Below, piece after piece: positions 1 through 64,000 of a DNA stretch of 64,000 nt. Origin of the DNA: Marchantia polymorpha subsp. ruderalis (taxonomy: Eukaryota; Streptophyta; Marchantiopsida; Marchantiales; Marchantiaceae); NCBI GenBank assembly GCA_037833965.1, contig AP031352.1:3576501-3640500 (forward strand). Reading direction: 5' to 3'. Every line of letters begins with the position of its first letter. The stretch's first letter is position 1. The notes below the pieces were generated by a model. That model saw only the letters and a list, made by a program, of their open reading frames with translations, searched no databases and had not been told where the DNA came from. The translations under genes and the position numbers were made by a program.

Positions 1-3000
1 GAGTGAAGAGGGAGTAGAAGTACTGCGAGCATATCCAGGGGGACAATTCGGGTAGCTATCCACCTCAAAGCGCGGAGAGCGATGTCCAAGACATATGGGG
101 TGGAGAACGGGAGGAAGAGGAGTACATTCGGGGAGGAAGGGGATGGGGTTGGCACAGAGGCCACAGGCAATCTTAGCTGCGTGGCTTCAGCATCGACCGC
201 TTGCTGAGGATGACACAAGCTTTTCCTGTGCTGCGAATTGGAATGCTGGCCAAATGGAATGCCGAGCAGCAATTTTTCGGTGGGCCCCGCAAATATCCTG
301 GTCCTCCTCTCTGTTACACCGTCCGCTTCTGCGCAACACCATTGGCCCGAACACCGCCGCTAGGCCTCCATCTTCGCGAACTAGCCTCCTCTGATGCGAC
401 GCAAAGGACAGCGGAGCTCTCCCTTTTTTTCGACTCGGACAAATCAGCCGAGAGCTTCACTTGGCCAGGCAGAGCAAGCCGCCAAAATCGCCGGTATCCC
501 TCACGCCAGAGCTTGCACTTTCGCAGGTCGGACTCGTGGCGACCTCGGGTCAGTGGAAATAGCGTATTAACTGGCAATGATCAGCGGAGGAACAACACCG
601 ATGGAATTTAATGAATCCTCCATGGTTCCGGGCCCCCATGACCTCGACCTCGTGTGGAAGAAGTCAGATTCCGAATCGGTGTATTCTCGACGACTTTAGA
701 GTTGATTTAATGCAAAGTGCAGCGAGGGTTCTCTGTGGTTCGCAGGCGAGGTAGTCATCGATGACACTGGTCTAAAGTAAACGGTAAAAGGAGTGTTCAA
801 CTCTAAGCTTTCAGTTCTCATTTTACAATACACGGAAAAGGCCTTACGCTTGACTGAAGCTCACTAGAGTCTAAAGTGGTGCCGAGCAGTATAGCACGAC
901 AAGAGGACTAGTCCTTCAAATGAAAGCGCACAAAGCTGCCGAATTTGAGTAGATTCGAGGATTTAGGGTTTACATCTACAAGTGTGACAGTAAGCTGGAA
1001 TCATCATTTCCTACACATTTCTTTTCATTTTGATTCCTCAGACTTTGTGAAGGTCTTTACAATGAAGAGCTACACGAGCCTTGAAGTCGTCAAGTGGCGT
1101 AGATCAAATGCAAACATTGTTTTCTTATATAAATTCCTTGCAGATTGGCTGATTGCAGGACTTCGCTCCGTCAGGTCGCTCCTTGGTGGAAATGGCGCTC
1201 AGGCAAGCTCTGGGTGAATCTCATGGCGAGATTATGCGGGAAGATGCTGTTCCGTGCTCTCGCATTACGAAGGCATTTGCTGCAGTGGCATCTTTGGGTG
1301 GATTCATCTGCTCCTGGCCCCTGTGTGTAATTTACTATGGTATGGTCTGCAGCAAAGGCCGTTTCCTCTTATCGTTTTTTTTGTGACACAGTTGCCTCGA
1401 AGTAATCGATATCATTCAGAAATTTTACGGTCGTGAAGGAGTGTAGATCCAATTGCTTCAGTAAGTTCTCTGTTTGCGGCACAGTTGATGTGAGCAGTCA
1501 TTCCTGTCAAAGCTGGTTCAGTTCGACTAAGTGTACTACAATCACTTGTTCGACATTGACAAGATTAGTGGAATCGTGAACAGGTCCGCGAATGACAAGA
1601 CCGAGACTGCTGAGATGGCAACTATGTGGCACAGTTGGTGCCGGAGCTGCGATGGTAGTGTACACAAGGTTGTGGGAGCCTGCCTGTGAACCACAAAATA
1701 TTGCTGCCTACGACAAGCGCAACTCGTGATCCCGGGGTTCACGTCTTGATTTTTCTGCCGGGAATTTACAGGGAACAAACTCTTGGAAAGGTTTTCGAAA
1801 GTTTTGGTTGTTGGGAATCTGCGGTCATTGGTAACAATTGAGGCCTAGTAAGCTTTCAGGTGGTTTAGCTTTCTTCACGAGAGTTCTGATTTACCTCGGA
1901 GAATCGCCCTGTATGATGTTGTGCATCGAATATATGCGCATTCGATCTGCTCTGAGGAACGAAACACGCAGCAGGGTTTAGCAAACTTGCCTTCCGTGCC
2001 TATCTGGGTACTTCGCCGTGCTTCACCTTCCCATGGAAAGTGAAATGTTGCTTCATACCTTTCGGTCCTGAGATTATTACGATTGAAAGACCCCAGTTCC
2101 AACACCCCAGCACTTTGTTCTGTTCCCATGACCCCCTTTCCATCTCAATCGCGTAAGAAAAAAAGGGACAGGATTCCTACATATCTAGAACATGTCTTAC
2201 CGACAGAGTGGACTGTCCTGTTTGGGCAAGATGTTGAATTGAATAAATTGTTGCTCATACCTCCGGTTGTGAAGTAGCACTTTGAAAGATTTTCAAAAAA
2301 CTTGAAACAATTGTTTTGCGGCCTAGGAACAAGCACACACTTATCTACGGTCACAGTCGAAGCCAACTACAAGATATACTTGCAATTACTAGTGATAATT
2401 CTTAAAGAAATACCTAGTTTGAAACGATGCATGAAACTGTGGTGAACAAAGCGGTACTCAATTGAGGCTCTCATTTTTGAAATTAGACAAGTCTTGACAA
2501 AGTTTATTTAACACTCAGTAACAATATCCCCAGTCCACTGTAAAGTGACAAACTTCCAACATCCAATCGCCAGGGAAATGCTAAATACACTATGCTTCCT
2601 TGACTTGCTTGACTGCATGTAAAACGTGCACGAAATACATAAAGGAACAAGAAGAAGCTCTCAACTGCACATAGCAGAGCGTCACGTACAACGTTGGTTC
2701 CCCACAAAATATTGATATACATTCAAAGTGGCATCGCGCTTCGCAAACTTGGTGAAATGTACAGAACACGTTAAAAAGATGTGCTAGTACCACATGACTC
2801 ATAAGACAGAACACACAGTCTATGTAGTCTGTATAACACTCCCAGATCCGCTGTTTTTACTTAACTGAATCCAGCAAAAATTTAGAACCACAGCCTCAAT
2901 AATTTTCGTTCTATCTATAATAGAATACAACGAGACTTGCAGCTTACTACCATGACTCAAACTCAAAGCAATTCAATTGCTTTGCTTGTATTAGTACAGT

Positions 3001-3224
3001 TGAAACCTATGCCATTTCCTCGCGACTGTGTCCTAGTCGTCATTTACTCCCAAGATAAATCAGCAGGAGACGAGCCCGAAATTAGAGAGCGCAATTTTGA
3101 TGAAACCGCCGTTTTGTAAATAGGAGCGAGTCAAAATTAAGAGGCAACTGGTCCCCTTGTTCCCTCACTAAGATTCATGATGTACACGTTCAGCAACCTT
3201 AGATGTGCTGCTAACAGATGTCGT
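1..3224. other. 5' flank without an assignable gene
   Basis: Moderate-GC sequence with only short open frames. I recognise no protein family. Two stretches look mildly coding on the plus strand: about 1189-1330 (an open frame beginning with ATG, ending in a hydrophobic stretch rich in Ala, Gly and Phe) and about 1540-1660 (an open frame rich in Asp, Lys, Trp and Cys). Neither could be linked by convincing splice sites into a longer reading frame. It could be the eroded end of a neighbouring gene or the 3' region of the SG1-like gene, which is transcribed toward it. Confidence 0.3.
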
Positions 3225-6200
3225 TCAGCTCGCCATTGCTTGACGGCCGGAGTATTTGTCAACGACCCCCTTTGCCTCTGGTGGAGCCAGGTATCGGGCC
3301 TGCACTAGTCATAGGCATGTCAGGGACAATAGTTGAAGCACTGAATTACATTCTCGATTGCAAAATTTGATGGGAACCCGTGTGATTCGAGGGCAAAAGT
3401 ACCAGAAAAACCGCTTTTAGGACAAGAAGCCCGAGTCCTGTTTATTCCGGTCGATCGTGGACTGTACCAGAAGAAACATTATGCCCAGAACACGAAGGTG
3501 AATCAACTCGGGGTTTGTTCGGTCCAACAAATGAGAGGTTGGCAACTACCTGCCTTTTAGGCTATGACCTTACCGCTTCGTGGCATGCTAGAGACTTTTT
3601 GGAAACTTGAAAAGACTTAAGCAGAATGAAGATCAAAGCCATGAAGAAGGCACGTAGAGACAAAAATTGTTGAGTGGGACTTGAAGACAACGGACCTGAA
3701 TGAACATGCGCTCTGAATCTGCTGTCTTGCCTTGATCCTTCAGCAGCACACCCTGAAAGTTCCGAGTCGAGAGTGTGGTCACTTTACATTGTTACTAAAG
3801 ACTAGAGAATCAAAATGGATGAGAAATGACATCCCTACTAGAGTGTCATTGGTGTCGAGAATGAAGTTACCTTTGCCAGATAGCCTCGGAAGTCGTCGGG
3901 GTAACGCGTTATCAACTCATCATAAACCGAAACAGCATCACCTGGTTTACCCCATGCTGCGTAGGATCTACCTAGAAGAAGCTCCACCTGTTACCATGCA
4001 AGCAGATAAAGGCGTTGTTTTATTACTGCTTCCTGCCTAAAGTATTCAAAATCTGCAATTTGGACATGAAGAAGTGGGAGCCGTAACTAATAGATGTCTG
4101 GTAACCTCTGGACCATGAGAACCTTTGATGAATTTAGGAAAAAAATGATGAGATCAACTGAATACAAGTTTCCAAATGCGAATGAAAAATGATGAGATCA
4201 ACTGAATACAAGTTTCCAAATGCGAATGAAAAATGATAACCTCACCGGAAACAATGATCATCTTACGTTAAGTTGTGATCATAAGCCCATCAAGACATTG
4301 AATGGGACTCATGATTCAATTGTACCTGTATAGGATCGATCTGCTCGTAGTTCTGTGGATTCAGTCCTTGAGTACTGTCATCAGCATTCGAAGGTAACAA
4401 CCCTTGCTGAACACTCGTTTTCAATCTTGTCCTCGCGGCCAGGAGTTCACCAACAGCCTAGAAAATCAGCAAGATACTTTTAGAAGCGCATCTGCTTTTT
4501 AAAATTTATGAATTATTTTCTAACAAGTGTATGATGCATCTTCTATTTCCACTATATGAATAATTTTGTCACAAGTGTATGATGTACTGGTGGAATTTCA
4601 TACGTCCTATGAGATCAAGGAAAGTTGGAGAATAGTACCTCGCCAGGCTTGTTGGCAGCGATCAGGGTGTCAGTGAGACCTTGGAGTAATGTCATTGATT
4701 CTTTTGGAGACGCCTATAAAGCGCAATCAACAAAGCACACGAATTATCGAAGGTATATGTACCAATAACAGAGAAAGAAAGACGCCGAGTGTGGGGGAAC
4801 AAACCCAGACAGAAAAGAGGCACGTTCTACTTGTATGAGTTCTAGCAAACCTTTTAAGCTCCATGCTCTGAATGTAGTAACCTTCTCTTCATTAATCCCA
4901 TACCGCTGATCCGAGCAGCGCAAGAGCGTGAATTTCACCTCTTTAAGCATATATACTTACTCTAATAGCAGCGCGATAAGCGACAATGCTCGCGTCGAAA
5001 TCTCCTTTACCACCTTGAACCTCCGCAAGTAACCGCAGAGCCTCCACATCTCGAGGTGATTTCTGTCTTACGATATCGTGGACATCTTTTAGCAATATTT
5101 TCTTCGATGATAAAAACGAGTCCTTGAGAAGAATTGTCAGAATTCATAAATAGAGAACACATCCAATCGAACAGACGTATGAAATCGACCTGAACAATTT
5201 TGGAGAGGAATTCGGCAGCTTTGTCAAAATCTCCAAGCTGGGCATAGATCACACCAGCTCCCTGCAAAAAGGAACGAAACTGTTGAAAAGTGCCAACAGA
5301 CAGAACCTCTTGAAGTTGTACAAGGTTTACTCAAACGACCGTCCGACAAAATCCTGGCATCACTAATTACACGAATATACAGTTCTGCGCGTGTGATGGG
5401 GACGGAATGTATACCTCAAGAGAAAATCGGTCCTCAGGGTTCTTTTGCAATGCTTCTTCCAAGTTTTTAACTTGCGCCTGCCGAAAAAGTCTTCCGTGAG
5501 ATAGTAAGCTTACAACTTTGTGACATATCAGCACTAGTCTAGAAGAAACAAAAAACATCTCACAAGAACAAATACAGAAATCGAAAACAACCACCAATTC
5601 CCTGTACAAGTCAATCAGGTGACAGGAAAAACTAGTAGAGAATTTACCTCCAGTTTGACCCTCTCATCTGGTTTCAGTTGCATCTTCTCTACCAAGCCTG
5701 CCTTCTCCGCCTTGGGGCTGCAGTAACCAGGGTATCATTTTAGTGTTTGACCCGAAAACAGCTTCAGAAACTCAATCAGCTAAAAGTATCAACATGTAAA
5801 ATGATTCGATTTGGTAACCTCATTCCTACCAAGTCACAAGTTGGGTCCAGACCGTCGGACCGGATCCAACTTTCAGCTGGCTCCACACGACACATATACT
5901 ACGGTACGAAAGTTCTGACCCTTTATGTAATACCTCCGCATGCCAAGAGGGTTGCAGAAAGTACGTGTTTTACCACTTTGGTTTTAGAATGGAGCAAACT
6001 GATGTTTACCTGATAGACGGAAGGTTGTCTCCAAGAGCGAACAGCAGGCCAAAAACGATCACTGCTAATCCAATTCCGAACTTTTTTTGGTTCAACAAAC
6101 GGAATCAGTTAGCGCGGGTTACAACATAAAAAGTAACTTCCAAGAGAAACTTCCAAGTAACCTCAAGTGCACGTAAATCATGTCCAAATTTTCAAGAGAA

Positions 6201-8819
6201 TGTTTACAGGAGGAACGCAATAATTTTCTCCAACTTCAAACAGGAGAAGACTACAACATGTACTAATCCAGTGATGATGTCAACTTTCTGTCAAACGTTA
6301 ATCACATCGCATCATATGTAACCTACTTTAGCAAAGACATTGTCAGCCAGGGCAGTTGGGGAAGCCGGGACGGGGGCATCATAATCAATTGCTCCAAATT
6401 TCTTTGCCTCATCCACCTTCTTTTGTTCTTCAGCCAAACTTCAACGTTGGTAACAACCACAAAGAAGATCAATTTCACTTCCGAGAAGATGCATAGTCAT
6501 GAAAAAATCTTCTGATTGGCACTCCTGGTTCCAGGGTTAAAACCTCTTTAGGTAACGATAATGATAGATAGCAAGCAAGTTATATTTCCAAGGATATGAA
6601 AAGACGATACAAAAAACAAATGGTCACTTTCGAAGATGATGTGAGTGATACCGTTTAATATTTGCAAGTTTACGCTCGAAGTCCCCTTCATCCAAAACAT
6701 TCGTAGGTTTGTCCTCGGCAATCAAAAGGTCAGGTGCCCCTACTGGTTCCTCTGATCCAGGGTCAAAAAATGCCCTTTAGGCTTTCAAAATGCAAGAGAA
6801 CCAAGAATTGCACAAACTCTGTTTCATGGAAATCAGGCTTTCAGAGAGCCGCTCCTTAGCAACAGGACCCCAAACAAGAGATAAATTGTCGCAATTGCGA
6901 GCAATAACACCTAAACCTGTCACTTGTAGGATTATCTCATGTCCTCTCTGGTGAGCTTTGTAACCGAGGCTTTGGTCAACGTAGTCTCGACTAAATATAT
7001 CATTCACTTATCAAAGAAAGCAAGTGGATACTGATAAAGTGAGAACATCAAATGGGCTATTTTGTTACCGATCCAAAACACCACAATAAGCTTTAAGGTT
7101 ATCGGTATTGTTTTCAAAAAGAAAAGAATTATTATGGGAGAACAAAAAACTTCAAAGGTAATTAATGCCGTTTTTCACAACGGAAACTGGCCGAATGTAA
7201 TTACGAAAAGTTAACTCTCAAGCACAAAGGAAAATAAGGACAAAACTTGTTCCCTGCATGTGTCTGAAGTCTACCAATCCAGTGAACAAGCGGTGGTTGT
7301 CAAGCAAGGCATGGGTTGACCCCAAGGGCAAGGAGTCACCTATCGTTGTGGTCGTTTCCTTCCTGCCTTCCTGCTTTTTGGCGAGAATTTTTCTGGTACA
7401 AAGAACCATCAAAAAAGTGACACAGCAAACCAACACGTATAATACACACGGCGAGAATCGAAACTTATACGAGCAACAATCAATGATACACCACTGAGTT
7501 AGAAACAGATTATAATGCAAGAAGAGCAATTGAGAAACTGAAATAGCATCCAAACTCTTACTGTGCCTCCAGTACGACATCCTTAGCGTCCTTTTCTTGC
7601 TGAGGACGATCTGTTCTCTGCATCCGTTAAAGCCAGTTGCAAAAACTAAAATTAGATTCAATAAATGCTCACCATCAAGCATCTTTTGTTGCAGACAAAA
7701 CATTTCCTAGGAAGCCGCATCCCAGTTCGTACATACCTTCGACTTTTTCTTCGGTTGAGCTCCAAATCCTGGCTTGCCCGCATAAATTCGTGTTGTGTTC
7801 GTTCTGTCTCTCCGCACAGAAAGAACGTGAAGAGCTAAGTCGAGGCAGAGCTTCGATTGTGCAGTATATCCTCCGCAAGAAACCGTGAGGTGGCTATGAA
7901 GACCTGACAAGAACTGCTTTGTGCCGAAAATCTACAAGACAGGACAAAGTCACGAACTATGTAAACATAAACTGAACTTCATTTTTAATGAGCCATTTGA
8001 AAATTACAATATACAACTGTGCAATACGAAGGAGATACCACGTGAAATTCATGACGTGAAATTCATGCTCCATGGCTGTAGATCAATCAAGTAGAGGTTA
8101 CTTCGGCTTTTCAAGACCTGACAGGGTTCCCAAGAGAAGAGTATGAAAAAATTATCTTCAGAATAAATATAATCCTGAGCCTCTCAAAAGAATGAATGTC
8201 CACTATGTTTCGTTGGTTCAGGGAGCAGCTACTCAGACTCCTCGTTGAAAACTTGAGAATCGTCAAAAACTAGTTCGATCAACGTTTTTTGATGAACTTG
8301 TTGGAACACCTTAATGTGAATTTCTACCCCAACGAAGTCTTGCACATGTGAAGATACGCTCTTATCCCTCAGGACAGAAATATGAAAAATCCTCGCTAAA
8401 AATCCTTGCTGAAACTCAGGGACTATGAAGTGTTCTCGCGCTTATATTCTTATGAGGGGGCTGGCGATTCCGCTTGCGTGCTGATAAGAATTTGCTCAGA
8501 AAGTTGAGTTTGAATTCCCCAAGAACAATGGTTTTCTGTTCCCATCATGCAGCAACCAATCGCCGCTTAAATCCCCGAAAGAGGCCCGTCCAAGTGATAT
8601 CAAAATAGCTGTCTTAATTTGAATAAATTCAATTTCGAGAATTTCAGACAAGACGAATTGCAGGAATCGAGCAGCAGAATGTGCAGGAGACTGGAGGAAA
8701 TGAGACATAAGAGCCTCAAGCAATGAACTATTAAAGTGTCATCTGATACAGAATTTAGAGGTGCAAACCTGGATTGCGGAGTAGGGGCGACAGATCAGCT
8801 GGGCCCTCTGACAGGCCAT
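3225..8819 (-). CDS. SG1: SLOW GREEN 1-like plastid TPR protein (15 exons, 456 aa)
   Basis: The exons, in coding order on the minus strand, are 8769-8819, 7737-7931, 7562-7617, 6652-6774, 6327-6438, 6010-6080, 5648-5717, 5415-5477, 5190-5261, 4961-5062, 4639-4713, 4326-4457, 3871-3987, 3696-3752 and 3225-3299. All junctions are GT..AG with matching phases and the sum is 1371 nt. The start MACQRAQLICRPYSAIQ and the next exon make a basic, Ser/Thr-rich plastid transit region. After an acidic linker and the motif GAIDYDAP comes one membrane helix (FGIGLAVIVFGLLFALG, about residues 180-196), then tetratricopeptide repeats to the end, for example GAGVIYAQLGDFDKAAEFL and ELLLGRSYAAWGKPGDAVS. This order matches Arabidopsis SLOW GREEN 1, a chloroplast TPR protein needed for chloroplast development. 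The join at 6774 has a weak acceptor and the first coding exon is the least certain; the TPR half is secure. Confidence 0.85.
4141..4237. repeat. 44-bp perfect tandem duplication inside an SG1-like intron
   Basis: A 44-bp unit at 4141-4184 is repeated exactly at 4185-4228, and the first nine bases of a third copy follow to 4237. It lies in the intron between exons 3871-3987 and 4326-4457. The exact identity suggests a recent duplication, probably slippage or unequal exchange. Confidence 0.9.
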
Positions 8820-8991
8820 CCCGAGAATGCTCCCGCATATACAGCCCAGAATTCTCAAGGTGTACTCGACACAAAATAGCCCGAATACGGATCAAAGTCC
8901 TGCACGACCTGCAATTATGTAATCAGGATTTGCATCGCTGTTCAACATTTTAGACATATTCTTCTTCGGAGCAGAGCAGCTGGCTATGGCA

Positions 8992-9249
8992 GCTCTACGG
9001 CTCACTTCTCGTCATGCATGTTCTTCCATCTCTGCTGAGTACTGCGCTAAGAATCTCATCCGTGCCACAGTAAGTTCCAACTATCTTTGTCCCTGAGATT
9101 TGTAGCATTTTCGAAAATCCACGGCCCGGATTCCGGAGGGCCCTACCAAAGAAGGGATTTCCAAGCTCTTTTCGAAACCGGACAAAACTTTCGTCATCAA
9201 TGTTTTCACGCCCGACGGTATACAGAATGCTCCAAAGTTGTCACAGACA
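8992..9249 (+). other. possible divergent small gene or gene remnant
   Basis: An ATG at 8992 opens a 26-codon frame starting MAALRLTSRHACSS, which is basic, Ala/Ser-rich and looks like an organelle targeting sequence. It runs up to a consensus-like donor (GTAAGT at 9070). A second open frame begins after an AG at 9105 and continues in the same phase through KLFSKPDKTFVINVFTPDGI to a TAA at about 9249. The implied intron is only 36 nt, which is too short for normal plant splicing, so either the junction is different or this is a broken or processed copy. It starts 173 bp from the SG1-like start codon on the opposite strand, so the two could share a promoter. I do not recognise the family. Confidence 0.25.
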
Positions 9250-10567
9250 TAATATTGAAAATTTACTATTTCCAGTACCTATACAGAATTTTTAACGCTC
9301 TGCGTGTAACTGATCGAACTTAACATGGAAATGTCATGAGAAGGAACAACACCAATTTTAGCTTGTGTGGAGGGTTGATTAAAAAAATGCTTTGTTACTG
9401 TAAGCATTTAAATTTATTTTTCAACCAACTTTGATGTATGTTGAGCATTTTCAACCTCTATGGTCTTAATGTCACGTCTTTAAACTCGCAATTGCACAAA
9501 ATCAAGACATTTGAAAGTTATGATATGAGCTGTTGCAAAATCAACCTGCTCTTCGGAGCTTGAGTTTTGTAACTACGAGATCTCAACTAGAATTGTATTC
9601 TCTCATGCAATTTGATGTTTTTTTTATTTTCAAGATTCTTTGATGATCGCTTATTGTAGTAGCTTTGAAGCTAAAATGTAATAATTTGAAGTCTGCACGT
9701 CGGTTTTACTCGATTTGATCTCTTGCTACAATGTTGTAGAATCTTACTACTCTTGTTGGAACTTTGCGTTTGATGACATTTGTCTTCAACACTTGACGTT
9801 GTGTTTGTCTTTAGCAACTTATCCCTCATGTTTGTTCGTCATGGCATGTTACTTCACCACTTCTTTCTCTGACTCGCCACTTCGCAAACTCTCACTCTCT
9901 TCCTTTTCCTTCCTCTCGGAAGACACCACTCTCAGGCCGAACTCCTCTTTCCTTTCCTCCATTCACCAGATATGACAAGAAAAATTGAGAGTCTCCACCA
10001 ACGACCCTGCATCTTATCCGATCTCAAGCAGCCAAAAACCTCAACCGTCTAAAACCATAACCCCAATCACCAATCGCCGACACATGACCCTGAACTCCAT
10101 CATTGATCGTTGACACATGTTCGCCGCCAGGTGCTGTCAAAAGCGGCCTGCCGAATAGCAACGTTGTCGCAGCCATTCCGTCACTCTCACCCACGTGCCA
10201 GATGTTGTCACATCCGAACGCCTCGAGATACCGCATCAATATCCTTCAGGTCATTTGAACTCCTCGAGATAGCCCTGATGTGAGATCCTAACTTAAGTTC
10301 GCAAATCTGATGACCCGACCAAGTGCCAATCGCAAAGAATAAGAAAGTTTCAATTCTCCTACTACAACTAGTTCCATCATTTTCACATTCTGTAACCTCA
10401 AAACTCTGTCTCAATGTTTGCTCGAAGGTGTGGGGCGTTCTTGCCTTCGCCTTTTGCATCCATGGACGATGATTGCGTCCATCGATGCATTTAGATGAAG
10501 GCGCAAACGTCCATGAGCTACCTACAGACTTCTTATAGCAAACATACTTGAAAATAAATTTCATCAT
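9250..10567. other. intergenic, unassigned short ORFs
   Basis: AT-rich sequence up to about 9700, then a pyrimidine-rich plus strand at 9830-9970 that resembles a leader or promoter. It ends in two minus-strand open frames (10024-10239, 71 codons; 10208-10567, 119 codons) of fairly balanced composition. I recognise no domain in either. They might be remnants of a mobile element at the edge of the AT-rich desert. Confidence 0.25.
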
Positions 10568-10591
10568 ACAGAGAGCTATATATTAACACAA

Positions 10592-11094
10592 AGCAATCAG
10601 AGCTATAGTAAACAACAAATATTGTAGCATGTTTATTTTTGTATGCTCATAATAACATTCAGACATCGGAGCTTATGCTCTACGTGCAGCAATAAACATA
10701 CTTTGGATGTTATTTCTTAAAGTGGAAGAGTAAGCATGTTCATATGCACTCAATATCATATTGTTAACAAATAATTTCTTGAAGTCTTGTCGTCAGAATT
10801 ATTATTTCTTCATCTGTCTTTGGAACAATGCAATTAGATATATAGTAAACAACAAAAATTATCACATGTTCACAATCTCTCTATTAGAGCTCATGCTCTA
10901 AGTTATGTTCCATGTCCAATGTTAAATTTAAATATTGGAGATTGTAATCTAAGTGCAGCAATAAGCATACTTTGGATGTTTTAAATGAACAAGATAGCAT
11001 GTTCATGTGTGCACTCGATATCATATTGTCGTCGAAGAATTTCTTGAAGTCATGTTGTCATAGTTAATATTTCTTCATCCATCTTTGAAATCAC
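10592..11094. repeat. diverged direct repeat, two copies of about 240-265 bp
   Basis: Copy 1 runs from about 10592 to 10830 and copy 2 from about 10831 to 11094. Shared landmarks occur in the same order: a stretch with TATAGTAAACAACAAA, then GTGCAGCAATAA(A/G)CATAC, then ATATCATATTGT, then TTTCTTGAAGTC, then ATTTCTTCATC. The copies differ at many places, so the duplication is old. They lie next to the decayed hAT-like sequence and may be its subterminal region. Confidence 0.6.
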
Positions 11095-11449
11095 ATGATC
11101 AAGTGATAGTGCCAACATTGGTAGCTATTCGATCAATAGAGCAATGAGAGTTGAAAGTCCACATACAGTTTGAGGAAGAATTGAATAAATAGTTGATGAT
11201 GAACAGAGTTAATTAGATTGGGTTTAAATACCCAATCCCAATAGAACCAAAGGATGCAAAGTACATGGAGTATCACACCTTTTAGTGAAATCATGCCCTA
11301 ACAATGGAACACATCCCTGTCATGGGACACAGCCCTTGAGTTAACTATACTAAGTAATAGTAGAATACTAATCATTACATTTCAATCCTAACAATTAGTA
11401 CGCTAATTGTTCAAATTCAAACTCGTGGAAGTAATAGTGAGTAATTATA

Positions 11450-12450
11450 TTCTAACATAGCGGATCAATTAAGTGCTCCTAATATTTCTCCAGCTTTGCC
11501 ATCAATGCTCTTGCAGTATCTTTAGACTTTGGAGCAATGATACTAAATTTCATCATACAATTGATGGTTTCTTCGCAATGTTTACTTAATGATTCATAAA
11601 CCAAAGGTTTATTTGATAATGTTGCATATCATCCGCTAGATAGAATGATCATTTCATAAAAGAGAGCAAGAAAATCTTTGAAGCACTTCAATGTCGTCCA
11701 TTTAAGTGAAGTCAAAGTTATAATCTTAGTAGCTCGGCATCGGGATTCTATTAGTTTGTCAACACCCAAAGGTAACCGCACAATACATTGTGATGTATTC
11801 TAAACTTTTTGAATTATTTGAGCAAAGGTTCCTGCAGCTCGAGTCAACTTTGCGCCTTGATCAGAATTACTTTCAATAATATGTACCCACGTCCTATAGG
11901 TATTGTGACTAGTGCTCGGACATGTTTGATAAAGTTTGAAATATCTCCGTGAGATTGTCCAACGAATCAATCATTGTATACAAGGCATTTCACCTATTCT
12001 TCACATCAAGTCTAAAAAATTCATTCGTCTTGTATTCTCGTGCTACTAGAAGAATTTGGACCTTTTGAAAATCAGCTCGCATACAAGAAGATAAATGGAT
12101 CACTTTCAGCATTGCGTGAAACTTTTACCTCAGGTTTAAAAATTGTTTCACTGTTATCACAACACAATGCATAATATCGCACATATAGGAAATATGTCAT
12201 CTCTAATCTAGATTGACATCAAATTTATGTTTGTCTTGTAGATGCTGTAAAGTAGAAATCATTTCACTAACATCATTTATTGTTGCAACTATAATCTTTG
12301 TATGCATATTGTCTATACTCAAGATTCTAGAAGAGACGTCATTGTAAATCATTGATCGTGAAATGGTGGAAAATATTTAAAGTTAAGAGTATAAACACGC
12401 AACATCCAACTATCATCAATCCAACGAGCGTAATCACAAAATAACTTCAC
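11450..12450 (-). mobile_element. decayed hAT-like DNA transposon (transposase remnant)
   Basis: On the minus strand, short open stretches follow one another in shifting frames. They include a C-terminal-looking block with motif order LKWTTLKCFKDFL, NKPLVYESLSKHCEETI, then KDTARALMAKLEKY followed by a stop where hAT transposases usually have Trp (consensus KFDKYW). This order is that of the region preceding the dimerisation domain of hAT transposases. Several in-frame stops show that the copy cannot make transposase. Plus-strand sequence at 13338-13369 has three copies of CTAGCCG in a GC-rich island, reminiscent of hAT subterminal repeats, but terminal repeats and an 8-bp target duplication were not located. 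The limits given are only those of the recognisable protein remnant. Confidence 0.4.
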
Positions 12451-12871
12451 AGAGTTCTGATGAACCACACATCACAAATAATTGCAACTTTTTTCGGAAC
12501 TGCTTCTACAATATAACAAAATTGTTTGCTTGCAATAATCATATCGTCTAATATGTCACGCGTAAGAGTTATGCGCATACAATCAGGTCAAAATCAATTT
12601 GGAATTGTCGTTTTTTTTTTTTTAAAAGCTGATTTCATTGTAGAAATGCTCTGCTTCGTGTCAATCATCCAATTTAAACACTCATCATGATGTTGGTTTT
12701 TGCCTCTTCGTCTAAAACATTCTGCATTTTCAAATATGAACTAGATTTTGAGAAGTTTGTTTGGAAAGGATCATATGGCAATACGCCTTCAAATGATTCA
12801 TGAGTGATGAAATGATTGTTATTCAAATGAAGAACAAGATTTGAAGTTGTCAAAATAATTGAATAGATTTT

Positions 12872-13057
12872 TTAACAAAACTTACTTTCAATGCAAGCAA
12901 ATCTATTGGATCTTGATACATATACAAAGTATGGACGAATCCAAGATGTGCATTTTTTTTCTATGCGGCGACACTCATAAGATATTTTCATTAAAGATAA
13001 AGACAAAATAGCAAGTTCATCATTATTAGAGTCTTCGTTCTGGTCCATCAACGCCAT
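12872..13057 (-). pseudogene. short transposase-like N-terminal fragment, possibly PIF/Harbinger
   Basis: A 61-codon open frame with an acidic Asn/Asp start followed by a basic segment CRRIEKKCTSWIRPYF. A basic run before W-(I/V)-R-P is seen near the N terminus of plant PIF/Harbinger nucleases. It could equally be the 5' end of the hAT-like element lying downstream on the same strand. The frame closes immediately and no longer ORF follows. Confidence 0.2.
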
Positions 13058-13079
13058 AAAATTTTCTTGTAATGTTTGA

Positions 13080-16000
13080 TTTGCTCTTATAAACAGTGTT
13101 TGTAATTGTTTGTCGTATTTGCTCTTTATGTGTAAAAAGTTTCTCTACTTACTAGATATTCTCCTATGTAAGTAGTGTATGTGTACTATTGACATTGAAC
13201 AAGGAAAAACTCAAGCACTAAAACAAGAAAAAAATTTCTCATTCGCAAAGAAAATTGAAATGAAAAGAAACGTGTCTGAATTCTCAAAATATGTGATCAG
13301 ACCTTTAGCCAACACCTAGACGTCTAAACTTGGAGCACTAGCCGGCTAGCCGTTTGTATCAACTAGCCGCCTAGCTACAAATGAGTTGACTACATGGTCA
13401 TCCATAACTATATGTTTTTTCAAACAAATACTGAGCAATTGTTGGTCGAAGCAAAATGCCTATCATGTTCAATCATAGACCGAATCACAATCTGAAGAAT
13501 TTTGTTTTTGATCTAAGCAACAAGACTACTTAAAATATGATGCAATCTACGATTAAAAAAATGATTTCAAAGATGTTTCCATCAAACATCAATCAAAAGA
13601 ATTCTTTGAATGGCGAACAATTGATGACTTCAGTACAAGATTTTGAACTACCGACATGATCATAAACTCCAACACAAACAAGTGTTCAAACAAAAACCTA
13701 GATTTCAACAACAATGTTCATTCAAGCTCATGTGATCTTCAATGAAACTTTTGTTTATATTTTGAACTCAAATGCAATCCAACCATCAAATCCTTTTTTA
13801 CGGGCATACTCTTCTGAATATCGAACTCAATTTATATCAAAATGTGACAATTAGTTCTTTTTGGAAATTGAAAAAAAATCCTACTTGCGACAAGATGCTC
13901 TAGACTTTACAAACACACCATAGCCGTCATTACATAATTTTAGATATTGCTGCAATATTCTATTCGTCATGAGTCAAACAAGTCGTCGTCTCAAAAATAT
14001 AATCTTGGCTTTCATTTGATGTTTTAACAATCTTAGAATCATCACAAGATTTTTCTAGTATAACGCATGCAGTTGAATATTTTTAATCTCTCAAGCTTGC
14101 TTTAAACAAACTCAAAAGTTAGATATGGGTCAAAATAGATTTATAGTGGCAAAACATATATACATAGGCTTGCCATTTTGTGTATGTTTTAATGTATTGT
14201 TTTTTTTTTGGTTTTTTGTCTTGAATTCACAATTGATAGCAAAACAACTCATGAATTAGAAATCATCAAGAATTAAAAATCATCAAAAATTTTGAAGTAA
14301 AGATATAACGGAGCAAGACGTTCAAAGATGATAAAATATGATTGAATAAAAGTCTAATCATCATAGACACAACATTGATTGAAAAATTGACATAAGAATT
14401 TGCACTAACTAAACATTGAGCAACACGGAGCATGATGAAGCATATGTCAATGACAAATTTTAACTTGAAAATACATCATATTTGCAATCGTACATCAAAC
14501 CGTAATCGATGAATTCAAAAATTGTCATTTGTATCTATTGATCAAAAATTACACATTTTGGAAAAAATGTCTCACATGATTTTTGCTCAATTGAGTGAGT
14601 ATGTAAAAAGTAAAATTAGACCTAATTTTCAAAAAATAAAATTTCCACTTTCATGTACATGTACTTCTCACTTTTTACAAAAAAAAATTCTAGAATTATT
14701 TCCCATTTAAGATGAAACAATGAGTCTTATGATTTGAAGTACAAAAAATAGGTATCCACAATTAAACATATGAGGATTTGCTCAGAATGTGAGGCTAGAT
14801 TTTCATGTGGAGAACACATTGATACTGACTGCATTCATCAAGTAACTCTATGTATCCCTATACTTAAAAACATTGACTATTGAAAAAACATGTGTCAACT
14901 ATTTGAAAAAATGTAATAATCTCCACGGAATTCCGTTTCATGTAGTATGTTTACCCACCAAATCTACAATCAACACTTGATGATTTCTAACTAAATATGG
15001 ATTGACACAAACTCTTGATAAATGCAATGCTTATTAAGATGTTTTTCATATGAAACTAGCCTCACGCTCTATGAACAAAATCATATCTTTAACTGTGGAT
15101 AACTACTTCAAATCATATGAATCATACTTACATCTAAAATGAAAAAATTTTAAGTGTTGAAAAGGTGCAAGATGCGAAACAAAAAATTGTAAAAAAGTGG
15201 AAAAGTACATGTCATGAAAGTGACACAACAGAATACCCAATCACAGTTGAGAAACATTTAAGAATATGTAAATTCTGAGGTTAATAAAAAATGTTGTTAC
15301 TACGATAAGATCCATGCGGATCATTAATTTTTGTATCAAATTGAGTTAAAGATTAAAAATAAACAAATTTTCAATTCGAAACATCTCTATTTGGTTCATC
15401 ATATTTTTACTTACATATTTGTATATAAATTTAAATAATAATATATAGTAATAGTTAAAATATATATTCATTAACTCTAGTGGATTAGACTATAGTAGTT
15501 AGATTACTGTGGCTACTTCTAAGTAAAAAAAAAATGTAATTTGATGTGAATAGGTTTTATATGTACTACTCCTTACATCCAAGCATAATATTACACAGGA
15601 GTTCACAAATTGTTCTAGATTTAGAAAAATATATATATCTATTGAGTCTCATATGTTTTGAATCACGGCTACTCTCAAATTTTGAGATTTAAAATTTACT
15701 TCTCCACAATCCATTCACATATTTGTTTTTTTTGAAACTTTTGACAATCTTACTTCAATTTCCAATGTTGTCACAAATTGCAGAAGAAAAAAGTATTATC
15801 ATGAAAAAATTAGTGTTTTATTCCATACAAACATTAGAAATGAAGACAAAGATTGTGATATAATTTCATTGGACTGATATAATAAAAATATCATAGATCA
15901 GAAAAATTAAGTGTGGATCTATGATTCAAAATATTGGATGAAATGAATAAGTAATAAAACATTACACTTCTTTTGAGATGAATTTTTTTGCAATATATAT

Positions 16001-16830
16001 AATGATTTTTCATAATGTTTGAAATACAACACTTCATATGTCTGACTAATTTATGTTGTGAATGACAATGAATATTTGAATATGAAAAAACATCCAGTTA
16101 AATGATGTCATAGTTAATAATCATTATGATCATGCTTGTAGTGATTATGATTATTAAGATCAACAGTGAATAAAATTAAAATAGATTCACATGTAAATAA
16201 TTAGATGTAGTTCACATTCACTTCATTCCCTTGACCTAGCAATAACATGATGTCATTGTGCAAACTTGATTTTTACAAAAGTTTGATCTATGTGGACTTC
16301 AGTGTGATGTGCGTAAAATTGGCAATACTAGTGTTTGGATTTATATATGTTCAAATAGTATAAGATTGGCATGATAATATGGGATTATGTACAACAGAAA
16401 TATATATTCTATGTTTATTTGTCTTGTTGTACAAACAAATTGTAAGGAAAAGTTCTGGATGAAATCATCAAAGTATTCAGCTATTCTAAACTTGCTTGGA
16501 TCTTCGATCATAAAATGCTTTAAATTTATAATTTCTCCCTATATATTTGATATTCACATCATAGTGATCAGAAAAAATACAATAGGAGTCATATCAAATT
16601 TTTAATTCAAGCTAATGAATCTGTTTTTTTTTAGTTTTGCAGGTAATTGCAACCTCCTATGCAATATACTGGTTGATGAAGAAGATTTTTTTTGTTAGGA
16701 GATTTAGTGGACTGGTGAAATAGATGATTGTTAATGTAGAATCCAACAAATTCTAGCTTGACCTTACAGAAATTCGACTGGAATTTAACATATCTGCTGA
16801 ATTAGCATTCACATGTTTTGATGTCCACGC
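13080..16830. other. AT-rich, CG-poor desert
   Basis: About 3.7 kb of very AT-rich sequence with many homopolymer A and T runs and few CG dinucleotides apart from the small GC island near 13.34 kb. No open frame longer than about 72 codons exists and none is recognisable. The composition is what long-methylated, deaminated transposon sequence looks like in moss chromosomes, but no family could be named. Confidence 0.5.
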
Positions 16831-16832
16831 AG

Positions 16833-17108
16833 AAATGTCTAAACTCAAACCTTACCGTCGGGTACTGTTCGTGACTTAACATAGGACGTGGGAGACAAAA
16901 GGAGCTAATATGTCTGAACTCAAACCTTCACTTCAGGGCTGAATGTCGGAGAACATGCGGGAATTGGGAGAAATGTCTAAACTCAAACCTTACCGTCGGG
17001 TACTGTTTGTGACTTAACATAGGACGTGGGAGACAAAAGGAGCTAATATGTCTGAACTCAAACCTTCACTTCAGGGCTGAATGTCGGAGAACATGCGGAA
17101 ATTGGGAT
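16833..17108. repeat. 138-bp tandem duplication next to tRNA-Pro
   Basis: The unit at 16833-16970 recurs at 16971-17108 with only a few differences. Each unit is itself built from two related halves, because a TGTCT(A/G)AACTCAAACCTT motif occurs about 74 bp apart within each copy, giving four occurrences in all. The second copy ends seven bases short of the tRNA gene. On the tRNA's strand the array lies immediately downstream of the gene. Confidence 0.9.
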
Positions 17109-17114
17109 GTAAAA

Positions 17115-17186
17115 GGGGCATTCCGAGAATTGAACTCGGGACCTCTTGCACCCTAAGCAAGAATCATACCACTAGACCAAATGCCC
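17115..17186 (-). tRNA. trnP-AGG: tRNA-Pro (anticodon AGG)
   Basis: The minus strand gives a 72-nt cloverleaf. The acceptor stem is GGGCATT paired with AATGCCC, followed by discriminator C. The D arm contains GGTCTAGTGGTATGAT. The anticodon stem CTTGC/GCAAG encloses the loop TTAGGGT with anticodon AGG. The T arm is CCGAGTTCAATTCTCGG. There is no intron. The internal A and B boxes are present, and four T residues directly follow the gene on its own strand, a minimal RNA polymerase III stop. It is a nuclear-type plant tRNA-Pro and appears intact. Confidence 0.95.
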
Positions 17187-17189
17187 TGA

Positions 17190-19780
17190 TTGTCTACAAA
17201 AAGTAAGAAACAAACAATAATAGTTATTTTTTACACTGAATGTGAACTGTTCCAAACACTACATTTTCTTGCCTTTCGGGCCAGAAGACGATTTATATTA
17301 TCATCATCAATAGTTATTTAGTACTTGAGAGTTTCGTCTATTGAGATATTAGATTAAAAATTCTGGAATTTTCATTTTTTGAATCTATATTTTATATATA
17401 TATATATATAATCCAAAAATTAATTTAGATCATAAATGATATTATATGTCTAAATAAATTTATCATTAAATTATTGTGTAGTTTTGTATCTACTAAGTAT
17501 TATATTTTATATCATTTAAGGAAAAAATTTAAACTACTTTATAAATACATATATCTTCATTTTCATTTCAAAGATTACCACCCAATATCTTCAATTAATG
17601 TATGATGTTTATTTTTCAATCCGATTTAAAACCTTAAGGTTGACACAAAGCAATTATTTTGTGTGATTGATAGAGTATAAATGATTTTATTTTCATTTTA
17701 TCATTCAATTCATTAGACATAGTTTCATAAAATTCAATTTACTAAATTTTGCAATTTCAATTTCAATATTTTATATTAAATTTATATCAATATTTCTTTC
17801 TGTTATTTTACATATTGAATTTGATATTATTTACTGTCTAAGAATCATCCCAAAAAACACAATCATGTCAATTTAATAATTTTTTAAACTTATTGAAACA
17901 AAATATATATATATATATAATAAATTGAAAAAAGTTTCAACATTACAATCCATTTCATTACTAATGAACTGATAAATAAATCCAACATGCACGTTGCTTA
18001 GTGAAGTATAGTTAATAACTAACAAATTCATTCATTACATAATATGCATACAGAAATCACTTGATTCATATCTTCAAATTTTATGTAACAAGCAGAAAGT
18101 TAGTTATTAAAAACAAATCAATCTTAATTTCACAAGTATAGAGATAATTGTCAACTAATAGATTAAATTTTTATCTTACAAACATATAGATATTTTTTAA
18201 CTAAAAAATTCAATCTTTATTTAATAAATATGAAAATATTTTTCAACTACACATTTAATCTTTATCTAATAATTAAATATTAATATTATTTATATTAAAT
18301 GTAATATATATATAATAAAAATATAAGAATTTTTTATTGATTACACATTAAATTTTTTGAATATAATTATTAATAATGTTACTTTCTTTTGTTAATCATG
18401 TATATTTTAAATAAAATTGTTAATTCCATGTATCAAGGTTAGTTTTGCATATGTTTTGACTTCACTTCATCTTGACAAGTATTGTTAAAGATGAACTGAA
18501 GTCAAAACTATTTGTTGAGCTTACTCATCAACAAATAGTTTGGACACAATATGTGAATTTAAATTTAAACGCATTTGTTGTTGATCATTCTAAAAGTTAA
18601 TCATATGTATTATGATTTTAAAAGATTAATAAGATTGATAACATAAAATATAATCTTTTAATATACATGTTTTATGAAAAGTAACATCTTGATATACAAA
18701 ATTTTTCAATCTCTTTACCTTCGTGCTTATCATAATTATATTAAGTTTCCCACTCAATTAATACTTGGTGACTTGTTAAATTTCTTTTCCTGATAGAACA
18801 ATTAAATCTAGTACACAAAAATCCCTTTTGAGTATGTATCTCATAAAAAAAATTTACATAAAAAAGTAGACAACTTTTACAATAAACAGAAATTCATGTT
18901 TTCCTACAACTCTGAGCTAAAGATTTTCCTCACACAGTGATTAGTGGATTCTAACCTCAAGTCAGCTCAAGGTCTTTATCATATATTGAAGAGAGCTCAA
19001 AACTTCTAAATATTCTGAATCTGTGAGCGGTGTAAAAGGAATGACCTTAAATCCAGAAATTGATAATGAAGGAATTGTTACATTTGGTAGTGACACAGCT
19101 ATTAAAGATGTTGTTTTTAATTTGATAACTCAATATCATTTGTGTACCAAATGCCTTTTCCGAGAAGAGTAAGTCGAATACAAAGATTTTGAGTAGCTCT
19201 TCAAGCTGCCACGTGTACTTCCACTGACACGGTCATATTGTGACTTTGAACGGAGAGAAAACGTCCCTGGACCTCATGTCAGCCATAAGGAATTCACTAT
19301 TCACATTGCACTCAGACCAAAGCTCTGTCTTGAGTGGACAATAAGAATAATTGCTGACTTGCAAGTAATTATCATAGATTTATCAATAAGCACCAAAAAA
19401 ACAGCATCTTTCTGGTGAATAGTTTGAACCTTGCGCAAGATAGACATGAAACGAATCAGACGGAAAAAGATATGTAAAGACATACGTCAAACTCCGGCCG
19501 TGGATCTTCTGTAGTTTGTTGGAATTTTGGCTGGATTATTCCCTCGATCAAAGGACGTGATCACAATAAGACCAATCTGTGTGTTAGCCATTTGAGTTGT
19601 ACTTTCGTCGGGAAATGCAACTTTCGGAACTTAAGGAAAGGCGTGCACAGCCGAATATCTCTTGACTCGGTCAACCCTTACAATCGACTACATCAGAAAA
19701 GCTCAAGGCCAGTACTGTGGCTCTCACCTACCCGTTGCGCAACAAATGCCGTCGGAATCCTCGAGGTTCCTGTCCTGATA
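17190..19780. other. AT-rich intergenic desert
   Basis: Strongly AT-rich to about 18900, with TA dinucleotide tracts near 17392-17411 and 17905-17923, then gradually more balanced to 19780. No open frame is recognisable. The only structured elements seen are the hairpins reported separately. Confidence 0.5.
18453..18540. repeat. two adjoining hairpins
   Basis: First hairpin: arms 18453-18473 and 18488-18508, 21 nt each with a single mismatch, loop of 14 nt. Second hairpin: arms 18506-18518 and 18528-18540, 13 bp perfect, loop of 9 nt. The outer arm of the first overlaps the inner arm of the second by three bases. They stand in an otherwise low-complexity AT-rich context, so they may be the ends of a small foldback element or a precursor of small RNA. 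Confidence 0.75.
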
Positions 19781-19789
19781 GTTCCCCCA

Positions 19790-19815
19790 AAGCTCTGAGT
19801 TTGTACTCAGAGCTT
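19790..19815. repeat. perfect 11-bp hairpin
   Basis: The arms AAGCTCTGAGT and ACTCAGAGCTT are separated by TTGT. It lies about 0.6 kb beyond the stop codon of the receptor kinase on the kinase's downstream side. A role in 3' end formation is only a guess. Confidence 0.7.
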
Positions 19816-20418
19816 GATCAATTCCTCCCCCTGAAGACAAAAGGGGCCGTAGGACTCGAGTTCCGTGACTTTAGGAGTTCACTATCGTGACCTGGGTACG
19901 ACAACTTTCACACATAGACAACGTGAACAGCACATTCTGAGCTAGAGAGGAGTTTTAAAGCCTAGTCCATTGCAATTTCATGCTAGGTAATCACAAACTT
20001 TTTCCTGTTCAATTAACCAGCTTCCAGCTTCCTTTACCAGGTACTGACGACGATCTAACCAGGATCGAGTATGCTGTTGAATAAGTTGTTGGTTAACATA
20101 CCTACCGATAGAACGTGGCTGTAGCGTGCGGATGCAACCGTTATGTACAGCGCAATATGGCCTCGACATCAGGGACTGATGATCAAGGACGAAGGACCCA
20201 TTACTGCGCAGGAGATGACGTTGGACAGAAGTCCCGAGGGAGAAAGCACAAGAGGTTGTAAGGAGAAGAGGCCAACCCACACATGGAAAACGACTGCAGT
20301 TTATATATGGGCGTGAGTACAAAGTATGTACACATCATGTGCTCATAGAAGCCTCTATATGTATATATCCTCACACAAGAACTAAAGCACAAGAGAACTA
20401 CTCTCCTCGTCACTAAAA

Positions 20419-23400
20419 TCAGATCCTGCCGTCCCATTTACATGCGGTTGAAGCAAACAAAGCTGAATGAGCACTGGGTTGCTGCGAGGGAGAAAATTTA
20501 GTGGGTGCTGATTCTTTTTTATATTTAACACCCTGAGTCTTTGGACAGGCTTCCATTAGCATCTGCACAACATCGCGCATGGTAGGTCTGTGAGACGGTG
20601 AATAATTTGTACAAAGAAGGCCGACTTTCAGAACCAACATCATATCCTCCTGCGCGGAAGCTCTAATTTTCCCATCGAGGACTTCCAAGGCTCCTGCTTT
20701 AGTTTCAATCTTCTTGGTCACCCACTTCACGATATCCCCATCTCCAAACTCGGGTTCGAGAGGCTTCCTCCCGGTTACGAGCTCCAAAAGAACGACGCCG
20801 AAGCTATACGTGTCGCTCTTTTCCGTCACCTTCAAAGTGTATCCATACTCTGCCAGAAATCCAAAGAAAAAGATAAGTCACTACGCTCGACTACGACACA
20901 TGGCTCTCGCAGATGAAGCACATTACAGTGGATACCCAGGAGCTGATAACCAACCACTGTCAATGAATGACACCGACACCGTATCCCAAGGATATGATAG
21001 CATGTGAAGCAGTGATTAGTGGACTTCCTACTTGAGTGTCGGGCTAGATTTTAGTAAATCTTCACAAAACATCTACGAACAAATTGGTACAGCTTGCCAC
21101 CACAAATAACTGTAACCGATGTATAAACTTGCCCGTGATTTTTATGTTGCGAATAATTTGGAATAAAATTAAGACTTATCCCCACGACCTGCAAACGTCT
21201 TTCGGCTGGCTATCACTCATGAAGCGTTCAACAAGAGAAGGTCTTGAACAATCGGCAATCATGCCTGGGTAGTCACTATGAGATGGCATGCGTGAGAGAG
21301 GTTTAATATGACAGAATGATATGCCAAAGTACTTACCGGGAGCTATGTAGCCAAACGACCCTGCTACGGCAGACATAGATTCCAGCTTCTCAGGTGTCAC
21401 CTCCAACAATTTCGCCAGGCCGAAATCGGCCACGTGAGCCTCGAAGTTGAGATCCAACAATATGTTGTTTGATTTGACGTCCCGATGCACGATATGCGGT
21501 ACACAATCGTGATGCAAGTACGCAAGACCTTCAGCCGCTCCGACAGCTATCTTGTATCGAGTGGGCCAATCCAAAATGGAAGAAGTCTTCGGACTATGCA
21601 AAATATCCCCGACACTGCCATTCGGCATATACTCATACACCAAGAGATTGGACTTCTGATTTGTGCAGCAGCACAGCAGCTTGACGATGTTCCGATGCCT
21701 GATTTTCCCGAGAGTTTCAACTTCGGCTTTGAACCCATTGTCATGCCTAGCCTCGCCTTTGGGTGAAGTCCAGAGCTTCTTCACAGCCACGGCCTGCCCA
21801 TCGCTAAGCGTGACTTTGTAGACCTTCCCTGATCCCCCACTTCCGAGAACATTGTCTTCATCCAAGCTCTCCATCACCTCCTCCTCGGTGAAACTCACTT
21901 TCTGAAATGAAGTGAGGCTCCATGTCAGATCTGGATCCTTGTTGTTCCAGTATTGATAAGCTGTGCGGTACTTTCTCCAGAAGAGACACGCCCCGACAAG
22001 CAGAATGGTCAAGGCCGCACCAAATGTTCCGATCACGACCCACGCGACCCCAGCAGAAGACGTAGATTTCTTGACCCTGCTCCCACCACATCCCGCGCTG
22101 GACAAACATAGCGCAGGGTTTCCATCGAAACTTGATTCGAGCGGCGATTCCGCGAAGGGTTCGGGAAGGACCCCAGAAAGGTTGTTGTAGGAGAAGTTGT
22201 AATCAGACAAATGGAGCTCGCCTAGTTCGGGAGGAACAGGCCCACTTAACTTGTTATGAGAGAGATCGAGGACGTTGAGTGCGGGTAAGCTGCCAAGCAC
22301 GGAGGGAATTTCACCTACCAGTTGATTTCCTGAAAGATTCAGTGTGCTCAATCTTTCGCATTGGCTAAGTGAGGTTGGAATAGGCCCTGTCAAGTCATTG
22401 TTCGCAAGCTCCAGCTTGGTGAGAAAGTTCAAATCTCCGAGCTCCTTCGGCAATTCTCCATGGAAGTTGTTGTTGGAGGCGATAAGGATAATCAAGTTGG
22501 CAAGACTGCCGACTTGTGTTGGAAAGCTTCCGCTGAAGAGATTGTTGTTCACATACAGCGCTTCCAACATAGACGTAGTCACTTTCTCAAAAGTGATGTC
22601 CCCGTCGAGTTCATTGTTTGACAAGTCCACGTGCTTCACGAGGGGATAACTCCACAACCCCACGGGCACGCTCCCATTCAGCTTGTTGTTCTGCAGACGT
22701 ATCCTCTGAAGAGAAGGGCAGGACCCCAGATCCTCGGGAATATCTCCTGATAGCTCATTGTCGAATAGAATCAGAGTGTCCAAAGCGCCACCAGTGCAAA
22801 GACCGCGCGGTATCAACCCGACCAGGGAATTGCTTGAGACATCGAGCGTTTGGAGCCGCGAAGGCTCACCAAGTCTAGCTGGAATCTGTCCTGTGAGAAG
22901 ATTGTTGAAAAGTTTCAGGTCATACAGTCCGGGTAGCGAACCTATCCCGGTCGGAATGCTACCATTGAGCGAATTTGTGTGGAAGTGAATGAGCTCCAGA
23001 CTAGTCAGAAACGAAACTGATTCTGGAATAGGGCCGACAAGCTGGTTCTCAGACAGGTCTATCTCCACGAGGGATGTCAGGTTCCCAAATTCCGCAGGAA
23101 TTTGTCCAGATAATTTGTTCTGATATAGTTGCAACTCCCTGAGGTTCGGAAGAAACATCAGCTCGCGCGGAATGCCGCCTGTCAGAGAATTGTTCGAGAG
23201 GTCAAGCACGACGAGCCGCTTCAGCTTGCCAAGTTCAGGGGGTATGCTTCCGGCCAAAGAATTATCTTCGAGATACAGGGCTGTCAAGTTCGTCTCCCCC
23301 AGTGAAGCAGGAATGTTTCCTTGCAGTAGACACCAGGATAATCCTAGAACTTCCAGGTGCTTCAGATTCCCCAACTCGACTGGCAATGAACTGTTGAAGG

Positions 23401-24010
23401 TGTTCATGTGCGCCTCGAACAGCACCAACGTACTAACGTTCCCGATATGAGACGGAATACTGCCCTCGAGAAGATTTGCTGAAAGATCGAGGTGCGTAAG
23501 TTTCGGGAATTTACCGTAACTTTCGGGGATGTGTCCGGAAAAGTTATTGTACGACAGGTTCAAAACGAGCAGCGATGGCAGTTCCCAGATATCGACAGGG
23601 AGAACGTCGACAATCAGATTGTAGCTTAGGTCGAGAAGCTCCAACGCTGCACACTCCAGAAATCCTGTTGGGATAGTACCCACTAAGTAGTTCCACGACA
23701 CATTGAGCTTACTGAGCTTAGGGAGCTGGCAAAGAATTGCTGGCACTGGCCCTGTGAGGTTGGCGTTGTGAAAATTGAGTTCCACTACCGATGAAGATTG
23801 ATCACAGGTGACTCCGTTCCACGAACATGGAGTCGCATCAGCGGCATTCCAGTTCTCCAACACTCCATCCACGTCCTGCATGCTGGCCTTGAAAACCAGC
23901 AAAACTTGGCCGTCGGTCGAAAGCCCTCGGACAGGATAAGGAATATGCAACCACAAACATAGGACAACCATCCGCAACAGTGCGCCCAACGTTCCCACGA
24001 GCGCTGCCAT
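20419..24010 (-). CDS. LRR receptor-like kinase, HAESA/HSL type (subfamily XI), 1034 aa
   Basis: Two exons, 21337-24010 and 20419-20849, joined in phase 1 exactly inside the Glu codon of the kinase APE motif; the total of 3105 nt ends in a stop. The first ATG (24010) precedes a signal peptide. Next come the LRRNT cap (LENWNAADATPCSWNGVTCD), about 20 plant-type LRRs, a membrane helix near residues 656-680, and a Ser/Thr kinase. Kinase landmarks are all present: glycine loop GSGGSGKV from G723, ATP-anchoring Lys744, HRD at 842-844 (an RD kinase), DFG at 862-864, and APE ending at Glu892. The sequence FTEEEVMESLDEDNVLGSG before the loop and TEKSDTYSFGVVLLELVTG after it are characteristic of HAESA/HSL and the related CEPR receptors, which perceive secreted peptides at the plasma membrane. 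The single intron in the activation segment is conserved in this subfamily. The ligand cannot be told from sequence. Confidence 0.93.
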
Positions 24011-26100
24011 CTCCACAGCTCAGCCCACAGTAGCGGCTTTCATTCGAGCAACATCATACAAGATCGCTGCACTGTCGCAAGACAGTGACTCTGTGTCCTT
24101 CCGGTTTTAGGACGCAGTACTGCTGCTGCTACCCCCATTGCGGCGGAAATTTTGATCCTGGTCTCCTTCATACCCTCGCTCAAGACAGCCTCAAGTTTAC
24201 GGGACGATCGCGCACCGGGTTCTCCTCTCCTTCGCTGTACGTTCTCTCGCGTTCCCGCTTCCAAGAAGGAAAACCGATAAACAACACCAGTGAAGTTTCG
24301 CACGAGTTAGCACGAACGGCAGCAAATGTTGGGTGCACAGCTCCCGCACAAGAAGAGAGCAAGAAGAGGGCCGCCCGGGCCGGGACTGAGTCCCAAATGC
24401 GTTCTCGGTCAAATGAAATCACAACGGAGTTCGCATGGCTAGTAATCAATACGGCAAAGTGCGAGCCAATCTTGCCTTGCTACTAGTCACCGACATCCGG
24501 CAAGTACGGCATATGAGAGCCAGCAGCGCTGCACACTATGGACTGCGCATCGCAGAGAGCATGTAGGCTTCGAACTGAGGATGCTGCTGCAGAATAATAA
24601 TCATCGAGCAGCAGCAGAGAATCGCGAAGGTGGAGATGTACCTCTAGTCCAACCCGAGCATTGCATCTGACACCACCGACATCCGAGGTCCCAACGAATG
24701 AATCATATTCGCAGCAGCCAACGCTGCGCCTGGGCTCTAGCAGTAGCACGAAGGCCGCATCTCTCACCACACTCTCTGATCTCGCGCAACCTGCAGAAGC
24801 TCGTCTCGGTTATTCGAAACAACGGAGCCTTTTCCCAGCTGTAAGTGATCAGTCGCCCGTCCCCTGCCGCACTGTCTCGTTCCCTCCGCACTCTGCCACG
24901 TCCTACCCTGACCCGACAACTGCAGTAGCCTCTTCTCACATCCTCGTAAGTCTCGTAACTCCGATCTGCCCCCACGTACACCGCTGCGTCAGCTCAAGAC
25001 GCAGTCGCATGTGCGAATCCATCACCTTTCACACACCGCATAGATTATGATCCGACGATGCACAGGCGACCGGAAACGCGCAGTCCTGCACTGAACCTCG
25101 TCATCCTGCTACGTTTCCAGGCCCACAACTGCGGTACACTTAGGGGTACTCAGGCGTGGTTACTATGCGCCTGCCGAACTGAAGCACGACAGGAGCAACG
25201 CCGTTAGAACTTTGAGGTCAGTCCGAGGTCCCCGTGGGAATCACTGTATATGGCAGTGTAGTGTCGGGTTTCCTGATAACGGATGGCCCGATCGGAACCA
25301 TCTGGCCCTGCGAGAGAAACTCCTACCGGTAGCAATTGACTTCAGCAAAGTCGACTGAATTCGAGATCCTAACTGAAGGAATACGATCCGTTCGTCTCAA
25401 AGAAGACACGTGGGATGTAATTTTCGGATTTAATTACTCCTGTGCTGATTTAAGACGACTCTCGATGCATCCGTTCGATTAATCTATCCACGGCTGCGGT
25501 AGGCCTGCACGTCTAGCTCAGCTGATAGTGTGGCAATGCGTGTGCTTTGAAAACAACCAGAGTTTTAAGTACAAACTATCTGTTCCATGTAAATGTCGCA
25601 TCAGATCGGCGCCTTAAAAGAATTGGAATTAATCTTCCGCATCATTCACATTGTATTATTCCCGTACACCTGGAAAAAAACCAGGAGTTGTCGTCTCACT
25701 TTCCTCATTGTGTAATTCCAGCGCGAAAGAATAATTCCGTGTAAGCGATAGGTCTTAATCATGTTTCTTTTCTTGCTCAAAGAAGATTATCTTATGGGGG
25801 TTAGACCGTGTGGTTTCATTTATTAACAGCTTGAGATATTTTTCAGACTTCTTCTAATGGATTGGGCCACTTATTAGCATTGACGTTTTGGGTATGACAA
25901 TTTCAAAAAAAAACGCAATCCCTATAGATAGCTTCACACTTCATAAACTTGAGGAATCGACTGCAAGGTACTAGGAGGTCTTTAAGGAGATTGCGCGGAA
26001 AGTTTACACATATGGCTCATCAATGTGGTGATACAGGGGTTTCGCGAATCAAGACGAACTTTTCAATGTACACTATATACACCTTCCTCTAGTCACCAAA
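24011..26100. other. kinase 5' flank and intergenic
   Basis: Contains the promoter and leader of the receptor kinase. Balanced base composition to about 25.5 kb, with overlapping short open frames on both strands between 24.0 and 25.05 kb, none recognisable. No clear TATA element was identified for the minus-strand gene. From about 25.75 kb the sequence grades into the next AT-rich desert. Confidence 0.4.
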
Positions 26101-27330
26101 ACATGTTGCATTTCAGTACACTCTATAGTATATAAATAAATGTATGGAAACAAATGTTCAAACAGTAGCAACAGATATGACGTCTAACATCCTCAATATA
26201 ACCCACAGAATTTACCTAATATATCTGAACACATTCCTTGACTGCTTTATGCTTACAAACAAGATTCATGTACTCTTGATATATACACAATTCGATTGTT
26301 CTACTATGATAAGTATGACTTTCGCAAACAAACAAAATTGTCAAAGCTTTCAAAACTATCATCAAAGCATAACTTGATTAAATTTAATTTTCATTATATT
26401 ATAAAAATATAATGGAAAATCATCTTACATAGACTGTGAATAATATATACATCATATATCCATAGAATTAATTTTTCATCATTAAAAATATTCATTTTCT
26501 GTAAAAAATTACATTAGTACAACCAGGCATATTATCAGTCATAGATATTTCTTTTATTTTATCACTCATTCACACGAACATTCAAACAAAAATTATCTAA
26601 TACAACATTCAATTTCACTTCTACTTCTCTTAAATTTAAATTCATCTATCATAACATTTGAAATAGAAAATGTGCTTAATATTCACAAATAACTAAAATC
26701 AACGAATATTTTTGTAAACTAATGAAACAATATTTCATACATAATTCTTAGAAAGGTACATATATATTGAAAGTAATCATTTAAAATAAAATCAAATATA
26801 GGAAACTTCATCTAGGAAAGCAATGAATTTATGTGCTGAATGTAATAACTTTAATATATGTTCACAAGCTATAAGTTGAATTTATCCATCTAATTACATT
26901 TTAAATCCGTTTTAATCTGCACATGTATGTATGTATAATTTTCAATATAATTTTTTGCAATTATTTTCATACTCAATTTGGTGATACTCTTGTCACAAAA
27001 CTAACTTACATCCAGCTATATGTCTTGTTTATGTTGAACTGTAACATATATTATCGACAAAACAAATAAATCAGAATAAAAAGGTTATATATTTATGTTT
27101 ATGGTTCAGCATCTTCATTTAATCTATTTTATTTTAGATAATTTTTTATGACGTTGGATATTTTTTAAATAAATATATTTTTTTCAAGATAAAAAATGTC
27201 AATTTTCAAATTTTAATTAAGAGGTTTGATTAATTATTTTTTATGAAATTGAAGAGTTACATATGTAAAAAAATTAATATTAATTCCATTATTAGTTTTA
27301 TAACAAATAAATAAAAAATTTAGTAAATTT
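26101..27330. other. AT-rich desert, left part
   Basis: Very AT-rich, CG-poor sequence without a meaningful open frame. I see no recognisable element. It ends abruptly at the richer block that starts near 27.33 kb. Confidence 0.5.
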
Positions 27331-28420
27331 TCACCAGCAGTCAAGCACCTGGAAGTCCTTGCTTCCTTCTTCTACACTTACTGATATCGTGAAGAAGCCT
27401 AGGACCGTTTCTTTCCTTAACTGAAGGTACAAGATAAATGTGAGTGTTGCTGTTATGTTCCTTTTTATTTTCAGTTTATGGTTTTCTAGGGCTGTACAGC
27501 TGTGCGCTACCGAGATGGATTACAGGGGTTAGTGGACCCGTGGTGCATGACTAGCTTTACGAGGGTTCGAGATCCCATGGATGACTTCCTGGATGTCTTC
27601 CGGGGAGGGCATTATGGACCCCGTGGTGCAAAAAGCGAAAGATCTTGCCCATTATTGTGACATTGACCTCAACACGAAACCATAAAGAGGATTCAGAATC
27701 CAGATGACTTTTCCTCTGTTCCTGTCTGTCTTCCATACCGTATTACTGTATTCTGGCTCCCAGATAGCACTCAAGAACTTATACTTCTGCCTTCAAAGAC
27801 GACAAGACGTCTCGCAAGCTCTTCTCATCATTACTTTTTGTTCCCCAAGTGCTAATAATGAATTCGCCTAGAGTAGGTTCTTTTCCTTTCATGTCGAATA
27901 TAGAGTAGGTGGTTCTAGATAGATAAAGAGTAGGTGTTCTTACCATCCTTTTTTTCCCCTATCTATTTGGGCCCCGTTTTCCTTTTTTCTTTCCTCCTGG
28001 GACGGAAAAAAGACCTAGTAGTGTAGAACTTGTCACATCGTATAAAATCCTCATAAGGATCCGCAGTATCGGCTTGCCCTATTGTGGAACATTCTACAAC
28101 TACATAATTTTATCCTTTATTTACGTTCACGCAAGAAAGAAAAGGGGCCAAGTGGATAACACAAGAATGATGGGAATACACATCAAGCAGTACAAAGAAC
28201 CTCACGGGGACTAGGCCCACATTCCTCACACACAAGAAATAGAGTCAACTTCCTACTCGTCATTTTCTTCACCTTTTTGTATGTGCAGCTTTTGGATTAT
28301 TTGTTGACCTTACTTGACTGGAGGGAGTGCGCTATGGGTTGGGGGTGTGCTAGCTGCAATACGCTTTTCTCCTACCTACGAAAAGAATCAAGATTTACAT
28401 ACCAGATCAAAAGCCGGGAG
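27330..28420. other. probable organellar (mitochondrial) DNA insertion
   Basis: A block of about 1.1 kb with clearly higher GC and ordinary complexity, bounded on both sides by AT-rich desert. Its style is that of plant mitochondrial spacer DNA: balanced purines and pyrimidines, runs such as AAGAAAGAAAAGGGGCC and CTTTTTTCTTTCCTCC, and short reiterated phrases such as GAGTAGGT (three times between about 27870 and 27935) and CCCGTGGTGCA (twice). No intact gene is seen. The assignment rests on composition and texture, not on a match, so another kind of insertion is possible. Confidence 0.35.
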
Positions 28421-31400
28421 AATTGATATTGAAACAAACTATCCATGTTATAAGAGAAAATAAAAGGGAGCAATAATACACATGGATATTTTATGTACGA
28501 ATAGAAACAGAACTAACCAACTTAATCATATCACAGAAGATTATTCTACCTCTCCAAACTATTAAATTCCCATATGATGTACATCTAATCAATTCCAAGG
28601 CAGAATTATGCTTTTGCGTCATCTATAGATCTACCCTTTCTTATATAGCAACGCTTGCATTAATTAAATAATCATATTCAAATTAAGAAGAGGAAATCAA
28701 TATTACATATAAATAATAACAAGTTAATTCAAATATTGACTGAAGAAAGATATATCTTGGTTTGTGAAATGAAATTCTATCGAATTATATTAGGTTGCAA
28801 TCACAAAAATTGGTTGAAAGCTATTGATCATGATTTGACATGAGAGAGAGAAAAAATGAGATCAAGATACAAAATTGATCCAAATATAATTTTTTAATAA
28901 AATACACAGATATTGAATCAAATTTTTTTGCAGGTAAATATACAAACAAGCGTATCAAGAAAATAATTGAATAGTTTATAGCAAAATTTTAAGAGCACTA
29001 AAAAATATTTCTTGCAAGCCTAAAATCTAAGGTTTCAAGAGAATAGAATAATTTATAAATTTTAACATTTATGCATATGTGTTCGTATGTTTTTTAAAAT
29101 AATGGATTCAAATGATAAAGTATCAAAGTATAAATGAAAGTTTCATGTAGATTGTGATATAGAAATTTTACAACAGATCAAAGCAAACTAACTAACGATA
29201 AAAGCTAATCCAAGGAGACTCAGCATTGAACCTATTTTTGGTTGATGATATTGGCGATGCAAATTTCTTAAATATCTTATGATTTTAATAATATTGTCAT
29301 AAATTTTAATATAAAACCTTAAGTTTATTTTAAATTTTGAAGAAATATAAAATATATTACAAATAAACTTGTCAAACTTTTGAAATGGTTGCACTTTCTT
29401 GAAAATGAATGATGTTTATCATAAATTGTATATGTTGATTAAATACAAATTGTAATTAAAAAATATCCGACTAAGTAGAAGAAGTTTACAAACAAAAGAA
29501 AAGTATGTGATTTATGATTGCATAAAAAAAAGTTACAACCCTAAAGATATTGAATTAAAAAAAAGTTACTTCTAGTTTGCATCTATGATATAAATAATTA
29601 AAAAAAATCTATACAGTCTATAAAAAGTATAATTTTCATTAGTATCATGCTCGTGAAAAAGCATTATATGTCAGACTACAAGTATAAATGATATTTTATC
29701 ATGTTTAAACATTTTTTTATTTTGCACATATGACATAATTCAGAATTAAACACAATAAAAAAATTTAATCTAAATTATTCTTAGTATTAACTCTAGTATC
29801 GTGTTAAACTCTAGTTGATCTAATTCAATTTAGCATTAGGTTAGGCTAAACCCTAATTTGGATCAATTTAAAAAAATTTGCTACCTAGATCATATAGAAG
29901 AGCAAGCCAACACTATAATCAACACTTTGTAGGTTTTCAATAAAGATGTTAATTTTAATTGATGCTGTAGCTCAAGAATGGCGAACCACTTGTTTATTTA
30001 AAAAAATCATGACCAATAAATATTCATCATGTATATTAATGCAACAAAAAATGTGACGTGTGCAAACAAGATTTCAAGAATGAAATACACATAAAAATGA
30101 CTGCAAAATTATATAGTAATAATCAAACAATCATAGTTACTTCACAAATTTTAGATGCTTATGAATCAAATACATTGATACATCTAATTATATTTTAACT
30201 TTATCTGATCTGGCATATACTGCTAAAAAAATCGTTGAATCACGTTAATTACAAAACTAATTTAATATTTGTGTGATTTTGTATTTGGTTTGGTAATTAA
30301 TACTATAATGTTGTTAATTTTTTTTTAGAAAATTACTCTTTCTGTCATTGCAAAAACCTAAAGAGTAGTTAGAGATTCCAATATTTTGAAACAAGTATGT
30401 GATAGTAAATTTATTTTTTTTATTTCAAAATATTACAGAATAATTTCCAGGCATTATGTTTGCAAATTTTTTTTATACATACATATACAAACTATTATAT
30501 TTTTTCAAGATTTTGAATTTCTTTTTTTTAATCCCAAATCTTTTCAAATATTTCAAACTCTTGAATTTCTTACATCTGTAATTTATTCCAAACATTTCAA
30601 ATATTATTAATTTTTTAACTTTGACTTTGCAGAATTGAAAAAAATTCGTTAATTTTTTTGTTCTTTAATTTGTTTGATAATATAGAAAGAGCAATCTAAT
30701 GATCTTAGTTTGATCAAATTCGGCTTGTGCAATAAGGTTCATGATACAGATAAATATATCTATTCGTGCTTGAAAATAAGATACTTGATTTAGGAGAATA
30801 ATATATATATATACACATATATATGAAAAATTATAAATCAATTATCTCAACTGGCAATCATATTACTCAAAATTTGTCAAATATTCAAATAATTGATAGC
30901 TATTACTCAAACATATTGCTTAATTTTGTCTCGAATTTTTCTAGTCTCTACTGAAGATAATTAATCTAAGAAAATTGACAAGCTTATGAATAAATATTTG
31001 ATTTTCTTGCATGCATAAATTTAATCATTGACTAAAATTATTCAATATTTCAGTTCATTTAAGTCTGATATTAGTTGATATTGCTTCTTATTCAAATCGT
31101 TTGCATCATAACGATACAAGCACATACCACCAAAACAACCAAATTATTCAAATTTGCATATTTGATATTAGAAATAATCTCAGTTCATATCAAGTTTATT
31201 TTCTTTGAAGACTTTCACCTGTATTTTTTTAATAATACTTTTTAATAATTTAAACCATTTCATGTCAACTTGTTTATTTTTTTGGAAATTTTATTTGCAC
31301 CCAGATTTATAAACTAGTACATACATTATTATAACATATATCTTTAACATTAGTTTGGTTAAATATAAATAGTCAAAAAAATTCAAAAAATTCATTATAA

Positions 31401-32530
31401 TCACTTGTTTTCAAGTAATATTAATCAATTTCTTATATGAATAAAAAATAAAATAAAAAGTAAATATAATGTCATCACAATAAGTTTTCTTGTCTGCTTG
31501 TTATTCTCTAAAAAAAAATTTGATTCTTTTTTATAGGTCATTAAATTCTTAGAGATTATTAAATGATTTTGCACACATCTAATCTACATGTTACTTGTTC
31601 TTAAATATTGGCATTTTTTTTATGATCACGTTACAATAAATTTTAATTATCAACATGAATTTCTTTCGTAAAACTATTTTTTATGATAGTTTGTTGGATT
31701 CCTTTTGAATTAAATCTATGAATTGAATTTTTTCTTGAATATATTGTTTTTAAAAATGAATTTTCTATAATACTTTACACATTCTAAAATTTATAAGCAA
31801 ATTTTCATAAAAAGGAAAAATCTATGCTCTTTGTTTCATTTTTAAAAATATTTTATTTTACTTCATTCAAAAATTTTCGAATGATATGAAAAAATATTTA
31901 TTTCTATTTTTATATATAAAATAATAAAATTTGAAAAATAACTGAAGTTGGAATTCTAATATTTAAGATAATAATGGAAAAAATAAGCAAATGAAAATTG
32001 AATTATCCGTTTGTTTCAATTTATATTTAAATTTGATGATATGACGAGAGATGCAAAACATGAATATGTTTTATATGCATAATTTTCATTCAATCTGATT
32101 TAAAAAAAGTTGTTAAGTGGAAAATTATGTTATAGTAACAATGTACTAATCATGCAAAACTTTCAATGATGTTTATTTGAAAAAATTTGCAATTTATTAA
32201 AATGAAGCGTTAAATATATTTTTATATTAGCAACATATGAAATCATGAATTTTTTTGAGAAATGAATATCCAAAAATCACAACACATTTTGTCACGTGTA
32301 AATAAAATCAATCATGTCTGAACACATGAAAAGTTTAGATGGTGTTCAGTCACAAAGACATTGCGTGTTCTTATTAGGTGTGTGGTATTTGCATTGTGAT
32401 TCTATTGGGTCTATCCCATCCTTCCATTCGTTAAATCCGTGAAATACATGGAAGTATATTGGCAACTTTTTGTATATTTCACTCTCATATTTAAACTCTG
32501 GAATGAAAACTTGTAGAAGAGATAGTGAAT
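28421..32530. other. AT-rich desert, right part
   Basis: About 4.1 kb of extremely AT-rich sequence with almost no CG dinucleotides and long A and T runs, including a TA tract near 30801-30812. Open frames stay below 75 codons. It probably consists of old, deaminated transposon sequence, but no protein motif or terminal repeat is recognisable. Confidence 0.5.
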
Positions 32531-32534
32531 GGTT

Positions 32535-33140
32535 AGAGATTTGCTTGATGGGACCCCTACGGAAAGTAATTTGCTTGATGGGACCATTCAGGTTTCATTT
32601 TACCCGATGGTACCCCATGAACGATGCACCGTCACCCATGTTCTAATAACAACTAGAGAGAGTGCAACGAGTACACCGCAACCGCAGACAGAGTGGACTT
32701 TGCACTCCATCACACTCACTTGTTTTTATGTTGTCATTCTGTATCCGGCCACTCTCCAAGGAGACGAGTAGAGAAATGTTCATCCGGAGTTTATTTGTTC
32801 GCCACGAATGGGTGATCGCGAGACTTGAGCTCGCACGCAGGGTTACGGAAGGAGTGTGCAGGTGGGAGGCAACAGAGATATCTTTGCGAACGAAAGAATT
32901 GAAACACAACAAATTGCACTTCGAGCAAAATCGATCTTTGTCCCCGTGATAATCCACCAAAAATTATAATCAAGTATTGATCTCTGATTGTAATTCCCTC
33001 ATTGTAACTAGTAGTAATCGTAATTACAAGAACTATGTACGACGGCACACCGTCGTTAGGGTCCCATTGGGTAAAACTAAACTTGAGGTGTCCCATCAAG
33101 CAAATTGCTTTCAGCAGAGATCTCATCAAGCAAATCTCTC
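32535..33140. mobile_element. about 605-bp non-autonomous DNA transposon with long terminal inverted repeats
   Basis: The left end (32535 to about 32655) and the reverse complement of the right end (33139 back to about 33005) align over more than 100 bp with scattered differences. Both begin AGAGATTTGCTTGATG. Both hold a second internal copy of ATTTGCTTGATGGGAC about 32 bp inward, followed by a shared TTTTACCC block. The middle encodes nothing recognisable. The flanks TGAATGGTT (32526-32534) and GGAATTGTT (33141-33149) agree at 7 of 9 positions, compatible with an aged 9-bp target duplication of the Mutator-like type, although the right boundary is uncertain by one base. I would class it as a MITE-like element, possibly MULE-derived. 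Confidence 0.75.
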
Positions 33141-33149
33141 GGAATTGTT

Positions 33150-34213
33150 GTAAACTGTACGGTAAGTATTGATTGTTTTTCTTAGAATTACTATTTCGGA
33201 TTCAACTACTTGTCCCCGAGGAGCATAAAATTCTACCAACCTAGCTGTAGCAGTCTAAGGAATGTGGATCAAGGGACTTCAAACCGGGGACAAAGTTGGA
33301 GAACACTGCGAGTAGACGGAGTGCGATGTGCCATAACTTCAGTTTTCTCTCCTATAATGTAACTACCCAATTACCCGGGCAAGGCAGTGCCCAGAATAGA
33401 GTTGGCATTCCACAAAGTTTTAATTATTCTATTTATAGACTATCGGCCTCTGAAATGCGACACTGAGTGCATTGAAGAAAGTGAGTGCGGTTTGTTAATC
33501 GAACGTCAGTAAGCGGGAAAATGTTAGGTTGAGGGCGACCATCTCTCCTTTTTGTTGTTCTCCTACCTGCGTGTTAAGGCCTCGCGGCAGGTCACGTGTT
33601 ATTTCGGTCGCTCTCCTCCGTCCTGGCTACATAATTAGATTATTGGTAAGCCCCCCAGAAGATTGCGGGCAGTTTTCGTTTCCTAGCTTTACACGGTGGG
33701 AGTTCTATCAATCAAACCATTGGGACAGTATTTTGAGGTATGGTCCTCGTGCAATTGTGAGACTCTTGATTCCGAATCGCTGCAGAGGAATATTTCATAT
33801 TAAACACGTCACGTACTGCTTCTAGGTAGTTACAGATCTGTGATGTTTCTGATGGTAAGAAAAATTCCTGATATGTATGGGCACCTGTGATATTTTGTCC
33901 AGTTGGAGCTGTCTGAAACATGCATGAAGTCTACATCACTCTTAGTTCTGAGGTCTGTCTGTGAGCTTGTGTTAGAGAGTTTGCTCGAGCACTACTTCTG
34001 CACATTTTGTTTCTCTGTCTGAAGTTATGCATCTGTGATCTCAAATCCAAATTGTCTTTACTCCCCTGGATGTCTTTGTATCTCTACTTATTGTCTGAAT
34101 ATTGTAGCCTGAGATCTGGGAAGGTGCAGGCATGATAGATGGGCTATATTGCATGTTTCTTATGCAGATATAGCTCCTGTCTTATATCTTTCCGTGATGC
34201 ATCAGGTTTTGAG
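33150..34213. promoter_or_regulatory. upstream region and probable leader of UreF
   Basis: Balanced composition with pyrimidine-rich patches on the plus strand (for example 33540-33640), typical of moss 5' leaders. A possible donor (GGTAAG, near 33643) lies inside this region, so a spliced 5' UTR is conceivable, but no matching acceptor was fixed. No other gene is seen. Confidence 0.3.
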
Positions 34214-35035
34214 ATGACAACTGAGCAAAATTCCACGAATGCTGCGGTAAGTCGTGCCGAGGATCATAATCTGAGCAGGGAGTGTGCACTCAAGCTAGTC
34301 ACAGGCTTTTTGACAGATGTTTCTGTCATAACGGATGGTCCTCCAATTGTACAGAGTGGATCTATGGACTGGACCACATGGCAGTTGCTGGATTCCCTTT
34401 TTCCTACCGGTGGCTTCGCCCACTCATATGGTCTTGAAACGGCGTATCAAGGAGGACTGGTATCAGACTGTGCCTCTCTTGAGAGGTTTGCGGTCAATTC
34501 ACTTCAGAACAGTGCAGGATTGTCATTACCATTCGTGTTCGCAGGTAACAAGTTTCCCAATACCGAGTGTTGGTTGGAGTTAAACAAAATCTTGCATGCA
34601 ATGCTTACAAATCATGTTGCTCGAAAGGCATCATTGACCCAAGGTTCAGCTCTTCTACGGACGGCATCGACAGTGTTCACAGAGTTTCCGGAATTGAAGA
34701 AGATGCGCGCATGTTCTTATGCCCCAACGGCTACTACACCTCATCATGCTCCTCTGTTTGGAGTGTTATGTGGATTGCTTGGTGTGGATGCAGTTACAGC
34801 TCAACGATCATATTTGTTCATGGGACTAAGGGATATATTATCAGCTGCTACAAGGCTGAACATTACAGGTCCTCTAGAAGCAGCAAAGCTTCAACACCAG
34901 ATTGCGGGTGTAACTGAAACGCTGCTAACTAGGTATGCAAATAGGCCTTTGCAAGACTCATACAGCACTTTTCCACTTGTGGACACATTTCAGGGTGCTC
35001 ATGACCAATTATTTTCTCGAATGTTTTGCTCTTGA
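34214..35035 (+). CDS. UREF: urease accessory protein UreF (273 aa)
   Basis: A single uninterrupted exon encodes a UreF-family protein. UreF works with UreD, UreG and UreH-type partners to load nickel into apo-urease and acts as the gate for UreG GTPase activity, in the plant cytosol. The signature DSLFPTGGFAHSYGLE is near the N-terminal third. The central helical part follows, and then the conserved C-terminal block with HHAPLFGVLCGLLGV and YLFMGLRDILSAATRL. I chose the ATG at 34214 (MTTEQNST): the frame is open from 34139, but those 25 extra residues are Cys-rich and unlike the family, and 273 aa fits the plant family. The absence of introns is notable beside the exon-rich genes nearby. Gene ending at TGA 35033-35035. 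Confidence 0.93.
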   Translation: MTTEQNSTNAAVSRAEDHNLSRECALKLVTGFLTDVSVITDGPPIVQSGSMDWTTWQLLDSLFPTGGFAHSYGLETAYQGGLVSDCASLERFAVNSLQNSAGLSLPFVFAGNKFPNTECWLELNKILHAMLTNHVARKASLTQGSALLRTASTVFTEFPELKKMRACSYAPTATTPHHAPLFGVLCGLLGVDAVTAQRSYLFMGLRDILSAATRLNITGPLEAAKLQHQIAGVTETLLTRYANRPLQDSYSTFPLVDTFQGAHDQLFSRMFCS

Positions 35036-38000
35036 AGTACAGCTTTTCTTCACCTCCGTCCAAGGGTTTTTTATTGGATGGTCATTACTCTTGACTTGGA
35101 ATGGAACTATGCTTGTTGTCCAAATTGAAAACTTGAGTATGGTGTACGACACCAGGGTGCCAGAGTATGTTCGATGATAACTGTATGAGTTCTTTCTGAT
35201 ATGGTAGCTCTATATCAATAACTGTTAACTAAGTTATAATTTTGCACGTATTCTCTCACATCTGAACGCTATCTGAACAACTGTCCTTAATCACATTAAG
35301 CACTTCAACTTCATGTTAGAGATCACAGGATATCTTAGCTATTGGGACACGCTTTGAGTGAACATTTACTTCAACCTTATACTGGATGAAGAGTAAAGAA
35401 ATCAAGAGTTGGCATGTTCTTGATTTTGAGTTTTTGAAGTAATTCGTAATATAATCGAAACAGAAACATTTTAAGAATTGCTTATCCTGGATGTGAAGCC
35501 CAAGGCGGCTGAGTTATTATTTACACCTTCAATAGATGGATGAGCTACTTGAGGGCTGTATGCTGGTTGACATTCCGAAGTAACTCCATCTATGAGAAAA
35601 CGTCACACTATAAGTTCTCTTCTCCCTCAAGTAGTCTTCTTTCTTCTTAGTCTCCCCCAGCTAGTCAAGGTCTTTTTGATTGAGACTTCGAAGCTCTGAA
35701 CCAACCACATGTCTAGAGGTGTCACTTTTGTGTCATGAAGTGGTATTCAAGTGCGATTCATAAGTGCGAAGATTCAAGGGTATTGCCTGGATGAGAGTCC
35801 TATGAGGTTTTTCCGTGGTTCAGCGAATTATTATGACTTGCAGCTTAATCTCGATTTGGTTCTGGCATTTCTCCTTTCGTTCGAACATGTTAGTGGACTG
35901 GGCCTGAGTCCTAGCTTACAGGTAATTTCAGTGTTTGCATGATTTCGATCATGTATGTACAACATCAGTGATGACTTTCAGGCAGTTTCTCCGCACTGAA
36001 ACTTATGGCCCGACGTTTGTACACAAAAAGTTGTGACCTATCAAGTTTGCTGACATTCCTCTGCCTACTGAGGAAGTAGGCAGAGGAATGTAAGTAGTTA
36101 GCATCACATAATTTGTTCATAAATATCGCTCATATCAATCGATTATCTTGATCTCCCCATAAGATAAGTTCGCATTGTCAAATAGTGCTCTAGACTTCCA
36201 GCATAGTGCATATGGGTTTTTCTGTTTGTTTACTTGTTCTCTTCGACTGGAGCCTGTTTTGTTCACAATGCGTCCTAACCTACGTTTACAAGGCCTATCG
36301 TCCCGTATGGTCCCCACCCTTACTACGGGAGGTAGGACCTTGCCCTCTCCATTGTCATACTTTCCTACATCCGCATTGCTCTCAGTGTTTCTTGAAAGGA
36401 CGGATTGTTTTCTTGCTTTTTATACTTTTCTCGCTCTACTTTTCTGTTACCTGCGTATACACTGGTTTGAATCTGTTACCAATGCGACGTGGCTTGTGTG
36501 TAGACTTAGAGAGCCACCGAACAGTCTGCCCCAAGTAGTAAACTTTAAGGACTGCTGGCTCTTCAAAGAAGCTGATAAATTCATGGTGTACACTCATTGT
36601 AAATGAACCTTCTATTGTTTAAAGCCTTGGGGTAGAAGCTCAAGCTCAAGTTTTGTGAGGTATACGGTAATTTGTTAACAAGAATCATGTCATCAATAAT
36701 GTGCAAGTAAAGACCGTTCGATGTTTCTAGTTGGTGTAGTTCCTGTACTCCTCACACTCTTTCGTCTGTAGGCTTGTTCATCAGAAACCAGAAAATATAT
36801 AGCGGGTGAAAGCACAGAAGCAAAAAGTTGTTGATATACCGATGTTGTGCGTGACCTGTTCATAGGATAAAGTAATTAACTCAATTAAGTTAATTAGCTC
36901 AAATTATTAAGTAGATTATATTGTTACATTCAAAATACTAATGAGTTTTATGATACTCATGAAATATATGATAACTTTCTAAATTAAATTTGAAGAAAGT
37001 TATTTCCAAAAGTTTCATTTTTTATGTTACACTTGCATCCTCAATGCACTTGACAATATGAAGTTTTCCATAGTAGTGAGTTGCATTTAGTGAAATCTTC
37101 AATAAGTGTATAAAATTGTAATAAAATAATCTAATTATTGCAACTAGAAAAAATAAACTCTTCAATTCTCTTATATACATATATATATATATATCTATAA
37201 ATTGAAGAAATGGAAGTATAGATTTATGATAATCATTATAAAAATTTACGTTTTCATGAGATTTTCAATTTTTTCTTTATGAAATAAATTTTGATACACG
37301 GTGTACTATAATATATATGAATAAACTTATTATATTATTATTTATGATTATTATTCCTAAACTTATACGTTTATGTCGTATAATTATCAAACAGAATGGA
37401 AATTATGGATCTGCACATTGAAAATTATATATTTTAATGTTGATAGACACAAAAAGCACAAGAAACATTTGTCAGAGAAATTTGTCAGAGAATATTGTTC
37501 ATGGCTAATACTTCGTGTATCAATTGATTGTGTTTTGGACTTCAAAATTTAGAGAAAACAGCATTTAGTGTTCTTCGGGAGCCATCTCTTCGTCAATAAT
37601 GTCTATCACATCTTCGGGGTCTAAAGTATCACATGTCGTTTGTTATCGTAGCTCACAGGCTTCCGGTAAAAAGACTAGATTACTCCATGAGCTCAACACT
37701 TGAACCACTCTACCGAATTTTCCACTTCACAGTGATAACTGTATCTTATATTCATATCGACAGAACACTTCGAGCTTTTCACGTGACGAATTCAGAGTTC
37801 CGGTGAGAACATCAGTTTTCAAGACTTGTAAACTGTGTGTGCGATGAGGATGAAACGGAAGGTCATGTTTGTAATCGCATGAGCGAAATCCCTGACGTAC
37901 ATGTTGTAGACTAGATACAGCATTTGGACGATAATCGCTTACGTGTAACCAACCCGAAAATGAATGAATTCATCATATTAACCTGATGATAGGCTCCAAC

Positions 38001-38336
38001 TACAGCTTCTGTTACAAATGCTCTCATACACATCCGTATACCTGACTAATCCGTGATCATTTCGGTCGAATGGACTCGACAAGAATGTGATCTACACGAT
38101 GATTCTATGATACCCTCTACTGGCGAGTACGCAGGGCTAACGATGCGAACTGATGGGGACTAAAGTCTATCTGGTGTTTCAATGTCAATCCTTACCTCCT
38201 TGGCCCAAAGAGTTCGTATCAGAAGACCTGGGTCCTCATGACAAGGCAAAGGCAAACTCGGCTTTGTCTTCAAATAAACAGAAGACGATCGCCTTGACAA
38301 GTAAAGACCTTCCGGCTTTAGAAAGAAACTTCCTAA
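35036..38336. other. UreF 3' flank and intergenic
   Basis: Balanced sequence to about 36.85 kb, then an AT-rich stretch (36.86-37.45 kb, TA tract at 37177-37194), then balanced again. Plus-strand open frames near 36175-36606 (143 codons, hydrophobic, Leu/Phe-rich) are not recognisable and overlap a second frame of similar length, so I do not call a gene. One strong hairpin is listed separately. Confidence 0.4.
36053..36091. repeat. perfect 17-bp hairpin with 5-nt loop
   Basis: Arms 36053-36069 and 36075-36091 are exact reverse complements, with loop GAGGA. It is about 1 kb past the UreF stop codon. Its GC content is higher than its surroundings. The stem is shorter than a plant microRNA duplex, and nothing links it to a mobile element. 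Confidence 0.85.
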
Positions 38337-40626
38337 TCAAAGCTCAGATTTGGAAGATTTTACAGACTTGGATTTAGGGGTCGATTTAGTGATACGTTTA
38401 TCTTTGGTAGAACCGTTGCTTCCGTACCAGAACTTCCCAGCATGGTATCGCAAGGCATCTGCAGCTTCCTTCAACCCCGACTTCAACTTCCCAAAGACAG
38501 CTTGAGCTTGTTCTTTAATCCCGGAAGCACTTCGAGATTTTTTCAAGTGTTCCTGTGAAAACCAAACATCGTTAGATGTGTCTTCTGGATGTCACAAATA
38601 GCAACGCCTCATCGTTTGCACTTATTTTCAAGTGACATCAGGTAGTAACAACTCATTCTCGACACATGCTACTTGAACACACAACTCACAACGCAGAAGC
38701 AGGCTAGCCGTTAAGACAAAACGTTTCAAAAATAGTAGGACTTTGCGTTTTCTTAGGATACCTTGGCTACATTAGTAAATTTCTGGTCAGCCTGATCATC
38801 CTCCTCCTCCTCATCATCGTCATCCTCATCTTCACTGCCAAAACGTCGTTTCATTAATTCTTCCTTCGAAAACATCTGCATACCCGGTGCACCTGGCATA
38901 TCCTGTATCGAGAAACGAACAGTAATAAGCACCTCATCTTCCACTCCAAAATACGTCCCTTGCTGCCATATGTATTGGCCATCCTTACTCCACAGAAGTT
39001 ATTTTGCACTCAAGTTTGGCTTCAAGTGTATAATAGTTGAAACAAGTACTTACACTCATCGAACGCATTATTCTCTCCATTTCAGCATCCTTGGACGGTT
39101 TTGGAGAGAACGGCGGTCCAGTTTCACGATTCTGGATCAAGAAATGTGATGATTTTTGTCAATTCACGATACTAACTGAGCACAGCAGGGAATATATCTG
39201 GGGCCTATGACTTATCAAGTAAATGTGCCGCTCCGCCTTTCTGTGATCATAACAAATCATAAAAAATGAGGAACACAACTGTCTAGCCTCTGATTACAAA
39301 CAGAGGTCATTACTTTGTATGGAGGAGAAATGAATGGCCTAGGTTATATCAAACCTTCGGAAGTGGCGGAGGTTTGCCGACACAAGCCTTGCTTAGATCT
39401 TTGCAAAGAAATTTTGATACAGCTGCTCTTTGTACATTTCCTTTGTACATGAACTCAGCCACATCTGTGTCATGATCCCCCATCACCTGTAAAATGCAAT
39501 ACCTATCTTCAGAACGATGACTAACCTTGATTGCAAGTCGAAGCAAGTCAACGAAAAAAGGTAAGATCTGTGTGCGTACCAAGACATTACAAATGTGAGG
39601 TTCAGGGGCAGCGTGACAGTAAGAGGTTTCCAACTGGAATTCCGCTACAGCCTACTTCCTGTATTTTTTAGGCATCCACGTTAAAAGCTGAAACATGTTC
39701 TGACCTCTTGACAAGCACGCTCCAGTGTTCGGCACTCTGTGTTGCATTCACCTTCTTCTGCTTGCTCAACAAGCTGCAAGATGGCACAAATGGAGGTGGA
39801 CCCAGAATTGTCAGCAAGACTTTACCAACTGCATAGTGTTTAGACTATGGATCCAAAACTCATGAGAAAGAGAAATTCAAAACCCAGCCATTCAGCTTAC
39901 CTTGAGCTTGTCACCTTCTTCAACTAAGTCAAAGAACATTAACCAGTCAGCTTCCTCTTTCTTCAAGTTACAAATGTTCTCCGCGAGGTTAATTATGTCG
40001 AGCTCAGTAAGCTGAAGATTGGCAATCACAGAGATTTTGTAGTTATATTGTCAGTGATGTGAATCTCAATTTCGAGCATCAAAAGAGAAAAATACGAGCA
40101 TTTGAGTCTTCGAGCCCCAATCACATATTCCTTTGCCTACTAATAGACAAATATAACAGAAGATAAAAGTCACTACTATGCATATGTTACCTAAATAGAC
40201 TCAGAGGTTCTCTATGTGAACGTCTGAGTCCAATTACGGACGCTACTACAGAGAGTTAGAGCATTGATCTGGGGATCAGCCAGGGTACTGATCGTGGTTC
40301 CAGCACATTATCCGTATCAATGTTTCAAAGCACACCAAATGTGACATTTCCTGCTCTCTTTCTTGCCCTCTAGTAACTGGGTCAGCTCAATACTTCATAT
40401 ACCAAGAACATCATACCTTTTTGGGTGCGATCTTTTCTTTTTTCTTCTTTACTTGACGTGTAAGCTGCTTTACGATTTCCTCGCATACCCCGCATTTAAT
40501 ATATTTCACGTCCTCCTTTCTCGCACTGGCAATGGCCTTCTTCGGCAACTGCGCATTCGATTCATGGCAAAGACACAGAAGAAGTACGGCACCCAGAAGT
40601 AACAACAAGCAGCACCGCTTCATCAT
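38337..40626 (-). CDS. ER-lumen saposin-like protein of the Canopy/MSAP (TLR4-regulator-like) family, 318 aa
   Basis: The seven exons in coding order are 40417-40626, 39901-40011, 39705-39773, 39355-39486, 39054-39131, 38762-38902 and 38337-38552. They sum to 957 nt with all junctions in phase 0. The start MMKRCCLLLLLGAVLLL is a signal peptide ending near Ala25. Mature cysteines at 45, 48, 84, 117, 121, 128, 158 and 165 fit the saposin-like fold of this family. Family blocks include VKYIKCGVCEEIVKQL, KKEEADWLMFF, DTDVAEFMY, FLCKDLSKACVGKPPPLP and DMPGAPGMQMF. A highly acidic stretch follows (EDEDDDDEEEEDD), then a basic C terminus ending KSEL. The order is the same as in Arabidopsis At1g42480. 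The animal relatives are ER co-chaperones; the plant role is not established. The frame is open to an ATG at 40674, but MMKRCC gives the better signal peptide. Confidence 0.9.
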
Positions 40627-40775
40627 GATATTCCTTCCCGCAAAGAACGTCAAAGCTCGAAAGACGACTCCCACAAATTCTTATCCAGGAAATTTGATAT
40701 CAGCTTCAACTCCTTTCAGCATCGGATCTCTACTTTCCAGCTTAATGAAACATTCCAGTTCGTCTGTCTTCTTCA

Positions 40776-40839
40776 CGGTTCATATCACGATATGAACCGA
40801 TGACGTTGAGGCAGGCAAATCGAAAGGCGGCCTTTCGAT
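40776..40839. repeat. two short hairpins upstream of the saposin-like gene
   Basis: CGGTTCATAT and ATATGAACCG (40776-40799, loop CACG) and ATCGAAAGG and CCTTTCGAT (40819-40839, loop CGG) are perfect inverted repeats 20 bp apart. They are 150-215 bp 5' of the start codon of the minus-strand gene, so they lie in its promoter or leader. A similar hairpin, 10 bp with a 4-nt loop, is at 41300-41323. Confidence 0.6.
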
Positions 40840-43800
40840 GGGCTCTCCCGTTCTGCTAATCAAGTCAGAGACGTCAGAAATCTGAGAAAGAATTACAGAC
40901 AAATTACAGACAAGCCTTTGATCTGACCGAGCAAATGCTCTTCCCTCAGGTCTTAAACGTCGTCGAAGAGTCGGAGAATAACACAAAGAAAGTTTTCAAG
41001 AGTAACAAGACTAACCTTACGAGGATTCAAGTTCTTCTAGCCCAATGTTCGATCTTTCGAAGGTCATGCCTGATTCTGGCCTAGAGACGAGAACGTGCAC
41101 GGGCAAGCATTTATGTTTTCAGCCTAGAGACGAAATGTGCTCGGCGACGTAGAGTTGTCGGCAGCTTGATTGTTCGCACTTTAGACACGGTGAGGAGCAC
41201 AATCATTGCAACTTGCTAAGTGCTTCTCCTAAATTAACCCCGCCTTTGGGCTGCACTCATAGAGCACAAAGCCCATGTCTTTCAGCGTGCGGCAAGATAC
41301 AATTCTAGACCCTTCTAGAATTGCTTCATTTCAGAACTACGCCAATGACGCAATTCCCTCTTATATTTTAGGTGCAGAGTTGACCTGAACATGCAGAAAC
41401 CGGGAGGTACAGCGTTCATGATTCGGTGAGAGAAAGGAAAAACATGTGCCTGTAGTCTGACGAAGCCTCGTTTGAGATTAGGCAATGGAGTCGACTGCAT
41501 TGCACTCTGAAGATAGTCAAGACATCACAGATAAAGTTATAATCTCCTCTCAAAATAATGAACCATAATGAAGTCCATGTTGTATAATTTTTTACACAAG
41601 TTTTAAAGGGATTGATAAATCACACTATAGATGTTGGGAGTGTAGTGACAATATCTAAGATATCAAAAATATGCAAAGAGTTAATCTCTTAAATATATGG
41701 GGTTGGAGTTATTCGCTCAAACTTTGGTAGCCTATCATACTAAGCAGAAGACGCATTGCTCTCCTTGGGTTAGTGTACATTCTGTTTTAGTCAATTAAGT
41801 CAATATGTTTCCACTATTCTGTGGAAAAAGAAAGCAATTACGTTATTCAATAAGAACAACAACGGGAGTGATCCTTGGAATAACAATCACATACATAATA
41901 ATGACTATAACATATCACTAGACTACATAATAATGACTATATCATACACATATGGGACGCCGATCACATTGCATGTGCTTCTTAGTCATTCATATTATAT
42001 GTACACAGGATGACCTATATACTTCACAGCTATTGGTTCCGACAGGACATACTTCTCATTGAGATGAGATTGGTGCGAGTACCATGTTACTCAGTAGGTT
42101 TCATCCTTGTTTAATATATTCATCCTATGTTTTTGTTACTTTACCTTGTACTTTTATTTACTGATTAAAAACCTTGCAGGAAACCTCTTGTTGTTACTGT
42201 GCTTGCTTGACTATCAGAAAGGGCAAAGACTACTGCATGTATGAGCCTGACGAGCTTTCATACGAATTCCTGCCGAGATCAGAATAAATAAGAATATACT
42301 TCCTTGGCAAGGGGACTCAAAGAGAAGAGCCATGTGAACCACCCTAGAGGGAGTACAGGTGTCCGTCGGGAAGAATAGCACGCAGACTTCACAGATTTTG
42401 CATTTGCTTTTGGTCCGTTGCCGGTAAAGAAACGTACACATGAGGAACTCCCAGACCTCACTTCCAACGAGATGGTCGGGAAGTGGATACCTGTTTTCTC
42501 CTGGGCTTCAATGAAAGGCTGTAAGCTTTGATTGCTGTAAGGAGGAGAAATTGAGTCTACGGATGATGGTGGAATGCGTCGGATCGATTATGGTGCAAAC
42601 TTTGATGGTTCTTGCGAGCTGCAGTGATTGCTTGTCACATCAACTGCTATGACGCGGATTGAACCATGAATTTGTGTACCTCTTTTTCTGTGGGTGATGG
42701 TTGTGCCAACCAGCCAAGGCCTTGAGGTGCAATGAGTTCTGGGTTAATGAGAACGGAGAAATATTGATCGCTGCTAATTATGATTACTCGAAGGAACTTG
42801 GCCGAGCAGCTGAGAGATTATCAGCTCCGATCCGAGCGCGACTGGTCGTCTCTTTCCTTCTGGTCCTCCACGAACAGGTTTTATAACTTACCTTCAATCT
42901 TAATTTATCTTTGTGAAACGCTATTTGTTTAGCCTTGATGTGTGGCAAATTGGCCTTATGGACTGGGACAGTTGTTATCTAGCGAGATCTATGCAAATCG
43001 ACGCATGGTGCAAGCATTGCCGTAGTGGACATTTTAATTTTACAGTGCCATTATCTTTTACGCTGCTACCATTTCCGTGTTCTTCTCTCTGTAGTTTTAC
43101 GAATCTACTTGTTGAGCATACAGCCCTCCTGCAAAGACACAATCTATAGCTGGAATTTTTAATTGCTCTCTCAGATGCGGATGTCTTCCCTCTCTGGATG
43201 ACACAATCAAGTGTAAGTTGATTACACAGGCTTGGCTGCAGAGGTACCATGTTCAGTTCATGGAGTATAGAGTCACTATCGTTTCCTAAATTGTATTCTG
43301 AAGGTTTGTTAAGGGATGGTAGTGGTGAAAATCTTCACAGCATTGTTGGTTCAAGGTTCGACGAACTTGTACGCCCACATAGTGCTGGCATGAAACCCAG
43401 GCGGACCCAGACGCTGGTGGCTAGCCTGTTGTCAGTTTATATCAGGAACTTTAGAATTTTGTCATCCAAGCATAAAGGTCCAGAACTTTAGATCGAAGAA
43501 AGTACACCTTCAATTGCTAGGAGTCTGACTTCGGACCTACTCAATTGACATGAGAATTGATTCTAAGTCCATTTACCCTAACTTTTTTAATTTATGCTGG
43601 ATCCTGATTCCTTAATCTGATCCATTGTGGCTTTATTCCTCTTTAGGTGATGGAGTAGAATAGAATTCTTTGAGAGAAGGCGCGGTTATGCCTTTTGATG
43701 AACTTTCAAATAGAGAAGTTACTTTTGGTTTGCAATAAGGCAGGTCTGGTTTCTGTTTCTATTAGGTGCTCACCACTGAGTGTTGACTGCTCCTGCAAAC

Positions 43801-44507
43801 CATTGTTGTTCATGCTACAACATTATCGCATTTTCTTAGCTGCCCCATCCTAGAATCGACCCGAGCATCCTTGTACGTCAAGACTTAGAAATTGGGATCT
43901 GGTATATCCCCGACCACATTTTTGAGTACAGCGGCTGTCGTAAGGTGATGAGAAACAAGGCTATGCCGAAGAAAACCCGAGATGACGTTTTCCTTCACTT
44001 AATATGAGTCTGATTATGTATAATGTGACATTTGGTAGACTTCACTCATTGTGCGTTGTTGTTGCTCATCTCTTCAGCACTATGTATGTTAATTGCCGGG
44101 GCTTAGTCATATACACATTGTGAGCACATCGATATAGTGGCATATGCCTTTATAATGATAAGCAATGTGGCTAGACTAGCTAGAACCTCCCAGTTGTTCT
44201 AGTTTGTGAATCGTCACACGATTTGTATTGTGAGGATATTGAACTTGTGAAATCTCATTTGTCGACGACGATATATCTCTTCTCGGAAACAATGAGAACT
44301 ATGCTCCTTTGCGCCTTCAGCATTGACCTGGAAAAATATATTCATACTTGAAGATTGGCTTGCTCGAAGAACAGAATACTGTTGAATTAAGCTTGCATAT
44401 ACTGCTGCAGGGTGCGGTGAAGAGCCTATATGTTGTAGTGTATTTTTGTTGAAAAATTTATATTTACAACATCGTATAATAATTACACATTTTGATCCAT
44501 GTCACAG
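40840..44507. other. intergenic, possible exons of an unassigned plus-strand gene
   Basis: Balanced sequence with an AT-rich patch at 41.5-42.2 kb. Open plus-strand stretches at 42701-42886 and 43249-43491 have protein-like composition (for example RFDELVRPHSAGMKPRR) and could be upstream exons of the reading frame ending at 44703. I could not connect them by phase-consistent splice sites. Nothing is recognisable by family. Confidence 0.25.
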
Positions 44508-44703
44508 GCCTGATGGAAGCACAAGGGGTCAATGGCGTATTTTTATCTGCATTTTATTCCTCACCGCCGCTGGTATTCTTTACTTCTTCAGAGACATCAG
44601 ACTATCTCTTACTCTCCTGGCAATTGCCATTATTCTTCAAACCTGCTTCAGAGCGGTACGTAGCAGGTTAGCTAGAAGAAGACAGCGAAGAGTTCTACCT
44701 TAA
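44508..44703 (+). CDS. possible terminal exon of an unassigned small membrane protein
   Basis: An acceptor-like CCATGTCACAG precedes 44508. The frame (one base, then 64 codons and a TAA) reads PDGSTRGQWRIF, followed by two close hydrophobic segments (FICILFLTAAGILYF and LTLLAIAIILQTCF), and ends in a strongly basic tail with seven arginines (RSRLARRRQRRVLP). It looks like the C-terminal membrane hairpin and cytosolic tail of an endomembrane protein. The open frame also extends upstream to an ATG at 44446, so an independent 85-residue protein is possible. I do not recognise the family. Confidence 0.3.
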
Positions 44704-46250
44704 GATAAGGGAATTTTACTTGGTCTTTTGAAGACCCTCATCATTCTTTAATCCATCGCTAATGTTTGTATCATGAATTTTGCCATCCCAGTATCGGCAT
44801 ACAAGAAATGTAGGCCAGCAAAAGATTTGCGTGGATTCCGGCCAGAAGGTTTCAAGTTTGTCAAATTGCTGTCCTAGTTGGAATATGTGTCTGTGCAAGT
44901 GAGCTCACTTACCGCTTAGGTCACTCTCTTGTTAAATGATCACCACCTTCCGCTATCTGTAGGATGTTCAGAACAGAATACTAGCAGAAACTTAATTTAT
45001 ACATCGCTTAGTTACATTTACTTGGATATTCTCATGCTCTCCTGTCACTATGTACATGTCTTGATTCAAATTGGAGCTTATCAGAATAACCTAAGTTGAA
45101 GTGAAGTTTCAGGTAGCCCGGGCAGATGGCAGATATGTCAACAACGGTCTATAGATGATGTAATCCTCTGATTTTAGATCACTTCGCACGCTTGTCATTT
45201 AGTGGCTCTAATTTACTTCAATGTGTTTTTATTGTACCTTTACTGCTGAGCCGTATGTTTTGGATGTATCTTATTTTGTTCAAACAGTCACGAGAACACT
45301 CATTGTCTTTTCAATCCGCTGTTGTGAGATCGCCCAAGGAGGTCGGCTCGCTGTTATAACTAGAAACTTAAAGTTATAGTAAAACAATTATCTCTTTCCC
45401 AAGTTAACGCAGTAAAATGTTTCTTCCTTTACGTCAGGTTGTGGGCAGAAGAACTTGTGGTCTAATGATGAACTCTTTTGTTTCCTCTGTTGCAAATTTG
45501 TTAGTTTTTGGATGGTGCATTTTTTCGGTTCAGTGTTCATCTTTACTGGACAATGAACCAAATCTGTGGCTGATCATAGATTGCAACGTCCTTTAGGTTT
45601 TCTACCGAAGAAAAAAAGGTTATTAAATTTTTTTCCTTTATCAGCTTAAGCATAAGACTGCATTCAAATCGCTCAAGTTTAACGAGTGTGATGCGGATTC
45701 TCAGATCGTGTATGTCGAAGGATACAGTTGGTAATCTCGAGCAAGCTCTCGGCATTTCAGTGAGCAGTATGTAATGGTTATGTTCTTTGAGTGAAAATAA
45801 TGATTTACCTTAATGCAAGTGACTTACTTGGATATGGAATATACCATCGCCTGCATTTTCAGGATTCCTCTTGGTTAGGAATATATGAGGACCTGAGCAT
45901 CTTATGACCCAAAGAAAAAACAGTATTGCACTTTCCACATTTATCAGATAACTTGTAGAAGGCTTGAAATAACGCCAACTGAACGGACAAAATGTATAAC
46001 CGGACACTCAGTCTGCGTGCAATTTGGCAAATTTTCATCTGTGTCATTTGGCATTTGGATTATAATGTGTGATTTATTTTTCGCTGCCGAATTACGCAGT
46101 GAGTAGTGTAAAGATTAAATGTAGGTTGTACTCATATCATAGGTGCATTATAAAGTATTTTTCACAGGGATGCTATTGGGACCTAGCTCCATCCTACCCG
46201 TTGGTTGAATAGTGACGGATAGATAGGTCATAACATTAACGTTCATTGTT
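44704..46250. other. intergenic, nothing assignable
   Basis: Moderate AT content; short open frames on both strands, none recognisable. It leads into the fossil copia element at about 46.3 kb. Confidence 0.4.
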
Positions 46251-46299
46251 GTAGCTTTTCGAAATCAAATATATCAACTTATCATTCAGTAATCTATAA

Positions 46300-49200
46300 T
46301 CTACTCTTAATTATACATTCTTGAAGATCACGATATTGAGATTTAGATGACATTACATTGATAATAGAAAAAAAATGAACATTTTTATCATAAATAAGCT
46401 CAAGAATCTATCAATAAGTTTGAAAAGCTGTCTACACTTTGTGTGAGTGTGAAATCTTTAGATTTCAAGATAGCTTTGAAGATAGTTTTTTGTACCATTT
46501 GTTGAATTGTTCCATTTGTTATCAACCAAAAATTAATTGCTTAAAACCTACTCTTGCTCTTACGTTTTGTTATCAATTGGTTATTGCATTTCATAATCTA
46601 TATCCCTATTTCACTCAAGCATATTTACAAAGATTTGAGCTTTTCTATAAAAACAAGGTGTTTATTTTTTCAAAATCAACAGATTGACATCACTATTTTG
46701 AGTTACAAAATTATTATCTTCAATATTAGATGAAACAAGATGAATTATACCTTGTATAAGCTCTAGTGATTATATTAGATGATAATATACTAGAAGTTTT
46801 TGATATATTTTTACTGTTTGATTTATTGATTTGAAGCCCATCAACAAAGAAATATTTTTCAAATCATACATTTCAAAAGATTTCTTTTATGATTTGCTGC
46901 TGTATTAAAATTGTCAAGCACATGTTGAAAATACTTGCTTTGATTTTGCCATAGACTTTTTCTTCTTCAAATCTTCATGAATCATTTATTACATCTTTTT
47001 ACTTATGCATCTTAAATGCAAACTTGAGCTGATTTTTGCATCTGTCTACATCGGATTGATTTTTTGCCAAAATCGTTTAAACCATGTTATCATCTAAATA
47101 ATCTATGAATCAACTTTTTTTAACATTTATACTCAAAGCCAATTGTTTGTATCAGGTAGATTTTTTTTTCTAGAGATCCGTGATCAAATTAAATATTGCA
47201 GCAAGTGCACATACCAATTGCATTATAACATACTTTGCTACAAGTGAAAACACATTGTTATTATCCAGATTTTTTTCTTATGTGAAATCTCTAGCTATCA
47301 AGTTGGCTTTGAATATTGTGTTTTTGTCATCTATTAAATTATACTTCAGCTTTTATATTTATTTGTAATCAATCAAAAGTTGATTTTTGGGAAACTTCAC
47401 TAGCTTTCAACTCTTGTTATCTATCAGCGTTTACATCTTACGTTTCATAGTTGCATTTCATTGAAGCTTATTGACAGAGTTATCAAGATCATTATAAAAA
47501 GGCATTTTTTTTAAAGATCAACGCAATGTTATTACCATCATGAGTCCCAATGTTACAATTTTCAAGAATGAATAAATCAGTCCATAATCCGTCTCTTTGA
47601 AGAACTTTATTGATGCGATTTGATAATATCATAGTAGACAATTTTGATACATATATATTGTTTGTGGCAAATATTTGAGGTTTGCCAACAATAACCAACT
47701 TTTTCAATTTTTGCTCTTTCGTAATTTGCTCCATCTTATTGTAGTTTTTTTTTTGTCAATTCATTGATAAAATAATGATCAATCTTCCCCTCTATAACAT
47801 ACTTGGATGAATATTTGTCCTTGTAAGTACAAAAAGTTTGGAAAATTTTCCACTTCTTTCACTAATCTGGGCTTGTTTACTACATACCTATCAACAATAA
47901 TCTACAGAGTAATGAATCACATAGCAAATAATCTTTCACATCAATAATTTTAGACTTGTATCTATCTACAAATCCAAAATGCTTACAATTTTTATCATCA
48001 TGTGAATATGATCAAGTCTTAAATCACATTCGATGGCATAAAAAAAAAGTATGGACGGTTTCAACCTTAATGCCTTGTTTAGATCTATGACCTTGAGCTT
48101 GTACTTGAATTTTTTCTTCCAAAACAAATAATAATCATGTTCAACATATTTGACTTTGTTATATCATAGTACTTGGTTGACATCTTGTTCTGTCTTTCTT
48201 AATTGTTGAGAAAAAAATTTTCTTTTTTTTTACTCATATACTTCTTTTTCAAATGATCATACAAGATATATCATAATTTTTTTGCCTGATCTTTAAGCTG
48301 TTTTGCTGTTGTTGTCCTTACAAGGTTACTCCTTGTAGCATGTAGCCACAACTCAATTGATGATAAGACAATGTCAAGATGCAAGGTGTTGCACAATTTT
48401 GGGGATGACAACAACGTTGCTTGCTGATGCTTGCATCTATTAAAAAAAATATGAGATACAACTAACCAAGCCAGAGCTTTTTACCGTTATTTTGCATTCA
48501 AATGTGAAGAACAAACATCAATGTATAGAATACTTCCACGTCTATCAAGCTTTGAAAAATGATAACTTGGTCTTTACTTGTAGTGTTAATGAATAGTCTA
48601 GAGATTCATCCCACCATTAAAATTAATTGCAAATACCAGTATTAACATTTGACATTCTAGATAAAAACAACTCCATGAATTATCTTCACATGTAAATGCC
48701 ATAATAAATGATCTGGAGTCATATCTTAAACAACCAAGTATAACATCATATTCTACATCTAAATAACGTATGATTTGAATTCTACGATGTAAGGATTCTG
48801 TGATGAAGATTATGTATCCCGCCTTACTAACTAGACAATCTATTGTCTCCACTTTTGTCTAACCTTTTTAGAGAGCTATATCATATAATTCAATAAATTT
48901 ATGCTTAGAGCTGTTTACTTAGTGAAAATTCACCAAGTAAACACGACATGAAAAAAAAAATGCAGACATGTTCAAGATGTCTTTTGCTTGAATGGAAGAT
49001 AAACAATAATCATGAAGTACATTGACCAAAACCTAGTTTCTAAATTCTAGTACTATACATCAAGCTTCAAAAAAGTTGATACATAAACGCATGCACTTTA
49101 ATCTTCGGGTTGATTCACACTTGGATTTACCTAAGATGACTTTTTGGTAGCTAATCATGGTATCAGAAGAGGAAAAATCTTCAACTTGTTTGTATTCCAA

Positions 49201-49740
49201 ACATACTCTCACAAATTCTCCACTCATCATTCATTTACAAACACTCTAAAAGAAATATTGTATTTCAGCTTTATATTGATAAAACAATTCTTCACACAAT
49301 TTACTTTCCAAACTTGCTCTAGAGATTATTCTTTACCTCTCTTTATAATACTTAAAAAATTATCATAGTAACACATGATTTATATCATAATGATTAATAT
49401 GCAGGTAAATATCACACATGATTAATATCATTACTTATCATTCCATACTACACATGTAACAACAAGATAGTGTATTTTAGACTATTGTGTAGTCTAGTTT
49501 ATCCACTAATTTTTTTCCCTCATATAGCTTTGAAAAAGTTTCATTGTTAGATTTAGTTGGACCCAAATGTGATACTTTTTTGTGAGTTGTTGGTAGAAAA
49601 ACATTATACAAAGAAAACGATAAATCAATTAAGAAAAAAATTAAAAATTTCTTAACGTTGCCAATGTGAATATCATGAAATCTTGTATGTCTTGGATTCA
49701 AAAATTTGAATAGGAACCTCAATCTTATTGGAAAGTAAAT
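46300..49740 (-). mobile_element. fossil Ty1/copia LTR retrotransposon, broken
   Basis: AT-rich sequence on whose minus strand a Ty1/copia-type reverse transcriptase can be traced: around 47.2-47.35 kb the conserved block around KANLIAR and the downstream FSLVAKYV are recognisable, and a more eroded continuation follows to about 46.9 kb. Upstream parts of the polyprotein are expected at 47.5-49.5 kb but are too worn for me to assign. Terminal repeats could not be defined, so the limits are those of the AT-rich block. The element is broken by many changes, probably well over ten, and is old. Strong CG depletion suggests long-standing methylation. Confidence 0.5.
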
Positions 49741-51850
49741 TACATGAAAGAAGTGCTAAAAATACAACTATGCACTAGGGTGTATTTTTGGATTTTAAAC
49801 ACAATTCGGGTCACTTCATCTTCGATGGTACATTATCGACGTGTGGTCTGAGAATCTTCCACATGCAAAAACAAGAAATCGGAAATATCTGTCATCCAAA
49901 CTATAGATTACTATGCTGTTGTGGATCTTGGTTCGAGTTACGACCTGTAAATCTTGTTGGTGTCTTATACACAATTTTACACCACTCAACTACCATTATG
50001 ATCGATGAAGGGGGAAAAAAAAAGTTGCCTCGATACGCTTGAATGGTCTTTTGAAAAGATTATTTTATTCATAGAAATTTCATAGTATATATTGACACAA
50101 TAGATTTGATATGAACGACAAAAAAAATTCATTAATTTTAGGTTATCTCAATTGATATAAAATTTGGTCTCAATTTTAATATTGCGATAAATATATATTA
50201 TTAAAGCTAGTTGGAAAGAATAAGAAATAATTGGTCTTCATATTGGTAATTGCCAATATGCAGAAATCAAACTTACTTTTCTAAATACCCCGCAGTTTGC
50301 CCAATATCATATCCAAAATTGGGTTTGAAAATGTGATTTAGAAACAAGATTTCGTAACATGATGGTGAGCAGATGCCCTTAAGGGTGCCTTCGCGTCGAG
50401 CTATGGTTGCAACTCATGCTCGTAGCTGAAAGTAGTAGAAACTTTTCTGGCACATGGGAGTATGTATTGTCAAATGTATTCAATCTTATAAATCTCAACG
50501 AACTCATCATAACCGCAGGGATGAGATAGAATCTCGAAAGTAGGGAGGAAGGTCAGCTCAGACGTTGCATGTCCAACCTATTTACTCTCGTCACTTTGGA
50601 CAACAGGAGGGAAGAGTGTTTTGACCTAGTTACTTCAGTCCTCGGCTCCTTGTGATTTTATGGTCTTTGTTTTGTATTTTGATCCATGCTTCTTCTTCTG
50701 ACTCTGGACAATACTCATGATAGTTTCCTACGGCCTGTACACGTCCATTCCAAGGCTCCAACAGTAATGAATATAAATGCGCCCAAAACATACCCTTCCA
50801 CAGAACCCTAGGTTTGTTTTGTTTATTGTGTAGAACGATCCAGAAACAATAACCACATAAGTTGCCAGTTCTCTGACGTCCGTTCTCTGCACCATGTAGG
50901 TTCATCTGAGTTTTATTGCAAAGTTCCCGGCTAAGAACCTGGTTCTTGGCGAAAACTAAGAAAAGTCTCGGTGCCCTTGTTCTTCTGGCAAAAACTTAGT
51001 TGCAGGTTGATATCATCCACAGATATTAGAAGAATCTGCCCCCGTTTCTCTAGGATCTTATCATGAGCTCACACCTTTGACTTGTCGTGGACACCAACAT
51101 CCTGAAATTCAAGTTCAAGGTGGATTCAATGATTAAGTAATCCTATATTCTCAGTTGCGCTCAGCTTGTAAGATGTAACTCCCGAAAGTCATGACACATA
51201 TGATCCAAAAGTTTCATCGAAAGGCGTGCGAATTTGGTAAACTATATAACTGGCACCCCACTCCTATGGACAGGAATTTCCATGGATATCCGTGCACAGC
51301 CACGATCATCGTTGTAACATAGTCATTGGCCTCAGTTCCCTGCTGGTAATCATTAATTCTAGACACGACAAATTTATTTACTTTTTTCCAATCGGCAGCT
51401 TTCATAACCTTTTCTGCGCTAAGGGGCCTACTTTTTGAGATTGCTAGATTCTACAGACAAATCCTGATTACGGAGTTTCGGACTAAGCAGGACAATCTAC
51501 TTGTAACAGACAATCTATCTCATGGGACCCGCTGTATCTTCATCAGGGTAACATTCGGTTGTGCTTAGTGTAATTACAGTCCCAGAGTCCATACACAATA
51601 CTGTAAAGTACAGTTCGTTGATATTGACGTGGTATCCAAGTAGACCACTAAGGAATGCCATCCTGTCAGGCCTATAAACGTTGAACTTCTGTCCACGACT
51701 AATCCTTTCTGCGGCGAGAAACTGATTATCTTGCAACAACCGATATCATCTTTCACCACATGCAACTTTGCTACGGTGTATCCATCCACCCGACTTTGAC
51801 GATAAGGTCATGAATAATAACCATTCGCATGACGTGAAAGCAATTTGTAA
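49741..51850. other. intergenic with unassigned minus-strand ORFs
   Basis: From 50.3 kb the composition becomes balanced. Minus-strand open frames at 50630-50905 (91 codons), 51214-51405 (63 codons) and 51515-51789 (two overlapping frames) have gene-like amino-acid composition, for example NINELYFTVLCMDSGTVIT. I could not join them with good splice sites and do not recognise a family. They may be a moss-specific gene or a degraded one. Confidence 0.2.
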
Positions 51851-52804
51851 TCTAATTTCTTTGAATAAGTAGATTAAAAGCTAAGATTTTTATTCACTTT
51901 TTAGCTCAAATTGAAATCCATCATATCTTCTGAATAATTCATTTTTATGAGATTTTCTAAGTATTTATCGATGAAATATGATAAATCTTACGATGATATG
52001 ATACATACAGTAATATTTTTCTGGACATGATGAAAAAATTTAGATTTAAATATATGAAGATTTCAATTCCTCATCATTTCAAATTTTTTCTTCACATATT
52101 TTAAATTTAAATTTAAATTATTCTATTTTTGAAAAAGTAATTAGATGATTTCAAAATGATAATTATTCACGATTCAAATGTTGTTACTTTATACATATGT
52201 TTCACAACAAATATGTGATATGATGTTACGTCAAGCATTTCAATACACAGATACATAAATTTAATAATCGTTAAGAATTATATCACAAGAAGTCACGATA
52301 GTGAACAGAAATTTCAAGAATGAGAAAAAATAGTTAAAAATTTCATTAAAATTTATATCACTACCTGATTCTAGAGTAAGTATATATATATATATATATA
52401 TATATTTTATTTATGTTTAGATCTTAAATCTTATACACCAAATCCATTTAAGACTTGTTGTAGTGGTAGAAGATTGCATGTTTTTTATTATAAAATGTCA
52501 AATCAATTATTATTGCATGCAAGTAACATCCAGTGATTTAGAATTTAAATAAATTGTATTTAATGGCTAAAATTTATGGATAAAATATGATAAGATATGG
52601 CTAAAATTAAGACTTAAATGGCTTTATGTTATATATCAAATTTGACACATTCGTTTACTAATTGGATATGTAATATAAAAAAGATAGATGCCTCAATTTT
52701 CTAAGCATCATAATTCTCCATGCGTGCTTTGAAACTGACAACATGTCAAATTGAATATAATAAATAATTTATGTAGAGAAACAATGTAACTCCATATTTC
52801 TTAC
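51851..52804. other. AT-rich stretch with TA microsatellite
   Basis: AT-rich, low-complexity sequence without open frames. A TA dinucleotide run of about 12-13 units occupies 52380-52406. Confidence 0.6.
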
Positions 52805-53017
52805 ATGGATTTGCACAAATTCCATTTTCTTAGGGGGAAAGTCACAATCAGGCCCATTCCTCTTTATGAAATGAAAGAAGCAAACCGACGAATGAACTCA
52901 TTCTTGCGTGGATACGCCAATTGGTATCAGTTTGCCGGAAACAAACGCAAACTTACGCTTTATGGTTGGAGCGCGCGACTAAAGATTAAACAATCTACCT
53001 ACCTACATATACCATAA
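52805..53017 (+). pseudogene. fragment resembling group II intron maturase C-terminal domain
   Basis: A 70-codon open frame contains EMKEANRRMNSFLRGYANWY followed by QFAGNKRKL. This resembles domain X, the maturase domain of group II intron-encoded proteins, where a helix of the type N-R-x-(I/L)-x-x-(F/L)-L-x-G-(Y/L)-x-N-(Y/W)-Y precedes the RNA-binding segment. Only this piece is present: there is no reverse transcriptase domain, and the frame departs from the family after about residue 50. Surrounded by AT-rich nuclear sequence, it is most simply a piece of mitochondrial DNA transferred to the nucleus, or the relic of a nuclear maturase gene. Confidence 0.45.
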
Positions 53018-55351
53018 TTGTATATTTTCAAAGAAACTTATATTAAACACAAAATATTTGAATTTCTTAGATCTTAAGTATATATTCGATAATTCCGCCC
53101 TATCGTCCAACATCTTTTATTTGGATGCCTCTTGACTGTGCGATCTCTCACAACACTTTATCTAAGTGCATTTTGTAATAAATTTATATTGTTAGATTGT
53201 TGGTCTTCACACCTCACTACGTGATACCTACCACGGTAGCATACTCTAATATACACCGATAAGATTACGTACATGATTGAGAAGTAGAAGTGCGATTCCA
53301 CTATTTCAAGTACACCTCAGTGGTGTACAATTTTGAAAAATTTAATTCATTTGAATCTTGTTATTGATGTGCTCTGAACAAACACACTAGAACATGTCCT
53401 TGATGATTTTCTTTGATGAAACAACCAGACCAAGTTAAAAAGAAAGTGTAGAGTCAAAGATAATGGTTCGAACTTACACAACCAAGGAAGACTCTATATG
53501 AGTAGTTTCAACTTTTTTAACGATTTGTAACAACATACCTTGCATCTAGAATCTCAAAAATTAAATTCTCAACTTTCTACTTTTATTTATTTATTTCTCT
53601 TTTTAATTTAAAATGATCTGAAGATTATTATTTGAAAGAAAATGGTAGGGCGGAAACCTCTCATTATGAGATTGTTAGAAAAGTGCATATGTCTTGTTTA
53701 CACCACTTGGGATTGAGACTTATTACGTATGTACGCTAAATACGGAATAATTTGGCGAGGTATTATACGGCGCTACCTTATAAATCTGGAGGGTCGAGAT
53801 CACTCTTATCCCTCCAACACGAGACCTCATTATTGCAGTCTTTCACATTCTTCGTTTCAATTGCTAAATATAAATTTCACTTTCCATTTAAAAGAAAAAG
53901 TCTTCCGGAGCCATGGTTGACTCCCGAGGCTTTCACCTTGTGATTCAATATCGAACCCAAGTTTTCAGGAAACTCCTGGAATTCTTTCACTGTTCGAGCA
54001 ATGATTATTTGAAACTTTAAAATACGAAAGTCCAGACTTTTGTGCAGCAGGGGTTGGTCTAATATGGCCTGCCATTTTCACTGTTCAAAAAACTATCCTA
54101 GAGTATGAGTACTTCATTGCTTTGGGCTGCGCAACATCGGAATACCCAGGACAAGCCTGATAAGATTCAGGGCAACAGGGGCCAAGTGTTAGAGGCCCTT
54201 CAGTACGAGGAGAGTGTAACAACATGTTCCTTTCCTCCGCCGTTTATTACATTGCCGATTTCGCGAGCATGTTGTTGGAGTATATATCCCGTACAATAAC
54301 GGCCTTCCTTTTCATCATTATTCGATCTTATCCCTACGCAAAGGAGCCATGAACCCGCTTTGCTCTGCCAACAATGGTCCCATGCGCATCATGATTGACG
54401 CAAGCTGACATGAAGAATCCTGCAGACATCTGAAGCTGAGGGACATACAGCTTGTGACAATCGTATCTTCCGTCCGGAAAAGATTTATCAATTGTGTTAA
54501 AGACATACTGGTGACCAGCCAGGCCAGGGCCGTGCATTTTCACGGGTGTTACGAAAATCGCTTTTGTGAAGGCTTTGGTTGCATTCGGAGTGTTACCAGG
54601 TGTGGTCAGATAGATTGAGTTAAAACTTAAGATGTGGGCCATACGTCAAGTTAGATTGTGTACTCGGTAATGTGATTCTCCGAGGGAGTAAGATGAGAAA
54701 TCTAGTTCAAGATCAAACAATTTAGGACTCGAGGATTTAAGGAGTTATAGGTAAAATTGCGAGTAGGGTACCCCAATCCATTATCATTGGTAGTAGTATC
54801 GAGTCAAATATGGGGGATAAGCCATGACAGTGGACCACATGGAAGAGTGCACATCCTTGTGATTCGAAGGTACGAATAATGTGTGAAATGATGAATATAG
54901 AAAAAGTAATGAACAAGGTACGCATGTATGTCGATGGATTTCAATTTACATTCTTTGACAAAATTGAAAACCCGAGAAATGCAAATCATCGAACTGAATC
55001 CATCCTCGTTCGATGTAAAGGCAATGTTGGGTTCACACATGAAACTAATTCCGGCTGGCTGAAATGTGACAAAGTACAGAGGCAAGCTTTCATACAAATG
55101 TTCTCCTCAAAGCGAGCTACCTGCCAATGGGTTTGTGGCAGCTTTCGTATGGCAGAACACAGTACGCATGGTGCAGGAGTATGCCTATGGCCCCACCCAT
55201 GACTACTTTTGAATTCTACTACTATTGCTTTCTAAACATAACTGTGATATGAGGAGACTGATGCAATGCTTGCTTTCCCGTTCACTCGACTTTGCGGCAG
55301 CTTGGGCGGGTCAGTCAAGTGCTAACGTCACGAATAAAGACATTGCAGCAC
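53018..55351. other. intergenic between maturase fragment and ARF gene
   Basis: AT-rich to about 53.6 kb, then balanced. Two open frames are longer than chance would readily give: minus 54334-54642 (102 codons, containing AGHQYVFNTIDKSFPDG) and plus 54879-55202 (107 codons, containing MYVDGFQFTFFDKIENP). I recognise neither. The second overlaps a 97-codon frame on the opposite strand, so its coding strand is uncertain. Confidence 0.25.
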
Positions 55352-57549
55352 TTAGTACTGTTTCAAAGTTCCAGTTCCTAAATTGTTGTAAGCAGCACCC
55401 AATCGATCCTCATTCATATAGAAATTTACTTCCGATGGTGATAAAATGCGAATTCCGCGTACCGAGCTCACGAACTCGCTGAAACAGGACACCCGCAAGC
55501 ATAGTCAGTTAGAAGATTTTTAGTGCTGACTAGCGCGAAGAATCTGCCTGGTGAACAAAGCGGTGAGAAATGTGAGAAGAATCACGAGGTAATCTTCAAG
55601 AACTCTTGAAACCGTAAAACAAACTACGGTAAGTAAGTAGCTGTTCAATAGGGCGTAACATGCTCCAATTTCAGACATTATGAAACAAACAGCGAAGTGC
55701 AGCATACTCACTCCCAGGGATCATCGCCTACAAGAAGGATGTCGTTTTCGTTGTCACGAAAGACCAGTTGCCACCCTGACCGCTGATCCAGTTGTCCTTC
55801 CAAGTTGAACATCCGTGCGAGTTCACACCGAAGTTCGTCGTAATTGCTGAATCGGGTTACATCCAATGCTCTGCCTATAGAACCTAGTTTGTAAACCTGC
55901 ATAAGTAGGAGGAAAAATAAACTTTTCAGAAGCTCATGAACATTTAATGCTTGTGGACTTCTACCATTTAAGAGTTGATGCTTCACATCTGTTGTCACGA
56001 ACTCATCAATACATTACGGTACCTATTTCGCTTTCTTGACAGAAGACTCTTGTAGAGATTATTCGTCAAGAGCAGTTGCAGTAATAAAAAGGCGTGTGAT
56101 CCTGTCTCTTGACTTTCATCATTATACAAACTTAGCTCGACATTGAACTTTTATCCCTAGAACAACTGGTTTCAAGAGGAAATAAATCCGAAGTATGCAC
56201 AACCATGGAACTTCGTCAAACCTAAGCCTTTTTTTCTAGACTAGGCCAAAACTAGGATAAACGTGTTTGTAAAGTTCAGCAAAGTAACAAGTACTGCTTC
56301 TGCTCATATCTTGACCTGCACTGATTTCTCCAGTTGAGATTTTAAAAACAGGAGACAATTTCCAACGTAAAGAAGTAACTGGAAATGGTTTAGAATCATA
56401 GACTCTCAACAATAGCTGTTTCGAACATTCTGATATTTGTAATCAGTGAGAAATGAACACATATAAAGATATGTCATCCTGTAGTGATTCCAGCAGGAAA
56501 AAATGTGACATTTTAGACAATTCAGACAGTGTATCATACCTTAGTGTAGGTCCTCAAAGGTTTTGGTGGAGGAGCACGTTGGATGAAGCAATTTTCGTCG
56601 GGCAGATTCACGGGACAATTTCCCACAATAGCGGGTTGAAGAAGGAGATCTGCTCCACTACTTGACGGGCAATAAGGTCCAGGTTGGAGCATCCGCCGTC
56701 CAGTAAAGTCGTTCTGAAACACAGGTTTGCTATTGTTGAGCCTTGGCATACTAGAAGAACCACCTTTAGGACCAATTACAGAAGAAGATGAAGATCCCGA
56801 CACCCCATATGGCAATGGGCTTTGAGGATCCCCCAATATTTGCTCCTGGTCAACAGGACCATCCCTGAATGCCCCAGAAGGACATGCTTGGTATGGTAAT
56901 GCCGTGAGACCACCCTGAGTTGTCAGATCGCTCAAAGCTGGGGAAGAGTAGAGGGATACATTTTTCCCATTCGAAAGGTTTTGCCCGTTAGAAAGGTTCT
57001 GCCCATTGGAAAGACTAGCTCGTCCAAGGCGAGAGCTAGATGTGGGTTGCGTTTCCAGCTCCCGCATTGATGAATACCACGCAGCAGACGCCTGTAGCTC
57101 TTGTAAAACCAAACTATTTGACGTTCCCGATAGACCTGATTGCGACTGTTGTATCACAGTACTTTGACTGGAACCAAGCATGTTCGAATAGCGATCTTCG
57201 TCAGATTCAGGCAGCAATGTGCTGCCCTGAGGCAGTCTCTGTGGCAAGACGCTTTGTAGAGGGTAGGGATTGGAGGAAGAAGAAGTAGGAGAATGTCGTA
57301 AATCTGATTCAGCAAAAATTGGAGGAGGCCTGAATGAGAGAGGCAAGGGAGGAAGGCTGTTGACCGCTCGACTCGAGTTTGCCAAGTCTAGATACGGCAT
57401 GTGCATTTGCATTTGCTCCGCTTCCAATTGCTGATGCTGATACTTGAGAGGCTGGACACCGTTAGCAAGCTGGTTTGTATGCTGAGATGACTGTTGAAGC
57501 TGCTGCTGATGCTGCAGCTGTTGTTGCTGCAACTGCTGCTGTTGTTGCA

Positions 57550-57580
<31 letters not shown>

Positions 57581-59048
57581 ATGCTGCTGCTGCTGTTGTT
57601 GTTGTTGTTGTTGCTGTTGCTGTTGCTGCTGATGTTGTTGTTGATGTTGTTGTGGTTGAGACGATGCTAAAGTCTGTGGAGTTTGACAGGGATGCATAAT
57701 CTGCTTAGAAGATTCAATGTTACGCATGTCGTGCAAACTAGCTACTGTCATAGCTCGCTGCTGTAAATTCATAGGAGTATTGAGAGGAGTTGTCGGTGCT
57801 GCAGGTTCTAATTTCTGCTGCTGTAGTCGCATCCAGTGATCCGCACTCATAGGACGATAATCAAGAGCTTGGTTTAGGTTGTCCTTCTCCACATTGTCAT
57901 CTGCCCGGCCTGGAATCCAACGTCTAGAAATTTTATGACTCTCGTGAATCACTTCTTCTTCCCCGGAGTAAACATCTTTTCTCCTCTTTCCCTGGAAAAA
58001 CGAATCTACCATTAGAAATTTGGACGTTAGGACAAATTTTGTAGCCCATTCAAGCCCGTAAATTTTCCCAGCCCGCAAGAATTCCAAGTTTGCAACCTAT
58101 CTAGTTGTTTTCAGGGGAAAACGATTTGAATTCATAGCTCCACATTTGTGTGGTTGAAGCTCAACGTACTGTCTCGGATTGGACAGCAAACTTTAAGAAC
58201 AATAAGCATGCTCATACTGAGATATCAATTCTCGAATGAACACTCAAGACAGAGCTATAAAGAAATCGTTTTAATCAAGATGTCCATGGATGGACACGAG
58301 GGAACTAAGATAGTAACTTTCAATCTGCAAGAAACCGTAAATGCCGCCTATTGTGCTTGCGAGGGGCTCAAGCAGTTGTGCAACAAGGATCGATGCAACT
58401 GCTGGCTTATTCACAACATCCTCGTTTCCAACCCACACATGCTTTTTAACCAGGAAGCCAGGTCTATCTGTAGAGAGCTAATCGTAGGAATGGGAACGGG
58501 TTCCAAACGCGGAAAATTAGAGACGGGATGAAAGTGTTCGGCGCGTCACAAGCAGATAAATTTCATATCAGCAGCACTGAGAGAGAGAAGCTATGTGTCC
58601 AACTGCAACTGTAAGAACGAGCTAGGTTCGTTTTAAACAGAGCGGCATCTGATCCAAAAGCTCTGTGATTGCTGACCGGATGCAAAGTCAAGACGTGGAC
58701 TCAAACTGTCCTATAAATTACATACACTACATCCCACATGAAAATCAAGGTTATTTTATCGGGTTTAACTAGAGAAGGACTAGGTCGGCTCATTTAGCAA
58801 ACAAGATAACGGATCTCCAAGCGCATGCATCCAGTAATACATCGTCTAAAGTATTAGTTGTTTGACGGTACCGCAAAAGGTTGCTTCCGCAATTCGGATC
58901 AACAATGACAACTCCAATGTGACCTGACAAATGGTCCTGAATAAGTTCAACATGATGTATGTCCGTACAGTGAAAATGCGAACAAAAAGGCTGACCAAAA
59001 GGAGCAACTTACTCCAGAGAGGCGGTTTTGAAGTCCTGTGGGATCCAT
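55352..59048 (-). CDS. ncARF: auxin response factor without DNA-binding domain (class D / non-canonical ARF), 599 aa
   Basis: The four exons in coding order are 59013-59048, 56540-57991, 55712-55896 and 55352-55478: 1800 nt in all with matched phases. Exon 1 encodes only [12 protein letters not shown], with a GTAAGT donor and strong start context (G at -3 and +4). Exon 2 is the middle region: [13 protein letters not shown], a Gln-rich block (about 118-185), then Ser/Pro/Asn-rich sequence. Exons 3-4 complete the PB1 (domain III/IV) module: [17 protein letters not shown] with the invariant Lys496, the acidic face D544-x-E546-x-D548, GDDPWDEFV, and [14 protein letters not shown]1 mediates contacts with Aux/IAA and other ARFs; Gln-rich middle regions mark activating class A ARFs. 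I found no B3 or flanking domain on this strand up to 64 kb. DBD-less ARFs (class D or ncARF) derived from class A are known in bryophytes. Expected in the nucleus as a modulator of the auxin response through PB1. Confidence 0.93.
57480..57665 (-). repeat. polyglutamine-coding CAA/CAG tract in the ARF
   Basis: Within exon 2 the minus strand is dominated by CAA and CAG codons, giving glutamine runs of up to about a dozen residues interrupted by His, Leu and Ser. Synonymous CAA and CAG are mixed, which lowers slippage compared with a pure repeat. Length variation between strains is likely. Confidence 0.9.
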
Positions 59049-59076
59049 GACACCTGCTGTAACTCGCCAGTTTTGA

Positions 59077-59184
59077 TCAGCGAGACTGTCTCCTTGACCA
59101 GCCGTAGGGCAATGATGTTTCGGAGGGCACTAAACTTGAGCGCCAAGCTTTAGGAGACCTTCGAGTTTTGCCTGACTTCCGCAT
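59077..59184 (-). promoter_or_regulatory. 35-codon upstream ORF in the ARF leader
   Basis: An ATG at 59184 (G at -3) opens MRKSGKTRRSPKAW and so on, a basic 35-residue frame ending in TGA at 59077-59079. This is 28 nt before the main start codon and in the same presumed first exon. If the transcript begins upstream of 59184, this uORF would be met first by scanning ribosomes and could restrain ARF translation, as described for several plant ARF mRNAs. The transcription start is not visible in the sequence. Confidence 0.5.
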
Positions 59185-61000
59185 CTCGAATGCAACGTGT
59201 ATAGAAGAATCAGCAGACGCAGAGAGCGACTAGATCATAAACCAAGTTCATTTCGAATCCAAAATCTACTCCTGGAGGACAATAGCCATCCTCATGTAGC
59301 GCAGCTGCAGCTGCAGCGCCAGCCCTGCTCTCAGCCTCCTCCCTTGTCAGAACAGTAACGAAAGCGTACTCAAATCCGTGGGCTCAGGGCGTGAACTATC
59401 AGAGAACGAAAACGGTCACCACCTTTAGTAAATGGAGAACTACGATGAGGGTGGATGAGGTGGGGCGGGTTGTGGTGCGTGGCACATTGCGCACTTCCGG
59501 TGCAAATAACCGCAGAGAAAGCTTGTGAGTAACATGTCAGTGTCTTCGTGAGCACCATACCAAGGACTGTCCTCCTTTCCCTGTCTCTCCACTTCCGAAG
59601 CCTGCCAGATGTTCACCTTCTCCACAAGCAACGCACTACGCCGAGCCAGCCCCACAGTCTTCGAGCTCCGACTTCCTATCTGTCCTGATATGACTTGGTT
59701 TCAACTCGAACACGACCCGCAGTGCATTCACTAAACAGAGAAGGCAGTCATCATCGTTCAGCCCAATCCAATCCGGTCAAGATTAAAACAACCAACACTG
59801 CTCGTTGCCACTCTACTGCCCTCTCTCTTTCTGTATCTGTCTGTGTGTGCGCTCAACGACTCAAGTCGCCATCCTTCTCCGCCCCTGTCCAACCTCTCGG
59901 CCCGCTTCACCACTCCACTCGTTCACTTCGCTGCCAGTCAAAAGTGTCTCCGCGCACCTTTCTCCCTGTCCCCCATTCTTTCCCTCGTCTCGAGCTCGAG
60001 CTCTGTCCGGGCTCGTCTCAGGCTTGCGCTGTGTAGCTTAGCTCCGTGGCATTCTCCATCTTCCGTGGCCGCACAAACAGACACAGACTCAAGGGGTACT
60101 CGAGTGCGAGCAGTCACAGTAGAATTGAGGAAAGGAAGTGGCGTTGAGTAGTATCGTATGCATTCGAGTGTTTCATAGCTTAGCTTGCCATCAGTGGCTG
60201 GCCAGTTCACATGGCACAAGAGCACCTACGATTGCTGCGCTGCCTACCGTCCCGTTCTGCCTCTGGGATTTGACTTCTCCATCTTCTTTCAGGTTTGATG
60301 CTGCGCCTGCTTCTTCTGGGCACGCAACATCCAGACAGACGGACAGCCAGCCAGCGAGCCCAGCCCAACCCAACCAGCCGCCCTCCTGCACTCGCGGTGA
60401 TCTCCATAACTCATCGCCTTTCAATTGCCAATCTCGTCACTTCTCCCCTCCTCTACTTTGGCCTGCAAGATATTGCTGCTATATCTAGCAGTCCTCTGCC
60501 CTTGCCTCGCCTCCCTCTGTCCGGCTGTCTGGGCTAATTCGGACTCTCCCTCAAATATTGAAAATCTTTTACGACTGATCGACAAAATCGGTCCTTTTTA
60601 TCGGCGACCACAGACTCCGATCGGCACCATCGACATCTCTCGCCGTTCCTTGTCTCTCGCGGAGGACGAATATTGCGGGTCGGGAGGTCCTCCCCTTCTC
60701 CCTCTCTTTCTCTTTTGCCTTCCCTCCCTCGCAGCCCTCTGCTGTCCTCCACTTTCCGTATCCTACAGCCAATTCTGGAGACAAATCTCTTTACTTCATA
60801 TTTGTCCCTATGTACACCTGGCATCCGACGTGTGTTCTTAACTCTTGTCGCCTGCGGACTACCGGCTCAGTCCGTTCCGACTTTCTCATTGGCCCTCGGT
60901 TAGATGCTTTCTCCTGCTGCTCTTTTCCTCCTCTACTACCATGCGGTCTGTTGACCGTATTTATCAAACCCACCTCCTATATCCGTGTGGCATACATGTA
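59185..61000. promoter_or_regulatory. ARF upstream region with long pyrimidine-rich plus strand
   Basis: From about 59560 to 60960 the plus strand is markedly C- and T-rich with no long convincing ORF; overlapping frames in all phases are by-products of that composition. Such strand-biased CT-rich sequence is typical of moss 5' leaders and core promoters. It could be the leader of a plus-strand transcript running toward the window end, the divergent partner of the ARF gene, or an unusually long promoter tract of the ARF. Confidence 0.35.
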
Positions 61001-64000
61001 TGTATGCGAATATATTTATGCATGCATGGCAGGTACATTGCATGAAACCATGCTAGCGAGCTGAAATACCACGTGACATGGCCTCTTGGTCTGCCACCAT
61101 CATCGGATGAGTTTCATCGGATGACACCAAATGCACAATGATGACGATCTGGATGACTCATGAGTGTATGGGGTCATATGTCCATGACAGGTTATCCATC
61201 TACGGCCGAAAGGCCGTATGATCACATATGGCGAATGGCGAGAAAGAACGTCCATTAATGCGTTTTCCTTGCGAACATTCTTCATTCAATTTCCATTCTC
61301 TTTTCCTATTGTTTACCTCCTACTTTCTTTTACTTCTTCTTTTCGATTTTTCTAATATTTACTGGGTTCTCCTCTTTTTCTTATATAATTGATTTGTCTT
61401 GAACGGTTTTATTGGAGGGAATGCTGTTGTATGGTCAGTGTCTCCCTCCTTACAAGAACTCTGCAGTGTGGACTGTAATAGGCCGTTTCGAATCTTATCA
61501 GACGCTCAACTTTCTTCACATGCTCCGGGACCGAAAGCTTTCCGTACTTACACTTGATTGAAGACCTAATCAAATCACGTACAGTATACCCCATTAGCTG
61601 GAGCTGCAGGACTCGAGCCAGAAGGAATTTAGGCGTGGATGTACGAGTGTCATGAGACAGAATGGGCGCAATGAGTAGGTCTTTGTGTTGTCATCATCCT
61701 TCTATCGGACTTCTTACTAACCTCTCGAGGCACAAAATTTCAGTCTTCGTTGCATGATATATTCAATCGGCTTCTACTAGCTGGTAATGTTCATAGTCGA
61801 GGTTTTGCATGTGGTCGTCGAGAATCCTTACTTCCTCCTACTGCTCCTCAAGCTCTGCGCAAGACATGGTTTGAATCTCCTGAGGAATGTATTATGATTT
61901 ACCAGAAGCTTGTCGAAATGATAACATCTATCATTGACTACCACCATAACTCGCTATTGTTCTTTACGACACACTGATTACATGTATCCCTGACAGGGTA
62001 ACTCCTATGTTGACTGTCTAATGTTGTAACTTTGTCTACATGATTTCTATATTGTTTTACTTTCCTTGCCTCTACGAATTCTTAATCTCCAGTTATTTGG
62101 TGTTTCAGCTTCGAGCCGCATCGCTGCACGACCTCAACAACAACAAAAGCTATTCAAATTTGCATCCTATAGAGAAATTGTTTTAGCACATTTGTAGCAG
62201 CCTTACCGTCCACGCTTAACTGCTGAATATTCCTTCTACCCCTAAAATCATGCTTCATTAGTTTTTCTTATCCGCCTGAGAAAGGGGCATCGCTAACATC
62301 ATCACGGTATGAGTGACATGATTACGGTACGGCACTGGAAAGATTTAGGTCTCACGCAAAGATAGCGCAGTATCTCATGTATAGACACTATACAGCTTGA
62401 GCCTTAAACAACAGGAATGGAAGGTCTTTTCAATACGTCCTTCAATTTACTGTACCATGGGTAGCAACCACTGTGGAAACTCTCGTCCTGTCATCAGAGG
62501 AGATATGAAGTCCAAAGCAGTTTCTAAAAAGACTCGCAGATCATTCGTTAGAACCAGTAAAGGGGCGAACCAAATATATAACAAAAAGGATGGGAAGACC
62601 ACATCAAGTCGTACAGGGATCATTCGTTGGAACATTTGTCGTATCATCCAAGGAAAGTTTTGTCACGTCGATGTAAATGTAATTCGCTTTTTAGCAAACA
62701 CATCTTGTCATCTGAGGCCTATCTTGAAGGATCCTTGCTCTTTTCGTGGGTCCACTACCCATTCCTTTCGGTTGCGAATGCCACATGTCAGACCGAGCCA
62801 CTTCGCAGATCGTGTTAAAATTGCCATGGATGACCATTACCAGACATGACAGTGGCGTTGGTTCCGCTCGTTTGTAAGAAAACCTGAACATGAAACACTC
62901 AGACAATGAGAGAAACCCAGTTGGCCAGAATTAAGATAGTAATCAGATTCAATGCTGACCGGATTAAACGCTGCACTTAACACCAGCATGTAACTTGGTT
63001 TACCTGAACCGTGCATCTGCACGAGTCAACCTAGCCCTTAAGCTTTAAGTTCTCTAGAAGTTCATAAAATGTCCACTTGTACGATGTTTGATTGACCGAA
63101 GTGTTCAAAAATCAGTAGACATCACATCATCGTCAGTCCAATCTATGCCCTTCTACACAAAATTATGAGTATAAAATCATGGCTCTTCTCCCCCAATATT
63201 TTTTTGGGTTTCAGTTGATGTTCAGTTTGATTAGATGAACAAAGAAATTAATATAAGCATTCTGGACAAATGTGAGAGCAATAGTCAGCTGCTAGTGTCG
63301 GAAAAAAAACGGAGTTATTGAACCTGAACCGTAAGAGAACTGCCGTTTGCAAGATACTAGGAGTGAGAAATGGTATAAGTTTTCGACATGATATGAGAAC
63401 ATGCTATTCGAAGTTTCGTACATGGAGACATACTAGTGTCACATGTACCTGTAGGTCCTTCGATTTCCAAAAAGAAAAATCCTCGTAAATATTGGATCGC
63501 GCCGAGCACCCTACACAACTATGGCCCTATTTTAAGAATCGAAGAAAGGTCAGATCCTCTCGTCCACTGAGGGCACTGTAGTCTATGTAGCCGGTCTTTT
63601 ATCCATCCCAGTCTCCCACGCTCCCAGTAGATCATGATGAGAGGCTTCTTCTCTTATTTATTTGCTTCTTCCATACGCCAGGGCAGCGACAACGCGACAT
63701 AACACCCAACGGAAGAAGGCGAAGAAGCTCTTCAATGAGCCTGCAACCTGCGAGATTCAAGATGGATTGTTGACTAAACACATTTAGTAGATACACAGAA
63801 AGCTTTTTGCCTTTGACCAGATCAGACAAACTGGTAGATCAGATTGCAAACTGTTGCCTCCGATCCTGGTAGCATTGCTACTCGCTTTCCGACTTCCCAG
63901 ATTCAGAGAACTCATGCCCTCTTTACTGCAGGTAGAGGGAGTGACAAGCAGTCCTATGCTCGACGATCCTAAATAAAATGGAAGACAAGAGCGTTCATGT
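61001..64000. other. right flank, unassigned
   Basis: Balanced to mildly AT-rich. Plus-strand frames at 61750-61977 (75 codons) and 62397-62849 (150 codons, basic, Ser/Arg-rich) and a minus-strand frame at 63632-63829 are the longest; none is recognisable. A small hairpin with a GAAA tetraloop (TACGGCC and GGCCGTA) is at about 61201-61218. Confidence 0.3.

Follow-up and report, generated by a model that had tools for sequence, protein, structure and literature searches.

The window, by which we mean the whole 64,000-base stretch analysed, contains no N and has a G+C content of 38.6%. Its minus strand carries a leucine-rich-repeat receptor-like kinase gene, apparently of two exons (20422-24019), with a 947-codon open stretch (21179-24019) matching LRRNT_2, LRR and kinase families and the end of the kinase at 20422-20877, as well as a tRNA-Pro (AGG) at 17115-17186, eight bases from a tandem repeat of two copies with a period of 138 (16831-17107). 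On the plus strand, the open stretch 34139-35032 matches the UreF family of urease accessory proteins (Pfam, 2.8e-24). The gene of interest here is an ARF gene, the four minus-strand exons of which, when joined, encode 599 residues followed by a TAA stop (sequence and splice check). Its features, in the direction of transcription, are:

59130..59132, minus strand: in-frame TAG preceding the predicted start codon, read in the sequence
59013..59048, minus strand: predicted first coding exon, 12 residues, phase-0 donor (sequence and splice check)
57992..59012, minus strand: intron 1, GTAAGT...TTTTTCCAG (splice check; donor score 5.85 under an approximate matrix)
56540..57991, minus strand: exon 2, Q-rich middle region, with basic KRRK near its start and RTYTK at its end, where PB1 starts
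55897..56539, minus strand: intron 2, GTATGA...TATGCAG (protein aligned to PDB ARF5 and ARF7 across the junction)
55712..55896, minus strand: exon 3, bulk of PB1 (aligned to 4CHK, ARF5, and 4NJ6, ARF7; AUX_IAA found in the raw frame)
55479..55711, minus strand: intron 3, GTGAGT...TTTCAG (joins DDPW-D-EFVSSV; compare DDPWEEFV of ARF5)
55352..55478, minus strand: exon 4, last part of PB1, followed by the C-terminal tail and the TAA stop (splice check and PDB alignment)

The four-exon model given in the initial annotation, with its coordinates, frame and length, was reproduced: the exons measure 36, 1452, 185 and 127 bases, the entry phases (0, 0, 0 and 2) are consistent, and all three introns are of the GT...AG type. 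Exon 2 contributes 484 codons within a 520-codon stretch of the open-frame list. The T content is 19-29% in the four exons vs. 33-37% in the three introns; lower T in exons than in introns is the usual plant pattern. The alignment of PB1 to the ARF5 and ARF7 chains in the PDB spans the exon 2/3 and exon 3/4 junctions and thus lends homology support to both.

Sequence comparison identifies a PB1 domain of the ARF type at the C-terminus. Among PDB chains, the protein is closest to ARF5 (E = 5.5e-30 for 4CHK and 8.4e-30 for 6L5K) and ARF7 (4.2e-28 for 4NJ6), whereas the matches to Aux/IAA proteins are much weaker (1.3e-6 for IAA4; 0.071 and 0.091 for IAA17). The ARF matches are more than 20 orders of magnitude stronger than that to IAA4, so that the closest PB1 does not place the protein among the Aux/IAA family. 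There were 26 PDB matches up to E 1, six of them ARF or Aux/IAA chains, 19 over the Q-rich part, which were taken as compositional, and one (2G6T, 0.88) touching PB1. In Pfam, AUX_IAA (3e-9) was the only family above its cut-off; the nine other matches in the whole protein were below theirs and were set aside. In the PDB alignment, the TYTKV lysine is kept, as are the aspartates of a further 14-letter stretch. At the corresponding sites, alanines are present in 4NJ6, and in 6L5K an aspartate replaces the lysine; we take these to be engineered changes that block one face. Both faces of the PB1 domain in the window protein look intact, with the key charged residues kept, in agreement with the intact PB1 claimed previously. 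A tblastn search of the window at E 1 for a second PB1 copy matched only the exons of this gene, and a pattern search of the protein for LxLxL, DLNxxP and RLFG (RLFG, not KLFG) found none of these motifs.

Neither B3 nor Auxin_resp was detected by Pfam in the protein or in any of the three read-through minus frames of 57992-64000 (limit E 10 for both, at which the HMMER filters nevertheless remove most matches above about 0.1), or in the three plus frames of 55-64 kb (E 1). The B3 domain of a canonical class A ARF was thus not found within the window scans, and the earlier statement that the minus strand is devoid of a B3 signature up to the window end holds for these three frames, although short exons could escape. 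The matches that did appear in the upstream frames, namely Hepatitis_core (3.5), DPBB_1 (0.092) and Pep1_7 (0.13), were all below their cut-offs and were rejected. As a control, the raw genomic frames of the gene itself were scanned: AUX_IAA was recovered at exon 3 (about 62 codons) with an E-value of 0.0071, below the curated cut-off of the family, and the last exon, of 42 codons, was missed. Given that an exon of about 60 codons is seen and one of 42 codons is not, short B3 exons could be missed as well; furthermore, the window includes 4.95 kb ahead of the predicted ATG, and B3 exons could lie beyond that.

The predicted start codon at 59048 is strong, as originally noted, with G at both −3 and +4 and the in-frame TAG at 59130-59132 located 81 bases ahead; the stop-to-stop frame extends over 58947-59129, and a splice acceptor may lie between the TAG and the ATG. 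First-exon candidates were defined as all stretches in 57992-64000 that run from an unsplit ATG to a donor, end in phase 0 and have a donor scoring 4 or more under an approximate matrix. Among the 11 candidates thus defined, three had a higher donor score than exon 59048-59013 and one had the same score, so that this exon was placed fifth. Of the three candidates whose end is not above 59600, it was the best, and it shares with a single other candidate among all 11 the presence of both start-context bases; its donor ranked 165 among the 3539 GTs on the strand. The homology searches lent this exon no support: residues 1-98 had a sole PDB match, SLX4IP (E 0.6), which was taken as chance, and residues 1-91 had a single Pfam match, below its cut-off. 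We therefore consider the 12-residue exon, as predicted from the sequence, a likely first coding exon, and the precise definition of the N-terminal exon, claimed in the initial annotation, was not borne out. On the minus strand of 59049-60100, 15 ATGs precede the predicted start. Most of them open short frames, of 2 to 62 codons, which would form upstream ORFs within a long leader if this region is transcribed. Auxin-response hexamers upstream of the gene were listed and given no weight as evidence.

Glutamine makes up 17.6% of residues 1-490, with a Q-rich run at residues 126-179, in accord with the Gln-rich middle region described at the outset. The corresponding values reported for two moss ARFs without a DNA-binding domain (DBD) are 14.0 and 14.5%, and Q-rich middle regions are found in most activating ARFs (PMC2708152). 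The Q-coding repeat tract at 57498-57658 is perhaps variable in length between strains. Part of exon 2 aligns, in order, with stretches of Arabidopsis ARF6 and ARF8 that are perhaps inexact, the 'ARF6' stretch being maybe a mixture; the alignment scores were reached by 1 of 2000 shuffles for ARF6 and by 0 of 2000 for ARF8. As a lead only, from these possibly inexact comparators, exon 2 may keep the first part of a middle region of class-A type, with the truncation located just before it. The RRWIPG motif of exon 2 resembles the KRPWxPG border motif, but it is not within the aligned part, has a different spacing to the next shared motif, and was given no weight; a literature search on class-A border motifs yielded nothing related. 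It is possible, albeit doubtful, that the locus displays the origin of clade D, i.e. that a class A ARF lost all DBD exons and gained a tiny, unrelated, in-phase first exon. If so, with exon 2 still bearing the start of the class-A middle region, the break point would be fixed at the border between the DBD and the middle region.

A Q-rich, PB1-bearing ARF without detectable B3 or Auxin_resp fits the published N-terminally truncated, ncARF or clade-D ARFs. Our main reading, to which we assign a probability of about 0.88, is that the gene, presumably from a non-flowering land plant, encodes a DBD-less ARF of the ncARF/clade-D kind that would act as a docking activator; the class D assignment is the best reading of the domain make-up and the sequence, with PDB chains as the only plant ARF comparators. 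A class D/ncARF protein affecting auxin output only through protein contacts had been put forward in the initial annotation, and this interpretation is only partly supported: the domain make-up fits published members, and the precisely defined first exon, which was part of the claim, did not hold. It is very improbable that the gene is instead a full-length class A ARF, its DBD exons lying beyond 64000 across a very long intron and the 12-residue exon being false or alternative. Such an arrangement would be compatible with the end of the window at 64000, with a first exon too short for a test of homology or coding bias, with an acceptor at 57992 that could accept any upstream phase-0 exon, with the 10 other ATG-to-donor candidates and with the capacity of short exons to slip past the Pfam scan. 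However, about 6 kb of the minus strand upstream of exon 2 gave no match to B3 or Auxin_resp, the predicted start has a favourable context and an in-frame stop ahead, and DBD-less ARFs of the same design are already known. A milder alternative, which is compatible with the main reading, is a DBD-less gene translated from elsewhere, either from another first exon or from an ATG in intron 1 or exon 2. Four of the other phase-0 candidates have an equal or higher donor score, and the frame of exon 2 is open upstream to 58096, with an ATG at 58012-58010 just 5' of the acceptor; nevertheless, the position of exon 59048-59013 at the head of the candidates near the gene, its start context and an acceptor (TTTTTCCAG) that is strong by eye make this alternative rather unlikely.

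If the gene is a clade-D ARF, the protein would dock, through head-to-tail PB1 contacts, on clade-A ARFs at auxin-response promoters and contribute an activating Q-rich middle region, and Aux/IAA proteins could occupy the same PB1 domain until auxin triggers their destruction. By analogy with the published moss and liverwort members, such docking on DNA-bound clade-A ARFs, together with the action of the middle region, is the likely mode. Moss ARFd1 requires its PB1 domain as well as its middle region; its binding partners include ARFa8 and IAA1a, while it interacts only minimally with ARFb1 (PMC10299833). A clade-D protein could also act mainly by titrating Aux/IAA repressors, and so sparing clade-A ARFs, rather than through an activation domain; this alternative, which differs from the main reading in mechanism only, is one of the two models of Mutte et al. 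(PMC5873896), and is in line with the binding of IAA1a by moss ARFd1. In moss, however, PB1 alone or with a swapped middle region failed to restore the auxin response (PMC10299833), and the long Q-rich middle region is kept in the window protein. By the same analogy, titration appears to be the weaker alternative to docking, and we regard it as unlikely.

DBD-less ARFs have been described previously in mosses, liverworts and clubmosses; the present gene leaves the known picture unchanged and is largely an ordinary find. Paponov et al. (2009) reported four DBD-less ARFs, two from moss and two from Selaginella, in which the middle region is Q-rich, and proposed that such proteins act by dimerising with canonical ARFs (PMC2708152). 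The name ncARF was introduced by Mutte et al. (2018) for a group that diverged from class A, is retained in liverworts, mosses and lycophytes, and is absent from hornworts (PMC5873896); a hornwort genome paper lists NCARF among the genes lost in that group (PMC7027989). Marchantia ncarf mutants show reduced auxin responses while rhizoid formation is still promoted by auxin (PMC5873896), and are described as free of an obvious developmental defect (PMC10299833), suggesting that the role of the gene may be modest. Pattern scans for relatives elsewhere, one each, gave 0 matches in viral contigs and 60 matches in prokaryote contigs, 0 of which were confirmed. Clade-D ARFs are of interest because they allow one to ask whether PB1 contacts alone are enough for a transcription factor to function. 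The clean gene model adds one probable member to this clade, possibly annotated already, perhaps as the NCARF of a liverwort, and its exon borders can be used to ask how the DBD was lost; the excerpts of further literature searched contained nothing on the exon structure of clade-D or ncARF genes.

Among known systems, Aux/IAA and ncIAA proteins share with the window protein the presence of PB1 and the absence of B3, but the PB1 of the window protein matches that of Aux/IAA proteins (IAA4, 1.3e-6) far more weakly than that of ARFs. The class A ARFs supply its best solved PB1 matches (ARF5 and ARF7); they have a DNA-binding domain, however, and none was found in the window gene. PpARFd1 and PpARFd2, the clade D proteins of Physcomitrium patens, likewise combine the lack of a DBD with a long middle region and a C-terminal PB1 (PMC10299833); we take Phypa_171888 and Phypa_170581 (PMC2708152) to be the same two genes. 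PpARFd1 is the longer protein, its cloned coding sequence reaching 2,250 bp and T653 lying in PB1, as compared to the 599 residues of the window protein. According to the excerpts of the same report (PMC10299833), PpARFd1 has, shortly ahead of PB1, a lysine that adjoins a splice site at the Y643 stop, and the exon 2/3 border of the window gene, TYTK|V, is similar. The resemblance is a loose one: Y643 and T653 of PpARFd1 are ten residues apart, whereas no threonine is found ten residues past either of the nearby tyrosines in the window protein. MpNCARF of Marchantia polymorpha is also DBD-less, derived from class A and a positive factor in the auxin response (PMC5873896, PMC6174852), and the window gene may be MpNCARF itself or its orthologue.
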